Source: a beta proteobacterium CB (GTDB taxonomy: Bacteria > Pseudomonadota > Gammaproteobacteria > Burkholderiales > Burkholderiaceae). From it: DNA of 64,000 nucleotides. Position 1 is the stretch's first letter; every line of letters starts with the position of its first letter. Below the pieces are notes generated by a model that made no database searches, had not been told where the DNA came from, and was given only the letters and a program-made list of their open reading frames with translations. Made by a program: the position numbers and the translations under genes. Below are positions 1-64,000 of this stretch, piece by piece. The stretch covers positions 1,922,001 to 1,986,000 of the forward strand of contig CP004348.1 of the NCBI GenBank assembly GCA_000342265.1. The letters are read 5' to 3'.

Positions 1-818
1 AGCTGTCCTGCATTGACAATACCCATATCCATACCCGCCTGAATAGCGTGATACAGGAACACGGTATGAATAGCCTCTCGCACACGATCGTTACCGCGGA
101 ATGAGAAGCTGACATTAGAAACACCACCACTCACCTTTGCGCCCGGCAGATTTTCTTTAATCCAACGAGTAGCGTTAATGAAATCTACTGCATAGTTGTC
201 ATGCTCTTCAATACCAGTCGCAATGGCAAAAATATTGGGATCAAAAATAATATCTTCTGCTGGAAAGCCAATCTCGTTAACGAGAATTTGATAGCAACGC
301 TGGCAAATTTCTGTCTTGCGCTTGAAAGTATCTGCTTGGCCCACTTCATCAAATGCCATCACTACAGATGCCGCACCGTAACGCCGAATCAGACGCGCTT
401 GTTTTCTGAAAGGCTCTTCACCTTCTTTGAGAGAGATTGAATTAACAATCGGTTTTCCTTGAATACATTTCAAACCAGCCTCAATCACACTCCATTTAGA
501 GGAGTCGATCATGATTGGTACACGAGCAATGTCTGGCTCTGAAGCAATTAAATTCAAGAAGCGTGTCATCGCCGCTTCCGAATCCAACATCGCCTCATCC
601 ATATTGATGTCAATGACTTGAGCACCATTCTCAACTTGCTGTCTTGCAACTACTAAAGCTTCATCAAATTGATTATTCAAAATCATGCGCGCAAATGCTT
701 TTGAGCCCGTGACGTTTGTACGCTCACCAATATTGACAAAGCCTACATCAGCCGTGACATTGAAAGGCTCTAAGCCTGAAAGCTTCATGGGTGGCATTAG
801 CTTGATAGTCTTGCTCAT
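1..818 (-). CDS. metH: Methionine synthase, pterin-binding to C-terminal part (split MetH, partial)
   Basis: This is the second polypeptide of a split cobalamin-dependent methionine synthase. It runs off the window start, so about 272 N-terminal residues are visible. The visible part is the methyltetrahydrofolate (pterin) binding domain, with a start near [19 protein letters not shown] and segments such as [11 protein letters not shown] and [12 protein letters not shown] that are typical of this barrel. The cobalamin and reactivation domains should lie beyond base 1. Its ATG overlaps the stop of the upstream homocysteine-binding half as ATGA, so the two are probably translationally coupled and act together to methylate homocysteine. 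In E. coli the same domains form one chain of about 1,227 residues. The identification is firm; what lies outside the window is inferred. Confidence 0.93.
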
Positions 819-1879
819 GCGGTTGCCTCCACGCTCTCGCGATAGAAGGCGCGCGGCTTACGCTTGGCAACTGCATTCGCGATCGCACGAATATGATCTG
901 GCGTCGTTCCACAGCAACCACCTACGAGATTAACTAAGCCATCTTTTGCAAAGCCATCAACCAAGCTAGAAGTAATGTCTGGGGTTTCATCAAAGCCAGT
1001 GTCACTCATTGGATTAGGTAAGCCCGCATTGGGATAGCAGGATACGGCGGCATCACAAATGCGAGCAAGCTCAGCAATATAAGGACGCATCAGCGCTGCA
1101 CCTAAGGCGCAGTTCAAGCCAAAGGTCAGCGGCTTGATGTGGCGCAAGCTATTCCAAAACGCCTCAACGGTTTGCCCCGACAAGATGCGACCAGAAGCGT
1201 CAGTCACCGTTCCTGAAATCATTACCGGCAAACGCTCACCAGTTTCTTCAAAGAATTCATCCAAGGCAAACAATGCAGCTTTGGCATTGAGTGTGTCGAA
1301 AATTGTTTCGACTAAAAATAAATCAACACCACCTTCAAAGAGGCCTTCAATCTGTTCGCGATAGGAAGCTCGTAATGCATCAAACGTTACATTACGCGCA
1401 CCCGGGTCATTTACATCCGGAGAAATACTCGCCGTCTTTGGAGTGGGTCCAATTGCGCCAGCTGCAAAACGTGGCTTATCTGGCGTAGAGTATTTTTCAC
1501 ATGCAGCGCGAGCCAATTGAGCAGAGACAACGTTCATCTCCCGAGCCAAGCCAGCCATTTTGTAATCCTCTTGGGCTACAGAAGTAGCGCCAAAAGTATT
1601 GGTTTCAATAATGTCTGCACCCGCATCTAAATACTGCTCATGAATCTTGCTGATGATTTGGGGTTGCGTGAGAACTAAGAGTTCATTATTGCCCTTGATA
1701 TCGCCTGGATGATTTTCAAAGCGAGTGCTTGCGGGCAATCCGCGGTAATCCGCCTCATTCAGCTTGTATTGCTGAATCATGGTGCCCATAGCGCCATCCA
1801 AAATCAGAATGCGCTGCTTCAGTAGCTCAGGAAGTGCCTGACCACGGGTGTAGGGCTGGGATAAACCATTAGATTGCAT
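815..1879 (-). CDS. metH: Methionine synthase, homocysteine-binding half (split MetH)
   Basis: A 354-residue homocysteine S-methyltransferase barrel, matching the first ~350 residues of full-length MetH. It binds homocysteine through zinc. The likely zinc cysteines are visible at C257 (FGLNCALGA) and C322-C323 ([11 protein letters not shown]). The N-terminal motif [12 protein letters not shown] is typical. The stop overlaps the ATG of the downstream pterin-binding half, so the enzyme is made as two coupled chains. I see no strong Shine-Dalgarno before the ATG and no SAH-riboswitch-like sequence in the 78 bases between it and the divergent phaM gene. The split itself is known in related Burkholderiales. 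Confidence 0.95.
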
Positions 1880-1957
1880 TGCTTAACCGGGATTAATCTC
1901 TAGAATCTCTTATTGTATTGGCAATAAGCCACTTTTATCTGACCCGGAGCCCGCCCT

Positions 1958-2407
1958 ATGTTTGGAACTATCCCTGAATTTAATCAAAGCCTTGAAATGA
2001 TGAAAACTATGTGGGGCCAGGGGGCAGCTGGGCAGATGCCAGGTCAATTCCCCTTCACCACAGACGCCTCCAAGGCTGCCGGGGGCTTCGGCTCAGCATT
2101 TCCAGGCTTGGATACCGATGAGCTAGAAAAGCGTATCAAGGACCTCAAAAGCGTTGAAAACTGGCTGAACCTCAATCTCAACATCTTAAAGTCCACCATT
2201 CAGGGTCTAGAAGTGCAACATGCCACCATGATGGCACTTAAGTCTTTTGGCGATGCTGTCTCAGCTACTGCGGCCGCTGCTACCGGGGGAGCCTCCGAAG
2301 ACTCCGGAACAAAAGCCGCTAAACCACGCAAAACCGCAACACGCCGTCGTCGCAAAGCTGGCGACTCAACTTTCCTCGACGAAGTAGGTAATTCAGGTGA
2401 GCAATAG
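1958..2407 (+). CDS. phaM: PhaM-type polyhydroxyalkanoate granule regulatory protein
   Basis: A 149-residue protein with the layout of PhaM: an N-terminal region starting MFGTIPEFNQSLEMMKTMWG, a predicted helical core (residues about 60-105, rich in Leu, Asn and Lys) and a very basic Ala/Lys/Arg tail (KAAKPRKTATRRRRKAG) resembling DNA-binding histone-like tails. In Cupriavidus necator, PhaM activates PHA synthase and links granules to the nucleoid. It stands alone here, divergent from metH. Its last 89 bases overlap the 3' end of the opposing metallo-hydrolase gene. A phasin gene near the other end of the window supports PHA storage. The PhaM call rests on overall resemblance. Confidence 0.8.
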   Translation: MFGTIPEFNQSLEMMKTMWGQGAAGQMPGQFPFTTDASKAAGGFGSAFPGLDTDELEKRIKDLKSVENWLNLNLNILKSTIQGLEVQHATMMALKSFGDAVSATAAAATGGASEDSGTKAAKPRKTATRRRRKAGDSTFLDEVGNSGEQ

Positions 2408-3404
2408 CCTCACCCATAGCAAATGTCATTTGGTGAATATCTAATTCACGCTTAAATAAAACCGGCACTATCTCTCGAGCAGTTGCCGGTTTTTTACATG
2501 CCCCAAGCGTTTCTGCCAAGCGCTCATCGTGATGCGCTTTCAGCTGATCAATCCGTGGCTTCATTCCTGTAAATGGCTTGCCATGCGATGGCAGCACGAG
2601 AGTCTCGTCGGGTAGCGGTAGATATCGATCTAAAGAGCTCAGATATAAACCAAGAGGATCTGCATCAGGATCCGCATCGTAGACACTGACATTGGTGGAG
2701 ATGCGTGGCAACAACATATCCCCAGAAATCAACACGCCTAAATCTTTACAAAATAGTGAAGCATGCTCAGGCGCATGTCCAAATCCCATAATTACTTGCC
2801 ACTCATGTCCACCAATCAAAACCATTTCGCCATCGATGATGCGACGATATTGCCGCGGTACACCCGGAACCATGTTGCTGTAGTAATTGGAGCGCGCCCG
2901 AATTTTTTCCAAATCTTCAGGTGCAATGAGTCCATGCTTCTGAAAATGGTCTGCAGAACCACCGCCTCCAGCTCGCGCACCAACCGCAGCACCACCCTCT
3001 TTATGGCTTAGCCATTGCGCAGTTAAATAATCCGTCATAGAAATCCAGAGCGGTGCATTCCATTTTTCGCAAAGCCATTGCGAGAGTCCCACGTGGTCTG
3101 GATGCATATGAGTCACAATCACCCTCAGCACCGGCAAGCCCTCTAGCTGAGTAGCAAAGATCTGATCCCATGCTGCTTTTGTCTCTTCATTGGCAATGCC
3201 GCAATCAATGATTGTCCAGCCCTGAACACCTTCAAATTCATCACGCAGCAGCCATAGGTTGATGTGGTCTAAAGCAAATGGTAGACGCATCCGCAACCAA
3301 CGAACACCAGACGCGACCTCCATCGAACCCCCCACTTCCGGCAAAGCATCGGCTAAGGGATAATGAATAGGACTAAGATCGCTGGATTGGTTTTTGGTAT
3401 TCAT
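2319..3404 (-). CDS. Metallo-beta-lactamase-fold hydrolase
   Basis: A 361-residue MBL-fold protein. The dinuclear metal motif HxHxDH is visible as THMHPDHVG (H99, H101, D103, H104), and further metal ligands are likely in GFGHAPEH and in LPSHGKPF. The C-terminal ~80 residues resemble the winged-helix-like extension seen in LACTB2-type MBL proteins. The substrate cannot be told from sequence; hydroxyacyl-glutathione, acyl-CoA or RNA substrates are all possible for this group. The 3' end overlaps the opposing phaM by 89 bases, so the two genes are convergent and share coding DNA. Its ATG is only 22 bases from the proposed start of the divergent DUF1289 gene. Confidence 0.85.
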   Translation of the reverse strand: MNTKNQSSDLSPIHYPLADALPEVGGSMEVASGVRWLRMRLPFALDHINLWLLRDEFEGVQGWTIIDCGIANEETKAAWDQIFATQLEGLPVLRVIVTHMHPDHVGLSQWLCEKWNAPLWISMTDYLTAQWLSHKEGGAAVGARAGGGGSADHFQKHGLIAPEDLEKIRARSNYYSNMVPGVPRQYRRIIDGEMVLIGGHEWQVIMGFGHAPEHASLFCKDLGVLISGDMLLPRISTNVSVYDADPDADPLGLYLSSLDRYLPLPDETLVLPSHGKPFTGMKPRIDQLKAHHDERLAETLGACKKPATAREIVPVLFKRELDIHQMTFAMGEAIAHLNYLLRRGKLSRQLCDDGVLRFCVV

Positions 3405-3426
3405 CTATTTCTATTCTAGGTTTGCT

Positions 3427-3603
3427 TTGACAACAGTTCCATCGCCTTGCATCAACTGGTGCGACATCAACCCAGAAACTGGTTTTTGCCGTGGCTGCTA
3501 TCGCACTCTAACGGAGATTGCAGGCTGGTCTGAACTTTCTAACGCTGACAAGCTTGAGGTCTGGAAAAATCTGGAAACGCGCAAACCGCAAGCACCACAG
3601 TAA
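3427..3603 (+). CDS. DUF1289 small cysteine-rich protein
   Basis: A protein of about 58 residues with the DUF1289 pattern: PSPCINWCDINPETGFCRGC followed by RTLTEIAGWSELS. The four cysteines (C-x3-C-x7-C-x2-C) suggest metal or Fe-S binding; the family's function is unknown. There is no ATG. I prefer the TTG at 3427, because a CTAGG sequence lies six bases upstream and the domain begins right after it. An earlier in-frame TTG at 3394 would add 11 residues and overlap the divergent hydrolase start. It lies convergent to the quinone-oxidoreductase-like gene. Confidence 0.75.
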   Translation: MTTVPSPCINWCDINPETGFCRGCYRTLTEIAGWSELSNADKLEVWKNLETRKPQAPQ

Positions 3604-3624
3604 GCCTTGCCAATTAACAATTGC

Positions 3625-4608
3625 TTATTTATTGACATCCACAATTAAACGACCACGCACATTGCCAGCCATAAGTTCTGCAGCATACTTTAATGAATCT
3701 TCTAGGCTAATTTCGTGAGAGATCTCTTCTAAGGTTTTAAGGTCGACCAGCTTGCTCAATTGCTCATAGGCGGCAATGCGTTTGGCTTTTGGAACTGTCA
3801 CGCTATTGATGCCATACAAAGTCACACCACGCAAAATGAATGGCGCAACAGTCGATGGAAAATCCATTCCCTGAGCTAATCCGCAAGCAGCAACCGCACC
3901 GTCGCTTTTGGTTTGCGCACAGGCGTTAGCCAAAGTATGACTGCCAACACTATCCACCACTGCCGCCCAGCGCTCTTTAGCTAAGGGCTTGCCAGGAGCC
4001 GACAATGCAGCACGATCAATCACTTCGCTAGCACCCAATTTTTTCAAATACTCAGCCTCAGACATGCGTCCTGTACTGGCCACAACGGTAAAACCCAATT
4101 TGCTTAATAAAGTAATAGCGAAACTACCCACTCCACCAGCAGCACCAGTCACCAATACCTCGCCATCGCTTGGTTTCAAGCCATGCTTTTGTAAAGCCAT
4201 CACACACAGCATTGCGGTATAGCCAGCGGTACCAATAGCTAGGGCTTGCTTAGCAGTAAAACCTTTTGGGAGCGGAATAAGCCACTCTGACTTGACGCGT
4301 GCTTGCTGCGCTAACCCACCCCAATGCCCTTCTCCAACACCCCAACCATTTAGGAGCACCATATCCCCAGCCTTAAATTCTGGACTAGTACTCTCCAGAA
4401 CCTCACCTGCAAAATCAATGCCCGGAACCATAGGAAAGCTACGTACCACTGGACCTTTGCCAGTAATTGCCAAACCGTCTTTGTAATTTAGTGTGGAATA
4501 AAGCACCTTCACCCTGACATCACCCTCAGGTAAGCTTGCCTCATCAACCCGAGTAAGCTCAGCCCGATAAGCTTGTTCATCCTTATTTACCAAAATAGCG
4601 TTAAACAT
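3625..4608 (-). CDS. acuI: MDR-family oxidoreductase, acrylyl-CoA reductase / YhdH type
   Basis: A 327-residue zinc-free medium-chain dehydrogenase of the YhdH/AcuI group. It shows the N-terminal GroES-like fold (STLNYKDGLAITGKGPVVRSFP, PGIDFAGEV) and the nucleotide-binding motif VTGAAGGVGSFA. Family members reduce acryloyl-CoA with NADPH, an activity used to detoxify acrylate or assimilate DMSP-derived carbon. I chose the ATG at 4608 because AAGGAAGAG lies just upstream; the longer frame from 4641 would add 11 residues without support. It is convergent with the DUF1289 gene and divergent from a small lipoprotein gene. The enzyme class is sure; the exact substrate is inferred. Confidence 0.82.
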   Translation of the reverse strand: MFNAILVNKDEQAYRAELTRVDEASLPEGDVRVKVLYSTLNYKDGLAITGKGPVVRSFPMVPGIDFAGEVLESTSPEFKAGDMVLLNGWGVGEGHWGGLAQQARVKSEWLIPLPKGFTAKQALAIGTAGYTAMLCVMALQKHGLKPSDGEVLVTGAAGGVGSFAITLLSKLGFTVVASTGRMSEAEYLKKLGASEVIDRAALSAPGKPLAKERWAAVVDSVGSHTLANACAQTKSDGAVAACGLAQGMDFPSTVAPFILRGVTLYGINSVTVPKAKRIAAYEQLSKLVDLKTLEEISHEISLEDSLKYAAELMAGNVRGRLIVDVNK

Positions 4609-4695
4609 GTCTCTTCCTTTTAAAAGCACCGCATTCTCCACAGCAAATACATAATAGGTTTATCCTAGCGAGCATTGCTGATTATGGAGGTTTCC

Positions 4696-4998
4696 ATGAA
4701 AAAAATTCTACTATTAACTACGGTTTCTGGGCTAGCACTAGTTGGGTGCTCCTCAAGCCAAATTAATATGTCTATGGGCAATATGCGCTTAATTAACTCT
4801 AGCGCAGCTCCCCAAGATGTCATGAATTTTGCCAATACAGCCTGTAAGAATGATTTCTACCAAGGTGCAAGCTTTCTTTCTAAGGCAGGCAAGGAATATC
4901 GCTTTAAATGCGTTAAGGCTGAAGAAAATGAAATCCTGATCCCGATTCCTGGCACAACCATTCCCTCTGATGCGCCGACTGCAGCTGCAACAAAGTAA
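4696..4998 (+). CDS. Small predicted lipoprotein
   Basis: A 100-residue protein starting MKKILLLTTVSGLALVGCSSS, a classical lipoprotein signal with lipobox LVGC. A GGAGG sequence five bases before the ATG at 4696 decides the start over an upstream ATG. The mature part contains two cysteines (TACKNDF and RFKCVKAE) that could form a disulfide, and ends in a Pro/Ala/Thr-rich tail. I do not recognise the family. Export to the periplasm as a lipoprotein is predicted from the signal; function is unknown. Confidence 0.8.
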   Translation: MKKILLLTTVSGLALVGCSSSQINMSMGNMRLINSSAAPQDVMNFANTACKNDFYQGASFLSKAGKEYRFKCVKAEENEILIPIPGTTIPSDAPTAAATK

Positions 4999-5023
4999 GT
5001 CAATCCTCAATAGATAAAGCAAG

Positions 5024-5512
5024 ATGACCCCATTTACTTCCCAAGAGCTGCGCAAAGGCTTCTCCTCTTTTGCGACAGGGGTCACGGTGATTACTTGCCT
5101 AGATCCTGACCAGAACGCGCACGGCATCACCATCAGCTCGTTTAATACGGTTTCATTAGAGCCGCCGCTCATTTTGTGGAGCCTCAAAAAGCATTCACGT
5201 TTAATGCCCCACTTTGAAGTCGGCCACAAGCAACTCATCCATGTGCTGGAGCGCTCACAAGAAGCAATGGCAATGCACTTTGCTACCGTGAAGGAAAATC
5301 AATTTGTGGGCATCCCCCATAAACTTGCAGCAAGTGGACTAACCCAGATTGAGGGATGCTGCGCCTACTTTGAGTGTGAAACTGTTTCTGTACATACTGG
5401 TGGCGATCACAACATCATCGTTGCTAAGGTTCTTAATCTTAAGCACACTCCAGAAAGTCACCCGCTCATATTTGCACACAGCAAATTTATGGGCTTAGAT
5501 TCATCACTTTAA
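5024..5512 (+). CDS. Flavin reductase-like domain protein (FMN-binding)
   Basis: A 162-residue single-domain protein of the flavin_reduct (HpaC/RutF-like) family. The N-terminal pattern LRKGFSSFATGVTVITCLD and the following HGITISSFNTVSLEPPLILWSL are characteristic of the FMN-binding split barrel. Such proteins use NAD(P)H to reduce free flavin, usually for a partner monooxygenase, but no monooxygenase is adjacent here. The gene lies 25 bases after the small lipoprotein and 22 bases before a glutathione transferase-like gene, so it may be co-transcribed with both. The physiological partner is unknown. Confidence 0.85.
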   Translation: MTPFTSQELRKGFSSFATGVTVITCLDPDQNAHGITISSFNTVSLEPPLILWSLKKHSRLMPHFEVGHKQLIHVLERSQEAMAMHFATVKENQFVGIPHKLAASGLTQIEGCCAYFECETVSVHTGGDHNIIVAKVLNLKHTPESHPLIFAHSKFMGLDSSL

Positions 5513-5534
5513 AAATACCAGAATAGGAATTCTC

Positions 5535-6197
5535 ATGATTCGCTTATGGGGAAGAAAAAGTTCCATCAATGTACAAAAGGTGTTGTGGTGCCTTGCAGAG
5601 CTGGGATTAAAAGAAGGTAAAGATTTTGAACGCATTGATGCCGGCCTGCATTTTGGGAAAAATCGTACCCCTGAATTTCTAGCGCTTAATCCCAATGGCT
5701 TGGTCCCCACCCTACAAGACGGTGATCTTGTGCTTTGGGAATCAAATACTATTTTGCGATATCTTATTCGTCAGTACGATCAGTCGAAGCGCTTTCCCGC
5801 AGATATTTCAAGTCAGTACCAATCTGAGAAGTGGATGGATTGGCAGCTAGGCACTATGTGGCCGAGTTTGCGCGTTGCTTTTCTAGGACTCACTCGGACA
5901 CCTGAAAGCGAAAGAAACTACGAAGTCATTCGCAAGGCCTATCAAGATACCAATGCTTTGCTCGCTCTACTTGATCAACAGCTATCTACTCAGCACTATT
6001 GCTCGGGAGACTCTTTCAATATTGGGGATATTCCACTGGCTCTCTGTGTCAGCAGGTGGATTCTGTTAAATCAAACTTTTCCAGAAAAAACTGGGCCACG
6101 CCTTTCTTTACAAAGTATCGAAGCATGGATGCGTCGCATAGAATCAGAAACGCAGTACAAGGTAGTTGCAGAAACAACACTCAATATTGTGAAGTAA
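5535..6197 (+). CDS. Glutathione S-transferase family protein
   Basis: A 220-residue two-domain GST. The N-terminal thioredoxin-like domain is clear: IRLWGRKSSINVQKVLWCLAE, then the cis-Pro region NPNGLVPTL and the ES pair in LWESNTILRYL that binds the glutathione gamma-glutamyl part. The C-terminal helical domain includes YCSGDSFNIGDIPLA. Early S10-S11 may be the thiol-stabilising residues, as in beta/theta-type bacterial GSTs. AGGA seven bases upstream supports the ATG. It ends just before a strong bidirectional terminator. The substrate is not predictable. Confidence 0.88.
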   Translation: MIRLWGRKSSINVQKVLWCLAELGLKEGKDFERIDAGLHFGKNRTPEFLALNPNGLVPTLQDGDLVLWESNTILRYLIRQYDQSKRFPADISSQYQSEKWMDWQLGTMWPSLRVAFLGLTRTPESERNYEVIRKAYQDTNALLALLDQQLSTQHYCSGDSFNIGDIPLALCVSRWILLNQTFPEKTGPRLSLQSIEAWMRRIESETQYKVVAETTLNIVK

Positions 6198-6213
6198 ATC
6201 AGATGCTCTAATA

Positions 6214-6243
6214 GAAAAGGGTGAACTGTGTTCACCCTTTTTC
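6214..6243. terminator. Bidirectional rho-independent terminator
   Basis: The inverted repeat GGGTGAAC / GTTCACCC has a 3-base loop. AAAA precedes it and a run of five T follows, so it can end the GST transcript on the plus strand and the RND operon on the minus strand. Confidence 0.85.
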
Positions 6244-6263
6244 TTTACCGCCACAGGAAAAAA

Positions 6264-9200
6264 TTACTGTTGCTTAAATTTCTTCTGATGGTGATCTGCA
6301 CCAATAAATAAGTACATGGCTGGCACTACAAAGAGCGTAAACAGAGTGCCGATCGACAAACCAGTAAAGATCACGATACCCATCGATTGACGGCCAGCAG
6401 CACCGGCTCCAGAGGCGATCACTAAAGGCACCACACCCAATACCATCGCTGCAGTGGTCATCAAGATCGGACGCAAGCGCACGCTACTAGCCTCTACGAT
6501 AGCGTCCAACTTGCTGCGGCCAGCTTCTTGTAGCTCATTAGCAAATTCCACAATCAAGATCCCGTGCTTACTGATCAAACCCATCAGAGTAACTAGTCCA
6601 ACCTGGGTATACACATTCAAGGTGGTGAATCCCAAATTAATAAAGATCAATGCGCCAAACAAGGCGAGCGGTACTGAGACCAAAATCACGATTGGATCAC
6701 GGAAGCTTTCAAACTGTGCGGCTAAGACCAAGAACACGATCAAGATTGCAAAGAACATGGTCACCAAGAAACCGCCTGACTCCGCCATGAACTGGCGGGA
6801 TGGACCAGCGTAATCCATGGTGTAGCCATTGGGCGCGACTTCTTTCAAAGTTTGACGCATGAACTCAAGTAGATCCGCCTGAGAAATAAAGGGCGTACTC
6901 ACACCAGAAATAGTTGCAGAGTTGAGCTGCTGAAAGTGATTAATGGATTGCGGCACTACTTTTTGCTTGATCGTTGCAATCGTACGCGCCTGAATCATCT
7001 GTCCGCTTGGAGTACGTATGTAGTAATCCAAGATCTGATCTGGATTTAAGCGATCTACCTGCTTCACTTGCGGGATCACCCGATAAGAGCGACCAGCGAC
7101 AGAGAAATAGTTGACATAACCACCACCCAAGGCAGCTGAGAGTGCGCTACCCACTTGCTGCTGCGTCATACCCAGCGCGGCTACTTTTTCACGATCAATT
7201 TCTAAAACGTCTTGCGGCTTGTCAATCTTCAAATCTGAATCCACGAAGAAGAAGTTACCGCTACGACGGGCTTTATCTAAAACCGCTTGAGATACTTCAT
7301 TGAGTTGCTCATAAGACTCAGTGGTGTTAATAACCACCTGAACAGGCAAGCCCTGCGCACCTGGCAAAGCTGGGAACTGGAAGGCCGCTACGCGAGCACC
7401 TGCAATCGTATTCCACTTATTCTGCATATCTTCTTGAAATTTCGTGGCATTACGACTGCGTTGATCCCAATCCTTAAGTAAGACACCACCAAAGCTACTG
7501 GTCGGGCTAGTGATTTGGAACATCTGCTCATACTCAGGCTCTGCTGCTGAAATTTGATAAATCTGATCAGCGTAAGTCTGCATCTGATTAACTGTACTGT
7601 TGGGTGGGCCTGAAGCCTGCATCAACACAATACCCTGGTCTTCTGTTGGCGCTAATTCAGCACGGGCAGTGGCATAAAGGTAAGCAACTCCACCCAACAA
7701 AATCACACCCATCACGATGATGACCTGCCAAGTGCTCAAGAGTTCACGCAAAGTGGCTTGATAGCTATGGTGAACTTTTTCAAAAATGCGATCGATCTTT
7801 TGCACGAAGGCGGAGGCTTCTTGCTCTTCAGTGAAGATACGCGAGCACATCATCGGAGAAAGCGTTAACGCAATCAACCCCGATACCGCTACTGCGCTGG
7901 CCAAGGTAAAGGCAAACTCAGTAAAGAGCGCACCTGTTAAACCGCCCTGGAAGCCAATTGGAATATAGACCGCAATCAACACAATCGTCATTGCCAAAAT
8001 TGGACCTCCCAATTCACGCGCAGCAATTAAGGAAGCTTCTAATGGCGACTTGCCTTCCTTCATATGGCGGTCAACGTTCTCGACCACAATGATGGCGTCA
8101 TCCACCACCAAACCAATTGCAAGCACTAGGGCTAATAGTGTCAGCAAATTAATGGAGTAACCCAAGACCTGCATCAAGAAGAATGTACCAATTAAAGAAA
8201 GTGGCATCGCAATCACAGGTACGGCAACTGCACGCGCACTTCCTAAGAAGAGATAAATCACCACCGTCACAATCAATAGCGCTTCTAGTAAGGTGGCCAC
8301 TACTTCATCAATCGAAGTGGTAATGAACTTAGTAGAGTCATACACCACTTTGCCCGACATGCCGGTTGGCAACTGCTTCTGAATATCTGGCACCGCCGCA
8401 CGAACACGCTCAGCAACATCGAGTAAGTTCGCCTGGGGTGCTACCTTAATCGCAATAAATACTGAGCGCTTGCCACTAAATGCGACATTCGTGTTGTAGT
8501 CCTCGGAGCCCATGCTTACAGTCGCCACTTGATCGAGATAGACAATATTGATGCCATCTTTTTTGACAACCAATTTGCGGAACTCGTCGAGCGTATGTAG
8601 ATCGGTGCCAGCCACCAAGTCCACGGCAACCATGTCGCCTTTAGTGCTACCTACCGCTGATAAGTAGTTATTTGCTGCCATGGCGCTATAGACGTCATCC
8701 GCACCCACACCGAGACCAGCCATCTTCTCGCGATCGAGCCAAGCGCGCAGAGCAAACTTTCTGCCACCAGTAATTTCTGCGTTCTGCACACCATCTACAG
8801 AATCTAATTTTGGCTTTACTACCCGCAACAAGTAGTCAGTAATTGCATTGTTGGGAATGTCATCGCTATAAAAGCCCATGTACATAGCGGCAGTGGACTG
8901 ACCAATCTGTACAGTCAATACGGGTTGCTGGGCTTGGGGTGGCAGCTGATTCTTAACCGAACTAATCTGTGTCTGGATCTGGGTTAATGCAGCATTCGAG
9001 TCGTAATTGAGCTTAAGAGTGGCAGTAATCGTCGAGAGTCCACTCACACTCATGGATGACAAATAGTCGATACCTTGAGACTGAGCAATCGCTGTCTCCA
9101 ATGGCTGCGTAATAAATCCTGCAATCGTTTCTGGGTCAGCACCATAGTAGGCCGTTGTAATCGTAACGATGGCATTTTGAGTTTGCGGATACTGATTGAC

Positions 9201-9299
9201 TGGCAAAGATCCAACAGCCTTCAAACCAAACACCAATACGAGCGCACTCACAACCAGTGAGAGCACTGGCCTACGAATAAATATGTCAGTCCAATTCAT
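6264..9299 (-). CDS. RND multidrug efflux permease (HAE1 family, AcrB/MexB type)
   Basis: A 1,011-residue inner-membrane proton antiporter. It begins with MNWTDIFIRRPVLSLVVSA, the usual first transmembrane helix. The intramembrane proton-relay aspartates are present at D400-D401 (GLVVDDAIIVVEN), so it is a drug-type HAE pump rather than a heavy-metal type. The two large periplasmic loops and twelve helices fit the family's length. It is the last gene of an operon after the outer membrane factor and the membrane fusion protein, starting seven bases after the latter. Likely role: tripartite export of lipophilic toxicants. Substrates are not predictable. Confidence 0.95.
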   Translation of the reverse strand: MNWTDIFIRRPVLSLVVSALVLVFGLKAVGSLPVNQYPQTQNAIVTITTAYYGADPETIAGFITQPLETAIAQSQGIDYLSSMSVSGLSTITATLKLNYDSNAALTQIQTQISSVKNQLPPQAQQPVLTVQIGQSTAAMYMGFYSDDIPNNAITDYLLRVVKPKLDSVDGVQNAEITGGRKFALRAWLDREKMAGLGVGADDVYSAMAANNYLSAVGSTKGDMVAVDLVAGTDLHTLDEFRKLVVKKDGINIVYLDQVATVSMGSEDYNTNVAFSGKRSVFIAIKVAPQANLLDVAERVRAAVPDIQKQLPTGMSGKVVYDSTKFITTSIDEVVATLLEALLIVTVVIYLFLGSARAVAVPVIAMPLSLIGTFFLMQVLGYSINLLTLLALVLAIGLVVDDAIIVVENVDRHMKEGKSPLEASLIAARELGGPILAMTIVLIAVYIPIGFQGGLTGALFTEFAFTLASAVAVSGLIALTLSPMMCSRIFTEEQEASAFVQKIDRIFEKVHHSYQATLRELLSTWQVIIVMGVILLGGVAYLYATARAELAPTEDQGIVLMQASGPPNSTVNQMQTYADQIYQISAAEPEYEQMFQITSPTSSFGGVLLKDWDQRSRNATKFQEDMQNKWNTIAGARVAAFQFPALPGAQGLPVQVVINTTESYEQLNEVSQAVLDKARRSGNFFFVDSDLKIDKPQDVLEIDREKVAALGMTQQQVGSALSAALGGGYVNYFSVAGRSYRVIPQVKQVDRLNPDQILDYYIRTPSGQMIQARTIATIKQKVVPQSINHFQQLNSATISGVSTPFISQADLLEFMRQTLKEVAPNGYTMDYAGPSRQFMAESGGFLVTMFFAILIVFLVLAAQFESFRDPIVILVSVPLALFGALIFINLGFTTLNVYTQVGLVTLMGLISKHGILIVEFANELQEAGRSKLDAIVEASSVRLRPILMTTAAMVLGVVPLVIASGAGAAGRQSMGIVIFTGLSIGTLFTLFVVPAMYLFIGADHHQKKFKQQ

Positions 9300-9306
9300 C
9301 TAGGAC

Positions 9307-10638
9307 TTATTCCTGTGGCTGCGGGTTTGGTGAATTCGAAGGCAACACTTTGTTGTTCACAATCAGCGGTGTACCGTTCTTCAACTTGAGCTGACCACTA
9401 GTAACAACCGTAGCTCCCTCTTCAACGCCTTTGAGAATCGCCACCTGATCTCCACGTGTCGGCCCTGTAGTCACAAAAACTTGTTGCGCCTCAAATGCAG
9501 GCTTGCCCTGCTTATCCTTTTTACCAGTAGGCTTGGCAATAAACACTGTCGAACCGTAAGGGTTATAAGTCACAGCAGTTTGGGGTAAGGTCAACATCTT
9601 CACTTCATCACCCAACTTGATATTCACATTAGCAAACATGCCAGGCAAAATCTTTTTATCTGGATTGGCTAGCTGGGCTTCAATCTGAATATTACGTGTG
9701 TTCGTATCTACCTTGGGGCTTACGGCAGTAACCTTGCCAGTAAAGCTTGAACCCTTAAACGCATCGGTCGTCACCACAATTTCTTGTCCAACCTGAATTT
9801 GTTCAGCATTACTTTGTGGAAGATTAAAGTCCACAAAAATAGGATCCAAGGTTTGAAGGGTAAGTAGCTTATCGCCGGGGTTAACGAACTGACCAGGGTT
9901 GATCATCACAATCCCTACACGACCACTAAAGGGGGCCTTTAAATTCTTCTTAGCAACTAAAGCCGTTTGCTGCTCTACCTGAGCCTGCTTAGACTTGGCA
10001 TCCGCTTTACTGGTATCAAATACATTCTTACTGATTGCCTGAATCTCTAACTGCTGCCTATCACGCTCATTAATCACCTTAGCCAAATCTGCTAATGCTT
10101 TTAAGGAATTAAGCTGCGCAACATCAGAGGCATCATTCAATTTAATCAGCAAGTCACCTTCTTTTACATCCATACCCGATTTAATAGGTACAGTTTGTAC
10201 AAGGCCACCGATTTCAGTACTGAGATCTACACCTCTAAATGCACGCACATTACCAACACTAGAGAGCTTAGGCTGCCATGCTGTTGTCTCCACCACCATT
10301 GTAGAAACCGTTGCTGGCGGCAAGCCCATGCCGGCTATGAAATGCTTAATCATGAAGGTCTTGAGTTGATTGAATCCAAATATCAAGCCCAATAACAAAA
10401 ATACGCCACACAACATAATCGTCATGCGTCGACCCAAAGGGGTCATTGATTGCAGTTTGGCATTGACCTTGCTTTGAATGAATCGCTCGCGCAAGCGTGC
10501 CCAAAACCCTTTTATCTTTTCCAACAGCGCAATGAGCTTCTCACGAAGTTGCCACTCGACCGCCTTCGCACACATCCAAGCCCACAAGGCAACCGCTACT
10601 GCAGTTACTTTGGTTTTAATTATTTCCAGAAGTTTCAT
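9307..10638 (-). CDS. RND efflux periplasmic adaptor (membrane fusion protein) with extended N-terminus
   Basis: A 443-residue adaptor. The conserved part begins at about residue 65 with a membrane anchor (residues ~72-92), then the lipoyl half-motifs (VDLSTEIGGLVQTVPIKSG and LKAPFSGRVGIVMINPGQFVNPG), a hairpin and beta-barrel. Unusually, about 64 residues precede the normal start. They include a first hydrophobic stretch (residues ~11-27) and a charged helical segment (EWQLREKLIALLEKIKGFWARLRE). The ATG at 10638 overlaps the upstream outer-membrane gene by 23 bases. The internal ATG at 10446 has no Shine-Dalgarno, so the long form is favoured but not proven. Confidence 0.9.
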   Translation of the reverse strand: MKLLEIIKTKVTAVAVALWAWMCAKAVEWQLREKLIALLEKIKGFWARLRERFIQSKVNAKLQSMTPLGRRMTIMLCGVFLLLGLIFGFNQLKTFMIKHFIAGMGLPPATVSTMVVETTAWQPKLSSVGNVRAFRGVDLSTEIGGLVQTVPIKSGMDVKEGDLLIKLNDASDVAQLNSLKALADLAKVINERDRQQLEIQAISKNVFDTSKADAKSKQAQVEQQTALVAKKNLKAPFSGRVGIVMINPGQFVNPGDKLLTLQTLDPIFVDFNLPQSNAEQIQVGQEIVVTTDAFKGSSFTGKVTAVSPKVDTNTRNIQIEAQLANPDKKILPGMFANVNIKLGDEVKMLTLPQTAVTYNPYGSTVFIAKPTGKKDKQGKPAFEAQQVFVTTGPTRGDQVAILKGVEEGATVVTSGQLKLKNGTPLIVNNKVLPSNSPNPQPQE

Positions 10639-12163
10639 TTTGATCTTTGTTCGCTATGGCTTTTGGTTGAAAGGCTGGGCCGGTACGATTCCACCAACCA
10701 CCACCTAATGCTGCAAATAAGGCTGCTGTGTCAGAGAAACGAGTTGCTTGTGCAGAAACTGATTTGACTTTAGCAATTTGATATTGATTTTGATAATAGA
10801 GAACGGCTAAGTAGCTAGCGGTACCTAGCTTGTATTGCTGCTGGACTAAGTCTAAAGTTTCGTAAGCGTAACGCTCTGCGTCGGAGGCGGATTTCAATGC
10901 TTGTGCACCAGTCTCTAGAGCACGCAATGCATCAGCAACCTCTTGAAATGCTTTGAGTACAGTAGCCTGATATTGATATACCGCTTGTTCATAATTAGCC
11001 ATCGCGCCACGGCGTTGCGCTAATAACTGGCCACCCTGAAAGAGCGGCTGAAAGATGCCGCCAGCAATCGACCACAGAGTCGCGTTCGGCCCAAACAGAG
11101 CTGAACTAGTTAATGCCGCCGATCCAAGCGCACCAGTGATATTAAATTGTGGCAATAAATTGGCAGTAGCTACACCTACCAAAGCATTGGTGGCCTTGAG
11201 TTGCGCTTCTGCTGCACGAACGTCAGGACGCTGACGCACTAAACTCGATGGCACAGAGAGTGGCAGCTTTTCTGGCAAATGCAGAGACTTCAAATCAAAC
11301 TTAGTGATGTTGGCATTACTAGGTAGCTCACCAACTAAAACGGCTAGCTGATTGCGTGCAAACGATAGATTGCGTTCGTAGGTAAACAGATCAACTTGCG
11401 AGTTAGAGACTAAAGTTCTTTGTGATGTCACATCCACTCGAGAAACTGTACCAATCACTAATTGCCTCTCTGTTACTTCAGCTAAATTTGTTTGCGCCTT
11501 CAGAATTTCTTCTGTGGCCTGCATCTGTGCACGCAAAGCAGCTTCACGTACCGCACCAGTCACGATATTGGCAGTCAATGAAAGGTAAGCGCCTTCTAAT
11601 TGAAACTGCGCAATTTCGGCCTGCGCTCTAGCACCTTCAACTGCGCGGCGTGCACCACCAAAAACATCGAGCTTATAGGTAACGTTTACGGAAGCGTTAT
11701 AGAGATTGTAGGTATCAGAACCATAAGGCAGGCCATAAATAGCGGAGGGCTGTAACTGCCGGGCGACACCACCATTTAGGCCAATTGCTGGGAAGTACTG
11801 TCCGCCAATTTGTGCGCTAACATTTTCTTGACTAGCGCGGAGTGCGGCATCTGCCGCGCCTAGATTGGGATTCTGCTGCAAAGCTTTTTTAATCAACACA
11901 TCAAGCTCTGGGGACTTAAATAACTCCCACCACTGAGCCTCAATATCAGCACCCTCAATAAACTCTTGATCAGTTCCGCCCGGTACTCCAGGTGCAGTAG
12001 CTAACTTCTGTGAAAGGGTGGTTTCGGTATACCTTGATGTATTTGGAGCATCTGGCTGCTTGAAGTCTGGGCCTACCGCGCATGCAGAAAGAAATCCCGC
12101 AAAAATAAGCGGAAGCAATCGCAAACCAGAGAAATCTTTGGGGCCGAGCATGAGCTGTAACAA
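10616..12163 (-). CDS. Outer membrane efflux lipoprotein (OprM/NodT family)
   Basis: A protein of about 515 residues with a lipoprotein signal ending in lipobox LSAC (C28) followed by AVGPDFKQPD, the standard start of NodT/OprM-type factors. Two repeated outer-membrane-efflux halves with the typical LDLFG/LDVFGGARR and QQYKLGTASYLAVL segments form the TolC-like channel. The frame opens with TTG at 12163, three bases after AAGGA; an ATG four codons later is the alternative. It is the first gene of the operon (order channel, adaptor, pump), which differs from the commoner adaptor-pump-channel order. Confidence 0.92.
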   Translation of the reverse strand: MLQLMLGPKDFSGLRLLPLIFAGFLSACAVGPDFKQPDAPNTSRYTETTLSQKLATAPGVPGGTDQEFIEGADIEAQWWELFKSPELDVLIKKALQQNPNLGAADAALRASQENVSAQIGGQYFPAIGLNGGVARQLQPSAIYGLPYGSDTYNLYNASVNVTYKLDVFGGARRAVEGARAQAEIAQFQLEGAYLSLTANIVTGAVREAALRAQMQATEEILKAQTNLAEVTERQLVIGTVSRVDVTSQRTLVSNSQVDLFTYERNLSFARNQLAVLVGELPSNANITKFDLKSLHLPEKLPLSVPSSLVRQRPDVRAAEAQLKATNALVGVATANLLPQFNITGALGSAALTSSALFGPNATLWSIAGGIFQPLFQGGQLLAQRRGAMANYEQAVYQYQATVLKAFQEVADALRALETGAQALKSASDAERYAYETLDLVQQQYKLGTASYLAVLYYQNQYQIAKVKSVSAQATRFSDTAALFAALGGGWWNRTGPAFQPKAIANKDQNETSGNN

Positions 12164-12197
12164 ATATCCTTTTTACACTTGCTATTAGAACACACTT

Positions 12198-12217
12198 TTA
12201 CAAGTTAAATTTTGTAA
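12198..12217. promoter_or_regulatory. Possible operator upstream of the efflux operon
   Basis: TTACAA and TTGTAA form a 6-bp inverted repeat separated by eight bases in the AT-rich leader ahead of the outer-membrane factor gene. No regulator is encoded next to the operon. The match is short in AT-rich DNA, so this is only a candidate. I could not assign a convincing -35/-10 pair in the 130-base gap. Confidence 0.25.
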
Positions 12218-12293
12218 CATATTGATTTAATTGGTTATTTTCTTGTACACAGCCAAACAAAGAAGTCAAATAGAATTTTGATACTTTTGATTT

Positions 12294-13157
12294 TTAATGG
12301 GCAATGCTTCCAAAGCTTCCGCTATTGAAATCCTGCATTGCCTGAGCAATCTCTTCCTTGGTGTTCATGACAAATGGACCATATCCAACGATAGGCTCAT
12401 TAATAGGTTCGCCACTCAGAAGTAAGGCAATTGAGTCTTCAAGTACATTGATCTCAATATCTTGGCCCTGATTGCTAAACATTAGCATCTGAGCATCTTT
12501 AGCAACGGCACCCTCACCAGCCTCAACAGCACCCTTTAGTACAACCAGGGAAGTATTCCAACCTTCCGACACAGGAATGCTTGTTGAACCCTTCTTCAAT
12601 TTCAGGTCAATGACATTCATTGGCGTGAAGGTATGCGCAGGTCCTTCATGACCATCAAACTCCCCAGCGATGATGCGCGCTTGACCAGCATCATTCTTCA
12701 ATTCAATCGTAGGGATCTGTTTATTCAGAATGGCTTGATAAGCTGGCTTGGTCATTTTGAGCTTTGCCGGCAAGTTCACCCACAACTGCACCATTTCTAA
12801 AGTTCCGCCACTTTGAGCAAAATCCTCTGAGTGAAATTCTTCATGCAAGATCCCAGAGCCCGCAGTCATCCACTGCACATCTCCAGGGCCAATAGTGCCG
12901 CCCTGGCCTGTGGAGTCCTTATGCGCTACTTCACCTTCGTAAACAATCGTGACCGTTTCAAAACCACGATGCGGATGTGAGCCGACACCCTTTCGATCGG
13001 TTGTTGGGGGAAAGTCAGCTGGTCCAGCGTAATCGAGCATTAAAAATGGACTCATTTGTTTTCCCAGATCTTGATAGAAGAACAAGGTACGCACGGGAAA
13101 GCCATCGCCTACCCAATGACCACGATCATTACCCTGAATACCAATGACTTTTTTCAT
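12294..13157 (-). CDS. Pirin family protein
   Basis: A 287-residue bicupin. The pirin motif HPHRGFETVTIVYEGEVAHKDS and the metal-ligand region ILHEEFHSE are present in the N-terminal cupin, and the C-terminal pirin_C domain ends with the characteristic NEPIVGYGPFVMNTKEEI. Bacterial pirins can act as quercetin 2,3-dioxygenases, but many have unknown substrates. The ATG at 13157 follows GGGGGA and is preferred to an upstream in-frame ATG. It is the last gene of the marR-led operon, 24 bases after the flavodoxin-fold gene, consistent with a role in quinone or electrophile stress. Confidence 0.92.
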   Translation of the reverse strand: MKKVIGIQGNDRGHWVGDGFPVRTLFFYQDLGKQMSPFLMLDYAGPADFPPTTDRKGVGSHPHRGFETVTIVYEGEVAHKDSTGQGGTIGPGDVQWMTAGSGILHEEFHSEDFAQSGGTLEMVQLWVNLPAKLKMTKPAYQAILNKQIPTIELKNDAGQARIIAGEFDGHEGPAHTFTPMNVIDLKLKKGSTSIPVSEGWNTSLVVLKGAVEAGEGAVAKDAQMLMFSNQGQDIEINVLEDSIALLLSGEPINEPIVGYGPFVMNTKEEIAQAMQDFNSGSFGSIAH

Positions 13158-13181
13158 AAATCCCCCAATAAACAATACAGC

Positions 13182-13739
13182 TTATTTAGCTTTAAATTCG
13201 CTAGCAACTTTAGCAATGCGCTCACCGTACAAGCGTGCGGTTTCTAAATCGCCTACGTTCACCTCTTCAGCACTTGCATCAGAAGGGGTTTGCATCATTG
13301 CACCAGCAAATGAGCCAACATAGTTCACATCATCACGCTTAGCGGCCTTCGCGTTCGAGGGCATTAAGCCAGTGCCAACCCAAATGCCAGAATGCTGCAT
13401 GGCCAATGTGAAGAAGTAATGCAATGTGGAGTGCTTATCACCATTCATGGTGGCAGAGTTAGTAAATCCACCAAAGATCTTGTCTTTCCACTGCTGCGTA
13501 AACCATGGCTTCGAGCTAGCATCAGCGAACTTCTTAAACTGCCAGCTTACTGTACCCATATATGTTGGCGACCCAAACACGATGGCGTCAGCAGCATTCA
13601 ATGTTTCCCACTGCGCATCGGTAATATTGCCTTCGGCATCAATAGCTACTAAGGTGCCATTGGCGCCTTTTGCTACAGCTTCTGCCTGTTTAACGGTGTG
13701 GCCATAACCACTATGAAATACCACGGCTACTTTAGTCAT
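13182..13739 (-). CDS. Flavodoxin-fold NAD(P)H-dependent oxidoreductase (WrbA-like)
   Basis: A 185-residue flavodoxin-like protein. The FMN phosphate loop is visible near the start (VVFHSGYGHTVKQAEAVAKGA), and FGSPTYMGTVSWQFKKF is the second flavin loop typical of WrbA-type quinone reductases. Family members carry out two-electron reduction of quinones with NAD(P)H. It lies between doxX and pirin genes in the operon headed by a MarR repressor, with 24-base gaps, which fits protection against quinones. The exact substrate is unknown. Confidence 0.87.
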   Translation of the reverse strand: MTKVAVVFHSGYGHTVKQAEAVAKGANGTLVAIDAEGNITDAQWETLNAADAIVFGSPTYMGTVSWQFKKFADASSKPWFTQQWKDKIFGGFTNSATMNGDKHSTLHYFFTLAMQHSGIWVGTGLMPSNAKAAKRDDVNYVGSFAGAMMQTPSDASAEEVNVGDLETARLYGERIAKVASEFKAK

Positions 13740-13763
13740 TTTATTTTCCTTAAATGAATGAAA

Positions 13764-14174
13764 TTACTTCGCTGCTTTACGACCATCAATGCTGAAGCCA
13801 CCTGCGCCAGCAGACGCTAGAACCAACAAACCACCCATTACTGCTATGTTTTTGAAGAATAACAATTGAGCGATAAATGCTGCATCCGCTGGAGCAGCCC
13901 AAAACGCATGCCCTGTAGCAGCGGCCACTAGAGTAAAGAGCGCCATGATCACTGCAACGATACGTGTCTGGAAACCTACGATCAATGCAATGCTTCCCAA
14001 TACTTCAATCACAATCGTTGCTACCAATGCGAATACTGGGGCAGGAATGCCTAAAGATGCGAAGTAGCCTAATGTTCCCTCAAATCCAGAAATTTTTCCT
14101 AAGCCTGCTGGTAGAAATAGTGCAACGATAAGCAATCGGCCGATGAGATTAAGTGCGCTTTGATAGGTGTTCAT
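13764..14174 (-). CDS. DoxX family membrane protein
   Basis: A 136-residue protein with about four hydrophobic segments and the DoxX signature region LIGRLLIVALFLPAGLGKISGFEGTLGYFASLGIPAP. DoxX-type proteins are inner membrane proteins often found with oxidative or thiol stress genes; their biochemical activity is poorly defined. The gene follows marR by 35 bases and precedes a WrbA-like reductase, so it is almost surely co-regulated by MarR. Confidence 0.88.
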   Translation of the reverse strand: MNTYQSALNLIGRLLIVALFLPAGLGKISGFEGTLGYFASLGIPAPVFALVATIVIEVLGSIALIVGFQTRIVAVIMALFTLVAAATGHAFWAAPADAAFIAQLLFFKNIAVMGGLLVLASAGAGGFSIDGRKAAK

Positions 14175-14209
14175 GTGATGTTCCTTTGTAAGATTTGTTA
14201 ATAATTTGT

Positions 14210-14626
14210 TTAGTTAAAAATTGCTTTTACTTCTTTTAAAACCGTTACCGCTTGTTCTAATTCTTTTTTACTGAGCTTGCTAAATGCCTTGCCGAGATAT
14301 TCCACATGCTCCGGAAATACCTTCTTGAATAATTTGTCGCCCGACTTAGACAATCCAATCTTGTAACTACGACCGTCCTCGACGTTTAGAAACTTTTCAA
14401 TCAAGCCTTTTGCCTCGAGCCGCTCTAAAACCCCTGTCATCGTGCCTTTAGATACCAGCGTTTTTTCACCGAGCTCCTTGCAGGTCATCGGCGGTTGATT
14501 GCCCAGCGTTGCAACAATGTCGAACTGGGTTGTGGTTAAGCCCATTTTTTTGATATGCGCTCCAGAGTGGGCCTCAAAGGCCTGATAGGCCTGAACCAAT
14601 TCCTTAACGAGCGCTAGGTGATTCAT
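14210..14626 (-). CDS. MarR family transcriptional regulator
   Basis: A 138-residue winged-helix regulator: dimerisation helices at both ends and a DNA-binding core with GNQPPMTCKELGEKTLVSKGTMTGVLERLEAKGLIEK. It is the first gene of an operon with doxX, a flavodoxin-fold reductase and pirin, an arrangement used for sensing quinones or other electrophiles. A perfect palindrome lies between its predicted -35 and -10 elements, so autorepression is very likely. GAGGT lies seven bases before the ATG. The inducing ligand is not known from sequence; there is no cysteine in the N-terminal helix to suggest a thiol switch. Confidence 0.93.
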   Translation of the reverse strand: MNHLALVKELVQAYQAFEAHSGAHIKKMGLTTTQFDIVATLGNQPPMTCKELGEKTLVSKGTMTGVLERLEAKGLIEKFLNVEDGRSYKIGLSKSGDKLFKKVFPEHVEYLGKAFSKLSKKELEQAVTVLKEVKAIFN

Positions 14627-14658
14627 TAAATTACCTCAATTTAGTCTGTATGCGTACT

Positions 14659-14687
14659 AGTTTAGTACTAGTTCGTACTAATTGCAA
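14659..14687 (-). promoter_or_regulatory. Promoter and MarR operator of the marR-doxX-reductase-pirin operon
   Basis: On the minus strand TTGCAA (-35, 14687-14682) and TAAACT (-10, 14664-14659) are 17 bases apart. A perfect inverted repeat, TTAGTAC-N6-GTACTAA, occupies 14662-14681, exactly between and overlapping them. A further GTACTAG half-site lies at 14654-14660. A repressor bound here would block RNA polymerase. The binding protein is inferred to be the adjacent MarR. Confidence 0.75.
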
Positions 14688-14783
14688 GGCCCTACTGAAT
14701 TAAGGGAATAAACCCAGTTGATTGGCTTGCGCCTGGATTGATGGGATTACTTGAAATTTTGAGGTAAATCTACCCCAGAGAAA

Positions 14784-16616
14784 TTACTCGACCGTAACGC
14801 TCTTCGCAAGGTTGCGTGGCTTATCAACATCAGTACCTAGGGCACAAGCGGTGTGATACGCCAGGAGCTGCAATGGAACTACGTGCAGAATTGGGGATAG
14901 ATTGCCGTAGTGCTCAGGCAAACGAATGACGTTGATACCTTCGCTACTAGTAATTTCAGTATCTTGGTCAGCAAAGACATATAACTTGCCTCCACGGGCT
15001 TTGACTTCCTGCATATTGGATTTGAGCTTTTCCAGTAAGTCATCTTTTGGAGCTACCGTTACCACCGGCATCTTTTCAGTAACCAGGGCTAATGGTCCGT
15101 GCTTCAACTCACCGGCTGGATATGCTTCAGCATGAATATACGAAATCTCTTTTAACTTGAGCGCACCTTCAAGGGCAATTGGGTAATGCATCCCACGCCC
15201 TAGGAATAAAGCATTTTCACATTTAGCAAATGCAGTGCTCCAAGCCATAATCTGCGGCTCAAGTGCTAACACTGCATGCAAAGCTTTTGGCAAATGGCGC
15301 AAGTCACGCAAGAGCTCCTTCTCTCCCTCAGGACTTACTTTGCCAGCACGCTTAGCTAATGACACAGCTAGTAGGTAGAGAGCAACTAATTGAGTAGTAA
15401 ATGCTTTGGTGGAAGCAACACCAATCTCTGTACCCGCTTTAGTCAAGAAATTCCAATTCGTCTCACGAACCATAGCGCTACTTGCAACGTTACAAATCGC
15501 TAGCGTGTATTGATGTCCTAAAGCCTGGGCATGACGCAAAGCCGCCAAAGTATCGGCAGTCTCACCGGACTGAGAAACCACTACAATTAATGTACTCGGA
15601 TTAGGTACAGTTGTGCGATAACGATATTCACTAGCAATCTCTACCTGCGTAGGAATGCCTGCCAAATCCTCAAGCCAATATTTAGCAACACAGGCAGAGT
15701 AGTAGCTAGTGCCACAAGCCAAGATCAAAATTTGATCAAACTTTTTCCATTGCTCAGGATCTGCATTAAAGAGTTCCGGGCCAAAGCTAGCGATGTTTGC
15801 AAGCGTGTCACCAATTGCCCTCGGTTGCTCAAAGATCTCTTTCTGCATGTAATGCTGATATGGGCCTAGATCCACGGAGTCCGCTTGAGCTGGCATTGAC
15901 TTTTGCTCACGCTGTACCGTCTTGCCTGCTTGATCAATGATCTCAACACTCTCCGCTTTGAGGATGGCAACATCACCTTCCTCCAAATACATCATCGAGT
16001 GCGCACGGCCAGCAAGCGCCAGCGCATCAGAAGCAAGGAAATTTTCATTCTCACCAAGCGCCACAACCAAAGGTGATCCAACGCGTGCACCAACTAAAAT
16101 ATCTGGTCGATCTTGTGCAATCACACCAATTGCATAAGCACCATGTAGGCGCGGCAATACAGAACGTACTGAAGCAACTAGATCTACCTGCTTACTTGAT
16201 ACATAAGCCTGATGAATTAAATGCGCAATTACTTCAGTGTCTGTTTCTGAGGTAAATACATAGCCTGCAGATTTCAGCTCGGTGCGCAGAGATTCGTAAT
16301 TTTCAATAATGCCGTTATGAACAACAGCAATCAGCCCATCAGAGATATGTGGATGTGCATTTTGCGTATCTGGCTTACCGTGCGTTGCCCAGCGGGTATG
16401 CGCAATACCTAAGGTGCCATGAAAATCCTTACCCTGCTCCGCTAATTCAGAAACACGCGCAGTAGTACGAGCGCGTTCAATTGGGTGCTTCGCATCATCA
16501 CCATTAATTACAGCAAAACCACATGAATCGTAACCGCGATACTCAAGGCGACGCAGGCCTTCGATCAATACTTCAACAATATTCTTACGCGATGCTGCGC
16601 CAACGATTCCGCACAT
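14784..16616 (-). CDS. glmS: Glutamine--fructose-6-phosphate aminotransferase
   Basis: A 610-residue enzyme that makes glucosamine-6-phosphate for peptidoglycan and LPS. The N-terminal amidotransferase has the nucleophile Cys2 in MCGIVGAAS plus [16 protein letters not shown]. Two SIS isomerase domains follow ([15 protein letters not shown] and [18 protein letters not shown]), and the terminal [12 protein letters not shown] is the conserved active-site tail. Its ATG shares a base with the glmU stop (TAATG), so GlmU and GlmS are translationally coupled and catalyse flanking steps to UDP-GlcNAc. No glmS ribozyme is expected or seen. Confidence 0.97.
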
Positions 16617-18091
16617 TATTTTTTAGCCTTCACGGATTTTTTGGTGGCTACTTTCTTTGTCGCTACCTTCTTATCCGCTTCTTTCTTTTCCTTCTTTACT
16701 GGGCGCTGCCACTGTAAAGAGATTTGCTTTGCCCGTGATACGGTAAGTTGATTAGGGGGAGCATCTTTAGTCAGAGTAGTTCCTGCACCCAAGGTGGCGC
16801 CACGACCAACACGCACTGGCGCAACCAACTGAGTATCCGAACCAATAAAGACATCGTCTTCAATAATGGTTTGGTGCTTATTCACACCATCGTAGTTGCA
16901 AGTAATCGTGCCTGCGCCGATATTGACTCTAGAGCCTACGATCGAATCACCCACATAAGCTAAGTGATTCGCTTTGCTATTCGCAGCGATCTTGCTGTTC
17001 TTCACTTCTACAAAGTTACCAATGTGCACATCATTCGCTAAGTCGGCACCTGGGCGCAAGCGAGCATAAGGTCCAATCAGCGAACTTGCGCCAACTTTTG
17101 CACCGTCAATATGGCTGTATGGGTGAATGGTGACATTCTTACCAATCACGCTATTGCGAATAATGCAGTACGGGCCCACTTTCGTGCCCGCAGCCAAAGT
17201 TACGCAACCCTCAAATACACAACCCACATCAATAAAGACATCGGTACCGCACTCTAGCGTTCCACGAATATCGATGCGTGCTGGATCAGCCAATGAAACG
17301 CCAGCATCCATTAATACATGCGCTTGATTGAGTTGATGCACTCGCTCTAACGCAGCCAACTGATCACGACTGTTAACACCAACAGTCTCATATTCCGTAT
17401 CCGATTGTGCGGTACGAATGGGCACGCCGTCTTTAACCGCCATTGCAATCACATCCGTTAAATAGTATTCACCCTGAGCATTGCTGGCTCGCAAAGACTT
17501 TAACCACTTCTTCAGTGAATTAGTTGGTAGAACCATGATGCCGGTATTGATCTCTTGAATGCGCTTTTGCTCTGGCGATGCATCTTTTTCTTCAACAATC
17601 TCTTTTACGGAGCCGTCGATATCTCGCACGATGCGACCATAGCCCGTTGGATTGCCCAGGTTTTGAGTCAGAAGCGCTAACGCGGAATCTTGACCGCGCA
17701 CACCATCAGCCAATTTAGCTAATTTAGACAAGGTCTTCTTACTTGTAAGGGGTACATCGCCATAGAGAACCAGGGTAGGTTCATTCACATCTAGCTTAGG
17801 CAAGGCCTGTAATAAAGCGTGGCCCGTTCCTTTTTGCTCAGCCTGCAATGCAGTACCCACTTTACCAAAGCGAGAATCTTGTTCGCTAGCGATCTGCAAA
17901 AATTGCTTTACATCAGCAGCTCCATGCCCAACAACGACGATGGGCGCAGTTTTAGCGCTTTTTCCTTGTAGATCTAGGGCTGTATTGAGAACGTGGTGGA
18001 GAAGGGGTTTCCCAGCCAAGGTTTGAAGAACCTTGGGTAAGGCGGACTTCATCCGCTTTCCCTGCCCAGCAGCCAAAATAACGATGTTCAT
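16616..18091 (-). CDS. glmU: Bifunctional N-acetylglucosamine-1-phosphate uridyltransferase / glucosamine-1-phosphate acetyltransferase
   Basis: A 491-residue two-domain enzyme. The N-terminal nucleotidyltransferase begins [23 protein letters not shown], and the C-terminal left-handed beta-helix contains hexapeptide repeats and the acetyl-transfer region [28 protein letters not shown]. About 28 extra residues at the C-terminus form a Lys/Val/Ala-rich tail ([17 protein letters not shown]) not needed for catalysis. Its start overlaps the ttcA stop as ATGA and its stop overlaps the glmS start, so translation is coupled through three genes. Confidence 0.97.
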
Positions 18092-18996
18092 AAAGGGGGA
18101 TTATAAGACCCCTGGATAAGCGTTCCGCAGGCTATTTCATCAATTTCAGTCTCGTCAATCGCCTTATCGCCAGCTGATCTTGCGGCAATGCCCGACAGCT
18201 CTGTAGAAATCTCGAGATTCTTAAAATCAAAGGCCTCTCCATCCATTAAATGGGATGGCACGATATGGTGCATTGAGCGAAAGAGATTCTCGACGCGCCC
18301 TGGGTGCTTTTTCTCCCACTCGCGCAACATCTCTTTCATGGCGCCACGTTGTAAATTGGGCTGACTGCCACAAAGATTGCAGGGAATGATCGGAAAGCTC
18401 ATATCAACCGCATAACGTTCAAGTAACTTTTCAGGAACATATGCAAGAGGACGAATCACAATATGCTTGCCATCATCAGATCGAAGCTTTGGTGGCATAC
18501 CTTTGAGCTTGCCGGCAAAAAACATATTCAACATTAATGTTTCTAAGATGTCATCCCGGTGATGGCCTAACGCAATCTTAGTTGCGCCCAACTCATCTGC
18601 AACGCGATACAAAATGCCACGACGCAAACGAGAGCAAAGACCGCAAGTCGTTTTTCCTTCTGGAACGACACGCTTGACAATGCTATAGGTATCTTGGTTT
18701 TCAATATGGTACTGAACACCCAAAGCTTTTAAATAGTTTGGCAAAATCTCTGCCGGAAATCCTGGTTGCTTTTGATCCAAATTAACAGCAACGATTTCAA
18801 AATCAATTGGGGCGCGCTCACGCAACTTCAAAAGAATGTCGAGCATGGCGTAACTATCCTTACCACCCGACAAGCAAACCATCACTTTGTCGCCATCTTC
18901 GATCATGCCAAAGTCGCCAATCGCTTGGCCAACTAAACGACAAAGCTTTTTCTCCAGCTTGTTTTCTTCGAAGACGACTTTGCGGATATCACTCAT
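18088..18996 (-). CDS. ttcA: tRNA 2-thiocytidine(32) synthetase
   Basis: A 302-residue PP-loop ATPase that thiolates cytidine 32 of tRNAs. The PP-loop SGGKDS is at residues 43-48. The Fe-S cluster cysteines are visible at C118 and C121 ([12 protein letters not shown]), with a second CxxC at C206/C209 ([10 protein letters not shown]). Length and motifs match E. coli TtcA. It sits between folB and glmU in a tight run. Confidence 0.95.
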
Positions 18997-19024
18997 AACG
19001 GCTAAATTCTTTTCTGAAGTTTCT

Positions 19025-19420
19025 TTAAGCCTGCTTTATCCGAAACACTTCAACACCAACGGAGTGACAATCAGGATAGACATCGGGCTTAGCCGTACTA
19101 ACACGTGCAGCAATGACCTTGGGATGCAAGAGCATCGCAGCCACGATGTCATCGCAGAAAGTTTCTTGCAAATGGATATGGCCCTGGGAAGACCGTGCCT
19201 TAATAGTCTCACGCATAAAGTCGTAATCAACTACTTCTTCTAATTGATCCTTGGAGGGCGTATTCATATTCAAAGGAACATAGAGATCTACATTGAGAAT
19301 AACGCGCTGCTCAGCCTTTTTCTCAAAATCATGAACGCCAATGTTGATATAGATTTCATAGTCACGCAGAAATAAACGGCGGCAATCAGCAAGTGCTGGA
19401 TGAGAAAGAATGGCATGCAT
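19025..19420 (-). CDS. folB: Dihydroneopterin aldolase
   Basis: A 131-residue FolB that cleaves dihydroneopterin in folate synthesis. The early segment [31 protein letters not shown] is the family signature, and the substrate-anchoring Glu lies in [12 protein letters not shown]. It lies 44 bases after a pteridine-reductase-like SDR gene and 28 bases before ttcA, so folate functions are paired here. Confidence 0.93.
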
Positions 19421-19464
19421 AATTTTTATTAGCTCTTTTTAACTGTTTATTCTGTATTAAATTC

Positions 19465-20286
19465 TTAATTGGTTTTAAACATCACATCGCGTGTTGATGG
19501 CAAGAGATGTTGTCCGCCGTCTACATATAAAGTAGTGCCCGTGATTGCATTCGAGCTGGCCAAAAATACAGCTGATTTTGCAATGTCACTGGGTGTTGAC
19601 GACTTACCTAATGGCGTCATCTGATGTGCCTGAGTAAAGCCCGCTTCGGTCTGATCGCCTGAGGTCAGCGTGATACCAGGGGCTAAACCAATCATGCGCA
19701 AGTGCGGAGCAAAATCAACAGCTAGCACTTCAACTGAAGTGAGGAGTGCTGCTTTAGATAATGTGTAAGACAAATAATCTGGATTGAGATTAATTAATTT
19801 TTGATCGAGCAGCTGGATCACTGAGGGGATAGATAAATCACTCTTGTCTGCTTTACTCGTCTGGCTCTTTTGATGCTCAAACATCAACTGAGATAGCAAG
19901 ATAGGTGCAGCTAAATTGACCTGCATGTGGTCTTGCAAACTTGTACTACTAAGCGGGGTATCCGAATTAGCGCGATCATATTCAAAGATAGATGCGCTAT
20001 TTACCAAACATTGCAAATTACTGAAGTCAGCAAGCACTGCGGCAAACAGGGAATTGATTTCTAGTTCGCTAGCGAGGTCAGCCTTAAATGCTACAGCTTT
20101 ACGCCCTAGCTGCTGAATTTCAGCTACGGTGGCCCCGGCATCAGATTCTGAGCGGCCATAATGAACTGCCACATCCCAGCCTTGACGAGCAAATTCCAAG
20201 GCGATTTCACGACCAAGGCGCTTGGCAGCGCCGGTCACTAAAACCGCCTTATTTTGCTGACGTAATGGGTTTGAACTCAAGTTCAC
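19465..20286 (-). CDS. SDR family oxidoreductase, pteridine reductase / FolM-like
   Basis: A 273-residue short-chain dehydrogenase. The cofactor loop reads VLVTGAAKRLGREIA, with the TGxxxRxG form typical of pteridine reductases and FolM rather than TGxxxGxG. VNSASIFEYDR replaces the usual NNAG region, as in PTR1-like enzymes, and YTLSKAAL carries the catalytic Tyr and Lys. With folB next downstream, reduction of dihydromonapterin or dihydrofolate is a good guess. Its ATG lies only 25 bases from the divergent methyltransferase start. Confidence 0.85.
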   Translation of the reverse strand: MNLSSNPLRQQNKAVLVTGAAKRLGREIALEFARQGWDVAVHYGRSESDAGATVAEIQQLGRKAVAFKADLASELEINSLFAAVLADFSNLQCLVNSASIFEYDRANSDTPLSSTSLQDHMQVNLAAPILLSQLMFEHQKSQTSKADKSDLSIPSVIQLLDQKLINLNPDYLSYTLSKAALLTSVEVLAVDFAPHLRMIGLAPGITLTSGDQTEAGFTQAHQMTPLGKSSTPSDIAKSAVFLASSNAITGTTLYVDGGQHLLPSTRDVMFKTN

Positions 20287-20311
20287 TTAAATTCTCTTAG
20301 ACTAGCGAGCT

Positions 20312-21499
20312 ATGGATATTACCTTGACCAGCCTTGAAACCGCCCATACCGAGCTTCTCAGCCAACAAATAATGGCTGAAATCGCTTCTAAGGGCGGCTG
20401 GATACCCTTTTCAAGATATATGGAAATGGCCCTTTACGAGCCTGGAATGGGTTATTACAGTGCTGGAGCCCATAAATTGGGTGCTGGAGGTGATTTCACG
20501 ACCGCACCGGAGCTTTCCCCCTTATTTGGCGCAGCCATTGTGGAAACGCTTTTACCGATTCTGGAGAGCCTCCAAGCCCAAGGGCTTCCCACCCAGATTC
20601 TGGAGTTTGGCGCCGGTACTGGCAAATTAGCAGAATCCATTCTTAGCAGACTGCATGATCTGAGCTTTACTTTGGATCGCTACGACATCATCGAGATCTC
20701 ACCCGACCTAGCCCAAAGACAAGAAGAGCGGCTTGAACAGCTCTCGAAGAAACTCAATCTATCGACGCAGTGCAATTGGCTCAGCTCTTTACCCAGTAAC
20801 TTCAAAGGCATCATTCTGGCCAACGAGGTGATTGATGCCATTCCGTGTGACACCATCATTTTTCAAAATGGGTTTTGGTATTGGCAAGGTGTTTCAGTCG
20901 TTGATGGCAAGCTTACTTGGTCAACAGGAAAACCTGTTGAGCAGCCAATGCTTCCAGAAAGTTTGCTCACCGGAAACTTTTCCGAAGGATACCTTACCGA
21001 ACTCCATGCACCAGCCAATGCTTGGATGCGCCAAGTAGCCAATCATCTCGATACTGGCCTCTTCCTCACTTTTGATTATGGATTTCCGGAGAGTGAGTAT
21101 TACCATGCACAACGCCTAGAAGGCACACTCATGGCGCATCATCGCCATCATGCTATTCAAGATCCATTTCACCTTCCGGGGCTATGTGATTTAACAACCC
21201 ATGTGGAATGGTCACAAATTGCACGCAGTGCACTCGAGGAAGAAGTCGATGATGTCTATCTCAGCAATCAAGCGTCTTATTTGCTAGATGCGGGCGTTGG
21301 CGATATTGCATTGGAGATTGGCGACCCTGGCGATCCAGAAACTTTTTTGCCGATTTCGAACTCATTGCAAAAACTATTGTCTGAAGCAGAGATGGGTGAA
21401 CTCTTCAAAGTCTTTGCGTTTTCAAAAAAACTCTCTGACGTATTGCCAGAATATGCCTTAGAAGACTTGCCCGGCCTTCGAGGCAGAAATCGACTTTAA
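20312..21499 (+). CDS. Class I SAM-dependent methyltransferase, MidA/NDUFAF7 family
   Basis: A 395-residue protein of the DUF185 (SAM_MT, NDUFAF7/MidA) family. Motifs include [42 protein letters not shown] and the SAM loop [31 protein letters not shown] also matches. The mitochondrial homologue methylates an arginine of complex I subunit NDUFS2; the bacterial role is assumed rather than shown. An NDUFA9-like protein encoded nearby at 22649-23557 hints at a respiratory complex I connection. The stop overlaps the convergent cca stop by four bases. Confidence 0.85.
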
Positions 21500-22644
21500 G
21501 TTGATTCGGTATCGAGCGCCGCAGTAATGGCAGAGAGTCTTGCAGCGTCTACTGCACGACGAATACTTTCGCCATTCGATCGCTCTTCCGCAGGAACACC
21601 TTCAATAATTTCTGCGGTGCTGAGCGATTGAGCATTTTGCATTGCCAAAATTAAAGCACTCATATTTAAGCCAATGCGTTTAGCTAAGTTTAGTAATGCA
21701 TATCCACGATCAGACTTGCGCCAAACGTCTGCACGATTAAACCAGGCCAATATATCTGCTGGCTGATAGCTTGCACCAGCATTGTTGACCGATTTCTTAA
21801 TGAGTACATTGAGCTCACTAAATATTTCACTGAAATCGCGCACATCATTAGGCATCTTGATGCACTCTGCCCATGACCGAATTTCACCACTAGGTAATTG
21901 CATCAAAGTTACAGCGCAGCGATCTTCCAGGCGATGATCTACTGCATGAAAATGTGCAATCAGCTGTTCGCGAAATTCTTCTTTGGCTAAATGGGATGCC
22001 AGCGTTGACGGCAGCAACGCTTTGGCTGCATCAGCATCGAGCAAGACCTGAAACATACGCATAGGTTTACTAGCGGTAAAGCCTCTAGCCAGCTCCTGCC
22101 AGATTCTTTCAGCTGAAAGTGCCGCTAATTCATTGGAATGAACTATCGCCTGCAAAGCATCCATGGTTTCTGGCGCTACTGTGAACTCCGGGAAGCGAGC
22201 TGCAAAACGGGCAATGCGCAATAAGCGTAAAGGGTCTTCTGCAAATGCATCAGAGACATGACGAAATACTTTAGCTGCTAAATCCTGCTGGCCGTTGTAG
22301 GGATCCAAAATAGGCCCCACCCATTTGCCATCGGCTCCGACCTCTTGCGCCATTGCATTGATGGTGAGATCGCGACGCTCCAAGTCCTGCTCTAGCGTAA
22401 CAGTTGGGTCTGCATAAAACATAAAGCCTTTATAGCCTTTACCTGTTTTGCGCTCAGTGCGTGCCAAAGCATATTCAGCCTGAGTATCTGGATGCAAAAA
22501 CACTGGAAAATCTTTACCCACTGGACGATAGCCCTGGGCAATCATTTCTTCTACGCTAGAACCAACCACCACATAATCAATGTCATGCACCGGTAAACCC
22601 ATGAGGGTATCCCGAATGGCGCCACCGACCGCATAAATCTTCAT
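21496..22644 (-). CDS. cca: CCA-adding tRNA nucleotidyltransferase
   Basis: A 382-residue class II CCA-adding enzyme. The head-domain signature is [22 protein letters not shown] with catalytic DxD (D21/D23), followed by [13 protein letters not shown] and the R/W templating region [17 protein letters not shown]. The C-terminal part that in E. coli carries an HD phosphohydrolase is present, but I see no HD dyad (the equivalent stretch reads [20 protein letters not shown]), so phosphatase activity is probably absent. The gene follows an NDUFA9-like gene by four bases. Confidence 0.93.
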
Positions 22645-22648
22645 TTGA

Positions 22649-23557
22649 TTACTTCATACCCTCTAGTGTGCGCCTGCTCACACCAAACACTTTAGTGAGT
22701 GCATCTATACCGTTAAGCGGCAAGATGTTTGACACCTGCATTGAAGCGATATTGTCGCGAGACATTAAAGTTGGAACCGGTAGAAACTCAAAAGCCAACG
22801 CCTGAAGATAGCCAACAAAATCAGGTACGGGAATGATGGCGCATTTTGTATCCACTTTGCGCGCAGCAAATTCCACAATCTCCTTCATGGTGTAAACGGT
22901 AGGCCCCACCAAATCATAAGATTGATGAATGGTCGATGGCATTTTCAAAGACTTGGCAAATGCACTAGCTACATCATCCACACTCACTGGCTGAAACTGT
23001 GCCCCAGAGTTTGCTAAAGGCATTGCAGGAAATAGCTTCGTTAACTTGGCAAATAAATTAATGAATTGATCTTGAGCGCCAAAAATCACTGACGGCCTAA
23101 AAATAGTCCAGTCAAGATTGCTAGCTTTTACTGCGGCCTCGCCATCACCCTTGCTGCGCTGATACATCGATGGACCATTCGAATCTGCGCCCAATGCACT
23201 CATGTGCAAGTAACGCTTGAGGCCATGCAACTGCATAGCAGTGATGATATTTTTAGGGAGCTCTACATGCGCGGCTTGAAACACTTTTCCATAAGGTTGA
23301 GCTGGCTTGTCGTGTAACACACCCACCAAATTAATGACTGCGCCATTAGGCTTGATTCGTGAGCAAAGCTCTTGAAGGGTATCAAACTCATGTACATCAG
23401 CGTCTTCTAAGTGCACTTTCGGCAGCATGCGCAATTCACGAGCGGAGGCTAAGTGCCTAGTAGGCAGCAATACTGAATAGCCCTCTACTTGCAACTGAGC
23501 AGCTAAGACTCTACCTACAAAACCGTTGCCACCAATTAGCAGAATGTCATATTTCAT
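22649..23557 (-). CDS. NDUFA9-like NAD(P)-binding epimerase-family protein
   Basis: A 302-residue extended-SDR/NmrA-like protein starting [22 protein letters not shown] with a clear Rossmann GxxGxxG. Segments such as [30 protein letters not shown] and [31 protein letters not shown] match the complex-I NDUFA9 subgroup of atypical SDRs. The catalytic Tyr/Lys context is YQRSKGDGE. In bacteria its job is not established; a structural or quinone-biosynthesis role has been proposed for relatives. It lies in a run with slt upstream and cca downstream. Confidence 0.85.
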
Positions 23558-23579
23558 AAAACTCCAATGTAATTGAAAT

Positions 23580-25538
23580 CTAAGGTAACTCAGATGCGCT
23601 TGCTGCTTTAGGAGTGATTACTCCTAAACGTTGTTTTAAAGACTGCGTCTGTCCATGCATCACCGATGAATAATACGTTGCATTGGCTAAAACGTTTTTG
23701 ACATAAGTTCGCGTCTCATTAAATGGAATCGTTTCTGCAAAGATCGCGCCCTCAGTGGGGCTAGTGAGCTTTTCACGCCAAGTTTTAGAGCGGGATGGGC
23801 CGGCGTTATAGGCCGCAGATGCTAGAACCCAAGAACCATCTAAATCTACCAAGACCATATTCAAGTAATTGCTACCTAAAGTGAGATTGGTATTGGTATC
23901 AGCAAGCTTGTCATTGGTATAGGAGGTCATTCCAATTTTCTTTGCAACATACTTCGCTGTATTCGGCATCACCTGCATTAAGCCTGAGGCACCAACTGAT
24001 GAAGAAGCATTCATGATGAAGCGTGACTCTTGACGAATCAGTCCGTATGCCCAGGCCAGGTTTAAATCAATTTGCTTGGCAATGGGTGATAGTTCATCGC
24101 GATACGGTGTTGGATAGCGCAAGCTAAAGTCATGCTCTTGCTTGGTACGGTCTGCGGTATTCACTACACGGTCATACAAGCCGATGCGCTTGGCGTATTC
24201 AGCCGCTGCAAGCAACTGCTTGTCACTCATGTTGCGTAACTCCCAATTCCAATCGCGGTTGCCTTCAAAGCGCAAATTCATGGCATAAAAGCGTTCACCC
24301 CGAATAAAGCCTTTGCGTTGTGACATGGCTTCGATTTCTGCATCACTCACTTTGGTGCGGGCAGGTGCATGATTGGATTTACCTAAATCCTCGCGCGCAA
24401 GCTGCCCATAAAAGTTGTACTGGTCAGCAACGAGCTCCAGGTTCTCGCGAGCTTTTTCATTTTGACCATCCATTTTTAATGCACGTGCATACCAATAAGT
24501 CCAAGCGGGGTCTTTACTGCGTACTGCAGGATTCATACCCTCAATCGCATTCTTTACCAAGGTCCAATCCTTGGCTCGCAAGCCAGCGCGCACCTTCCAC
24601 TCTTGACCTTCAGTGGAGAGCAGTTCGTTATATCCAAGCTCTTGCTGAAGACGATAGGCATCATCCGCATTGGGATCTAATTTTTTTGCGAGGAACTGTC
24701 CAATCACACCCCAAGCTACCGCCTGATTCTCTTTACTATAGCGAGGTGCATTTTGGGAAAAATCTCTAAATGCTTTTGCGGGATCTGCTTTTGCAGCTTT
24801 CACAATATCGGCAATCGGGTCTTCACCCCCCAAGCGACGGGACATGGTGTCAAAACCCATCTCACTAGCAGCACGGCCTATGGCCTTTGCTTCACTTGGT
24901 GTCATACCACCGGCACCGACTAAGGCGGGCACTAATTCTTGGCATGCCTGACCGAAATAACGTGGATCCAATAATATTGCGCGTGCATCAATCGCTACTT
25001 TTGTTGGATTCTCACCCTGAGCCAATTTTGACTGCAGCGAATAGCACTTCACCTGCGTATCGTCATCCAAAACAAACTTAGGGTATTCGGCATCAAAGCG
25101 CGCCCAATCTTTGCGCTTACCCAAAACGAGTAGCCAATCATTGCGCATCCTATCGGCCAAAGCTGTACCTTGATACTGATTTAGAAAAGCCACCACCTGA
25201 GAGTCAGCATTACTATCGGCACGTGCACCGCCAGCACTATCAAATAGCTGGGGCTTGATACGGAAATAGGCTACATAGTCATCATAGGGATAGTTAGAGA
25301 GACTGGCGGCCAAGGTTTGTGCACGAACTACATCATTTCTTTTGGCTGCTTCACGCAATTCAATAAAAGTGCGATCGCCCTCCGTGATCTCAAAGGCTGA
25401 AATCCTGCTTTCTTTAGCGGGTATGGTTTTCTTAGCTTTTTCCGCGGAAATGCTAGGCGCAGAAACTGCCAAGGCCAGAAATAGAATTCCGCCTAGAGTT
25501 TTTTGCCAGCCACCAAGAACACGCAACTTCTTTTTCAC
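23580..25538 (-). CDS. slt: Soluble lytic murein transglycosylase (Slt70-like)
   Basis: A 652-residue periplasmic peptidoglycan lyase. A signal peptide (hydrophobic segment about 15-30, AVSAPSISA) is followed by a long alpha-helical superhelical domain and a C-terminal SLT catalytic domain. Catalytic Glu is E504 in RQESRF, followed by GASGLMQVMPNTA and AAYNAGPSR, the three family motifs. It releases 1,6-anhydromuropeptides, which the AmpG-like transporter encoded at 34334-35668 could take up. Its start is 46 bases from the divergent fthC start. Confidence 0.94.
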   Translation of the reverse strand: MKKKLRVLGGWQKTLGGILFLALAVSAPSISAEKAKKTIPAKESRISAFEITEGDRTFIELREAAKRNDVVRAQTLAASLSNYPYDDYVAYFRIKPQLFDSAGGARADSNADSQVVAFLNQYQGTALADRMRNDWLLVLGKRKDWARFDAEYPKFVLDDDTQVKCYSLQSKLAQGENPTKVAIDARAILLDPRYFGQACQELVPALVGAGGMTPSEAKAIGRAASEMGFDTMSRRLGGEDPIADIVKAAKADPAKAFRDFSQNAPRYSKENQAVAWGVIGQFLAKKLDPNADDAYRLQQELGYNELLSTEGQEWKVRAGLRAKDWTLVKNAIEGMNPAVRSKDPAWTYWYARALKMDGQNEKARENLELVADQYNFYGQLAREDLGKSNHAPARTKVSDAEIEAMSQRKGFIRGERFYAMNLRFEGNRDWNWELRNMSDKQLLAAAEYAKRIGLYDRVVNTADRTKQEHDFSLRYPTPYRDELSPIAKQIDLNLAWAYGLIRQESRFIMNASSSVGASGLMQVMPNTAKYVAKKIGMTSYTNDKLADTNTNLTLGSNYLNMVLVDLDGSWVLASAAYNAGPSRSKTWREKLTSPTEGAIFAETIPFNETRTYVKNVLANATYYSSVMHGQTQSLKQRLGVITPKAASASELP

Positions 25539-25584
25539 CGTCTTACCTTATCGATTTACTATATCTCTTAATTTTCGCCTGATA

Positions 25585-26217
25585 ATGGTCGATATGCACG
25601 GCAATTCTCCAAAATCGCTACGGCAAGACTTGCTAGCCCAGAGGAAACACTTTGCGGCTAGCGAAGGCTATTCCATTGCTCAAGAAGCCATTTTGGCTGG
25701 TCTAGCCAGATTTCTGACTGACCATGATGCTCAAGTTCAATCTATTGCCTTGTATTGCCCCATTCAGGATGAACTTGATCTACGGCCTGCTTTATTGGCT
25801 TGGACCAAGAATCAGGCGGGTAAAACCTTGGCACTTCCTTTTGCGCGCCCTGATAAACATTTGGATTTTTATGTCTGGCAAGCAGGCGATCTATTGATTC
25901 CCAGTCGCCACGGTGTGCCGGAGCCGGATCCCAATAACCCCCGCAGACCTCAAGTGAACCCAGACTGCATTTTAATTCCCTGCGTAGGCTGGTCAGAATC
26001 CAGGGCGGGTAATACAACGCATTATTGGCGGCTAGGCTATGGAGGCGGCTACTTTGACCGCACCTTATCCCAGTTGCGCAAAGCCAAACCAAACCTACTA
26101 TGCGTAGGCATAGGCTTTGATTGGCAAAAATTAGATGATGCGCAATGGCAGGCTCAAACACATGATGAGCCTTTAGATGCCATGCTGACTGAGTCAGGCC
26201 TACTAATTACTTATTGA
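25585..26217 (+). CDS. 5-formyltetrahydrofolate cyclo-ligase
   Basis: A 210-residue protein when started at the ATG at 25585. The open frame extends another 81 codons upstream, but that part is antisense to slt and does not belong to the family. Motifs include the N-terminal LRQDLLAQRKHF, IALYCPIQDELDLRP and the substrate/ATP loop LGYGGGYFDRTL. The enzyme converts 5-formyl-THF to methenyl-THF with ATP. There is no clear Shine-Dalgarno; the ATG at 25594 is an alternative. The 3' end overlaps the convergent metF by 11 bases, so two one-carbon genes meet tail to tail. Confidence 0.9.
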   Translation: MVDMHGNSPKSLRQDLLAQRKHFAASEGYSIAQEAILAGLARFLTDHDAQVQSIALYCPIQDELDLRPALLAWTKNQAGKTLALPFARPDKHLDFYVWQAGDLLIPSRHGVPEPDPNNPRRPQVNPDCILIPCVGWSESRAGNTTHYWRLGYGGGYFDRTLSQLRKAKPNLLCVGIGFDWQKLDDAQWQAQTHDEPLDAMLTESGLLITY

Positions 26218-27037
26218 GGCTTAAATTATCTGCAATCGCCAAAACAGCGTCTGCTTGATTCAGTGAATAGAAATGCAATCCCGGAGCACCAGCGGTTAAA
26301 AGCTGATCACAAAGATCGGTAACCACCTCTTCTCCAAATGCACGAATCGAAGCCGTGTCATCACCATAAGACTGCAAGCGCAAACGAATCCAACGGGGAA
26401 TCTCTGCACCACAAGCATCAGAAAAGCGGAGTAGCTGAGTACTGTTAGTAATTGGCATGATTCCAGCAATCACCGGCTGAGTGACGCCCAATTCATAGGC
26501 CTCATCTACAAAGCGGAAATAGGCATCGCTGTTATAGAAATACTGAGTCACTGCTGAATTGGCTCCAGCCTTCATCTTCTGCACGAAGAAATCAACATCC
26601 GTTGCAGGCGACTTAGCTTGAGGATGACCTTCTGGATATGCGGCCACATCAATATGAAACCAATCACCAGTTTCTGCGCGGATAAATTCGACTAATTCAT
26701 TAGCGTGATGGAACTCACCATACTGACCCATACCAGATGGTAAGTCGCCACGCAAAGCTACGATACGTTTAACACCTAAAGCCTGGTATTGCTTCAACAT
26801 GTCGCGCACGCTTTCACGTGAGCTACCAACACAAGATAAGTGTGGAGCAACCGCTGCACCTGCAGCATGAATATCACTCACTACTTTTAATGTGCCAGAT
26901 TGAGTAGAGCCACCAGCACCAAAGGTCACAGAATAAAAAGCGGGCTTGAGCGTTTCACTAAAACGCTCGCGCACGAGATGCAGCTTGCTCTCACCTTCAG
27001 GTGTTTTTGGAGGGAAGAATTCAACGCTTAATTCCAT
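26207..27037 (-). CDS. metF: 5,10-methylenetetrahydrofolate reductase
   Basis: A 276-residue flavoprotein that supplies 5-methyl-THF to methionine synthase. It starts MELSVEFFPPKTPEGESKL, with catalytic Glu in VEFFPPKT. The FAD/folate barrel motifs SVTFGAGGST, ALRGDLPSGMG and ITQYFY-like AVTQYFYNSDAYFRF are present. It is 55 bases after ahcY and likely the third gene of metK-ahcY-metF, linking it to the SAM cycle. Confidence 0.96.
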   Translation of the reverse strand: MELSVEFFPPKTPEGESKLHLVRERFSETLKPAFYSVTFGAGGSTQSGTLKVVSDIHAAGAAVAPHLSCVGSSRESVRDMLKQYQALGVKRIVALRGDLPSGMGQYGEFHHANELVEFIRAETGDWFHIDVAAYPEGHPQAKSPATDVDFFVQKMKAGANSAVTQYFYNSDAYFRFVDEAYELGVTQPVIAGIMPITNSTQLLRFSDACGAEIPRWIRLRLQSYGDDTASIRAFGEEVVTDLCDQLLTAGAPGLHFYSLNQADAVLAIADNLSLNK

Positions 27038-27092
27038 GATCTTGGGCCTGTATCTCTATTTCTCTATTGAACAATGTCTAGCAAGGAGCAAA

Positions 27093-28538
27093 TTAATAAC
27101 GGTAGTGGTCAGCCTTGTATGGGCCTTCCTTCGTTACGCCAATGTAAGAAGCTTGCTGATCTGACAATACAGTTAACTGCGCATTCAATGTCTTGAGCTG
27201 CAAACGAGCAACCTTCTCATCTAAATGCTTAGGCAAGGTATAAACACCGACCGGGTATTTATCTGTGCCAACTGCATTCCATAATTCGATCTGCGCAATC
27301 ACTTGGTTCGCAAATGAAGAGCTCATGACATAAGATGGGTGACCTGTACCGCAACCAAGGTTAACCAAACGACCTTTGGCCAAGATGATGATGCGCTTCT
27401 CAGGATTGCCATTAGCTGCTGGGAAAATCACGTGATCCACTTGTGGCTTGATTTCTTCCCACTTGTATTTTTCGATACCAGCAACATCAATCTCATTATC
27501 GAAGTGACCGATGTTACAAACGATAGCTTGATTCTTCATCTTCACCATATGGTCATGCGTAATCACATGGTAGTTACCTGTTGCAGAAACAAAGATGTCC
27601 GCTTTATCCGCAGCGTAATCCATCGTTACAACACGGTAGCCTTCCATCGCTGCTTGTAATGCGCAGATTGGATCTACTTCAGTAACCCAAACTTGAGCAG
27701 ACAAAGCACGTAGAGCTTGGGCTGAACCTTTACCCACATCGCCATAACCACAAACCACTGCAACCTTACCGGCAACCATCACGTCAGTAGCACGCTTGAT
27801 CGCATCAACCAAAGATTCGCGGCAACCATAGAGGTTATCAAACTTACTCTTAGTAACAGAGTCGTTCACGTTAATTGCTGGGAACTTCAATTCACCCTTA
27901 GCAAACATCTGATAGAGACGATGTACACCAGTAGTGGTTTCTTCAGTTACGCCTTTTACTTTTTCTAAACGTGTGGAATACCAAGTTGGGTCTTGAACCA
28001 ATTTCTTTTTAATGGCTGCGAACAAAATAGTTTCTTCTTCGCTGGTTGGGTGATTCAAGCAAGCTTGATCTTTTTCAGCGCGCGCACCGAGGTGCAACAG
28101 CAAAGTCGCATCGCCACCGTCATCCAAAATCATATTGGTGAAGCCACCATCCGCCCACTCAAAAATACGGTGGGTGTAATCCCAATACTGCTCAAGGGTT
28201 TCACCCTTGATCGCAAACACTGGGGTGCCATTTGCAGCAATTGCTGCAGCAGCATGATCTTGTGTAGAGAAAATATTGCAAGATGCCCACTGCACTTCAG
28301 CGCCGAGCGCTTCAAGCGTCTCGATCAACACTGCTGTTTGAATGGTCATGTGCAATGAACCAGTGATGCGTGCACCACGCAATGGTTGCTGTGATGCGAA
28401 CTCATCACGAATCGCGATCAGTCCTGGCATTTCAGTTTCAGCAATGGCGATTTCTTTACGACCAAAGTCAGCCAAAGAAATATCGGCAATAGCGCAACGG
28501 GTTGCTACAAAGTTATTTAAATCGGAAACGGTACTCAT
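27093..28538 (-). CDS. ahcY: S-adenosylhomocysteine hydrolase (adenosylhomocysteinase)
   Basis: A 481-residue NAD-dependent enzyme that splits SAH into adenosine and homocysteine. The NAD motif is [15 protein letters not shown], and the terminal KADHYRY with Lys and Tyr is the conserved cofactor-contacting tail. The insert of about 40 residues in the middle is typical of bacterial forms. I chose the ATG at 28538 because GGAG lies six bases upstream; the longer frame from 28598 covers the regulatory leader. Its 5' region holds an SAH-riboswitch-like fold whose 3' part can hide that GGAG, so synthesis should rise with SAH. Confidence 0.97.
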
Positions 28539-28543
28539 GAATG

Positions 28544-28572
28544 CTCCAGCTAAATACGATCCAATGCTGGAG
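28544..28572 (-). promoter_or_regulatory. Shine-Dalgarno-sequestering hairpin of ahcY
   Basis: On the minus strand CTCCAGC (28572-28566) and GCTGGAG (28550-28544) form a perfect 7-bp stem with a 15-base loop. The second arm contains the ahcY Shine-Dalgarno GGAG. A small competing stem, GAGT with ACTC (28581-28570), would free it. This is the likely translational output of the upstream SAH element. Confidence 0.6.
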
Positions 28573-28603
28573 TAGAAACTCGCTAGCCATTGAATCATGG
28601 GTT

Positions 28604-28712
28604 AGCGAGCGCAGTTGCAATTAGCAAACTCTGGGGTTACCTAGGAGCCCACTCCCTTCAAGCCTGGGGAAACACTGGTTCTCAGTATTCCTTGCAACGC
28701 TCCTTGAAGGTA
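28604..28712 (-). ncRNA. SAH riboswitch-like aptamer upstream of ahcY
   Basis: The RNA strand shows the layout of the S-adenosylhomocysteine riboswitch. P1 pairs CCTTCAAG (28710-28703) with CTTGAAGG (28662-28655). The conserved GGAGCGTTGCAAGG follows the first arm and CCCAGGCTTG leads into the second. A P2-like stem pairs around GAATACTG and CAGTGTTTCC. The downstream pseudoknot strand CGCTC (28611-28607) complements GAGCG (28702-28698). Known SAH riboswitches turn on ahcY or metH in beta- and gammaproteobacteria, and ahcY is the next gene. Immediately downstream, CTCGCTA and TAGCGAG can form an alternative hairpin that uses part of the pseudoknot strand. Confidence 0.85.
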
Positions 28713-28740
28713 TGGCGAAATTGTAATCAATTTCGCCATA
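28711..28740. promoter_or_regulatory. Near-perfect long palindrome overlapping a predicted -10 box
   Basis: TATGGCGAAATTG and its exact complement form 13-bp arms around a 4-base centre. On the minus strand the sequence TACAAT (28725-28720) inside it resembles a -10 element, and a start about seven bases on would fall at the first base of the SAH aptamer. A second GGCGAAAT copy lies 11 bases upstream. No T-run follows on either side, so a terminator is unlikely; an operator is more plausible. Confidence 0.5.
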
Positions 28741-28790
28741 TTTCGCCTCAATACAACTACTTACTGCAAATTTACTACCTAGAAAGCAGA

Positions 28791-29957
28791 TTACAAGCCA
28801 GCAGCCGCACGTAATGCAGGCGCCTTATCGCACTGTTCCCAAGTAAATTCCGGCTCTTCACGACCAAAGTGGCCATAAGCAGCAGTCTTGCGATAAATCG
28901 GACGCAAGAGGTTCAACATCTTGACGATACCTTTTGGACGCAAGTCAAAGTGCTCAGATACCAATTGCGCAATCTTCTCGTCAGAGATCTTGCCAGTACC
29001 AAAGGTGCTCACCATCACTGAGGTAGGTTTAGCCACACCAATCGCGTAAGAGATCTGAATCAAGCACTTGCTTGCCAAGCCTGCAGCAACTACGTTCTTC
29101 GCCACATAGCGACCAGCATAGGCAGCAGAACGGTCAACCTTAGATGGATCCTTGCCAGAGAACGCGCCACCACCGTGAGGTGCTGCACCGCCGTAGGTGT
29201 CCACAATGATCTTGCGACCTGTTAAACCACAATCGCCTTGCGGGCCACCGATAACAAATCTACCCGTTGGGTTTACCAAGAAGTTAATTGCACCTTTGAT
29301 CAAATGCTTAGGCAACACTGGTTTGATAATTTCTTCGATCACTGCTTCGCGCAACTTCTCGAGAGAAATATCTTCATCATGCTGTGTAGACAGAACAACT
29401 GTATCGATTGAGTCAGGCTTGCCATCCACGTAACGCAAGGTCACTTGAGACTTCGCATCTGGGCGCAACCAGTTCAAGCGGCCATCACGACGCAATTGAG
29501 ATTGACGCTCTACCAAGCGATGTGACAAGTGGATCGGCAAAGGCATGAGCTCTGCAGTCTCATCACAAGCGTAACCAAACATCAGGCCTTGGTCGCCAGC
29601 ACCTTGATCCAAGCCATCATCATGCGCCTTATCTACGCCCTGAGCGATGTCAGGGCTTTGCTTGTCATAAGCAACCAACACAGCACAGCCCTTGTAATCA
29701 ATGCCGTAGTCAGTATTGTCATAACCAATTTCACGCAAAGTGTTGCGAGCCACTTGGATGTAATCCACATTGGCATTCGTTGTGATCTCACCAGCCAAAA
29801 CTACCAAACCGGTATTACACAAAGTCTCTGCAGCAACGCGCGCAGTTGGGTCCTGAGCTAGGATTGAATCCAGGATAGCGTCAGAGATTTGGTCTGCTAC
29901 TTTATCGGGGTGACCCTCAGAAACCGATTCTGAGGTAAAGAAGTAATCATTGGCCAT
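28791..29957 (-). CDS. metK: S-adenosylmethionine synthetase
   Basis: A 388-residue enzyme that makes SAM from methionine and ATP. Motifs include [18 protein letters not shown] near the N-terminus, the methionine-binding [12 protein letters not shown], and the phosphate loop [22 protein letters not shown] precedes the ATG. It begins the metK-ahcY-metF group, with a separate control region between metK and ahcY. Its own leader resembles a SAM-II riboswitch, which would repress it when SAM is plentiful. Confidence 0.97.
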
Positions 29958-30019
29958 TGCATATTCCTTTAAAAATTAACACGATCTTTGGGACAACTCG
30001 ACGTGCCAGGAACTACAAC

Positions 30020-30078
30020 GGCGACGCTTTAGCAGAATTTATGAATCGCCCTGCAAGTTGCCTTAACTCAGCGATAAA
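30020..30078 (-). ncRNA. Candidate SAM-II-like riboswitch upstream of metK
   Basis: The minus strand reads in order ATCGC, TGAGTTAAGG, ACTTGCAGG, GCGAT, TCATAAAT and CTGCTAAAG. These follow the order of the conserved SAM-II (SAM_alpha) core: P1 arm, TGATTTAA, TTGCAAG, P1 return, TGATAAAT, GTAGCTAAA. P1 can pair (ATCGC with GCGAT) and a pseudoknot stem is possible (GCAG with CTGC). A competing pairing, GGCGA with TCGCC further downstream, is mutually exclusive with P1. One of the three U residues expected in loop 1 is changed. SAM-II is best known from alphaproteobacteria. The start codon is about 65 bases downstream, so the output step is unclear. Confidence 0.55.
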
Positions 30079-30081
30079 TGA

Positions 30082-30111
30082 ATTCTATCCGAAAAACGCC
30101 TTATTCATCAA
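30082..30111 (-). promoter_or_regulatory. Predicted sigma-70 promoter of metK
   Basis: On the minus strand TTGATG (30111-30106) and TAGAAT (30087-30082) are 18 bases apart. The expected transcription start falls at the first bases of the SAM-II-like element, which supports both calls. Confidence 0.55.
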
Positions 30112-30160
30112 GCATCACCGGAAATTTGGCCCTAGCGCTGGCATTGAATATCATTAGAGG

Positions 30161-31021
30161 GTGCGCAAACTCCTTCTCAAGCTAACCCTCGCTGCAATCG
30201 CAGTACTGCCCTTATTCCTTGTTCAGGTGATTGGGGCTGCTTTAGGGATATTGGCTTATGTAGGTTCTAGGCAATATAGAGCACTTTTTCGCCCTCAATA
30301 TGAGGCGGTTGTTAAAAGTCATCATTTACCACTACAAATCTGGAGCGCTGCGGCGGCCTCGGGACAACTCTTTTCGGACAGTCTGTGGATTTGGCGAAAT
30401 CCCAAAAAAGCACTTTCTCTGGTTGAAGTGCAAGACTGGGATTTAGTTGAGGCGGCCATTAATGAGGGTCATGGCTTAGTCATGCTGACACCGCACCTAG
30501 GCGGCTTTGAAATCATTCCTCGAGTATTAGCTCAACACTTCCCAGCCACCATCCTCTATCGTCCATCACGCCAAGAATGGCTGAATGAGGTAGTGGAAGA
30601 GGGTCGCGCCTATCCTAATATGCATTTCGTGCCAACCAATCTGAATGGCGTTCGTCAAATGACGCGAGCACTGACACGGGGTGAAGCTATTGGCATTCTT
30701 CCAGATCAAGTGCCTAGTGGTGGCGAAGGTGTTTGGGTACCCTTCTTTGGGCGCCCCGCTTATACAACCCCACTACCGGCACGTCTAGCTAATCGCAACA
30801 ACACACCGGTGGTCATGTTCACCGCCAAACGTAAAGGTCTTGGCAAGGGCTGGCTAATGCAGGCCAAGAGGCTGCCGCCACTTTCGGAAGAATCTACACT
30901 GGCTGCCACTGAACTTAATGTTGCTATTGAAAACGCAATTCTAGTTGCACCCAATCAATTCATCTGGGCCTATAACCGCTACAAACATCCCAGCGGAGCA
31001 GAATTACCACCGAGCAATTAG
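30161..31021 (+). CDS. Lysophospholipid / lipid A acyltransferase (LpxL-HtrB family)
   Basis: A 286-residue inner-membrane acyltransferase with one N-terminal membrane helix (LTLAAIAVLPLFLVQVIGAALG) and the HX4E catalytic motif as HLGGFE near residue 112. GVWVPFFGRPAYTTP and IWAYNRYKHP are typical of late lipid A acyltransferases. The start is GTG; an in-frame stop sits two codons upstream and AGAGG directly abuts the GTG, so initiation is unusual. It precedes a second family member by 25 bases; the two probably add the secondary acyl chains. Exact chain and position are not predictable. Confidence 0.9.
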   Translation: MRKLLLKLTLAAIAVLPLFLVQVIGAALGILAYVGSRQYRALFRPQYEAVVKSHHLPLQIWSAAAASGQLFSDSLWIWRNPKKALSLVEVQDWDLVEAAINEGHGLVMLTPHLGGFEIIPRVLAQHFPATILYRPSRQEWLNEVVEEGRAYPNMHFVPTNLNGVRQMTRALTRGEAIGILPDQVPSGGEGVWVPFFGRPAYTTPLPARLANRNNTPVVMFTAKRKGLGKGWLMQAKRLPPLSEESTLAATELNVAIENAILVAPNQFIWAYNRYKHPSGAELPPSN

Positions 31022-31046
31022 TTAATAAATTTATAATTTATTCAAC

Positions 31047-31946
31047 ATGACCTGGTTACAAAACGTTTTTAATTTTCTAGCGCTCAGCTTACTGCGCCTG
31101 TTTGCGTTTTTACCCTACGGCCTCACCATTCATATTGGCTATGGTCTTGGCTGGTTGGCGGCACATATACCTAATGAGCGTGCCAAGGTTGTTAAAACTA
31201 ACTTACGGCTGTGCTTTCCCAATCTGAGTGAAGATGAAATTGATGCACTTGCACTAGAGCACTGGAAATTATTTGGTCGCAGCGTGATTGAGAGAAGTCG
31301 AATCTGGCTCGGTAGCGGAAAACAAATTACTGACATCGTCACAATTAACTCTGCGATTACGCTGGGTGATCGTAAGCCACGACTATTAATCAACCCTCAC
31401 TTTGTTGGGCTTGAAGGCGGCTTTATGGCACTCTCTGTTTTAGCCAGTCAGCATGATTGGCCACGCGGTGCCGGTCTCTACCAAAATATGAAGAATCCCT
31501 TCTTCAATCAAAAAATGATTGAATGGAGAAATCGTTTCGGCGGCAAATCAATTGAGAGACAAAGTCGTTTACGTGATTTGATTCGCGAAATTCAAACGGG
31601 TAATTTTATTTTTATTGCCCCCGATATTGATCTGGGTCCGCGCGACTCTGTTTTTGTTCCCTTCTTTGGAATTCAAACAAATACCATCACCTCAGTCTCC
31701 CGCCTTGCAAGACTTAGTGGTGCAGAAGTCTGCCTCATGACTACCACCTTGAATGCTGATCGCATGCGATATACCTGCAACATCAGTGCGCCACTTCCCA
31801 ATTTTCCAACGGATGATGTGCAAGCGGATACGGCGCGCCTAAACAAATATATTGAAGACCTTGTTCGAGAAAGGCCGGCAGAGTACTATTGGGTACACAA
31901 ACGCTTTAAGCATCGGCCTCCTGGCGAGCCGAGTCTTTACAACTAA
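31047..31946 (+). CDS. Lipid A biosynthesis acyltransferase (LpxL/LpxM type)
   Basis: A 299-residue family member with N-terminal helix, catalytic HFVGLE (HX4E), [15 protein letters not shown] and [17 protein letters not shown]. It is clearly paralogous to the gene at 54228-55115, sharing long stretches such as FVPFFxIQTNTIT and [13 protein letters not shown], and is less like its direct neighbour at 30161-31021. It transfers an acyl chain from acyl-ACP to a lipid A precursor. It precedes dapF by 11 bases. Confidence 0.92.
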
Positions 31947-31957
31947 TTGGAATTCTT

Positions 31958-32860
31958 TTGAGCGCGAATTTAAACAAACCTGCACGCAAATTACGCTTCA
32001 CCAAGATGCATGGTGCTGGCAATGATTTCATTGTGCTCAATGGGATTGATCAAGATCTTAGTGACATCACTCGGGAGCAGTGGCAAAAACTAGCTCATCG
32101 CCAATTTGGCATTGGTGCTGATCAAATTCTGCTGGTTGAAAAAGCTACTCGTCCTGATGCTGACTTTCGATATCGTATTTTTAATGCTGATGGTGGTGAA
32201 GTGGAGCAATGCGGCAATGGCTCACGCTGCTTTGTTCGCTTCGTGCTCGACCAAGGCCTTTCTACAAAGAATCCTTTGCGCGTAGAAGTAGCGCACACCG
32301 TTCTTACCCTGAGATCTCATGATGATGGCCAGGTAGAAGTGGATATGGGCGCGCCGATTTTTGAGCATAGCCAAATCCCCTTCAACCCGAGTGGCTTAGC
32401 TAGCAAGCAAGAGTTTCATGAAGTGCTCTACGCATTGCCTATTGCTACACCCGCAACTCACGATAGCTGGGTTGGTGTCGTGTCGATGGGCAACCCCCAT
32501 GCAGTTCAAGTAGTCGGCGATGTGGATAGTGCGCCCGTACTCGAAGAGGGCCCATCAATTGAGAAAAATCCAGCATTCCCCAAAAGAGTCAACGCGGGTT
32601 ACATGCAGGTACTCAATCGCAATGAAATCAAGCTACGCGTCTTTGAGCGTGGTGCTGGTGAGACTTTGGCCTGTGGCACGGGTGCATGCGCCGCAGTAGT
32701 CTCAGGTATTCGTCGTGGCTTACTCGACTCACCAGTCAAGGTACATACCCGCGGCGGCGATTTACAAATTGCTTGGAGCGGCATGATCAATGAAGTGGCT
32801 CAGAGTGTCATCATGACAGGTCCAGCCATTACCGTGTTCGAAGGTGAAACGAAGATCTAA
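31958..32860 (+). CDS. dapF: Diaminopimelate epimerase
   Basis: A 300-residue enzyme converting LL-DAP to meso-DAP for peptidoglycan and lysine. The two catalytic cysteines are in [13 protein letters not shown] (C85) and [12 protein letters not shown] (near residue 230). The family's usual start, [14 protein letters not shown], appears after ten extra residues. The only available start codon is TTG at 31958. It follows the acyltransferase by 11 bases and is convergent with pyrE. Confidence 0.95.
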
Positions 32861-32881
32861 AGATTAGGGCTGCTCCTTACT

Positions 32882-33550
32882 TTAAATGCCGTACTTCTCC
32901 CGATAGGCCTTCACTGCTGGCAGATAGTTTGTTAGCTCGGTATTGCTTGAGGCGGTCAGGAAAGCCATTAAGTCTGCCAAATTTGCGATTGCCACTACTG
33001 GCAAACCAAACTCTTGCTCAACAGCTTGTACTGCCGACTTGTCACCAATCTCGGTAGCAGTCCCGGATTTCTCCATACGATCCAGGGCAATTAATACTGC
33101 TGCCGGCTCAGCGCCTGCATCTCGAATGAGTTTCACGGACTCTCGAACAGAAGTACCCGCAGAAATCACATCATCAATAATGACCACCCTGCCTTTTACT
33201 GGGGCACCTACCAATGAACCGCCTTCACCATGGTCCTTGGCTTCTTTACGGTTATAGGCATACGGTACATTACGTCCAGCATCAGCCAATGCGATTGCTG
33301 TTGCAGCAGCTAAGGTGATCCCTTTATAAGCAGGTCCATAGAGCATGTCATATTCAAGCCCAGATTCTTGCAAGGCTTTAGCGTAATAACGGCCCAGCGC
33401 ACTTAAACGGGCGCCATCATTGAATCCACCCGCATTAAAGAAATAAGGAGAAAGGCGCCCTGCTTTAGTTTTAAACTCCCCAAACGACAAAACATTTGCC
33501 TCTAGGGCAAATTGAATAAAGTTATCTTGATTAGAATTTTTTGAGCTCAT
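32882..33550 (-). CDS. pyrE: Orotate phosphoribosyltransferase
   Basis: A 222-residue pyrimidine biosynthesis enzyme. The PRPP-binding motif is VVIIDDVISAGTSVRES, and the N-terminal FGEFKTKAGRLSPYFFNAGGF is the orotate-side signature. Its ATG is separated from the divergent xthA ATG by only eight bases. The convergent dapF ends 21 bases from its stop. Confidence 0.96.
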   Translation of the reverse strand: MSSKNSNQDNFIQFALEANVLSFGEFKTKAGRLSPYFFNAGGFNDGARLSALGRYYAKALQESGLEYDMLYGPAYKGITLAAATAIALADAGRNVPYAYNRKEAKDHGEGGSLVGAPVKGRVVIIDDVISAGTSVRESVKLIRDAGAEPAAVLIALDRMEKSGTATEIGDKSAVQAVEQEFGLPVVAIANLADLMAFLTASSNTELTNYLPAVKAYREKYGI

Positions 33551-33558
33551 AGGCCTAT
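33549..33558. promoter_or_regulatory. Palindrome shared between divergent pyrE and xthA start codons
   Basis: ATAGGCCTAT is a perfect 10-bp palindrome that fills the gap between two divergent ATG codons and includes one base pair of the pyrE start. Each strand reads TAGG a few bases before its own ATG, so one palindrome may supply a ribosome site to both genes. Confidence 0.45.
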
Positions 33559-34341
33559 ATGTTACGCATCATTTCTGCCAACCTCAACGGTATCCGTTCA
33601 GCAATCAAAAAAGGCTTTATGCCTTGGGTTGTAAAACAAAAGGCAGACTTTGTCTGCATGCAGGAGCTCAAGGCTCAACAGGACGATTTGGAAGATGCCA
33701 TTCTTAACCCAGATGGCTTACACGGCTTCTTTCACCATGCCGAGAAAAAGGGCTATAGCGGATGTGGCATCTACACCCCGCATAAGCCTGATGAGGTGCT
33801 CTATGGCTATGGCAACGAGGAGTTCGATGCTGAGGGCCGTTATGTCGAGGTTAGATTTAACAAGCTATCCGTGATCTCGGTATACATGCCCTCAGGCTCC
33901 AGCTCGCCAGAAAGGCAAGAAGCAAAATATCGCTATCTGGATTCTTTCTTGCCACACTTAGTTGAACTTAAACAGTCAGGACGTGAGATTGTGTTGTGTG
34001 GGGATGTGAATATTGCCCACAATGAGATTGACCTCAAGAACTGGAAAGGCAACCTGAAGAATTCAGGATTCTTACCAGAAGAGCGTGCTTGGCTGACAAA
34101 CCTATTTGGCAAAGTCGGTTACGTAGATGTTTATAGAAAACTAGAGCCTGAAGCGACCGATACCTGCTACACCTGGTGGAGCAACCGTGGTCAAGCTTAT
34201 GCAAAGAACGTAGGTTGGCGCATCGACTACCACATCACTACCCCAGGAATTGCGGCAAGCGCTAAAAATACCGCTGTCTATAAAGATGAGCGCTTCTCAG
34301 ATCACGCACCACTCACAGTAGATTACGACTGGTCTATTTAG
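33559..34341 (+). CDS. xthA: Exodeoxyribonuclease III (AP endonuclease)
   Basis: A 260-residue EEP-fold nuclease for base excision repair. It begins MLRIISANLNGIRSAIKKGF. Metal and catalytic residues are visible in ELKAQ (QELKAQ), YMPSGS, CGDVNIAHNEIDL, GWRIDYHI and the final SDHAPLTVDY. Length matches the family. The promoter must lie inside pyrE because the genes start eight bases apart. The 3' end overlaps the convergent MFS gene by eight bases. Confidence 0.95.
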   Translation: MLRIISANLNGIRSAIKKGFMPWVVKQKADFVCMQELKAQQDDLEDAILNPDGLHGFFHHAEKKGYSGCGIYTPHKPDEVLYGYGNEEFDAEGRYVEVRFNKLSVISVYMPSGSSSPERQEAKYRYLDSFLPHLVELKQSGREIVLCGDVNIAHNEIDLKNWKGNLKNSGFLPEERAWLTNLFGKVGYVDVYRKLEPEATDTCYTWWSNRGQAYAKNVGWRIDYHITTPGIAASAKNTAVYKDERFSDHAPLTVDYDWSI

Positions 34342-35668
34342 CGACTTGGGTGTCGTGCTTTTTAAATTCAACCACTTTGAAGTGAATAGTGAGCCAAATC
34401 AGAATGAGTACTGGTGCACCAATAATTGCGGTACTAATAAAAAAGTTTGAGTAGCCAAAGTGATTTACAAAGACGCCGGAGAATCCAGCTAACCACTTTG
34501 GTAATAAGAGCATCATCGAACTAAACAATGCGTACTGTGTTGCGGAGTACTGAATATTCGTTAATGCTGATAAGAAAGCAATGAACGCAGCTGTTGCAAT
34601 ACCGGAGCTCAGGTTATCTGCAGAGATTACCCAAATCAAGCCATGCAAGTCATGGCCCTGAGTCGCAAGCCAAGCAAATAACAGGTTGCTGACGGCCGAT
34701 AAAATTGCACCTAGAAATAAAATGCGCATCACTCCGAAGCGCAATGTGAGTACACCGCCAACAAAAGCGCCAACCAATGTCATCACCACACCAAAGACCT
34801 TGCTCACTGCCGCTACCTCATCTTTGGTGTAGCCCATATCGACATAAAACGGATTGGCCATAATGCCCATCACCACATCACTAATACGATAGATGGCGAT
34901 TAAAGACAAAATCAAAATAGCGTGCCAACCATAGCGCTTAATAAAATCTGCAAATGGCTCAATCAAAGTTTGATGTAACCATGCTTTTGCATTACGAGCT
35001 TTTGCAAGCTCAATACGTACAGGCTCTTTACTAAACAAGGTAGTGACCACACCGACGCCAATCGAGAGCGCCATACAAAGATAAGCAAATTGCCAGGCAG
35101 CCGGATCATAGCCAGCAACACCAGCTTCAGCGCGAGCTGCCAACCAGAGTACGCCAGCACCAGACCAAATTAAGGCAAGTCTGTAGCCTGTTTGATACGT
35201 AGCGGCTAATGCCGCTTGATGATCGCTATCAGCAGATTCAATTCGGAAAGCATCTAAAGCAATGTCCTGCGTTGCAGAACCAAAAGCGACTAGGAGTGCA
35301 CACCAAACAATTGGTGTGAGCTGAACCTTAGGATCGATACTGGCCATACCGATCAGGCCAAGAATAATTAGTAGCTGCGCAAAAAGCAGCCAGCTACGCC
35401 TTCTACCAAACAATCTTGATAAGACAGGTATGGATAGTCGATCTACTAAAGGGGCCCACATCCACTTAAAGGCATAGATCAAGCCAACCCAGGTGAGGTA
35501 GCCAATAGTGCTGCGATCAATACCCGCTTCTCTTAGCCAAAAGCTCAGTGTCCCCAAAATAAGGAGTAGGGGTAGTCCAGCGGAGAAGCCCAAGAAGAGC
35601 ATTCGGAGGCAAGGCCATTCGAGATAAACCCGAAAATCTTTTAGCCAGGACTGAGCACTACTAAGCAC
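34334..35668 (-). CDS. ampG: AmpG-like muropeptide permease (MFS)
   Basis: A 444-residue protein with about twelve hydrophobic segments. The region GFSAGLPLLLILGTLSFWLREAGIDRSTIGY is the AmpG signature, and WMWAPLVDR with FGRRRSW is the first cytoplasmic-loop motif of the superfamily. It imports anhydro-muropeptides for recycling. It overlaps metW by eight bases and is last in the argB-slmA-metX-metW run, although its function is unrelated to methionine. AmpG-like transporters of other specificity exist, so the substrate is inferred. Confidence 0.88.
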   Translation of the reverse strand: MLSSAQSWLKDFRVYLEWPCLRMLFLGFSAGLPLLLILGTLSFWLREAGIDRSTIGYLTWVGLIYAFKWMWAPLVDRLSIPVLSRLFGRRRSWLLFAQLLIILGLIGMASIDPKVQLTPIVWCALLVAFGSATQDIALDAFRIESADSDHQAALAATYQTGYRLALIWSGAGVLWLAARAEAGVAGYDPAAWQFAYLCMALSIGVGVVTTLFSKEPVRIELAKARNAKAWLHQTLIEPFADFIKRYGWHAILILSLIAIYRISDVVMGIMANPFYVDMGYTKDEVAAVSKVFGVVMTLVGAFVGGVLTLRFGVMRILFLGAILSAVSNLLFAWLATQGHDLHGLIWVISADNLSSGIATAAFIAFLSALTNIQYSATQYALFSSMMLLLPKWLAGFSGVFVNHFGYSNFFISTAIIGAPVLILIWLTIHFKVVEFKKHDTQVAK

Positions 35669-36242
35669 GTCGAACGCGGAACAGCGCTAGGCTTCCAAAA
35701 AGATTGGGCATCAGGGTAACTTGTCGCCCCTCATGCAAGATACATTGATCCAGAATCTGTAAGCCCAAGCTCGAGGCTAGCTTTTCAAAATCAGCGACTG
35801 TAAGAACTCGCACATTAGGTGTGTTGTACCACTGGTAAGGCAAGCTCTTGGAGACGGGCATACGACCAAAGCCAACGGCTAGACGATGAGACCAATGGCC
35901 AAAGTTTGGGAAAGAGACAACTGACTCTTTGCCGACCCGAACCACTTCACGCAAAATCTTTTCAGTTTCGTGAATGGTTTGTAGTGTTTGTGAGAGCACC
36001 ACTGTATCAAAGCTATTGTCCTCAAAGAGTGCTAGGCCCCCTTCAAGATTTTGCTGAATGACGTTCAAACCTTTTTGCACGCAAGATAGTACGCGCGCAT
36101 CATCTATCTCAACTCCGTAGGCATGAACAGGCTTTTTCTTTTGCAAATACTCTAAGAAGCTACCATCGCCACAACCGAGGTCAAGTACTTCACTATTGGG
36201 CGCAATCCAATTCGCTATTGCGGCAAAGTCTGCGCGCTTCAT
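35661..36242 (-). CDS. metW: Methionine biosynthesis protein MetW
   Basis: A 193-residue class I methyltransferase-like protein. The SAM loop is [15 protein letters not shown], with the family-typical [29 protein letters not shown] after it. In Proteobacteria with this gene pair, MetW supports the activity of MetX in acylating homoserine. It overlaps metX by four bases and ampG by eight, so translation is coupled. Confidence 0.95.
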
Positions 36243-37378
36243 GATTTGGCCTCTAGCATTTGTTCAAAATAAGCACGAATCAAATTGTGATAACGCGGAT
36301 CATCCAATAAGAAAGCATCATGCCCGTGTGGCGCATCAATCTCCGCATAACTGACCTCACTCTTATTGCTGAGTAAAGACTCCACAATCTCACGACTGCG
36401 ATTGGGTGGGAAGCGCCAATCGGTAGAAAAGCTGACGACTAAAAACTTAGCCTGCACTTCAGCTAGGGCACGATTTAAGCTGCCCTCATAACGACGAGAA
36501 GGATCAAAATAATCTAGCGCCCTGGTAATCAGCAAATAAGTATTGGCATCAAAGTAAGTAGAAAACTTATCGCCTTGATGGCGCAAATAACTTTCCACCT
36601 CAAATTCCACATCAAAGCTGAAGCGGTAGTCATGAGACTCGCCATTCGGTCTTTGAAGCTCGCGCCCAAACTTTTCTGCCATATCGTCGTCAGACAGATA
36701 AGTGATGTGGCCAACCATGCGAGCTAGTCTAAGGCCGCGCTTTGGCACTACGCCATGTTCGTAGTAGTTGCCACCATGAAAATCAGGATCAGACAAAATG
36801 GCATTGCGCGCCACTTCATTAAATGCGATGTTCTGTGCACTTAGTTTTGGTGTCGAGGCAATTACCAAGCAATGGGCAAGTCGTTTTGGGAACTGAATAG
36901 ACCAAGCTAATGCCTGCATTCCACCCAAGCTTCCACCCATTACCGCAGCAAAACGGCGAATGCCCAACTTGTCAGCCAAGCGTGCCTGGGTGTTCACCCA
37001 GTCCTCAACTGTAATAACCGGAAAGTCTGCACCATACGGCTTGCTAGTAGCGGGATTAATACTCATTGGCCCGGTGGATCCAAAGCAAGAACCTAAATTA
37101 TTAACGCCAATAACAAAGAAATGGTTTGTATCTACCGGCTTGCCTGGCCCAATCATGTTGTCCCACCAGCCAATATCTTTTGCATCGTCGGGATTAGGGC
37201 CAGCCACATGGTGTGATGCGTTAAGTGCATGACAAACCAACACGGCATTACTTTTATCGGTATTGAGCTTACCGTAAGTTTCAATGACTAAATCGTAGCT
37301 CGATAAGATGGCGCCACTTTGCAAAGGCAAGGGCTCGGCAAAGTGGATAGTATTTCTAGAGAGATGTAGCTCGCTCAT
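36239..37378 (-). CDS. metX: Homoserine O-acyltransferase (MetX)
   Basis: A 379-residue alpha/beta hydrolase-fold enzyme that activates homoserine for methionine synthesis. The nucleophile Ser is in [12 protein letters not shown], and the Asp and His of the triad lie in FSTDWRFPP and [10 protein letters not shown]. Its partner MetW is encoded next. MetX proteins can use acetyl- or succinyl-CoA; those paired with MetW are often succinyltransferases, so the acyl donor is left open. The start overlaps the slmA stop as ATGA. Confidence 0.94.
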
Positions 37379-38031
37379 TCGGACAGGAGAATACGAAGAC
37401 TAATATCAGATGCTTCCGTTGGAAGCTTCTTAAAGCCGCTACGGGCAAAACGGTGCCAGCGGCCCAAGACATAACTCATCAACATCGCCGCACGAATGCT
37501 GACCTCATCCTGAGATACATTTGCCCAAGCACCGCCCTGGGTTTGAGCAATACGGAGCGCCTGCTTTAAGGACGCCTCTACACGATCAAGAACTTGCGTA
37601 ATACGCTCTTGTAAACGATCGTCTTCTTGCAACAAAGCATCGCCCAAAAGAACACGGGTCATACCTGGATTCTTTTCGGCGAAGAATAAAAGCATCTGCA
37701 AAATACCCCGGGCTTGCGCAAGGCCAGATTCTTCTTTTTGATTAATTTGATTAATCAAACCAAAAACAGTTTGCTCAATGAAGGAGATCAAGCCCTCAAA
37801 CATCTGCGCTTTACTAGCGAAATGTCGATAGAGCGCCGCTTCTGAAACTTGAATTTTGGCCGCTAGGGCTGCAGTAGTTACGCGCTCACCCTTAGGGTTT
37901 TGCAACATCTCGGCTAATACTTGCAAGATTTGTAAGCGGCGCTCACCAGGACGCGGACGCTTGCGTGCCTTACCCTCTTCAGCAACTGTTGCTTCAATCT
38001 CTGATGCAGTAGGGTCTAAGGAATCACGCAT
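37375..38031 (-). CDS. slmA: Nucleoid occlusion factor SlmA (TetR fold)
   Basis: A 218-residue TetR-family protein. The helix-turn-helix reads [32 protein letters not shown], and the rest ([53 protein letters not shown]) matches SlmA rather than ligand-sensing TetR proteins. SlmA binds chromosomal sites and blocks FtsZ assembly over the nucleoid. The gene sits between argB and metX; the start is 22 bases from the argB stop. Confidence 0.9.
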
Positions 38032-38053
38032 GTCTATATCTCTTATTGGTCTC

Positions 38054-38956
38054 TTAGCGGGAGCGAATCATTGTTCCAAAAGCCTGCTCTGTCAGAATTT
38101 CTAACAATAAAGAGTGCTCAATGCGTCCATCAATAATGTGAACTGAATTCACGCCACTCTTTGCCGCATCCAATGCAGAGGAAATCTTCGGCAACATTCC
38201 GCCCGAGATCGTGCCATCAGCAAAAAGGCCATCAATTTCACGCGCAGTCAGGTCAGTTAAGAGCGTACCGCTTTTATCCATCACACCAGGGATATTAGTC
38301 ATCATGACCAATTTCTCTGCATGCAAAATTTCCGCCATCTTGCCAGCGACTAAGTCAGCATTAATGTTGTATGCCTGACCTTCTTCGCTAAATCCAATTG
38401 GAGATATCACTGGAATAAATGCATCGTCTTGCAATGCTTTAACAACTGCCGGATTAATGGCTTCGATTTCACCAACAAAACCCAAATCAATTGTTCCGCC
38501 AGCTTTCTTTTCATCGGCAACTAGCATCTTCTTTGCACGAATCAAGCCCCCATCTTTACCAGTCAAGCCAACTGCCTGACCGCCAAAGTGATTGATTAAC
38601 ATCACGATGTCTTGCTGCACTTCGCCACCGAGAACCCACTCCACCACTTCCATGGTTTCTTCGTCGGTCACACGCATACCCTGAATAAAAGTACCGGTCT
38701 TACCAATCTTCTTAAGGGCTTCATCAATTTGTGGGCCACCACCGTGCACCACGACTGGGTTCATACCAACCAGCTTGAGCAAGATGACATCACGCGCAAA
38801 ACTTTCTTTGAGGCGCTCCTCAACCATCGCATTCCCGCCGTACTTAATCACAATAGTCTTACCGTGATACGCACGAATGTAAGGCAAAGCCTCGGCCAAA
38901 ATCTCCGCTTTTAATAAAGGAGGAATTTCGCTAATAGATGGGGATTGCTTAGTCAT
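38054..38956 (-). CDS. argB: Acetylglutamate kinase
   Basis: A 300-residue amino-acid kinase for arginine synthesis. Motifs are [13 protein letters not shown] at the N-terminus, [13 protein letters not shown], and [15 protein letters not shown]. The N-terminal region before the first motif is long enough for the arginine-sensitive hexameric type, but that is an inference. It lies 26 bases after dksA on the same strand and leads into slmA. Confidence 0.95.
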
Positions 38957-38982
38957 TGCTACTTTTATATTCAGTCTAGTAA

Positions 38983-39471
38983 TTAATCGCCAAACAACTT
39001 TTGACGAAGCTCACGGCGCTCTTGCGCCTCGAGAGAGAGGTTGGCTGTTGGACGCGCAATTAAACGGTTCAAGCCAATCGGCTCTCCAGTCTCTTCACAC
39101 CAACCGTAATCACCAGACTCAATGCGGGCCAAAGCCTGCTCTACTTTTTTCAATAGCTTGCGCTCACGATCACGCGTGCGCAACTCAAGAGCATGCTCTT
39201 CTTCAATCGTTGCACGGTCCGCGGGATCAGGAACCAAAATGTTTTCACGCAAATGCTCTGTAGTTTCAGAAGCATTTTTCAAAATATCGTCTTTTAAGGT
39301 CAGCAGCTTTTGACGGAAAAAATCGAGTTGGGATGCATTCATATAGTCCTTTTCGGACATCTTGAGCAATTCAACCTCTGTTAAAGGAGCACCCTTAGCA
39401 GCCTTTGCACTTGCAGCCTTAGTGGGCGCTTTTGCTGTAGCCGTAGATTTCGTTGGTGTTTTTACAGTCAT
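38983..39471 (-). CDS. dksA: RNA polymerase-binding transcription factor DksA, cysteine-poor
   Basis: A 162-residue DksA. An Ala/Lys/Thr-rich extension covers about the first 30 residues. The coiled-coil tip motif is [11 protein letters not shown] (DxxDxA). The zinc-finger region reads [31 protein letters not shown], keeping only one of the four usual cysteines, so zinc is probably not bound. With ppGpp it would tune rRNA and amino-acid gene transcription. It lies 112 bases downstream of a COG0523 metallochaperone gene. Confidence 0.93.
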
Positions 39472-39583
39472 TTCATTCTTTCCATGGATCTAAACCATTA
39501 TTACTTCATTCTGCCAAACTTTTACCGCCCTTTGCCAATATTTACCAATATTGACCGTGGCGCCGGATTGTACTTTATATTTC

Positions 39584-40645
39584 TTAGGCCAAACAGCCCT
39601 CAAGCCCAGCCAGCAAGGTGTCTTTAGGCAAATCAATGCCAATAAAGACCATCCGAGTTTGCTTCGGTTCGGCACCCCAAACACCTGCCAAATCGCTCCC
39701 CATCATCTGATGGACGCCCTGGAACACGACTTTTCGGTTACTACCCTTCACATAGAGCACGCCTTTGTAACGCAACATCTTCTCTCCGAAGACCTCCAAA
39801 ATGCCCCCCAGGAAGTCCTCTAATTTTTTGTGATCAAAGGGTTTATCACTACGAAAAACGAAGGATTGGATCCGATCCGTATGGCCTGCATGGCCATGGT
39901 GATCGTGACTATGGTCGTGTCCGCAGCTACTGTGATCATGATGATCGTGGCTATGGTCATGGCCACAGGTGGCATGATCATGATCGTCTTGCTCCAGGAA
40001 ATGTGGGTCTATGTCGAGCTTCGCATTCAAATTGAAGCCCTTGAGATCCAAAACGGCATCCAAAGGGACTACCCCTTTAGAAATACCCTGAATTGGGGCT
40101 CGTGGGTTCATATGCATCAAACGATTACGTAAGGCATCTACTTCGGCAGGCGTTACCAAATCGGTCTTGGTAATGAAAATTTGATCGGCAAAACCTACTT
40201 GGCGTTGCGCCTCTTCATGCTCAGTCAGTTGTTGTGGGCCATGCTTGGCATCTACGAGAGTCACCACCGCATCCAATACATAATGATCTGCAACGTCATC
40301 ATCCATAAAGAATGTTTGGGCTACCGGGCCTGGATTGGCCACACCCGTAGTCTCAATAACTACGCGATCAAAGCTAATCTTTTTATCTTTACGCTGCTCC
40401 CACAATGAATTGAGCGCTTCAACCAAGTCACCGCGAATCGTGCAGCAAATACAGCCATTACTCATCTGCACAATATTCTCTTGATTGTCTTGAACCAAGA
40501 TGTCGTTATCAATATTCTCTTCGCCGAACTCGTTCTCGATCACGGCAATTTTTTTGCCATGCTCAGCGGTCAGAATATGTTTGAGCAAAGTGGTTTTGCC
40601 GCTGCCTAAAAAGCCCGTGAGAATTGTTACCGGAATTAACGCCAT
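39584..40645 (-). CDS. COG0523 GTPase, putative zinc metallochaperone (CobW/ZigA-like)
   Basis: A 353-residue G3E GTPase. The P-loop is GFLGSGKTTLL, and the conserved metal-binding CxCC is in NGCICCTIRGDLVEAL; the guanine motif is TKTD. A histidine-rich loop around residues 225-260 contains repeated GHDHSHDHH units with single cysteines, suited to zinc or nickel buffering. CobW_C follows. I prefer the second ATG at 40645, six bases after AGGA; the frame also opens with a TTG and an earlier ATG. The specific metal and client are unknown. Confidence 0.9.
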   Translation of the reverse strand: MALIPVTILTGFLGSGKTTLLKHILTAEHGKKIAVIENEFGEENIDNDILVQDNQENIVQMSNGCICCTIRGDLVEALNSLWEQRKDKKISFDRVVIETTGVANPGPVAQTFFMDDDVADHYVLDAVVTLVDAKHGPQQLTEHEEAQRQVGFADQIFITKTDLVTPAEVDALRNRLMHMNPRAPIQGISKGVVPLDAVLDLKGFNLNAKLDIDPHFLEQDDHDHATCGHDHSHDHHDHSSCGHDHSHDHHGHAGHTDRIQSFVFRSDKPFDHKKLEDFLGGILEVFGEKMLRYKGVLYVKGSNRKVVFQGVHQMMGSDLAGVWGAEPKQTRMVFIGIDLPKDTLLAGLEGCLA

Positions 40646-40711
40646 CATTGATCCTATCAAAATCTATAAATACATTTCCCAAACAGGAAACCTTCTATCT
40701 TACCGAGTTCC

Positions 40712-41713
40712 TCAGGCTTTGCCAGCCTTTGCACGTGGATGGGCTTTATCGTATGCCTGCGCTAGGTGCTGGAAATCTAAAGAGGTATAAATCTGGGTGC
40801 TGGCAATGCTGGCATGCCCCAGCATCTCTTGCACCGCCCGCAGGTCTTGGGACGACTGCAGAACATGACTGGCGAAGCTATGACGCATCATGTGCGGGTG
40901 CACATGGGTTGGCAATCCAGCCCTCATTGCTAAAGTCCTTAGGCGTGCCTGCACCGTCCGAGGGGATAAACGCGCGCCCGTAGCCGAAATAAATAGGGCC
41001 ATAGATACGTCAGCTTGCTCCATCTGATCGCGAACCGTGCGCCAGGCTTTGAGGGATTGCATAGCTGGTCCGCCGATGGGTACCGAGCGGCGTTTACCAC
41101 CCTTACCCAAAACAGTCACTTCTGCAGCATCCCAATCCAACCAACCGGCCGACTCATGTTGACGATCCTTGCTTTGCATTACATCAATACCCAGTAGCTC
41201 TGATAAACGTAGGCCTGAGGAATACAGTAAATCGATGATCGCCGCGTCACGCACAGCCTCTAGATCTTTTTTTTCTTCAGCCTCTTTTACGGCTTGATTA
41301 ACCAAGGCAAGCGCTTGCTCAACCGAAAGCGCCTTGGGCAAAGACTTCAATCGCTTAGGCGCTTTGACATCATCAACGGGATTGGCGATTAGGTTTGTAG
41401 TCACCTTTTGCGCCTGCGCATCGCGACGCGCATCTTTCTCGGTCAACCAGTCATACCAACCTCGCCACGCAGACAGCGCCCTAGCAATCGTGCGAGATGA
41501 TTTTCCTTTGGAATGCAAACGGCCGGCCCAGCGACGCACATGCGCATTTGTGACTTTTAATAATTCAATGGAATCTTCTGTTGCCAATTCTTGCAGCTCA
41601 CCCAGATCCATGCGATAGGCTTTCAGCGTATGAGGTGATAGCTGCCTCAATATATGCAGCTCGTGCAGATACTCTTGCACCAAGGGATGCGGATCAGCTG
41701 GTGCTTGGCTCAT
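40712..41713 (-). CDS. xerC: Site-specific tyrosine recombinase XerC
   Basis: A 333-residue recombinase for chromosome dimer resolution. An N-terminal SAM-like domain (VQEYLHELHILRQLSPHTLKAYRMDL) precedes the catalytic domain with Arg in SSGLRLSELLG, HMMRHSFASHVL (H-x-x-R), LGHASIASTQIYTSLDF with the His and the nucleophile Tyr. I chose the ATG at 41713, which gives a normal length; the longer frame would read 30 residues into the upstream gene. Pairing with a DUF484 gene is the usual arrangement. Confidence 0.94.
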   Translation of the reverse strand: MSQAPADPHPLVQEYLHELHILRQLSPHTLKAYRMDLGELQELATEDSIELLKVTNAHVRRWAGRLHSKGKSSRTIARALSAWRGWYDWLTEKDARRDAQAQKVTTNLIANPVDDVKAPKRLKSLPKALSVEQALALVNQAVKEAEEKKDLEAVRDAAIIDLLYSSGLRLSELLGIDVMQSKDRQHESAGWLDWDAAEVTVLGKGGKRRSVPIGGPAMQSLKAWRTVRDQMEQADVSMALFISATGARLSPRTVQARLRTLAMRAGLPTHVHPHMMRHSFASHVLQSSQDLRAVQEMLGHASIASTQIYTSLDFQHLAQAYDKAHPRAKAGKA

Positions 41714-42368
41714 AAGCCTGGATACGATCCAACGCTGCAGCAGTGAGCTCGGCAATTTGCCGTAAATAGAATGCGCCCATGTCAGCAGTAAAGCGGGACT
41801 CATCTTTGCTTGCTAATAAAAGTACTGCTGGCGATTGCACCGCGCCAACACTCTTACCTAATGGTAGGCCAATAGCCACCATGCTTTGCCACTCTGGATC
41901 GATATTCACTTGAGTTGCCAGCAAATCCACGCTTGCTGCAGCCAGCTCTTTAGCAGAGCCACAAAGCGGTGTATCAATCCAAGGGCCAAACGCAGTATTG
42001 GGCGATAAGAGTTGTGCTGACTCAACTTCAAATACCTCTGCCAAACCGGCAGTCACCGCAGACTCTACGTCAGCTTTTGTGTTGGCACCCATCAGACGCA
42101 ATAACCAGGCCACCAAACTTTGCTGGGTTTTGTCATTACGACTTCCAAAGTGCAACATCTCACTAAGACGACGATTGAGCTCTTGATTCTGCGTACGCAA
42201 CAAAGTCATCTGGCGCTCTTGCAATGAGATCGCGCGATCTTCATGCGGATGCTTCAAGCGAATTTCATTCAAGAGATTGGCATAACGCTCAAAGAAGCCG
42301 GGAGTAGCACGCAACCACTCTGCCACTAATTCTTCTTGTTCGGCTTGCTTAGGATCGATTGCGCTCAT
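41694..42368 (-). CDS. DUF484 family protein (YigA-like)
   Basis: A 224-residue DUF484 protein. It starts with LVAEWLRATPGFFERYANLLNEIRLKHPHEDRAISLQERQ, followed by a coiled coil (residues ~50-72) and a GAF-like domain. Its function is unknown; homologues nearly always neighbour xerC. Its stop lies 20 bases inside the xerC start, so the two are likely coupled. Confidence 0.88.
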   Translation of the reverse strand: MSAIDPKQAEQEELVAEWLRATPGFFERYANLLNEIRLKHPHEDRAISLQERQMTLLRTQNQELNRRLSEMLHFGSRNDKTQQSLVAWLLRLMGANTKADVESAVTAGLAEVFEVESAQLLSPNTAFGPWIDTPLCGSAKELAAASVDLLATQVNIDPEWQSMVAIGLPLGKSVGAVQSPAVLLLASKDESRFTADMGAFYLRQIAELTAAALDRIQAYEPSTS

Positions 42369-42403
42369 CTATGTTTTTCTCGCTTATTTTCTTATTTAAC
42401 TTT

Positions 42404-43876
42404 TTAGCTCAGCTTTTTACGCAGCAACTCATTCACCTGACCTGGATTGGCTTTACCTTGTGAGGCTTTCATAATCTGACCCACCAAAGCGTTAAATGCT
42501 TTTTCTTTGCCAGACCGGAACTCTTCAACTGACTTTTCGTTAGCCGCCAAGACCTGATCAATCATGGCCTCAAGTTCACCACTATCGCTAATCTGCTTCA
42601 AACCTTTGGCCTCAATCACTTGATCAACAGTGCTGATGGCTTTACCTGCGATAGCCTCTTCCCACAGAATTGCAAAGATATCTTTTGCGATCTTATTAGA
42701 AATAGTGCCATCTGCAACACGGGCTAATAGTGGCGCCAAATGCTCCGCCTTCAAGGGTGCATCTGCAGCGGTAATGCCGGCTCGGTTCAATGATGAGGCG
42801 AACTCACCTGCAATGAGATTGGCTGCAGCTTTTGCCAAAGACTTACCAACAATCGCAAGCAACTCTTCGAATACTTTGGCTGTATCGCGATCTTGTGTGA
42901 GCAATTGCGTGTCGTAGGCGCTCAGGCCGAATTCGCTTTGCCACTGCTCACGAAGCTGTGCCGGTAAAGCTGGCATCTTGCTGCGTACATCAGCGATCCA
43001 GCTATCGTCAACTACGACTGGCAATAAATCTGGGTCTGGGAAATAGCGATAGTCATTTGCATCTTCTTTACTACGCATGCTGCGGGTTTCTTGGCGATCG
43101 GGATCGTACAAGCGGGTTTCTTGAATGACCGTGCCGCCATCTTCGATTAATTCAATTTGACGACGCACCTCATATTGAATTGCTTCCTCTAAAAAGCGGA
43201 AGGAGTTCAGGTTTTTAATCTCGCAACGAGTGCCGAATTCTTTTTGACCTACAGGTCGAACAGATACGTTAGCATCGCAACGGAAAGAGCCTTCTTGCAT
43301 ATTGCCATCACACACCCCAAGCCAAACAACTAGGGTATGCAGTGCTTTTGCATAAGCCACTGCTTCAGCTGCACTCCGCATGACTGGCTCAGTCACAATC
43401 TCCAGCAATGGTGTGCCGGCACGATTTAAATCGATACCACTAGATGCCTCTCCATGTGGGCCCAAGAAGCCCTCCTCATGAACTGACTTACCGGCATCCT
43501 CTTCCATATGGGCACGCGTGAGCTCAACCACTTTGACTTGATCGCCAACCAATATTTCGAGATGACCACCAACCACTATCGGGAGATCCATCTGACTAAT
43601 CTGGTATCCCTTTGGTAAGTCTGGATAGAAATAATTCTTGCGCGCAAAAATGCTGGCTGGCGAAATCTTAGCGTTGACTGCCAAACCGAAGCGAATGGCG
43701 TGCTCAACTGCTTGGCGGTTCAGCACCGGCAAAACACCTGGAAGCGCTAAGTCGACAGCGCAGGCCTGCGTATTAGGGCCCGCACCAAAACGCGTACTAG
43801 CCCCACTAAATATTTTGGATTGTGTTTGTAGCTGTGCGTGGGTCTCTAGACCAATAACGATTTCCCATTGCATCAT
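42404..43876 (-). CDS. gatB: Aspartyl/glutamyl-tRNA amidotransferase subunit B
   Basis: A 490-residue GatB. Motifs include [23 protein letters not shown] and the C-terminal YqeY-like tail ending [19 protein letters not shown]. It binds mischarged tRNA and activates the carboxylate with ATP. The start overlaps the gatA stop by four bases. Presence of GatCAB suggests that Gln-tRNA and/or Asn-tRNA are made by transamidation. Confidence 0.97.
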
Positions 43877-45386
43877 GCCACCTCACTTGCTTGACGCAAA
43901 TGCCAGTCACTATTTTGCTGATATTGGTGCGCTACTTGAAGTAAACGCGCCTCAGAAAAATAATTACCAATTAACTGCATGCCGATAGGTAGCTTGCTTG
44001 AGTTAAATCCGCAAGGAACACTCATCGCCGGCAGCCCTGCTAAATTAGTTGAGAGGGTGTAAATATCTTCTAAGTACATTTGCACTGGATCTTTTGATTT
44101 TTCACCTAAGCGCCATGCAACATCTGGCGCAACTGGCCCCAAGATCACATCGCACTTTTCAAATGCCGCCTGAAAATCCGCTGCAATAATGCGACGAATT
44201 TTTTGAGCTTGTAAATAGTAAGCATCGTAATAACCGTGGCAAAGTACATAAGTGCCAACCAAGATGCGACGCTTCACTTCCGACCCAAAACCTTCGGTAC
44301 GTGATTTTTTATACATGTCCGATAAATCACGATAGTCATTGGCGCGGTGTCCATAACGCACACCATCAAAGCGACTTAAATTACTTGAGGCTTCCGCGGG
44401 GGCTAAAACGTAATAGACTGGAATTGATAACTTCGTTTTAGGCAGACTGACTTCCAACAACTCTGCACCTAAATCTTGTAAAGCTTTCGCTGCAGCATTG
44501 ACTGCATTAGCTACTTCAGGAGCAAGGCCCTCTGCAAAGAATTCTTTTGGCAAGCCAACGCGCAAGCCTTCTAAAGGTTTTGCAGGATTAGCGCTGCCCT
44601 CTTTCCAAGACTGAGTGAGATAACGACCATAGTCCTCTCCAGAATCTGCCAAGGAAGTAGAGTCACGCGGATCATGGGAAGACATTGCTGTAAGCAATAA
44701 AGCGCAGTCTTCAGCTGTTTTGCCCATGGGGCCAGCCTGATCTAGTGAAGAAGCATAAGCAATCATGCCGTAGCGAGATACACGCCCGTAACTAGGTTTG
44801 ATTCCAGTCAGTCCACAAAAAGCAGCTGGCTGGCGTATTGAGCCGCCAGTATCCGTACCTGTCGCAATTGGAGCCAATCCAGCTGCTACTGCGGCTGCTG
44901 AGCCTCCAGACGACCCGCCTGCAACATATTCCGAATTCCATGGATTTAAGACTGGTCCATATGCTGAATTCTCATTGGATGAACCCATTGCGAACTCATC
45001 CATATTGGTCTTGCCAAGGCAAACCATGCCGGCGCCATTTGGATTGAGCTCATCCGGAATTCCAAGATTCGAGACTACTGTCGCATCAAATGGACTGAGG
45101 TAACCCTTGAGCATTTTGGATGCAGCTGTTGACTTCCAACCTCGCGTTACGAAGACATCTTTATGAGCAACTGGGATGCCTGTTAATTTTCCAGCTTTAC
45201 CAGAAGCAATAATTTGATCGGCTTTAGAAGCTTGCTCTAAACTTAAGTGAGCACTTACATCAAGATATGCATTCCAGTGCTTTCCAGCTTCAATACGGTC
45301 CAAAAAGTACTTTGTCAGCTCAGTACTAGAGACCTCCTTAGCGGCCAATGCTTTAGCCATTAAGGCTATGGGAGTTTGATGCCAAC

Positions 45387-45390
<4 letters not shown>
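43873..45390 (-). CDS. gatA: Aspartyl/glutamyl-tRNA amidotransferase subunit A
   Basis: A 505-residue amidase-signature enzyme that releases ammonia from glutamine. The Ser-cisSer-Lys triad is visible: Lys in VAHKDVF, Ser in [14 protein letters not shown], and [13 protein letters not shown] for the nucleophile region. Overlaps of four bases on both sides (gatC, gatB) show a tight gatC-gatA-gatB operon. Confidence 0.97.
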
Positions 45391-46786
<1,396 letters not shown>

Positions 46787-46810
46787 TTGACTTAAGCGTC
46801 GATTAGGGAA

Positions 46811-47740
46811 TTGCAACATAGCGCTCCTCCTCTTTTCAGACAAGGCGTTCCGGCTTTAGTCAAACTGATTGTCTGTCTATCGATCAGCATCGCATTGATG
46901 TTGATCGATTTTCGTTTTAAAGCTCTCGATCCAATTCGCAATAATCTTAATTGGTTATTGCGCCCACTAGAGTATGTGATGATGATGCCGCGCAATGCGT
47001 TCGATGCGAGCTCTGAATATTTCACAACACGCGGAACGCTTGATAAAGAAAATCAAGAAATGAAAGTGCGTCAAGCAGAGCTGGCTTTGCTTGCTAATCA
47101 ATCCGAGTTTCTGCTTGTAGAAAACCAGAATCTACGCCAGCTGATGGATTTGCAAAAGCACGTTCCATTCAAAACATTACCAGTCGAAATTTTATTTAAT
47201 CCACCCAATCCAATTTCTCAACGTATTGTGATTAATCGTGGCAGTGATGATGGCCTAAAGCTAGGCAATCCTATTGCAAATGACTCAGGCATCTTGGGTC
47301 AAGTGGTACGTATTTACGACCGCTCTGCAGAAGTATCCTTATTAGAAGATCGCGACTTTGCCGTTCCCGTACAAGTTGCACGCAACGGCTTAAGGGCGGC
47401 TGTTTTTGGCGCAGGTCGCGGGAATCCGCTTGAGCTGCGCTACCTTCCCGTTGCCAGCGATTTAGAAGTGGGCGATGTGCTAATTACCTCAGGCATTGAT
47501 GGCGTTTATCCTCCTGGCTTTGCGGTAGCGGTGATTAGCCGCATTGAACGTAATGCAGATAAAAATTCTTCAAACGTATTTTGCGTGCCAGTTGCACCAG
47601 TCAATCGCTATCGCCAGGCTTTAGCGCTGCTTTACGATCCACAATGGGATGACAAAGCATCTAGCGCAACCAGTAAGCCTGGTGCTCCATTGACTAATAC
47701 TCCGGGTCGTCGCCAAACTCGTGCGCGAGGAATGCAATGA
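46811..47740 (+). CDS. mreC: Rod shape-determining protein MreC
   Basis: A 309-residue bitopic protein. It begins QHSAPPLFRQGVPALVKLIVCLSISIALML, a short cytoplasmic part and one membrane helix, then a coiled coil and the periplasmic beta domains (VVRIYDRSAEVSLLEDRDFAVPV, GNPLELRYLP). The start is TTG at 46811 after AGGGAA, supported by the family's PPLF motif. It bridges MreB to PBP2. The C-terminus overlaps mreD by four bases. Confidence 0.95.
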   Translation: MQHSAPPLFRQGVPALVKLIVCLSISIALMLIDFRFKALDPIRNNLNWLLRPLEYVMMMPRNAFDASSEYFTTRGTLDKENQEMKVRQAELALLANQSEFLLVENQNLRQLMDLQKHVPFKTLPVEILFNPPNPISQRIVINRGSDDGLKLGNPIANDSGILGQVVRIYDRSAEVSLLEDRDFAVPVQVARNGLRAAVFGAGRGNPLELRYLPVASDLEVGDVLITSGIDGVYPPGFAVAVISRIERNADKNSSNVFCVPVAPVNRYRQALALLYDPQWDDKASSATSKPGAPLTNTPGRRQTRARGMQ

Positions 47741-48261
47741 TCGATTTTCAAAGCGGCTATATTCTGCGCCCGGTCAATCCGGTCTTCATTTACTTCAGTC
47801 TATTTTGTGCGCTGCTGCTAAATATGTTGCCTATTGGCAATTACGGCTGGGTTCCTGACTGGCTCATTATTTGCATCATTTTCTGGAACATCCACCAACA
47901 TCGTTACGTCGGCGTAATCATTGCATTCATCCTTGGCTTGTTGATGGATGTGCATAACTCCGACTTGTTAGGCCTTCATGCATTTAGCTACTCATTGGTG
48001 GCATACATTGCCATCTCCTGGCATCGTCGCATCATTGCCTTAACGGTGTTAACGCAAGCCCTGCATCTGGTGCCTATCTTCTTATTGGTTTCTTTATTTC
48101 CAGTGTTGGCTCATTGGCTGTTGAGTGGCGAGATGTATTGGTGGGCCTTAACCGGAGCCATTCAGGCCCTCATTGAGGCATTACTGTGGCCCTTAGCAAC
48201 GCGTATCTTGTTGTCGCCTCAACGTCGTCCCATTGACGTTGATCACAACCGACCAATTTAA
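47737..48261 (+). CDS. mreD: Rod shape-determining protein MreD
   Basis: A 174-residue inner membrane protein with five to six hydrophobic segments. ILRPVNPVFIYFSLFCALLLNMLP and GLLMDVHNSDLLGLHAFSYS are typical of MreD. It lies between mreC and mrdA, with an ATGA-type overlap upstream and an eight-base gap downstream. Confidence 0.93.
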   Translation: MIDFQSGYILRPVNPVFIYFSLFCALLLNMLPIGNYGWVPDWLIICIIFWNIHQHRYVGVIIAFILGLLMDVHNSDLLGLHAFSYSLVAYIAISWHRRIIALTVLTQALHLVPIFLLVSLFPVLAHWLLSGEMYWWALTGAIQALIEALLWPLATRILLSPQRRPIDVDHNRPI

Positions 48262-48269
48262 ATAGCGCC

Positions 48270-50177
48270 ATGGTTTCGTTTAAAAAACCAGACCTCGACT
48301 CCTTTCAAGAGCGCATTCATATTGCGACCCTGTTTGTCACCTTCTGCTTCTTATTGCTGATTACGCGATTAGTGTGGCTGCAACTGGTAAGTCATGGTAA
48401 ATATGCCTTGTTGGCAGAAAACAACCGGATTGCCCTAGTGCCGGCGCCTGCCAATCGCGGCCTTCTCATAGACCGCAATGGGATCGTGATTGGCAGAAAC
48501 TACTCGGCGTTGACTTTGGATGTGAACGCAGCAGAGGTTAAAGGCAATGTCGACGAGCTCATTGATGAGCTCTCTCAAATTGTGTTGATTTCTCCGCGAG
48601 ACCGTCGTAATTTCAAGCGCTCCCTAGAAGATTCTCGAAAAATGGGTACTTTTCCCCTCAGATCGATGCTCACCGAGGCTGAAACAGCCCGATTTATGGC
48701 CAATCGATATCGCTTCCCCGGAGTGGAGATTCGCGCCCGCAGCTTCCGAGAGTATCCCTACAACGAGCTAGCCTCCCATTTAATTGGCTATATCGGACGT
48801 GTTTCTCAAAGAGATAAAGAGAAAATGCAGGCGGAGATTGAAAACTCCAAGGCAGATGATCCCGATGCTCTGCAGACTTCTTTTTTGCCAGGCATTCAAT
48901 ATGTTGGCAAGATTGGTCTAGAACAAAGTTACGAATCGGTTCTTCGTGGCGTACCGGGATACGACCAAGTAGAAATTACTGCGGGCGGTAAACCAGTGCG
49001 CACACTTTCTAGCTCGCCTTCAATCCCCGGAAAAAATGTAGTGCTTTCAGTTGATATCAAATTGCAGTATCTGGTAGAGCAACTCTACGGAAACTTCCGT
49101 GGTGCATTCGTAGCAATTGAGCCGGAGACTGGCGACATCTTGGCCTTCGTATCCAAGCCCAACTTTAACCCCAATGACTTTGTTGAAGGCATTGATTCGG
49201 TGACCTGGAAAGAGTTGAATGACTCTCCACAGAAGCCACTCTATAACCGCCCTCTGAAAGGCATCTACCCGCCGGGTTCAACTTACAAACCATTTATGGC
49301 CCTCGCCGCTTTAGAAACCAAAAAGCGCACGCCATCACAAACGATCTCGGATCCAGGCTATTTTGATTTCGGCAACCACACCTTCCGCGATGATAAAAAA
49401 GGTGGGCACGGTATTGTCGATATGCAAAAGTCTATTGTTGAATCTTGCGACACCTACTATTACTTACTCGCGCGTGACATGGGCGTGAATATGATGCATG
49501 ACTTCATGAAGCCATTTGGTTTTGGGCAAATTACTGGCATTGACCTACAAGGTGAATCCAAGGGTGTACTGCCGTCCACCGAGTGGAAGAAAAATACTTT
49601 CAAAAAACCAGAGCAGCAAAAATGGTATGAAGGCGAAACAATTTCCTTAGGAATTGGTCAAGGCTATAACGCGTTTACTATTTTGCAGCTGGCACATGGC
49701 ATGGCCAATTTAGCTAATAACGGTATTGTGATGAAGCCACATTTAGTAAAAGCGATTGAAGATCCCTTCACAAGACATCGCACTCTCACCACCCCCAAGG
49801 AAAGTTACCGCATCGATCTTGTCCCAGAAAATATTGAGGTGATTAAGAGGGCGATGGTTGAGGTTAATAATTCCGGAACCTCTGCATCTGTTTTCAAAGG
49901 CACTGGATATCAAGTGGGCGGTAAGACAGGGACGGCACAAGTATTTAGTTTGAATTCCAAAGAATATAAGCATGGCTCCACTGCAGAATTTTTACGTGAC
50001 CATGCTTTATACACAGCCTTTGCTCCCGCAGATAAGCCAACTATCGTGATCGCTATGGTTGTAGAGAATGCCGGATTTGGAGCACAACATGCTGCACCAA
50101 TTGCACGCAAAGCATTAGATTTTTATCTTGAGGGTAAATGGCCAAAGGAGATTCCTGAATGGAAAAGAGCGCCATAA
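48270..50177 (+). CDS. mrdA: Penicillin-binding protein 2 (elongasome transpeptidase)
   Basis: A 635-residue class B PBP. One N-terminal membrane helix (ATLFVTFCFLLLITRLVWLQLV), the dimerisation or pedestal domain (PANRGLLIDRNG), then the transpeptidase with nucleophile Ser in PPGSTYKPF (SxxK), the SxN region SCDTYYY, and KTG as GGKTGTAQV. It crosslinks peptidoglycan during elongation. It overlaps rodA by 19 bases. Confidence 0.96.
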   Translation: MVSFKKPDLDSFQERIHIATLFVTFCFLLLITRLVWLQLVSHGKYALLAENNRIALVPAPANRGLLIDRNGIVIGRNYSALTLDVNAAEVKGNVDELIDELSQIVLISPRDRRNFKRSLEDSRKMGTFPLRSMLTEAETARFMANRYRFPGVEIRARSFREYPYNELASHLIGYIGRVSQRDKEKMQAEIENSKADDPDALQTSFLPGIQYVGKIGLEQSYESVLRGVPGYDQVEITAGGKPVRTLSSSPSIPGKNVVLSVDIKLQYLVEQLYGNFRGAFVAIEPETGDILAFVSKPNFNPNDFVEGIDSVTWKELNDSPQKPLYNRPLKGIYPPGSTYKPFMALAALETKKRTPSQTISDPGYFDFGNHTFRDDKKGGHGIVDMQKSIVESCDTYYYLLARDMGVNMMHDFMKPFGFGQITGIDLQGESKGVLPSTEWKKNTFKKPEQQKWYEGETISLGIGQGYNAFTILQLAHGMANLANNGIVMKPHLVKAIEDPFTRHRTLTTPKESYRIDLVPENIEVIKRAMVEVNNSGTSASVFKGTGYQVGGKTGTAQVFSLNSKEYKHGSTAEFLRDHALYTAFAPADKPTIVIAMVVENAGFGAQHAAPIARKALDFYLEGKWPKEIPEWKRAP

Positions 50178-51310
50178 ATAAAGCTAAGAAATTATTCCTA
50201 AGTATTTTCAGCGGCCTTGATCGCCAGCTTAGCCTTATTTTACTTGGCTTAGCGGGGATTGGTTTTATTACCTTTTTATCGGCAAGCCAAAATACGCCCG
50301 TTCGATTTGAAGATGAGTTGCGTAACCTAGCACTCTCATTTGCAGTCATGTGGATTGTTTCTCGTATTCCACCAAAGTGGTTAGAAATGGCTGCAGTATG
50401 GATCTATGGAATTGGAATTGCGCTACTCATTGCTGTCGCAGCATTTGGATTAATTAAAAAAGGTGCGAGACGTTGGCTCAATATTGGTTTTGTAATTCAA
50501 CCTTCGGAGCTCATGAAAATTGCTATGCCGCTGATGCTGGCTTGGTACTTTCAAAAACGAGAGGGAATTCAAAAGTCTTGGGATTATGGGGTGGCAGCAA
50601 TCATTCTCGGCATTCCAGTGCTGCTGATTGCACGTCAACCTGACTTAGGGACGGCGCTCTTAGTTTTTGCTGCAGGCATGTATGTGATTATTTTGGCGGG
50701 GCTACCGTGGAAGTGGATTCTGCCATTTGTTGGCCTCGGCGCTTTTGGAATTATTTTGATCATTATTTTTGGCAACATGATTTGCGCACATGATGTTGTT
50801 TGGCCACTTGTTCATAACTATCAAAAGCATCGAGTATGCACTTTGCTCGATCCGAGCAGCGACCCTCTCGGTAAAGGCTTTCATACAATTCAATCCATGA
50901 TTGCAATTGGTTCTGGTGGATTTTTTGGAAAAGGTTGGTTTCAGGGCACGCAAGCACACCTAGAATTTATTCCAGAAAAACATACCGATTTTGTCTTTGC
51001 TGTTTTCTCCGAAGAATTTGGTTTGCTAGGCAACCTCGTCTTGCTAGCACTTTTCTTTGCGCTGATTAAAAGAGGTCTAGCCATCTCCGCCAGCGCACCC
51101 AATCTATTTACCCGCTTGCTTGGCGCATCAGTCACGATGATTTTCTTTACCTACGCCTTTGTCAATATCGGCATGGTCAGCGGTTTACTGCCGGTTGTAG
51201 GCGTTCCACTACCTTTTATTAGTTATGGAGGTACCGCTCTAGTCACACTCGGTTTTGGTGCTGGTATTTTGATGAGTATTCATCGCCATCGACGTCTAGT
51301 GCAGAGCTAA
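50159..51310 (+). CDS. rodA: Peptidoglycan glycosyltransferase RodA
   Basis: A 383-residue SEDS protein with about ten hydrophobic segments. Motifs are KKGARRWLNIGFVIQPSELMK, ARQPDLGTALL, and HTDFVFAVFSEEFGLLGN with the catalytic Asp, then VGVPLPFISYGGTALV. It polymerises glycan strands with PBP2, whose gene it overlaps. Confidence 0.96.
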   Translation: MEKSAINKAKKLFLSIFSGLDRQLSLILLGLAGIGFITFLSASQNTPVRFEDELRNLALSFAVMWIVSRIPPKWLEMAAVWIYGIGIALLIAVAAFGLIKKGARRWLNIGFVIQPSELMKIAMPLMLAWYFQKREGIQKSWDYGVAAIILGIPVLLIARQPDLGTALLVFAAGMYVIILAGLPWKWILPFVGLGAFGIILIIIFGNMICAHDVVWPLVHNYQKHRVCTLLDPSSDPLGKGFHTIQSMIAIGSGGFFGKGWFQGTQAHLEFIPEKHTDFVFAVFSEEFGLLGNLVLLALFFALIKRGLAISASAPNLFTRLLGASVTMIFFTYAFVNIGMVSGLLPVVGVPLPFISYGGTALVTLGFGAGILMSIHRHRRLVQS

Positions 51311-51341
51311 CAATTAGCTTGAGATGTGCGCAAGCTAATTG
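51311..51341. other. Perfect 11-bp hairpin directly after the rodA stop
   Basis: CAATTAGCTTG and CAAGCTAATTG form an 11-bp stem with a 9-base loop, starting on the base after the rodA stop codon. No T-run follows it, so it may protect the mRNA 3' end or act with the real terminator a few bases downstream. Confidence 0.6.
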
Positions 51342-51355
51342 CGCTACTACTGAAA

Positions 51356-51386
51356 ATAAAAAAGCCCGGCATGCCGGGCTTTTTCA
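51356..51386. terminator. Bidirectional terminator between rodA and hupB
   Basis: AGCCCGGCATGCCGGGCT is a perfect 18-base palindrome. A-runs precede it and a T-run follows, so it works for both convergent transcripts. Confidence 0.9.
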
Positions 51387-51401
51387 TCAACAAAGCAAGA
51401 A

Positions 51402-51686
51402 TTACTTCTTACGCTTGTTAACTGAATCTTTAAATGCTTTACCAGCAGAAAACTTAACAGTTTTAGCAGCAGCAATTTTGAGTGGCTCGCCAGTTTTTGG
51501 GTTACGACCCATACGTGCAGCGCGCTTACCAGAAGCAAAAGTACCGAAACCGATCAGTTGTACTGAATCGCCTTTAGTAACAGCTTTAATGATTTGCTCA
51601 ATAGCAGAATTTAATGCAAATTCAGCTTTGGCTTTTGAGATCTCAGCGTCGTCAGCAATAGCTGCGATTAGTTCTGCTTTGTTCAA
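51402..51686 (-). CDS. hupB: HU family DNA-binding protein
   Basis: A 94-residue nucleoid protein: [44 protein letters not shown] (the DNA-binding arm) and [16 protein letters not shown]. It is monocistronic, with its own terminator downstream. There is no N-terminal Lys-rich extension as in some betaproteobacterial HU variants. GGAG precedes the ATG. Confidence 0.96.
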
Positions 51687-51798
51687 GTGAAGCTCCTTAT
51701 AGATATTGATATCAGCGCACCTTGCGCTTACATGATTTTAACCACAAAAAATTACAAAAATAAAGCTGCGTCACGGCAAATTTTTTTATTACTGCCGT

Positions 51799-52164
51799 TT
51801 ACTCCTCTATAACAGTCACATCTGACACGAAATACTCGGTATCGCCAAAACAACTGGTAGGCAATCCGATGTGCTGGTCATATTTAAGCGCAACCTTTTT
51901 GCCCAAATTAGCATTAATTTTTTGCGCCACAGCATCTTCACGCACCGTAAAGAGGAATTTTTCTGACATGGTTCCAGGCATAGAAACCATTGCCAGTTCA
52001 CCTTCCCAAGTTTTGCATACATAGCCTCGATTGGAAAACTTCTGGACATAGCCTGCACGCTCACCACTACCATAGCTCCAATTGAGCATGATCCAGGTAT
52101 AGGCCGCCAAACCAGCTAAGCCAATCAATATAAGGCTTAAAAGCCACTTTACGAATCCATTCAT
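51799..52164 (-). CDS. Conserved hypothetical membrane-anchored protein
   Basis: A 121-residue protein with one N-terminal membrane helix (WLLSLILIGLAGLAAYTWIML) and a soluble domain containing SYGSGERAGYVQKFSNRGYVCKTWEGELAM. That segment is reminiscent of conserved Burkholderiales proteins of unknown function. Two cysteines are present. An internal start would cut the helix, so the ATG at 52164, preceded by AAGGAA, is kept. No function can be given. Confidence 0.75.
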   Translation of the reverse strand: MNGFVKWLLSLILIGLAGLAAYTWIMLNWSYGSGERAGYVQKFSNRGYVCKTWEGELAMVSMPGTMSEKFLFTVREDAVAQKINANLGKKVALKYDQHIGLPTSCFGDTEYFVSDVTVIEE

Positions 52165-52328
52165 GTGAATTTCCTTAACAAATCGTCTATGCAGCCCTAA
52201 TTAGGTGCATTACCTATGAGCCCGTTTTGACCCCAATCAACATTTGATCATATTCATTACAAAAATAGGGATGAAATGGAGGTCCATACAAATTAAAATA
52301 TTAGTATTAACGCTAATTGGTAAACCTC

Positions 52329-53231
52329 ATGGAACTTCGTCACTTTATATTTCTGATTTTTGTTGTCTCAGCTATATATGTCTATTTCAGGGGTAATGTG
52401 CGATTTGGTGTGGTGCGGTCGCTAACTGACTACCAAGTACTCTTAGCGCCAATTAATAGCCTACTTTACTTATTCTCAAAAACCAAGGCTGGCGCATTTA
52501 TTCCGGTCGCTGACTTTCCTGAAATGAAGCCGCTTCAAGATAATTGGCAAATGATTCGCGATGAAGCCCTCGCTTTAAATGCAGACGGTGCAATTGCTGC
52601 CGCTACGGGATACAACGATATTGGGTTTAACTCCTTTTTTCGCACAGGCTGGAAACGCTTTCACCTTTATTGGTACGGGAAAGAAATGCCATCCGCACAA
52701 CTCAATTGCCCCAAAACCGTTGCACTCCTGAAATCAATCCCCTCGATCAAGGCGGCAATGTTTGCCTCACTACCGCCTGGGGCAACACTGGTACGCCACA
52801 GGGACCCTTATGCAGGCTCGTTACGCTATCACATCGGCCTTGTCACCCCAAACGATCCTAAGTGCTTTATCGATGTGGATGGAGAGCGTTACTACTGGAA
52901 AGATGGTGAGCCTGTAATGTTTGATGAAACTTACATTCACTATGCAGCTAACGAAACCGATCACCAGCGAATTGTGTTGTTTTGCGATGTCGAACGACCA
53001 GTGCATACCAAATTGGTGCAGTTATTTAATCGCTGGTTTGGTCGTTACGTGATGAGCGCAGCTTCCTCCCAGAATGTTGAAGGAGAAAAGGTAGGGCTCG
53101 TCAACATTCTCTTTAAGTACTTTTATCACCTCAGAGCGCAAGCTAAAAAACTGAAGGCCAAACATCGCAGCATTTATTACATTGGAAAATGGGTGCTTAT
53201 TTTGGGGATTTTGTGGGCGATTTTTTGGTAA
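52329..53231 (+). CDS. lpxO: Lipid A hydroxylase, LpxO-like aspartyl/asparaginyl beta-hydroxylase
   Basis: A 300-residue Fe(II)/2-oxoglutarate oxygenase. An N-terminal membrane helix (FIFLIFVVSAIYVYF) is followed by an Asp_Arg_Hydrox domain. Likely iron ligands H157 and D159 (RHRDPYAGSLRYH), 2OG-contacting Arg, and H204 (ETYIHYAANET) are visible. A second hydrophobic segment ends the protein. LpxO hydroxylates the myristate of lipid A at C2. The ATG at 52329 is preferred to TTG at 52317. Other membrane beta-hydroxylases are possible. Confidence 0.85.
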   Translation: MELRHFIFLIFVVSAIYVYFRGNVRFGVVRSLTDYQVLLAPINSLLYLFSKTKAGAFIPVADFPEMKPLQDNWQMIRDEALALNADGAIAAATGYNDIGFNSFFRTGWKRFHLYWYGKEMPSAQLNCPKTVALLKSIPSIKAAMFASLPPGATLVRHRDPYAGSLRYHIGLVTPNDPKCFIDVDGERYYWKDGEPVMFDETYIHYAANETDHQRIVLFCDVERPVHTKLVQLFNRWFGRYVMSAASSQNVEGEKVGLVNILFKYFYHLRAQAKKLKAKHRSIYYIGKWVLILGILWAIFW

Positions 53232-53234
53232 GCC

Positions 53235-53528
53235 TTAAGGGCTTAGCACTTCAATAATTTGCTCTGGTGTAATTGAGCCCCAGATTTCCACCCTTTTAAT
53301 GCGGCTGCTTTGCCCCGATAAGAGTTGAATTTGTTTTTGCGGCACTCTCAACTGCTTTGAAAGCCAAGATAAAAGCATCTCATTCGCCCTATTTTCCTGA
53401 GCGGGAGCCTGTAGGGATATCTTCAGGCAACCATCATGGAGTCCAACCACCTTGGTCAGCTTTGCGCCTGGCTGGCAATGTAAATTAAGGACAATGCCAG
53501 TGGGGGTTTGTTTTAACCAAATGGGCAT
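53235..53528 (-). CDS. DUF167 / YggU family protein
   Basis: A 97-residue protein with the DUF167 pattern: GIVLNLHCQPGAKLTKVVGLHDGCLKISLQAPAQENRANEMLLSWLSKQLRVPQKQIQLLSGQSSRIKRVEI (shown here only to mark the signature regions QPGAK, PAQENRAN and SGxxSRxK). The function is unknown. It is convergent with lpxO and divergent from the carbonic anhydrase gene, 25 bases away. Confidence 0.9.
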   Translation of the reverse strand: MPIWLKQTPTGIVLNLHCQPGAKLTKVVGLHDGCLKISLQAPAQENRANEMLLSWLSKQLRVPQKQIQLLSGQSSRIKRVEIWGSITPEQIIEVLSP

Positions 53529-53553
53529 TATTAAAGTACTTTAAACTCAAATC

Positions 53554-54219
53554 ATGATTATGAAGAATTCCAGCGCCTTAGACCAGTTATTTGCCAATAA
53601 TCGCGAATGGGCAGAAGCCATGATCGCGAAGGATGCTAATTTTTTTAAGCGCCTAGTCTCTCAACAAGCACCAGAGTATCTTTGGATTGGCTGCTCAGAT
53701 AGTCGCGTTCCCGCCAACGAAATCGTCAACCTTCTTCCCGGCGAATTATTTGTTCATCGAAATGTTGCGAACGTCGTGGTTCACACTGACCTGAACTGCT
53801 TATCCGTGATTCAGTTTGCAATTGATCTATTACAGGTCAAACATATTTTGGTGGTTGGCCATTATGGCTGCTCAGGTGTGCATACTGCATTGACTGATAG
53901 GCGCGTAGGACTAGCCGACAATTGGTTGCGGCACGTCAAAGATGTTCATCAAAAACACGAGCGTTATCTTGGCGATGTGATTCCAACTGCTAAACGTCAA
54001 GATCGCTTATGCGAACTCAATGTCATTGAGCAAGTAGTCAATGTTTGTGAAACCACCATTGTTCAGGATGCATGGGCAAGAGGGCAAGATCTCACGGTGC
54101 ATGGGTGGACTTATCGCCTCGAGACCGGCTTAGTAAATGATTTAGGTATGTCTATTAGTTCCGCTGAAGAAATGCATGTGCGTTACGCTAAATCCTTATC
54201 CCGCTACGATGCCGAATAA
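53554..54219 (+). CDS. can: Beta-class carbonic anhydrase
   Basis: A 221-residue zinc enzyme interconverting CO2 and bicarbonate. Zinc ligands are C47 and D49/R51 dyad (GCSDSR), H103 and C106 (GHYGCSG). Length and motifs match E. coli Can. It is followed after eight bases by a lipid A acyltransferase gene, so they may be co-transcribed. No Shine-Dalgarno is obvious; ATG at 53560 is an alternative. Confidence 0.95.
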   Translation: MIMKNSSALDQLFANNREWAEAMIAKDANFFKRLVSQQAPEYLWIGCSDSRVPANEIVNLLPGELFVHRNVANVVVHTDLNCLSVIQFAIDLLQVKHILVVGHYGCSGVHTALTDRRVGLADNWLRHVKDVHQKHERYLGDVIPTAKRQDRLCELNVIEQVVNVCETTIVQDAWARGQDLTVHGWTYRLETGLVNDLGMSISSAEEMHVRYAKSLSRYDAE

Positions 54220-54227
54220 ATTCAGTT

Positions 54228-55115
54228 TTGTTTAAAAACTTTTCAAACTATTCTGGGGTCGCGCTCCTCAGATTTTTATCATCACTGCCTTACAAAACCT
54301 TAGTCTCTATTGGCTACGGCTTAGGTTATTTGGCGGCGCACATTCCTAGTGATCGCAATCGCGTAGTTCAGAAAAATTTAGAGCTCTGCTTTCCTGAGTT
54401 AAATGATCAGGAAATTAATCAACTAAGAAAACAGCATTGGCGACTGCTTGGTCGCAGCCTGGTAGAGAAAAGCATTATTTGGCTTGGGAGCAAAAAGCAG
54501 CTTGCTGACATGATTGAGGTTCAATCAGAGGTTGATCTCAATGATCGGCATCCGCGCATCTTAGTCAATATGCATTTTATTGGCATTGAAGGCAGTATTA
54601 TTTTGAGCGCACTTGCGAAAGATAAAGGTTGGCCTCGCACCTCTGGGTTTTTCCAAAGAATGAAAAGCCCCTTCTTCAATAAGAAAATTGTTGAGTGGCG
54701 CAATCGTTTTGGCGGAAACTCTATTGATCGCCAGGGAAACTCTCTTGAGTTGATTCGAGAAATCCGTAAGGGGAGCTTTATTATTATTGCGCCCGATATT
54801 GATCTAGGCCTGAAAGACTCAGCCTTTGTTCCCTTCTTTAATATTCAAACAAATACGATCACCGCCGTATCGCGCCTTGCCAAAATTACCGGGGCACAGG
54901 TCTGCATGATGATCACCACTTTAAAAAAGAATGAGGCTGGCTATATTTGCACCATTAGTAAGCCCCTCGAGAATTTTCCGACCAACAATCCCGAGGCTGA
55001 CACTGCACGGCTCAATCAAATTTTTGAACGAGAAATACGACTTAGACCCGCAGAATATTATTGGGTTCATAAGCGCTTTAAAAATAGGCCCTTTAACGAA
55101 GCTAGCCCCTATTAG
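54228..55115 (+). CDS. Lipid A acyltransferase (third LpxL-family paralogue)
   Basis: A 295-residue LpxL-family protein with HFIGIE (HX4E), PDIDLGLKDSAFVPFFNIQTNTIT and [13 protein letters not shown]. It is a clear paralogue of the gene at 31047-31946, sharing WRNRFGG and most of the C-terminal half. The start is TTG. It sits 38 bases before the metallophosphoesterase gene. It may add an alternative acyl chain or work in different conditions. Confidence 0.9.
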   Translation: MFKNFSNYSGVALLRFLSSLPYKTLVSIGYGLGYLAAHIPSDRNRVVQKNLELCFPELNDQEINQLRKQHWRLLGRSLVEKSIIWLGSKKQLADMIEVQSEVDLNDRHPRILVNMHFIGIEGSIILSALAKDKGWPRTSGFFQRMKSPFFNKKIVEWRNRFGGNSIDRQGNSLELIREIRKGSFIIIAPDIDLGLKDSAFVPFFNIQTNTITAVSRLAKITGAQVCMMITTLKKNEAGYICTISKPLENFPTNNPEADTARLNQIFEREIRLRPAEYYWVHKRFKNRPFNEASPY

Positions 55116-55153
55116 CCCTTCTGCTGGAGGCGCTTTTGTCCTATCATTAAAGG

Positions 55154-55906
55154 ATGACTGAACGCATTGGGCTATTTGCCGATCTACACAGCAATTTAGA
55201 AGCTTTTGACGCTTGCATGGAGCAGGCGGAGGAGCTAGGCGTAACCCGCATGGTTTTCTTAGGAGATATTGTTGGATACAACGCAGATCCCGGCGCCCTA
55301 ATTGATCGTATTGGTGAAATGGTTGCCGACAAGAAAGCGATTGCAGTATTAGGCAATCACGATCAAGCGGTTTTTGAAGACCATCGCCACCAAATGAATG
55401 CCAGCGCAAACGCGGCAATTGAGTGGACCAAGGCACAACTCAATGCCACTCAAGTTCAATTCCTAAAAGATTTACCACTCATGATTCAAGAAGAGGCGAT
55501 GTGTTTTGTTCACGCATCAGCTCACAATCCCGCAGACTGGAATTACATTACCGACAGTATGAGTGCATGGCGTTGCGTACAAAGCTCAGGCAAGCCATAT
55601 ACTTTTGTTGGTCACGCACATGAGCAAGCACTCTTCTATCAAAGTGCTGTTGGCAAGCTCATTCGTTTTGCACCACATCCTGGCGATGAGGTTCCAGTGA
55701 TGCATCATCGCCAATGGGTTAGCGTGGTGGGTTCGCTTGGTCAACCGCGAGATGGAAATCCCGAAGCTTGCTTTGCTGTCTTCGAACCAGCATTAGAAGT
55801 GCTTACCTTTCATCGCACTCCGTATGATCAATTCACCGCCGCAGACAAAGTTCGTCGCGCTGGCTTGCCAGAAGATCTTGCTAACCGCCTCATCACAGGA
55901 AAATAA
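55154..55906 (+). CDS. Metallophosphoesterase (YfcE/calcineurin-like family)
   Basis: A 250-residue metallophosphatase. Metal motifs are FADLHSNLEA (DxH), FLGDIVGYNADP (GDxVGY), LGNHDQAV (GNHD), VHASAHNP and VGHAHEQ (GHxH). This form resembles YfcE and cyclic-nucleotide or phosphoprotein phosphatases. It is followed seven bases later by a Ser/Thr kinase-USP gene, so opposition to that kinase is an attractive idea but unproven. Confidence 0.9.
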   Translation: MTERIGLFADLHSNLEAFDACMEQAEELGVTRMVFLGDIVGYNADPGALIDRIGEMVADKKAIAVLGNHDQAVFEDHRHQMNASANAAIEWTKAQLNATQVQFLKDLPLMIQEEAMCFVHASAHNPADWNYITDSMSAWRCVQSSGKPYTFVGHAHEQALFYQSAVGKLIRFAPHPGDEVPVMHHRQWVSVVGSLGQPRDGNPEACFAVFEPALEVLTFHRTPYDQFTAADKVRRAGLPEDLANRLITGK

Positions 55907-55913
55907 TTTATCC

Positions 55914-57332
55914 ATGTCGATAAATGCCGATATCGAAGCAGTTGATGACATTTTCCAAGAAGGTAAAGTTGTTGATGGCTTCGTGCTCGGCACCGAGGTC
56001 CATCGTGGCGGCATGGCCAGCCTGTACTCTGCAACCAAAGAAGGTATTGATGTTCCTATTCTTCTAAAGATTCCTAGAGTAGGCCGGGATCAGCCTGTTG
56101 AAAGTCTGATTGGCTTTGAAACCGAGCTCACAATTTTGCGCTCACTGAAGAGCCCCTATGTTCCCAAGTATCTCGGCTCCGGGAATATGGCAACACGCCC
56201 CTATATTGCAATGGAGCGCGTAGAAGGCCGGCCACTTGAGGATCTCATCAAAGAAGGCAAAGTTTTTACAATTGATGAGGTTGTACAGATTGGTGCTGAC
56301 TTGGCACAGGCAGTGCAATCCTTACATGCACAAGACGCTATTCATTTGGATATCAAGCCAGAAAATATTCTGATTGATGCAAAAGGCAAGCTCACCTTAA
56401 TCGATTTTGGTTTGTCGCATCACGCACGCTTTCCTGACTTACTCGCCGAAGAAATGCGTAAGGGAATCGGCTCAGCCCCTTATATCGCGCCAGAGCAGGT
56501 TGCTGGTATTCGCTCAGATTACCGTAGTGATATTTTTTCTATCGGCGTCATCTTGTACGAACTCTTAACAGGTGAGCTACCTTTTGGTAATCCGCAAAGC
56601 ATGAGTGGTTTACGCAAAAGGATGTGGGCACAACCATTCCCTCCGCGCGCTATCCGCAAAGAGATCCCGCGCTGGTTGCAAGAAATTGTTTTGCGCTGCT
56701 TAGAGCCACGCGCAGCAGATCGCTACCAAAGTGCCGCACGTCTTCGTCAAGTATTGCGCGATCATGAGAGTGTCACCTTGACTGAGCGTGCAGACCGGGT
56801 TGACCCACTGAGCTTTTGGGAAAACCTCAAGCGCATGTTCCGCGCGGCGGGTTACGAGCCCTCTCCAAGTCCACGCCCCAGCGTCGGGAATTACGATGCA
56901 CCACTCATGATTGCCGCGATCGATACGCGCCAATCCGACGAGAATTTGCGTGAGCGCATGCAAACAACCGCAAAAAATTTACTACAAGCCTATCCTGAAA
57001 GTCGCCTTGTGTGTCTTAGCACTATTGCCAGCACCCCTACTTTTGAAGGCAATCAAGAAAGTGAAACTGCTAGCGGCATTGTGCGAGGCCACCTTGTCCA
57101 GCTCATGGAGTGGGCAAAGCCTTTAAAACTGCCGCCAGAACGGATTTCGTATCACGTACTAGAGGCGCTTGATCCAGCCAGTCGAATTGTGGAGTTTGCC
57201 AAGGATAACGATGCCTCGCTGATCTTAATTGGCGCATCCCATAAGCTACCAAATAAAGTAACGCCATGGCGTACCTCAATGACAAAAATTGTTGAGGAAG
57301 CGCCTTGTAGCGTTCATATTGTCAGAACCTAG
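55914..57332 (+). CDS. Bifunctional serine/threonine-protein kinase / universal stress protein
   Basis: A 472-residue cytosolic fusion. The kinase domain (residues ~22-290) has a glycine loop (GTEVHRGGMASLY), Lys52 in LLKIPR, catalytic Asp146 in HLDIKPEN, D164 in IDFG and APE in YIAPEQ. The arginine of the usual HRD is leucine (HLD). A UspA domain follows (residues ~325-472: MIAAIDTRQ near its start, LILIGASHK near its end). No transmembrane segment is seen, unlike PknB-type receptors. The ATG at 55914 is preferred to an upstream frame inside the phosphoesterase gene. A role in stress signalling is inferred. Confidence 0.92.
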   Translation: MSINADIEAVDDIFQEGKVVDGFVLGTEVHRGGMASLYSATKEGIDVPILLKIPRVGRDQPVESLIGFETELTILRSLKSPYVPKYLGSGNMATRPYIAMERVEGRPLEDLIKEGKVFTIDEVVQIGADLAQAVQSLHAQDAIHLDIKPENILIDAKGKLTLIDFGLSHHARFPDLLAEEMRKGIGSAPYIAPEQVAGIRSDYRSDIFSIGVILYELLTGELPFGNPQSMSGLRKRMWAQPFPPRAIRKEIPRWLQEIVLRCLEPRAADRYQSAARLRQVLRDHESVTLTERADRVDPLSFWENLKRMFRAAGYEPSPSPRPSVGNYDAPLMIAAIDTRQSDENLRERMQTTAKNLLQAYPESRLVCLSTIASTPTFEGNQESETASGIVRGHLVQLMEWAKPLKLPPERISYHVLEALDPASRIVEFAKDNDASLILIGASHKLPNKVTPWRTSMTKIVEEAPCSVHIVRT

Positions 57333-57365
57333 TCTTTACTGGGGTAATTGCCCGATAATGCTGTC

Positions 57366-58103
57366 ATGGAAGAAAAAATACGTGTATCCAAGCTGCTCTC
57401 TGAGCTAGGTCTATGCTCCCGTCGTGAAGCAGACTCTTATATTGAGCAAGGCTTGGTCACCGTCGATGGTGAGGTAGTCAATGAGCTAGGATCTCGAGCC
57501 TTTCGTCATCAGAAAATTGAGCTCCAGTCTGGCGCTAAGGCACAACAAGCATCTCGGATCACAGTCATTCTGAATAAGCCAGTCGGTTTTATTTCTCACT
57601 ATGATGATGAGCAAGAATATCAGCCCGCGGCCTCTCTGATCACCCCAGATAATTACTTTGCCAGCCCGCTCGATAAGGGTCGCAACCCACGTTTCAACAC
57701 CCGCGGCCTAGCGCCAGCTGGTCGCCTTGATATTGACTCCACGGGTATGCTGGTGCTGACTCAAGATGGCCGCATTGCAAAACTGCTGATTGGCGAAAAC
57801 AGTCCCATTGAGAAAGAGTATTTGGTCAGAGTTGAAGGCGCACTCTCTTTTGCAGATTTAGACAGGCTAAAACATGGCCTGGAATTAGATGGCGTTGTTT
57901 TGAAGCCGGCCCAAGTTAGCTGGCAGAACGAAGATCAACTTCGCTTTGTTTTACGAGAGGGTCGTAAGCGTCAAATTCGCCGTATGTGCGAGATGGTTGG
58001 CCTCAGAGTTTTAGGTCTCAAGCGCGTCCGCATGGGTAGAATTTCTTTGGGCGCCCTGCCGCCTGGGAAATGGCGCTTTGTTAGACCTGAAGAGCAATTC
58101 TAA
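57366..58103 (+). CDS. 23S rRNA pseudouridine synthase (RsuA/RluB/E/F family)
   Basis: A 245-residue protein with an N-terminal S4 RNA-binding domain (VSKLLSELGLCSRREADSYIEQGLVTVDG) and a catalytic domain with Asp in GRLDIDSTGMLVLT, then EGRKRQIRRMCEMVGL. Motifs place it in the RsuA/RluB/RluE/RluF group, perhaps RluF-like, but the exact uridine is not predictable. ATG at 57366 is preferred to the in-frame TTG at 57348. Confidence 0.9.
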   Translation: MEEKIRVSKLLSELGLCSRREADSYIEQGLVTVDGEVVNELGSRAFRHQKIELQSGAKAQQASRITVILNKPVGFISHYDDEQEYQPAASLITPDNYFASPLDKGRNPRFNTRGLAPAGRLDIDSTGMLVLTQDGRIAKLLIGENSPIEKEYLVRVEGALSFADLDRLKHGLELDGVVLKPAQVSWQNEDQLRFVLREGRKRQIRRMCEMVGLRVLGLKRVRMGRISLGALPPGKWRFVRPEEQF

Positions 58104-58148
58104 GAATCTGCGCCCGCTTATAATTCTGTCAATTAGATTAAGCGCAGA

Positions 58149-59783
58149 ATTACCATCGATACCATCACCTCCAGCACTCCCGGCGCAGAAGTTTTAAGAC
58201 GCCGTAGCTTTGCCATCATCTCTCACCCTGACGCTGGCAAGACCACGCTTACAGAAAAACTCCTGTTATACGCAGGAGCCATTCAAATTGCCGGTAGCGT
58301 AAAAGCACGTAAGGCCAGTCGACATGCAACATCAGACTGGATGGAGATTGAAAAACAACGCGGTATTTCTGTAGCCAGCTCTGTAATGCAAATGGAATAT
58401 CGAGATTGCATTATTAATCTTTTGGATACACCGGGACACCAAGACTTCTCTGAAGACACCTATCGCGTATTGACCGCCGTAGACTCTGCACTCATGGTAA
58501 TTGATGCTGCTAATGGCGTTGAGTCACAAACCTTGCGCCTGCTTGAAGTCTGCCGCGCACGCAATACGCCAATCGTCACCTTCATCAATAAGATGGATCG
58601 CGAAGTAAAGCCGCCCATGGAGTTGATGGATGAGATTGAAACCGCACTCGGCATTGAGGTAGTTCCCTTCACTTGGCCCGTAGGCATGGGTAAATCATTC
58701 GCTGGCGTGATTGATATTGCTAACTCTCAAATGCGCATGTTCAAGGCTGGCGAAGATCGTGTCACTGAAAATTCTCATGCGATTGTTGACGTCAACGATC
58801 CAGCACTGAAAGAGCGCCTAGGCACTGATCTTGAAAACGCACTTGCTGAAGTAGATCTCATTAAAAATGCAATGCCTGCATTTAATAAAGAAGCCTTTTT
58901 AGCGGGTCGTCAGTCACCAGTATTCTTTGGCTCAGCCATTAATAATTTTGGTGTGCGTGAAATTCTCAATACTTTAGTAGAGCTCGCGCCATCACCAGGA
59001 TCACGCAAAGCATTACAGCGGGAAGTCAGCCCAGCCGAAAATAAATTCTCTGCAGTGGTGTTTAAGATTCAAGCCAATATGGATCCAGCTCACCGAGATC
59101 GCGTTGCTTTTTTACGTATTTGCTCGGGACACTTTCAACGCGGTATGAAACTGAAGATTTGTCGCAATGGAAAAGAAGTGCGCACTAATAATGCGCTGTC
59201 CTTCTTGTCGCAACGCCGTGATATTTTGGATGAGGCCTTTCCTGGTGACATTATTGGATTGCCAAACCATGGACTTCTTCGACTAGGCGATACGCTCACT
59301 GAAGGCGAGCAATTGCAATTTACAGGTTTACCATTTTTTGCGCCTGAGATTTTCCGCATGGTGGAGTCTGCCGATCCTCTACGCTCGAAACAATTGCGCA
59401 CAGGCTTAATGCAGCTTGGCGAAGAAGGTGCAATTCAGGTATTCCGCCCCATGACTGGTGGCACCATGCTGCTCGGTGCATTTGGACAGCTACAGTTTGA
59501 GGTAGTAAGCCATCGCCTACAAACTGAGTATGGCGCAGAGGTACGTTTACTACCTGCACGCTACAACTTAGCTCGCTGGGTGAGCTCAGACGATCCTGTG
59601 GCGCTCAAAAAATTCATTCAAGAAAATATTCACCGCATGGCAGAGGATGTTGTAGGAGCCTCAGTATTTTTGGCTAGCCACAAATCCGAATTAGATGTTG
59701 CTCAACAACGCTGGGAGTCCATTCAATTCCACGCGCTAAGAGAGCATGCGGGCCTTATCTATCAATCTGACCTCACTGGTTAA
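58149..59783 (+). CDS. prfC: Peptide chain release factor 3, probably with a non-canonical start codon
   Basis: A GTPase of about 544 residues that recycles RF1/RF2. The P-loop HPDAGKTT, LLDTPGHQDFSED, NKMD and the C-terminal RF3 domain match E. coli RF3. The in-frame open stretch starts after TAG at 58134, yet no ATG, GTG or TTG occurs before the essential RRSFAIISHPDAGKTT segment. The first ATG at 58341 would delete the P-loop. I place the start at ATT 58149; ATT 58137, ATC 58155 or ATC 58164 are alternatives. No strong Shine-Dalgarno is visible. Confidence 0.85.
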   Translation: MTIDTITSSTPGAEVLRRRSFAIISHPDAGKTTLTEKLLLYAGAIQIAGSVKARKASRHATSDWMEIEKQRGISVASSVMQMEYRDCIINLLDTPGHQDFSEDTYRVLTAVDSALMVIDAANGVESQTLRLLEVCRARNTPIVTFINKMDREVKPPMELMDEIETALGIEVVPFTWPVGMGKSFAGVIDIANSQMRMFKAGEDRVTENSHAIVDVNDPALKERLGTDLENALAEVDLIKNAMPAFNKEAFLAGRQSPVFFGSAINNFGVREILNTLVELAPSPGSRKALQREVSPAENKFSAVVFKIQANMDPAHRDRVAFLRICSGHFQRGMKLKICRNGKEVRTNNALSFLSQRRDILDEAFPGDIIGLPNHGLLRLGDTLTEGEQLQFTGLPFFAPEIFRMVESADPLRSKQLRTGLMQLGEEGAIQVFRPMTGGTMLLGAFGQLQFEVVSHRLQTEYGAEVRLLPARYNLARWVSSDDPVALKKFIQENIHRMAEDVVGASVFLASHKSELDVAQQRWESIQFHALREHAGLIYQSDLTG

Positions 59784-59785
59784 TT

Positions 59786-60034
59786 CTAGCGTGGGCTTGA
59801 TTGTGGCCAATTGCAATCAAATACTGCAACTAACTGAGTATCGCTCTTTCTAAAGACGGCAGTCTTCCCATATTGCGCACAATATGCATTCGCCTTTGGC
59901 GTGAGCGATGCAATAGATTCGCCGTCACTATTTAAAAAAGTGACATGATTCGAATCTGAGGCATCCGTATAAACTGCAGCACAAGCACTTAAGCCAAGCA
60001 CCCCGGCTAATAAAAAATATTTAATATGTTTCAC
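59786..60034 (-). CDS. Small predicted lipoprotein
   Basis: An 82-residue protein, MKHIKYFLLAGVLGLSACAAVYTD, with lipobox LSAC. The GTG at 60034 is five bases after AGAGGA and gives a clean signal peptide; an ATG nine codons upstream would spoil it. The mature part has two more cysteines (NAYCAQY and FDCNW). Convergent with prfC by two bases. Unknown function. Confidence 0.75.
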   Translation of the reverse strand: MKHIKYFLLAGVLGLSACAAVYTDASDSNHVTFLNSDGESIASLTPKANAYCAQYGKTAVFRKSDTQLVAVFDCNWPQSSPR

Positions 60035-60069
60035 ATTAATCCTCTTCTTTAGCAAACACATTCGCCCGC

Positions 60070-60324
60070 TTAAAGCTCTAACTTCTTTACCAAGCTAGCA
60101 GTAAGTTTGCTGGCAAACGGGCGATATATCAAAATACAAATCATCGCCACGGGGTAGGCAACCACCCAAACCTCCAACCACACCCATAAGAAATTCTGCG
60201 CAAGGCCCACTCGCACCAAAGTGGTAGCAAAAGTAATACTCAATGACATGAGTCCACCCATAATGGCGGCAAAGATAAGATTAGGAATATTCATCATCAT
60301 CCAATCATAGCGCCTTGACTGCAT
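60070..60324 (-). CDS. DUF2798 family membrane protein
   Basis: An 84-residue protein with two membrane helices (IFAAIMGGLMSLSITFATTLV and WVVAYPVAMICILIY) and the ending RPFASKLTASLVKKLEL, the usual DUF2798 layout. Function unknown. It lies 35 bases upstream of the small lipoprotein gene on the same strand. Confidence 0.82.
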   Translation of the reverse strand: MQSRRYDWMMMNIPNLIFAAIMGGLMSLSITFATTLVRVGLAQNFLWVWLEVWVVAYPVAMICILIYRPFASKLTASLVKKLEL

Positions 60325-60423
60325 AGCTGTTATTCTGATTTGTGATCACTATTCCGCGCCCTACTTAGGGGAGTCTACTGAGCAAGCTCAGAGGTTCATC
60401 ATTCCAAGACTCTAGGAAAAAAT

Positions 60424-60618
60424 ATGGCTGTTGGCCAAAATCAAAGAAATAGAAAAAACGATCCCATGGTTAGTAAAACCGGCAAAGCCAAATTGGGTCC
60501 ACTAACCGTCACTCAACTGAGTAAATTACTGGAATCCAGTACCAAGCCCAAAGAGAAGGCGAAGATTCAAAGGGCTCTAAATAAGCGGCTCCCAGCATTA
60601 GCAACTGCAGCAGCTTAA
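60424..60618 (+). CDS. Small basic hypothetical protein
   Basis: A 64-residue Lys/Ala-rich protein, MAVGQNQRNRKNDPMVSKTGKAKLG at its start and KPKEKAKIQRALNKRL near the end. CTAGGAAAAAATATG gives an AGGA seven bases before the start, and a good rho-independent terminator follows the stop. These signals support a real monocistronic gene. I do not recognise a family; nucleic-acid or ribosome binding is only suggested by charge. Confidence 0.65.
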   Translation: MAVGQNQRNRKNDPMVSKTGKAKLGPLTVTQLSKLLESSTKPKEKAKIQRALNKRLPALATAAA

Positions 60619-60623
60619 ATATT

Positions 60624-60651
60624 AAGCCCCGAGATTACCGGGGCTTTTTCT
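60624..60651 (+). terminator. Rho-independent terminator after the small basic gene
   Basis: AAGCCCCG and CGGGGCTT pair around a 7-base loop, followed by a T-run. It ends the 64-residue gene's transcript. Confidence 0.9.
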
Positions 60652-60670
60652 TTTGTAATATGCTCTCATC

Positions 60671-61186
60671 ATGAAAGCATCTCCGCATATTCACTCCATC
60701 TATATTGCCTCTCGAGCAGGTGAATCTATGGTGCAACTTACTCAGGCTGAGATTGTTGCTGGCGAGGGAATTGTGGGCGATCGCTATGCCTTAGGTATAG
60801 GCGCATTCTCAAAATCCAAGCCTAAGATCCGCCATATTTCTCTGATTGCACTTGCTGCTATCGAGAATGCTAATAGCCAGCTACTTGCCAAGCAGCAAGT
60901 AGTTTTTGATCAAGGTGATACCCGCAGAAATCTCGTTATTAGTGGAATTTCTGAGGATGAGCTCAATGGGCTAGTTGGTAAGACCTTCTATTTGGGCAGC
61001 CTTGCTTTTAGAGGCACTGAATTATGCGAGCCTTGTCAGCGACCAGCCAACTTACTGAAAAGACCAGATTTTATGAATGCATTTGCAGGTCGAGGCGGCC
61101 TTAGAGCCCAAGCTCTTGAGTCCGGACACCTCATTGAGGGAAGCCCCCTTCTATTCTGTGCTGCTGAAGAAAATGAATTCAACTGA
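60671..61186 (+). CDS. MOSC domain protein
   Basis: A 171-residue MOSC-domain protein. The pattern GEGIVGDRYALG near the start, DTRRNLVISGI and the conserved Cys in GTELCEPCQRPANLLKR are typical; the Cys is the proposed sulfur- or Mo-binding residue. MOSC proteins act in molybdenum cofactor or related sulfur handling. It is followed 10 bases later by a histidine phosphatase gene. Confidence 0.88.
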   Translation: MKASPHIHSIYIASRAGESMVQLTQAEIVAGEGIVGDRYALGIGAFSKSKPKIRHISLIALAAIENANSQLLAKQQVVFDQGDTRRNLVISGISEDELNGLVGKTFYLGSLAFRGTELCEPCQRPANLLKRPDFMNAFAGRGGLRAQALESGHLIEGSPLLFCAAEENEFN

Positions 61187-61196
61187 ATATTGAAAT

Positions 61197-61844
61197 ATGT
61201 CCACAACAACACTCTGCCTTATTCGCCATGGCGAAACTCCCTGGAATGCCGAAAGACGCCTACAAGGGCATACCGACATCCCTCTTAATGCCAAAGGTGC
61301 ACTACAGGCACGCCAAATGGCTCAAGCCCTTAAAGATATAAAACTCTCGTTTGATGTCTTGTACACCAGCGACCTCAAAAGAGCGGCCGATACTGCAAAC
61401 GCTATCGTTGAACTATTTGGGGTTGAAGCGCAGGTGGATAGTGCTTTACGAGAGCGCCACTTTGGCGCGCTTCAAGGACTCTCCATTAGCGAGGCGCCAT
61501 CACTACAGCCCGATATTTGGCAGGCTCATCTTGCTCGTGACTTAGAGCATGATCTTGGTGGTGGCGAAAGCATTCAGAAATTTGCAATGCGTGTTCAAAA
61601 TGCTCTGGACAAAATTCAAGAGCGTCATGTCGGTAAAACTATTTTGCTGGTAAGCCACGGCGGTACGCTTGACATGATGTATCGCATTGCAAGCAAGCAA
61701 GCCTTAAGCGCTGAAAGAGTGGCTTCCGTTCCCAATGCTTCATTAAATTGGATTACTCATAGTGCGTCTAATGGCTGGGCAGTCAAGCAATGGGCAGACA
61801 CTCGCCATCTTGAAGGTCCTGCTTTAGAAAACGTTGACCTCTAA
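61197..61844 (+). CDS. Histidine phosphatase family protein (phosphoglycerate mutase-like)
   Basis: A 215-residue cofactor-independent-type histidine phosphatase. The RHG motif is LIRHGETPWNAERRLQGHTDIPL; the second Arg lies in YTSDLKRAADTA, the Glu in RERHFGALQG and the second His in VSHGGTLDMM. Substrate could be a small phosphate ester such as alpha-ribazole phosphate or a sugar phosphate; not determined. Confidence 0.9.
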   Translation: MSTTTLCLIRHGETPWNAERRLQGHTDIPLNAKGALQARQMAQALKDIKLSFDVLYTSDLKRAADTANAIVELFGVEAQVDSALRERHFGALQGLSISEAPSLQPDIWQAHLARDLEHDLGGGESIQKFAMRVQNALDKIQERHVGKTILLVSHGGTLDMMYRIASKQALSAERVASVPNASLNWITHSASNGWAVKQWADTRHLEGPALENVDL

Positions 61845-61847
61845 GCA

Positions 61848-61873
61848 AAAAAGTCACCCGAAGGTGACTTTTG
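61848..61873. terminator. Bidirectional terminator with CGAA/UUCG tetraloop
   Basis: AAGTCACC and GGTGACTT pair around CGAA (UUCG on the minus strand). A- and T-runs flank it, so it serves the histidine phosphatase gene and the opposing 79-residue gene. Confidence 0.88.
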
Positions 61874-61889
61874 AGTTTTCAGAAAAGGC

Positions 61890-62129
61890 TTACTTTCTGA
61901 TATGCGCGTGACGAGCGGCATCTTGTGACATGCCCTCACCTTTTGGTTTACCTTCAAGCGCTTCTTTTTCAGCAGTAATTTCTTTACGACGCTCTTTGCA
62001 AGAACCAGCAATCTCTTGCAATGCCTTACGCGCTCTTGCGGCAGAAGCTTTGATTCCTTTTCCGTGGAACTTTTCGTTCTCTGATTGGTATGTTTCGAAA
62101 GCGGCAATTAACTTGTCATGATGGGACAT
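61890..62129 (-). CDS. Small charged hypothetical protein
   Basis: A 79-residue, highly charged protein (MSHHDKLIAAFETYQSENEKF, SAARARKALQEIA, KERRKEITAEKEALEGKPKGEG) predicted to be mostly helical. AAGGAAA precedes the ATG, and a UUCG-loop terminator follows. I think it is a genuine gene, similar in character to short Lys/Glu-rich proteins of Burkholderiales, but the role is unknown. Confidence 0.72.
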   Translation of the reverse strand: MSHHDKLIAAFETYQSENEKFHGKGIKASAARARKALQEIAGSCKERRKEITAEKEALEGKPKGEGMSQDAARHAHIRK

Positions 62130-62202
62130 ATTTTTCCTTATGAATAATTGAAATAATCGGCTTAAGAAGCACTTTAACCCAATATATGCAAATCACTCTA
62201 AT

Positions 62203-62955
62203 TTATTGTGTCCAGCGATTAATAATCTCTTTTAGCTTTTCAGGGCCCAACTCGGCAAGATAGAGATTAAAGTCATCGCGCAACTTAGAGCCTTTTTTGA
62301 AAGCAAAGCCTAGATTATCAAAGCCAACCACTTGGTAGCTACTGCTAACTGGAAGATTTAATGACTTTTGATAGTTGACCAGCATGACGTTGTCCACAAA
62401 CACTAAGTCCACATTACCATTTTGCAAGGCAAGCAAGGCCTCTGTGGGTGACGGATATAGCTTTACTTGCTCTACCGAGTAATAGCCTTTTGGCTGCAAT
62501 ACAGTCTTTACATAATCATCAAACACACTACCCGTCGGATAAGCAATGGTGTATTTTTTTAGTTGGGATAAATCAGTAATTTTGATATTGCGGTTCTTTA
62601 GTCCAATTAACTGCCATGTACTTGTGAAGTAAGGATTTGAAAAATCCATGACTTCTTTACGTTTATCTGTGATGGAGATTCCTGAGAATGCGACATCAGC
62701 TTGCCCGCTAGTGACGGCACCTAGCATCCCCAACCAATCGTAGGCAGTCGTCTTAAAAGTACAAGCACGCGACTTGCAATAGCCCTCAAATATCTCCAAG
62801 TCTATGCCTGTGTATTTACCGTCTTTTTCAAACAGCATCGGAGGAATGGCAGGTGACACGGCAACCTTAATCACATTAGATGGCTCTTCTTTAGAGCATC
62901 CGCCAACAATGAATAGGGCGGCAAATAGGATGGGAATTAGGCGAGCAAGTCTCAT
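62203..62955 (-). CDS. Amino-acid ABC transporter substrate-binding lipoprotein
   Basis: A 250-residue SBP_bac_3 family protein. The signal MRLARLIPILFAALFIVGGCSKEE carries lipobox VGGC. KVAVSPAIPPMLFEKDGKYTGIDLEIFEGYCK, DVAFSGISITDKRKEVMDFSNPYF and GNVDLVFVDN are typical of polar amino-acid binding proteins. No permease or ATPase gene adjoins it, so it is an orphan in this window. The frame extends 30 codons upstream; the ATG at 62955 gives the signal peptide. Confidence 0.9.
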   Translation of the reverse strand: MRLARLIPILFAALFIVGGCSKEEPSNVIKVAVSPAIPPMLFEKDGKYTGIDLEIFEGYCKSRACTFKTTAYDWLGMLGAVTSGQADVAFSGISITDKRKEVMDFSNPYFTSTWQLIGLKNRNIKITDLSQLKKYTIAYPTGSVFDDYVKTVLQPKGYYSVEQVKLYPSPTEALLALQNGNVDLVFVDNVMLVNYQKSLNLPVSSSYQVVGFDNLGFAFKKGSKLRDDFNLYLAELGPEKLKEIINRWTQ

Positions 62956-63005
62956 AGAGCATTCAGGATTAAATTGGATGAATGATCTTATCAAGAATCG
63001 AATGT

Positions 63006-63031
63006 AAAAAAACCACCCGAAGGTGGTTTCG
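63006..63031 (-). terminator. Rho-independent terminator of the phasin gene
   Basis: On the minus strand AAACCACC and GGTGGTTT pair around a UUCG tetraloop and are followed by seven T. The same stem architecture occurs at 61848-61873. Confidence 0.9.
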
Positions 63032-63054
63032 CGCTGACAGCTCACACCTGCTAA

Positions 63055-63612
63055 TTACTTGGTGCGGCTCTTTGTTGCTTTTGGGGTCTGGCCAAATTGA
63101 CCTTGCGCAGTCTTCATGGCTGTTTCAACGCTTTTCTCAAAGTTTGCATAGGCATCTTGTGTGCTTGAGCGTACTTGATCAAAGTTTTGCATTGCCGTAT
63201 TAAATGCGGATGTAAAAGCACTTACGTATGCTTCAGAGCCAGCAGGCGCTTTTGAGGTAGCTGTGGCTACAAAGCTCTTCAAATCATCCTGTGATTGGTC
63301 AATAGCAGCCTCTACGGCCTCAACCAACTCTTGATTTCCACGGCGCAGCACTGCAGCAACTTTTTTCTGATAAGCGGCAACTTCAGCAACAGCCTCTTGT
63401 ACTTCTGGGCTTTGCAGAAGATCTAGTGCCGCTTTGGCATCCTTACCCTTTAATAACTCCGCAGCTTTTGCTTGCGCATTTGCTACAGCCTGTTGTGCCG
63501 CTTGGTAATTGATTTCTGCTAACTCTTGGGCATTCTCAAGGGCGGTTTGACCCAGAGCGCGCGCGCTTTCAACGGATTTAGCTTGATTTCCTGCGAATTG
63601 ATTATTGAACAT
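63055..63612 (-). CDS. phaP: Phasin family protein
   Basis: A 185-residue phasin that coats PHA granules. It starts MFNNQFAGNQAKSVESARALGQTALENAQELAEINYQAAQQ and continues as long amphipathic helices; DLLQSPEVQEAVAEVAAYQKK is in the core. AAAGGAA precedes the ATG. It is monocistronic, with a strong UUCG-loop terminator. With phaM near base 1958 it implies PHA storage. Confidence 0.92.
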   Translation of the reverse strand: MFNNQFAGNQAKSVESARALGQTALENAQELAEINYQAAQQAVANAQAKAAELLKGKDAKAALDLLQSPEVQEAVAEVAAYQKKVAAVLRRGNQELVEAVEAAIDQSQDDLKSFVATATSKAPAGSEAYVSAFTSAFNTAMQNFDQVRSSTQDAYANFEKSVETAMKTAQGQFGQTPKATKSRTK

Positions 63613-63629
63613 GGTATTTCCTTTAAAAG

Positions 63630-63641
63630 GTTATTTGTTGC
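63630..63641 (-). promoter_or_regulatory. Possible PhaR operator upstream of the phasin gene
   Basis: GCAACAAATAAC on the minus strand matches 11 of 12 positions of the PhaR repeat GCAMMAAWTMMD as I recall it from Cupriavidus necator. It lies just before the Shine-Dalgarno of the phasin gene, where PhaR typically represses. A short motif in AT-rich DNA, so weak evidence. A candidate promoter (TTGCTA, 17 bases, TAATAT) lies just upstream of it. Confidence 0.3.
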
Positions 63642-63686
63642 ACTGCACCATATTAATAGTTTATTTTGGGCTTAGCAAGGTAAATA

Positions 63687-63708
63687 TTGCTGCAAAGCAA
63701 CATATAAT
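63687..63708. promoter_or_regulatory. Inverted repeat and -10-like box between phasin and pagP
   Basis: TTGCT-GCAA-AGCAA (63687-63700) is followed at 63703-63708 by TATAAT, a perfect -10 consensus reading toward pagP. No good -35 lies 17 bases upstream. The repeat could be an activator or repressor site. Confidence 0.35.
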
Positions 63709-63795
63709 CTCGGCAGCTCAAGTGCTTTCTTGCAAAAACAGCATTAATCCTCAATTAAGAGGTGTTTTCCTTGGTTCAATTTAGAAATATTTGTT

Positions 63796-64000
63796 ATGCG
63801 CCGTAGATTCATCGTCTTTTTACTTCTTTGCATGCCATTGGCAGCGCCCCACGCCGAAAGCATCTCCGACTGGTTTCAAACTACAACAGCTCATCTTGAG
63901 TCTGTTTGGGATAAAGGTGGAAATGAACTCTATATCCCCCTTTACACCTATCACATGCCCTATGCGTATTCTCAAGACAAAATAAATGAATACACCGAAT
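63796..64000 (+). CDS. pagP: Lipid A palmitoyltransferase PagP (partial)
   Basis: The first 68 residues of an outer-membrane enzyme, cut by the window end. A signal peptide (RRRFIVFLLLCMPLAAPHA) is followed by SISDWFQTTTAHLESVWDKG and ELYIPLYTYHMPYAYSQDKIN. The last segment matches E. coli PagP around its catalytic His33 (LYIPAITWH...), so H in TYH is the likely counterpart. PagP moves palmitate from phospholipid to lipid A. The ATG at 63796 is in a different frame from a spurious overlapping ORF. Confidence 0.85.
   Translation, partial: MRRRFIVFLLLCMPLAAPHAESISDWFQTTTAHLESVWDKGGNELYIPLYTYHMPYAYSQDKINEYTE

Follow-up and report, generated by a model that had tools for sequence, protein, structure and literature searches.

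The riboswitch class closest to the element analyzed here is SAM-II (Rfam RF00521, SAM_alpha), in which U10-U12, U20, U21, G22, C23, G42, C43, U44 and A45-A47 are reported to be completely conserved; in the same account, U11 and U21 point toward the sulfonium, U44 bonds with the adenine, and A47 engages the methionine end of the ligand (PMC3764141). SAM-V (RF01826) is described as a translational OFF switch whose Shine-Dalgarno sequence lies inside a short P2a helix (PMC6061858). A further system, the betaproteobacterial metXZ element (Leyn 2014), is presented as a pseudoknot with an alternative pairing and a terminator that stands before the methionine genes metX and metZ (PMC4239095); our guess, which likens it by its description and not by its sequence, is that this element is ordinary SAM-II. 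Forty-four tandem SAM-II riboswitches have also been reported (PMC9481103), and Weinberg 2010 gives SAM-II variants in its supplement.

Accounts of where these elements occur differ between sources. A 2007 survey mentions SAM-II expression platforms in both alpha- and beta-Proteobacteria (PMC2258182). The 2014 survey, as excerpted, lists SAM_alpha only in Rhizobiales and Rhodobacterales, and gives betaproteobacterial metK as a gene with no element found and nothing known of its regulation (PMC4239095). In a 2022 cloning paper, a table footnote refers to unpublished data in which 5' UTR elements of Burkholderia thailandensis metK, metX and metZ were suspected and confirmed (PMC8814607). Within the open-licence literature, taken as main texts without supplements, we found no paper that describes a metK subclass of SAM-II.

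In our window, the 64,000-nucleotide stretch of contig CP004348.1 that was analyzed, metK occupies 29957-28791 on the minus strand and encodes an S-adenosylmethionine synthetase of 388 aa with three SAM synthetase Pfam domains. A sequence-only reading of this DNA had placed a SAM-II-like riboswitch before the gene, a proposal that homology, covariation, conserved contacts and a fitting expression platform support. It had also suggested that a betaproteobacterial copy would extend the range of the class, and this part does not stand: within the order, RF00521 matches above the Rfam cut-off occur in 69 of 399 genomes, and, given the 2007 report (PMC2258182), SAM-II in betaproteobacteria is already known, as are tandem SAM-II copies.

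Homology to SAM-II and distribution

Neither RF00521 nor RF01826 was matched by cmscan in the whole window at gathering score or in a 600-base scan. When 173 bases were scanned, SAM-V was again without a match and SAM_alpha reached 14.2 bits against a gathering cut-off of 36, so that the covariance-model check suggested by the earlier reading came back below threshold for one family and empty for the other. Because three RF00521 places in the same genome, all inside reading frames, outscore the leader (19.9-22.7 bits), 14.2 bits taken alone is at the noise level of the genome. We regard the other RF00521 places, one of them at window 41265-41345, as chance matches; the best three fall in fur-, xerC- and hemF-like frames (names read from translations). 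RF00521 was dropped as the deciding test, the leader being scored under in-gene matches of its own genome. The gathering score (Rfam 15) was reached by none of 20 metK loci scanned, from 13 families, which is why such leaders stay unannotated.

As RF00521 is silent on the element at its cut-off, we built models of our own. R1, used for surveys, holds 22 distinct metK leaders, including those of the window and its genus; R2 holds 27 aptamers from RF00521 matches of the order, each of which has UUU at positions 10-12 and comes from outside the window's genus; R3 holds 30 metK leaders of other families, with the window's genus excluded. Run on the window's genome, the ordinary-SAM-II model R2 ranks the element first (33.2 bits, E 7.0e-6; next place 19.4) with a match spanning 30084-30008, and R3 also places it at the top (68.1 bits, E 3.7e-14; next 16.2). 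These results confirm that the element lies beyond chance, as two models made without its genus both rank it above every other place in the genome, and the independent model R2 ties it to accepted SAM-II aptamers.

The element is present in all 34 genus members in which metK was found, 3 of the 37 genus genomes having no metK match. Among 15 metK leaders of other families inspected, six carry the motif or its UUU form and nine have no such motif. Within the order, R1 at E <= 0.01 has a match in 291 of 399 genomes, a count that includes cross-matches to ordinary SAM-II; 80 regions among these places were picked by hand and are not a random sample. Of 369 genomes in the class, 82 have R1 matches at E <= 1e-5, where many weaker matches are ordinary SAM-II by motif (among 17 inspected). 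Across the phylum, R3 at E <= 1e-8 has a match in 28 of 398 genomes. When named species were scanned with an exact pattern, at least 80 loci came up, with Polynucleobacter, Cupriavidus, Massilia, Undibacterium, Chromobacterium, Thauera and Bordetella among the matches listed. A metK start lies within 400 nt 3' of the motif in 72 of 80 named records among the matches listed; of the eight listed records without metK, three stop no more than 250 nt from the motif.

Several observations stand beside this survey. G033, a complete one-contig member of the genus, is without a metK match at E <= 0.001, and in another member a second metK of 68% identity (L073, G008:C7:7674-8825) has no such motif upstream. 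The gammaproteobacterial genome G676 has seven R1 matches, six of them forming three pairs with a spacing of about 45 nt. In 25 of the 37 loci that lie away from metK, a further SAM-II copy precedes the variant, a likeness to tandem SAM-II from which the window's metK leader, with its single aptamer, differs. At such loci (L105, L106, L109-L113, L125, L137-L139, L141, L156, L159, L161, L165, L172, L184, L190-L192 and L196), small frames that start MYDC or MFDC and have no Pfam family lie 3' of the motif, and several have a MATE-type transporter downstream (Pfam MatE confirmed for L172 only). Variant SAM-II also occurs before MoxR-like AAA ATPases (L121, L186, L200, L204 and L207) and before an HD-domain hydrolase (L118 and L120), with L121 and L118 checked against Pfam. 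In the window itself, a SAH riboswitch (RF01057, 48.6 bits) is found at 28600-28711 on the minus strand between metK and ahcY, followed by a metF-like gene (26207-27037), such that the two halves of the SAM cycle adjoin with one riboswitch each; a SAH riboswitch is likewise present in 3 of the 20 metK loci scanned.

Architecture, covariation and ligand site

The leader (30075-30020, minus strand) reads AUCGCU GAGUUAA GGCAA CUUGCAG GGCGAU UCAUAAAUU CUGCUAAAGCGUCGCC and follows 3' of a promoter-like pair. The SAM-II core strings occur in the order given by the sequence-only reading, with ATCGC at 30075-30071, TGAGTTAAGG at 30070-30061, TTGCAGG at 30056-30050, GCGAT at 30049-30045, ATAAAT at 30042-30037 and TGCTAAAG at 30034-30027, all on the minus strand. 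The features of the locus, with the basis of each, are as follows.

30082..30111, minus strand: sigma-70-like promoter TTGATG-18-TAGAAT (consensus match 9/12)
30019..30076, minus strand: SAM-II-type aptamer (pseudoknot), full extent matched by models R1 and R3
30070..30075, minus strand: P1 5' strand AUCGCU (sequence; two-sided pair changes in alignments A1 and A2, below)
30065..30069, minus strand: triplex third strand G8 A9 G10 U11 U12 (numbering as published in PMC3764141, mapped in this analysis)
30051..30062, minus strand: P2 5' side GGCAACUUGCAG, with P2a GGC at 30062-30060 and P2 core CUUGCAG at 30057-30051 (covariation)
30045..30050, minus strand: P1 3' strand GGCGAU, also the 5' part of the competing ON pairing (sequence, covariation, fold)
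30023..30035, minus strand: P2 3' side CUGCUAAAGCGUC, with the core at 30035-30027 and P2a GUC at 30025-30023 (covariation)
30031 and 30028, minus strand: equivalents of U44 and A47, respectively, within the P2 3' side (conserved bases)
30043..30063, minus strand: predicted ON hairpin 5' strand (loop 1 and P1'), partner 30027-30008 (minimum-energy fold, nascent 81-123 nt)
30008..30022, minus strand: anti-Shine-Dalgarno strand GCCGUUGUAGUUCCU (folds, duplex permutations)
29953..29968, minus strand: OFF partner AGGAAUAUGCAAUGGC, comprising the Shine-Dalgarno sequence, AUG and second codon (folds)

The promoter named in the earlier reading is present, as one of two promoter-like sites in 29900-30300, where shuffles lead one to expect 0.6. 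Counting 7 nt from the -10 hexamer, transcription is predicted to begin at about 30075, where P1 has its first base, which agrees with what that reading had proposed.

With SAM-II, the metK form shares an H-type pseudoknot, P1, P2, the third strand, and the UUGC and GCUAAA core. It differs in having G instead of U at position 10 and GUUAA instead of UUUGA, in the near-fixed GACAAC before UUGC and GUCGC after GCUAAAGC, in its main target, which is metK and not metX/metZ, and in standing below the Rfam cut-off. With SAM-V it has in common the kind of pseudoknot and the predicted SAM site; the Shine-Dalgarno sequence, however, lies outside P2a (GUC, 30025-30023), about 54 nt further on, where it would be caught by a separate strand. 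The metXZ element shares the pseudoknot, the alternative pairing, the link to methionine genes and the class, while differing in its target genes and terminator (PMC4239095).

Alignment of related metK leaders, also suggested by the earlier reading, revealed conserved pairing in P1 and P2 with two-sided changes. In alignment A1 (22 rows), such changes occur in five of the seven pairs of P1 and two of the ten of P2, and 93.6% of cells pair as compared to 35-48% with slid partners. Of the five covariation measures, four lie above all 500 shuffles; the remaining one, further pair types, does not (379/500). In alignment A2, which has 110 distinct rows including ordinary SAM-II copies and was fitted to P1 with a model that lacks P2, two-sided changes are seen in 6 of 6 P1 pairs and 5 of 10 P2 pairs, 94.8% pair versus 31-49% slid, and every measure is unreached by any shuffle, bearing in mind that kinship among sequences may beat such shuffles in the absence of structure. 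The P1 stem and P2 pseudoknot covary, in accord with the SAM-II structure.

Inspection of the ligand site was based on the first 99 of 127 A2 rows, which give 88 distinct strong matches of at least 48.4 bits. U11, U20, U21, G22, C23, G42, C43, U44 and A45-A47 are kept in all 88, among them the reported contacts to sulfonium, adenine and methionine (U11, U21, U44, A47 and G22), and U12 is kept in 86; this conservation is partly circular, because the rows were picked by a model holding those same bases. Position 10, in contrast to the U10 of SAM-II, is G in 70 and U in 18 of the 88, and G in the window (30067). Among 63 distinct copies before metK the split is 58 G to 5 U, and among 25 away from metK it is 12 to 13, so the loop-1 U that the earlier reading had flagged as changed is a genuine substitution typical of metK copies. 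We had considered that the changed base might be the sulfonium-facing U11, which proved wrong, as the published triples place it at U10 (PMC3764141). In SAM-V, the counterpart of U10 (U8) is reported to serve as an imino proton donor for the U paired with the SAM adenine (PMC6061858). Since G too has an imino proton, a U-to-G change at this position is plausible as a conservative swap, and G10 may take over the U10 contact, with its imino proton still able to donate to U44. The element is homologous to SAM-II, yet a non-standard member of the class by both the Rfam cut-off and position 10.

A predicted translational OFF switch

Directly 3' of P2a, the strand 30022-30008 is complementary to 29968-29953, which spans the Shine-Dalgarno sequence of metK (at about 29969-29965, minus strand) and its AUG. 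Genus leaders that differ in sequence stay complementary, as in GUAGUUAGU/GCUAACUAU (L069) and GUUCAAGUU/AACUUGAAU (L071). For seven representatives, 12 of 5040 permutations pair as well as the leaders' own anti-Shine-Dalgarno strands. Across 79 distinct metK leaders (88 with identical ones merged, counting those with both motif and start codon), the leaders' own duplexes score -17.7 kcal/mol versus -13.0 permuted, a value reached in 0 of 5000 permutations, with a median rank of 0.19. With one leader per family in 11 families (11 of 14 representatives, leaving out f2, f38 and one gammaproteobacterial leader), the corresponding values are -16.4 and -12.4 kcal/mol, with 0 of 20,000, the leader's own partner being best over all ten others in just 4 of the 11. 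Full-length folds contain the OFF helix in 64 of 79 leaders; in five swap controls, the corresponding counts out of 79 are 34, 33, 29, 32 and 26. As judged from these computed pairings, the complementarity of the OFF strand to the ribosome site is lineage-specific.

Folding of growing transcripts of the window's leader, in computations that hold neither pseudoknot nor ligand, gives P1 as the minimum as far as nt 75, then the ON hairpin at nt 81-123, and finally P1 together with the OFF helix from nt 135 onward. The sequence-only reading had noted that P1 can pair and that a competing GGCGA/UCGCC pairing exists; both are borne out, and the latter (30050-30046 with 30024-30020) belongs to the longer predicted ON hairpin. 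Among the 79 leaders, the nascent minimum is the ON hairpin in 29 and P1 in 45. Unconstrained, the window's full-length leader favors OFF (-36.2) over ON (-32.1), and its Shine-Dalgarno accessibility is 0.25 whether or not aptamer bases are barred from other pairs. Barring them lowers accessibility from 0.83 to 0.19 in L026 and from 0.37 to 0.20 in L028, with no such change in most other leaders tried (for L010, which is outside the seven representatives, the start codon was wrongly chosen in these accessibility folds). Because the window's full-length fold is already OFF, switching would rest on folding during transcription. Another possible pairing, of loop 1 with a downstream GAGUUGUC (29999-29992), was left out of the main model because the ON hairpin is more stable than the fold that contains it; 28 of 79 metK leaders have GTTGTC between the element and the start codon.

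In the mechanism that we propose, low SAM would allow the nascent loop 1 and P1 3' strand (30063-30043) to pair with 30027-30008, leaving the ribosome site free so that MetK could be made. At high SAM, the P1/P2 pseudoknot would be locked by its ligand with loop 1 and P1' held within it, and the freed strand 30022-30008 would pair with the metK Shine-Dalgarno sequence and start codon (29968-29953). With loop 1 and P1' kept in the pseudoknot by bound SAM, the OFF state would be favored. We infer both this direction of switching and its co-transcriptional timing.

Competing explanations and significance

Aptamer homology, helix covariation, conserved ligand-contacting bases and lineage-specific OFF complementarity are all shown by comparing sequences, and on these grounds the metK leader is probably a SAM-II-type riboswitch of a metK-associated betaproteobacterial subclass that acts as a translational OFF switch, with SAM as the most likely ligand of its aptamer. 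Chance resemblance within an AT-rich leader, to which the rank of the leader under three in-gene RF00521 matches might point, is refuted by the genome-wide E values of the two genus-free models (3.7e-14 for R3 and 7e-6 for R2), by covariation, and by adjacency to metK in 72 of 80 records among the matches listed. It is very improbable that the leader is a relic, an RNA kept for some other reason whose metabolite response has been lost: the altered U10 and a window fold that is OFF with or without the aptamer would be compatible with such a loss, but the ligand-contacting bases are invariant across many families and both P1 and P2 show two-sided changes.

Control by transcription attenuation or mRNA stability, instead of hiding of the ribosome site, would accord with the description of SAM-II as mostly transcriptional (PMC6061858); we rate it as quite unlikely, given that no intrinsic terminator-like site is found in 29900-30300 and that the complementarity targets the ribosome site and start codon. 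Somewhat more credible, though still unlikely, is that the same fold is tuned otherwise, with G10 shifting the metK subclass to SAH or a different compound of the SAM cycle, or leaving it with SAM but at a changed affinity and lower discrimination. The strong tie of G10 to metK (58 of 63 distinct copies versus 12 of 25 elsewhere) would fit this possibility, as would a SAM-I variant before metK and other genes that is reported to sense spermidine instead (PMC10853860). Against it, the sulfonium-facing U11 and U21 are kept in 88 of 88 matches together with U44 and A47, the SAM-V counterpart of U10 is described as touching the adenine-pairing U and not the ligand (PMC6061858), and U and G interchange inside the subclass, metK copies included (5 of 63 U).

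Returning to the reading of the leader as a SAM-II-type translational switch, a metK subclass fits the gap left by the 2014 report of unexplained betaproteobacterial metK control, at least as that report is excerpted (PMC4239095). We put forward more tentatively, as a doubtful proposal, that the GUU form makes up a function-tuned subclass of its own within SAM-II, belonging to betaproteobacterial metK genes, in which G10 alters affinity or SAM/SAH discrimination. If true, metK would be set at a SAM threshold, or a SAM/SAH ratio, other than that of the methionine genes under the UUU form. Naturally occurring aptamers with G10 and with U10 allow a direct test for the role of a ligand-site base that has been called invariant.
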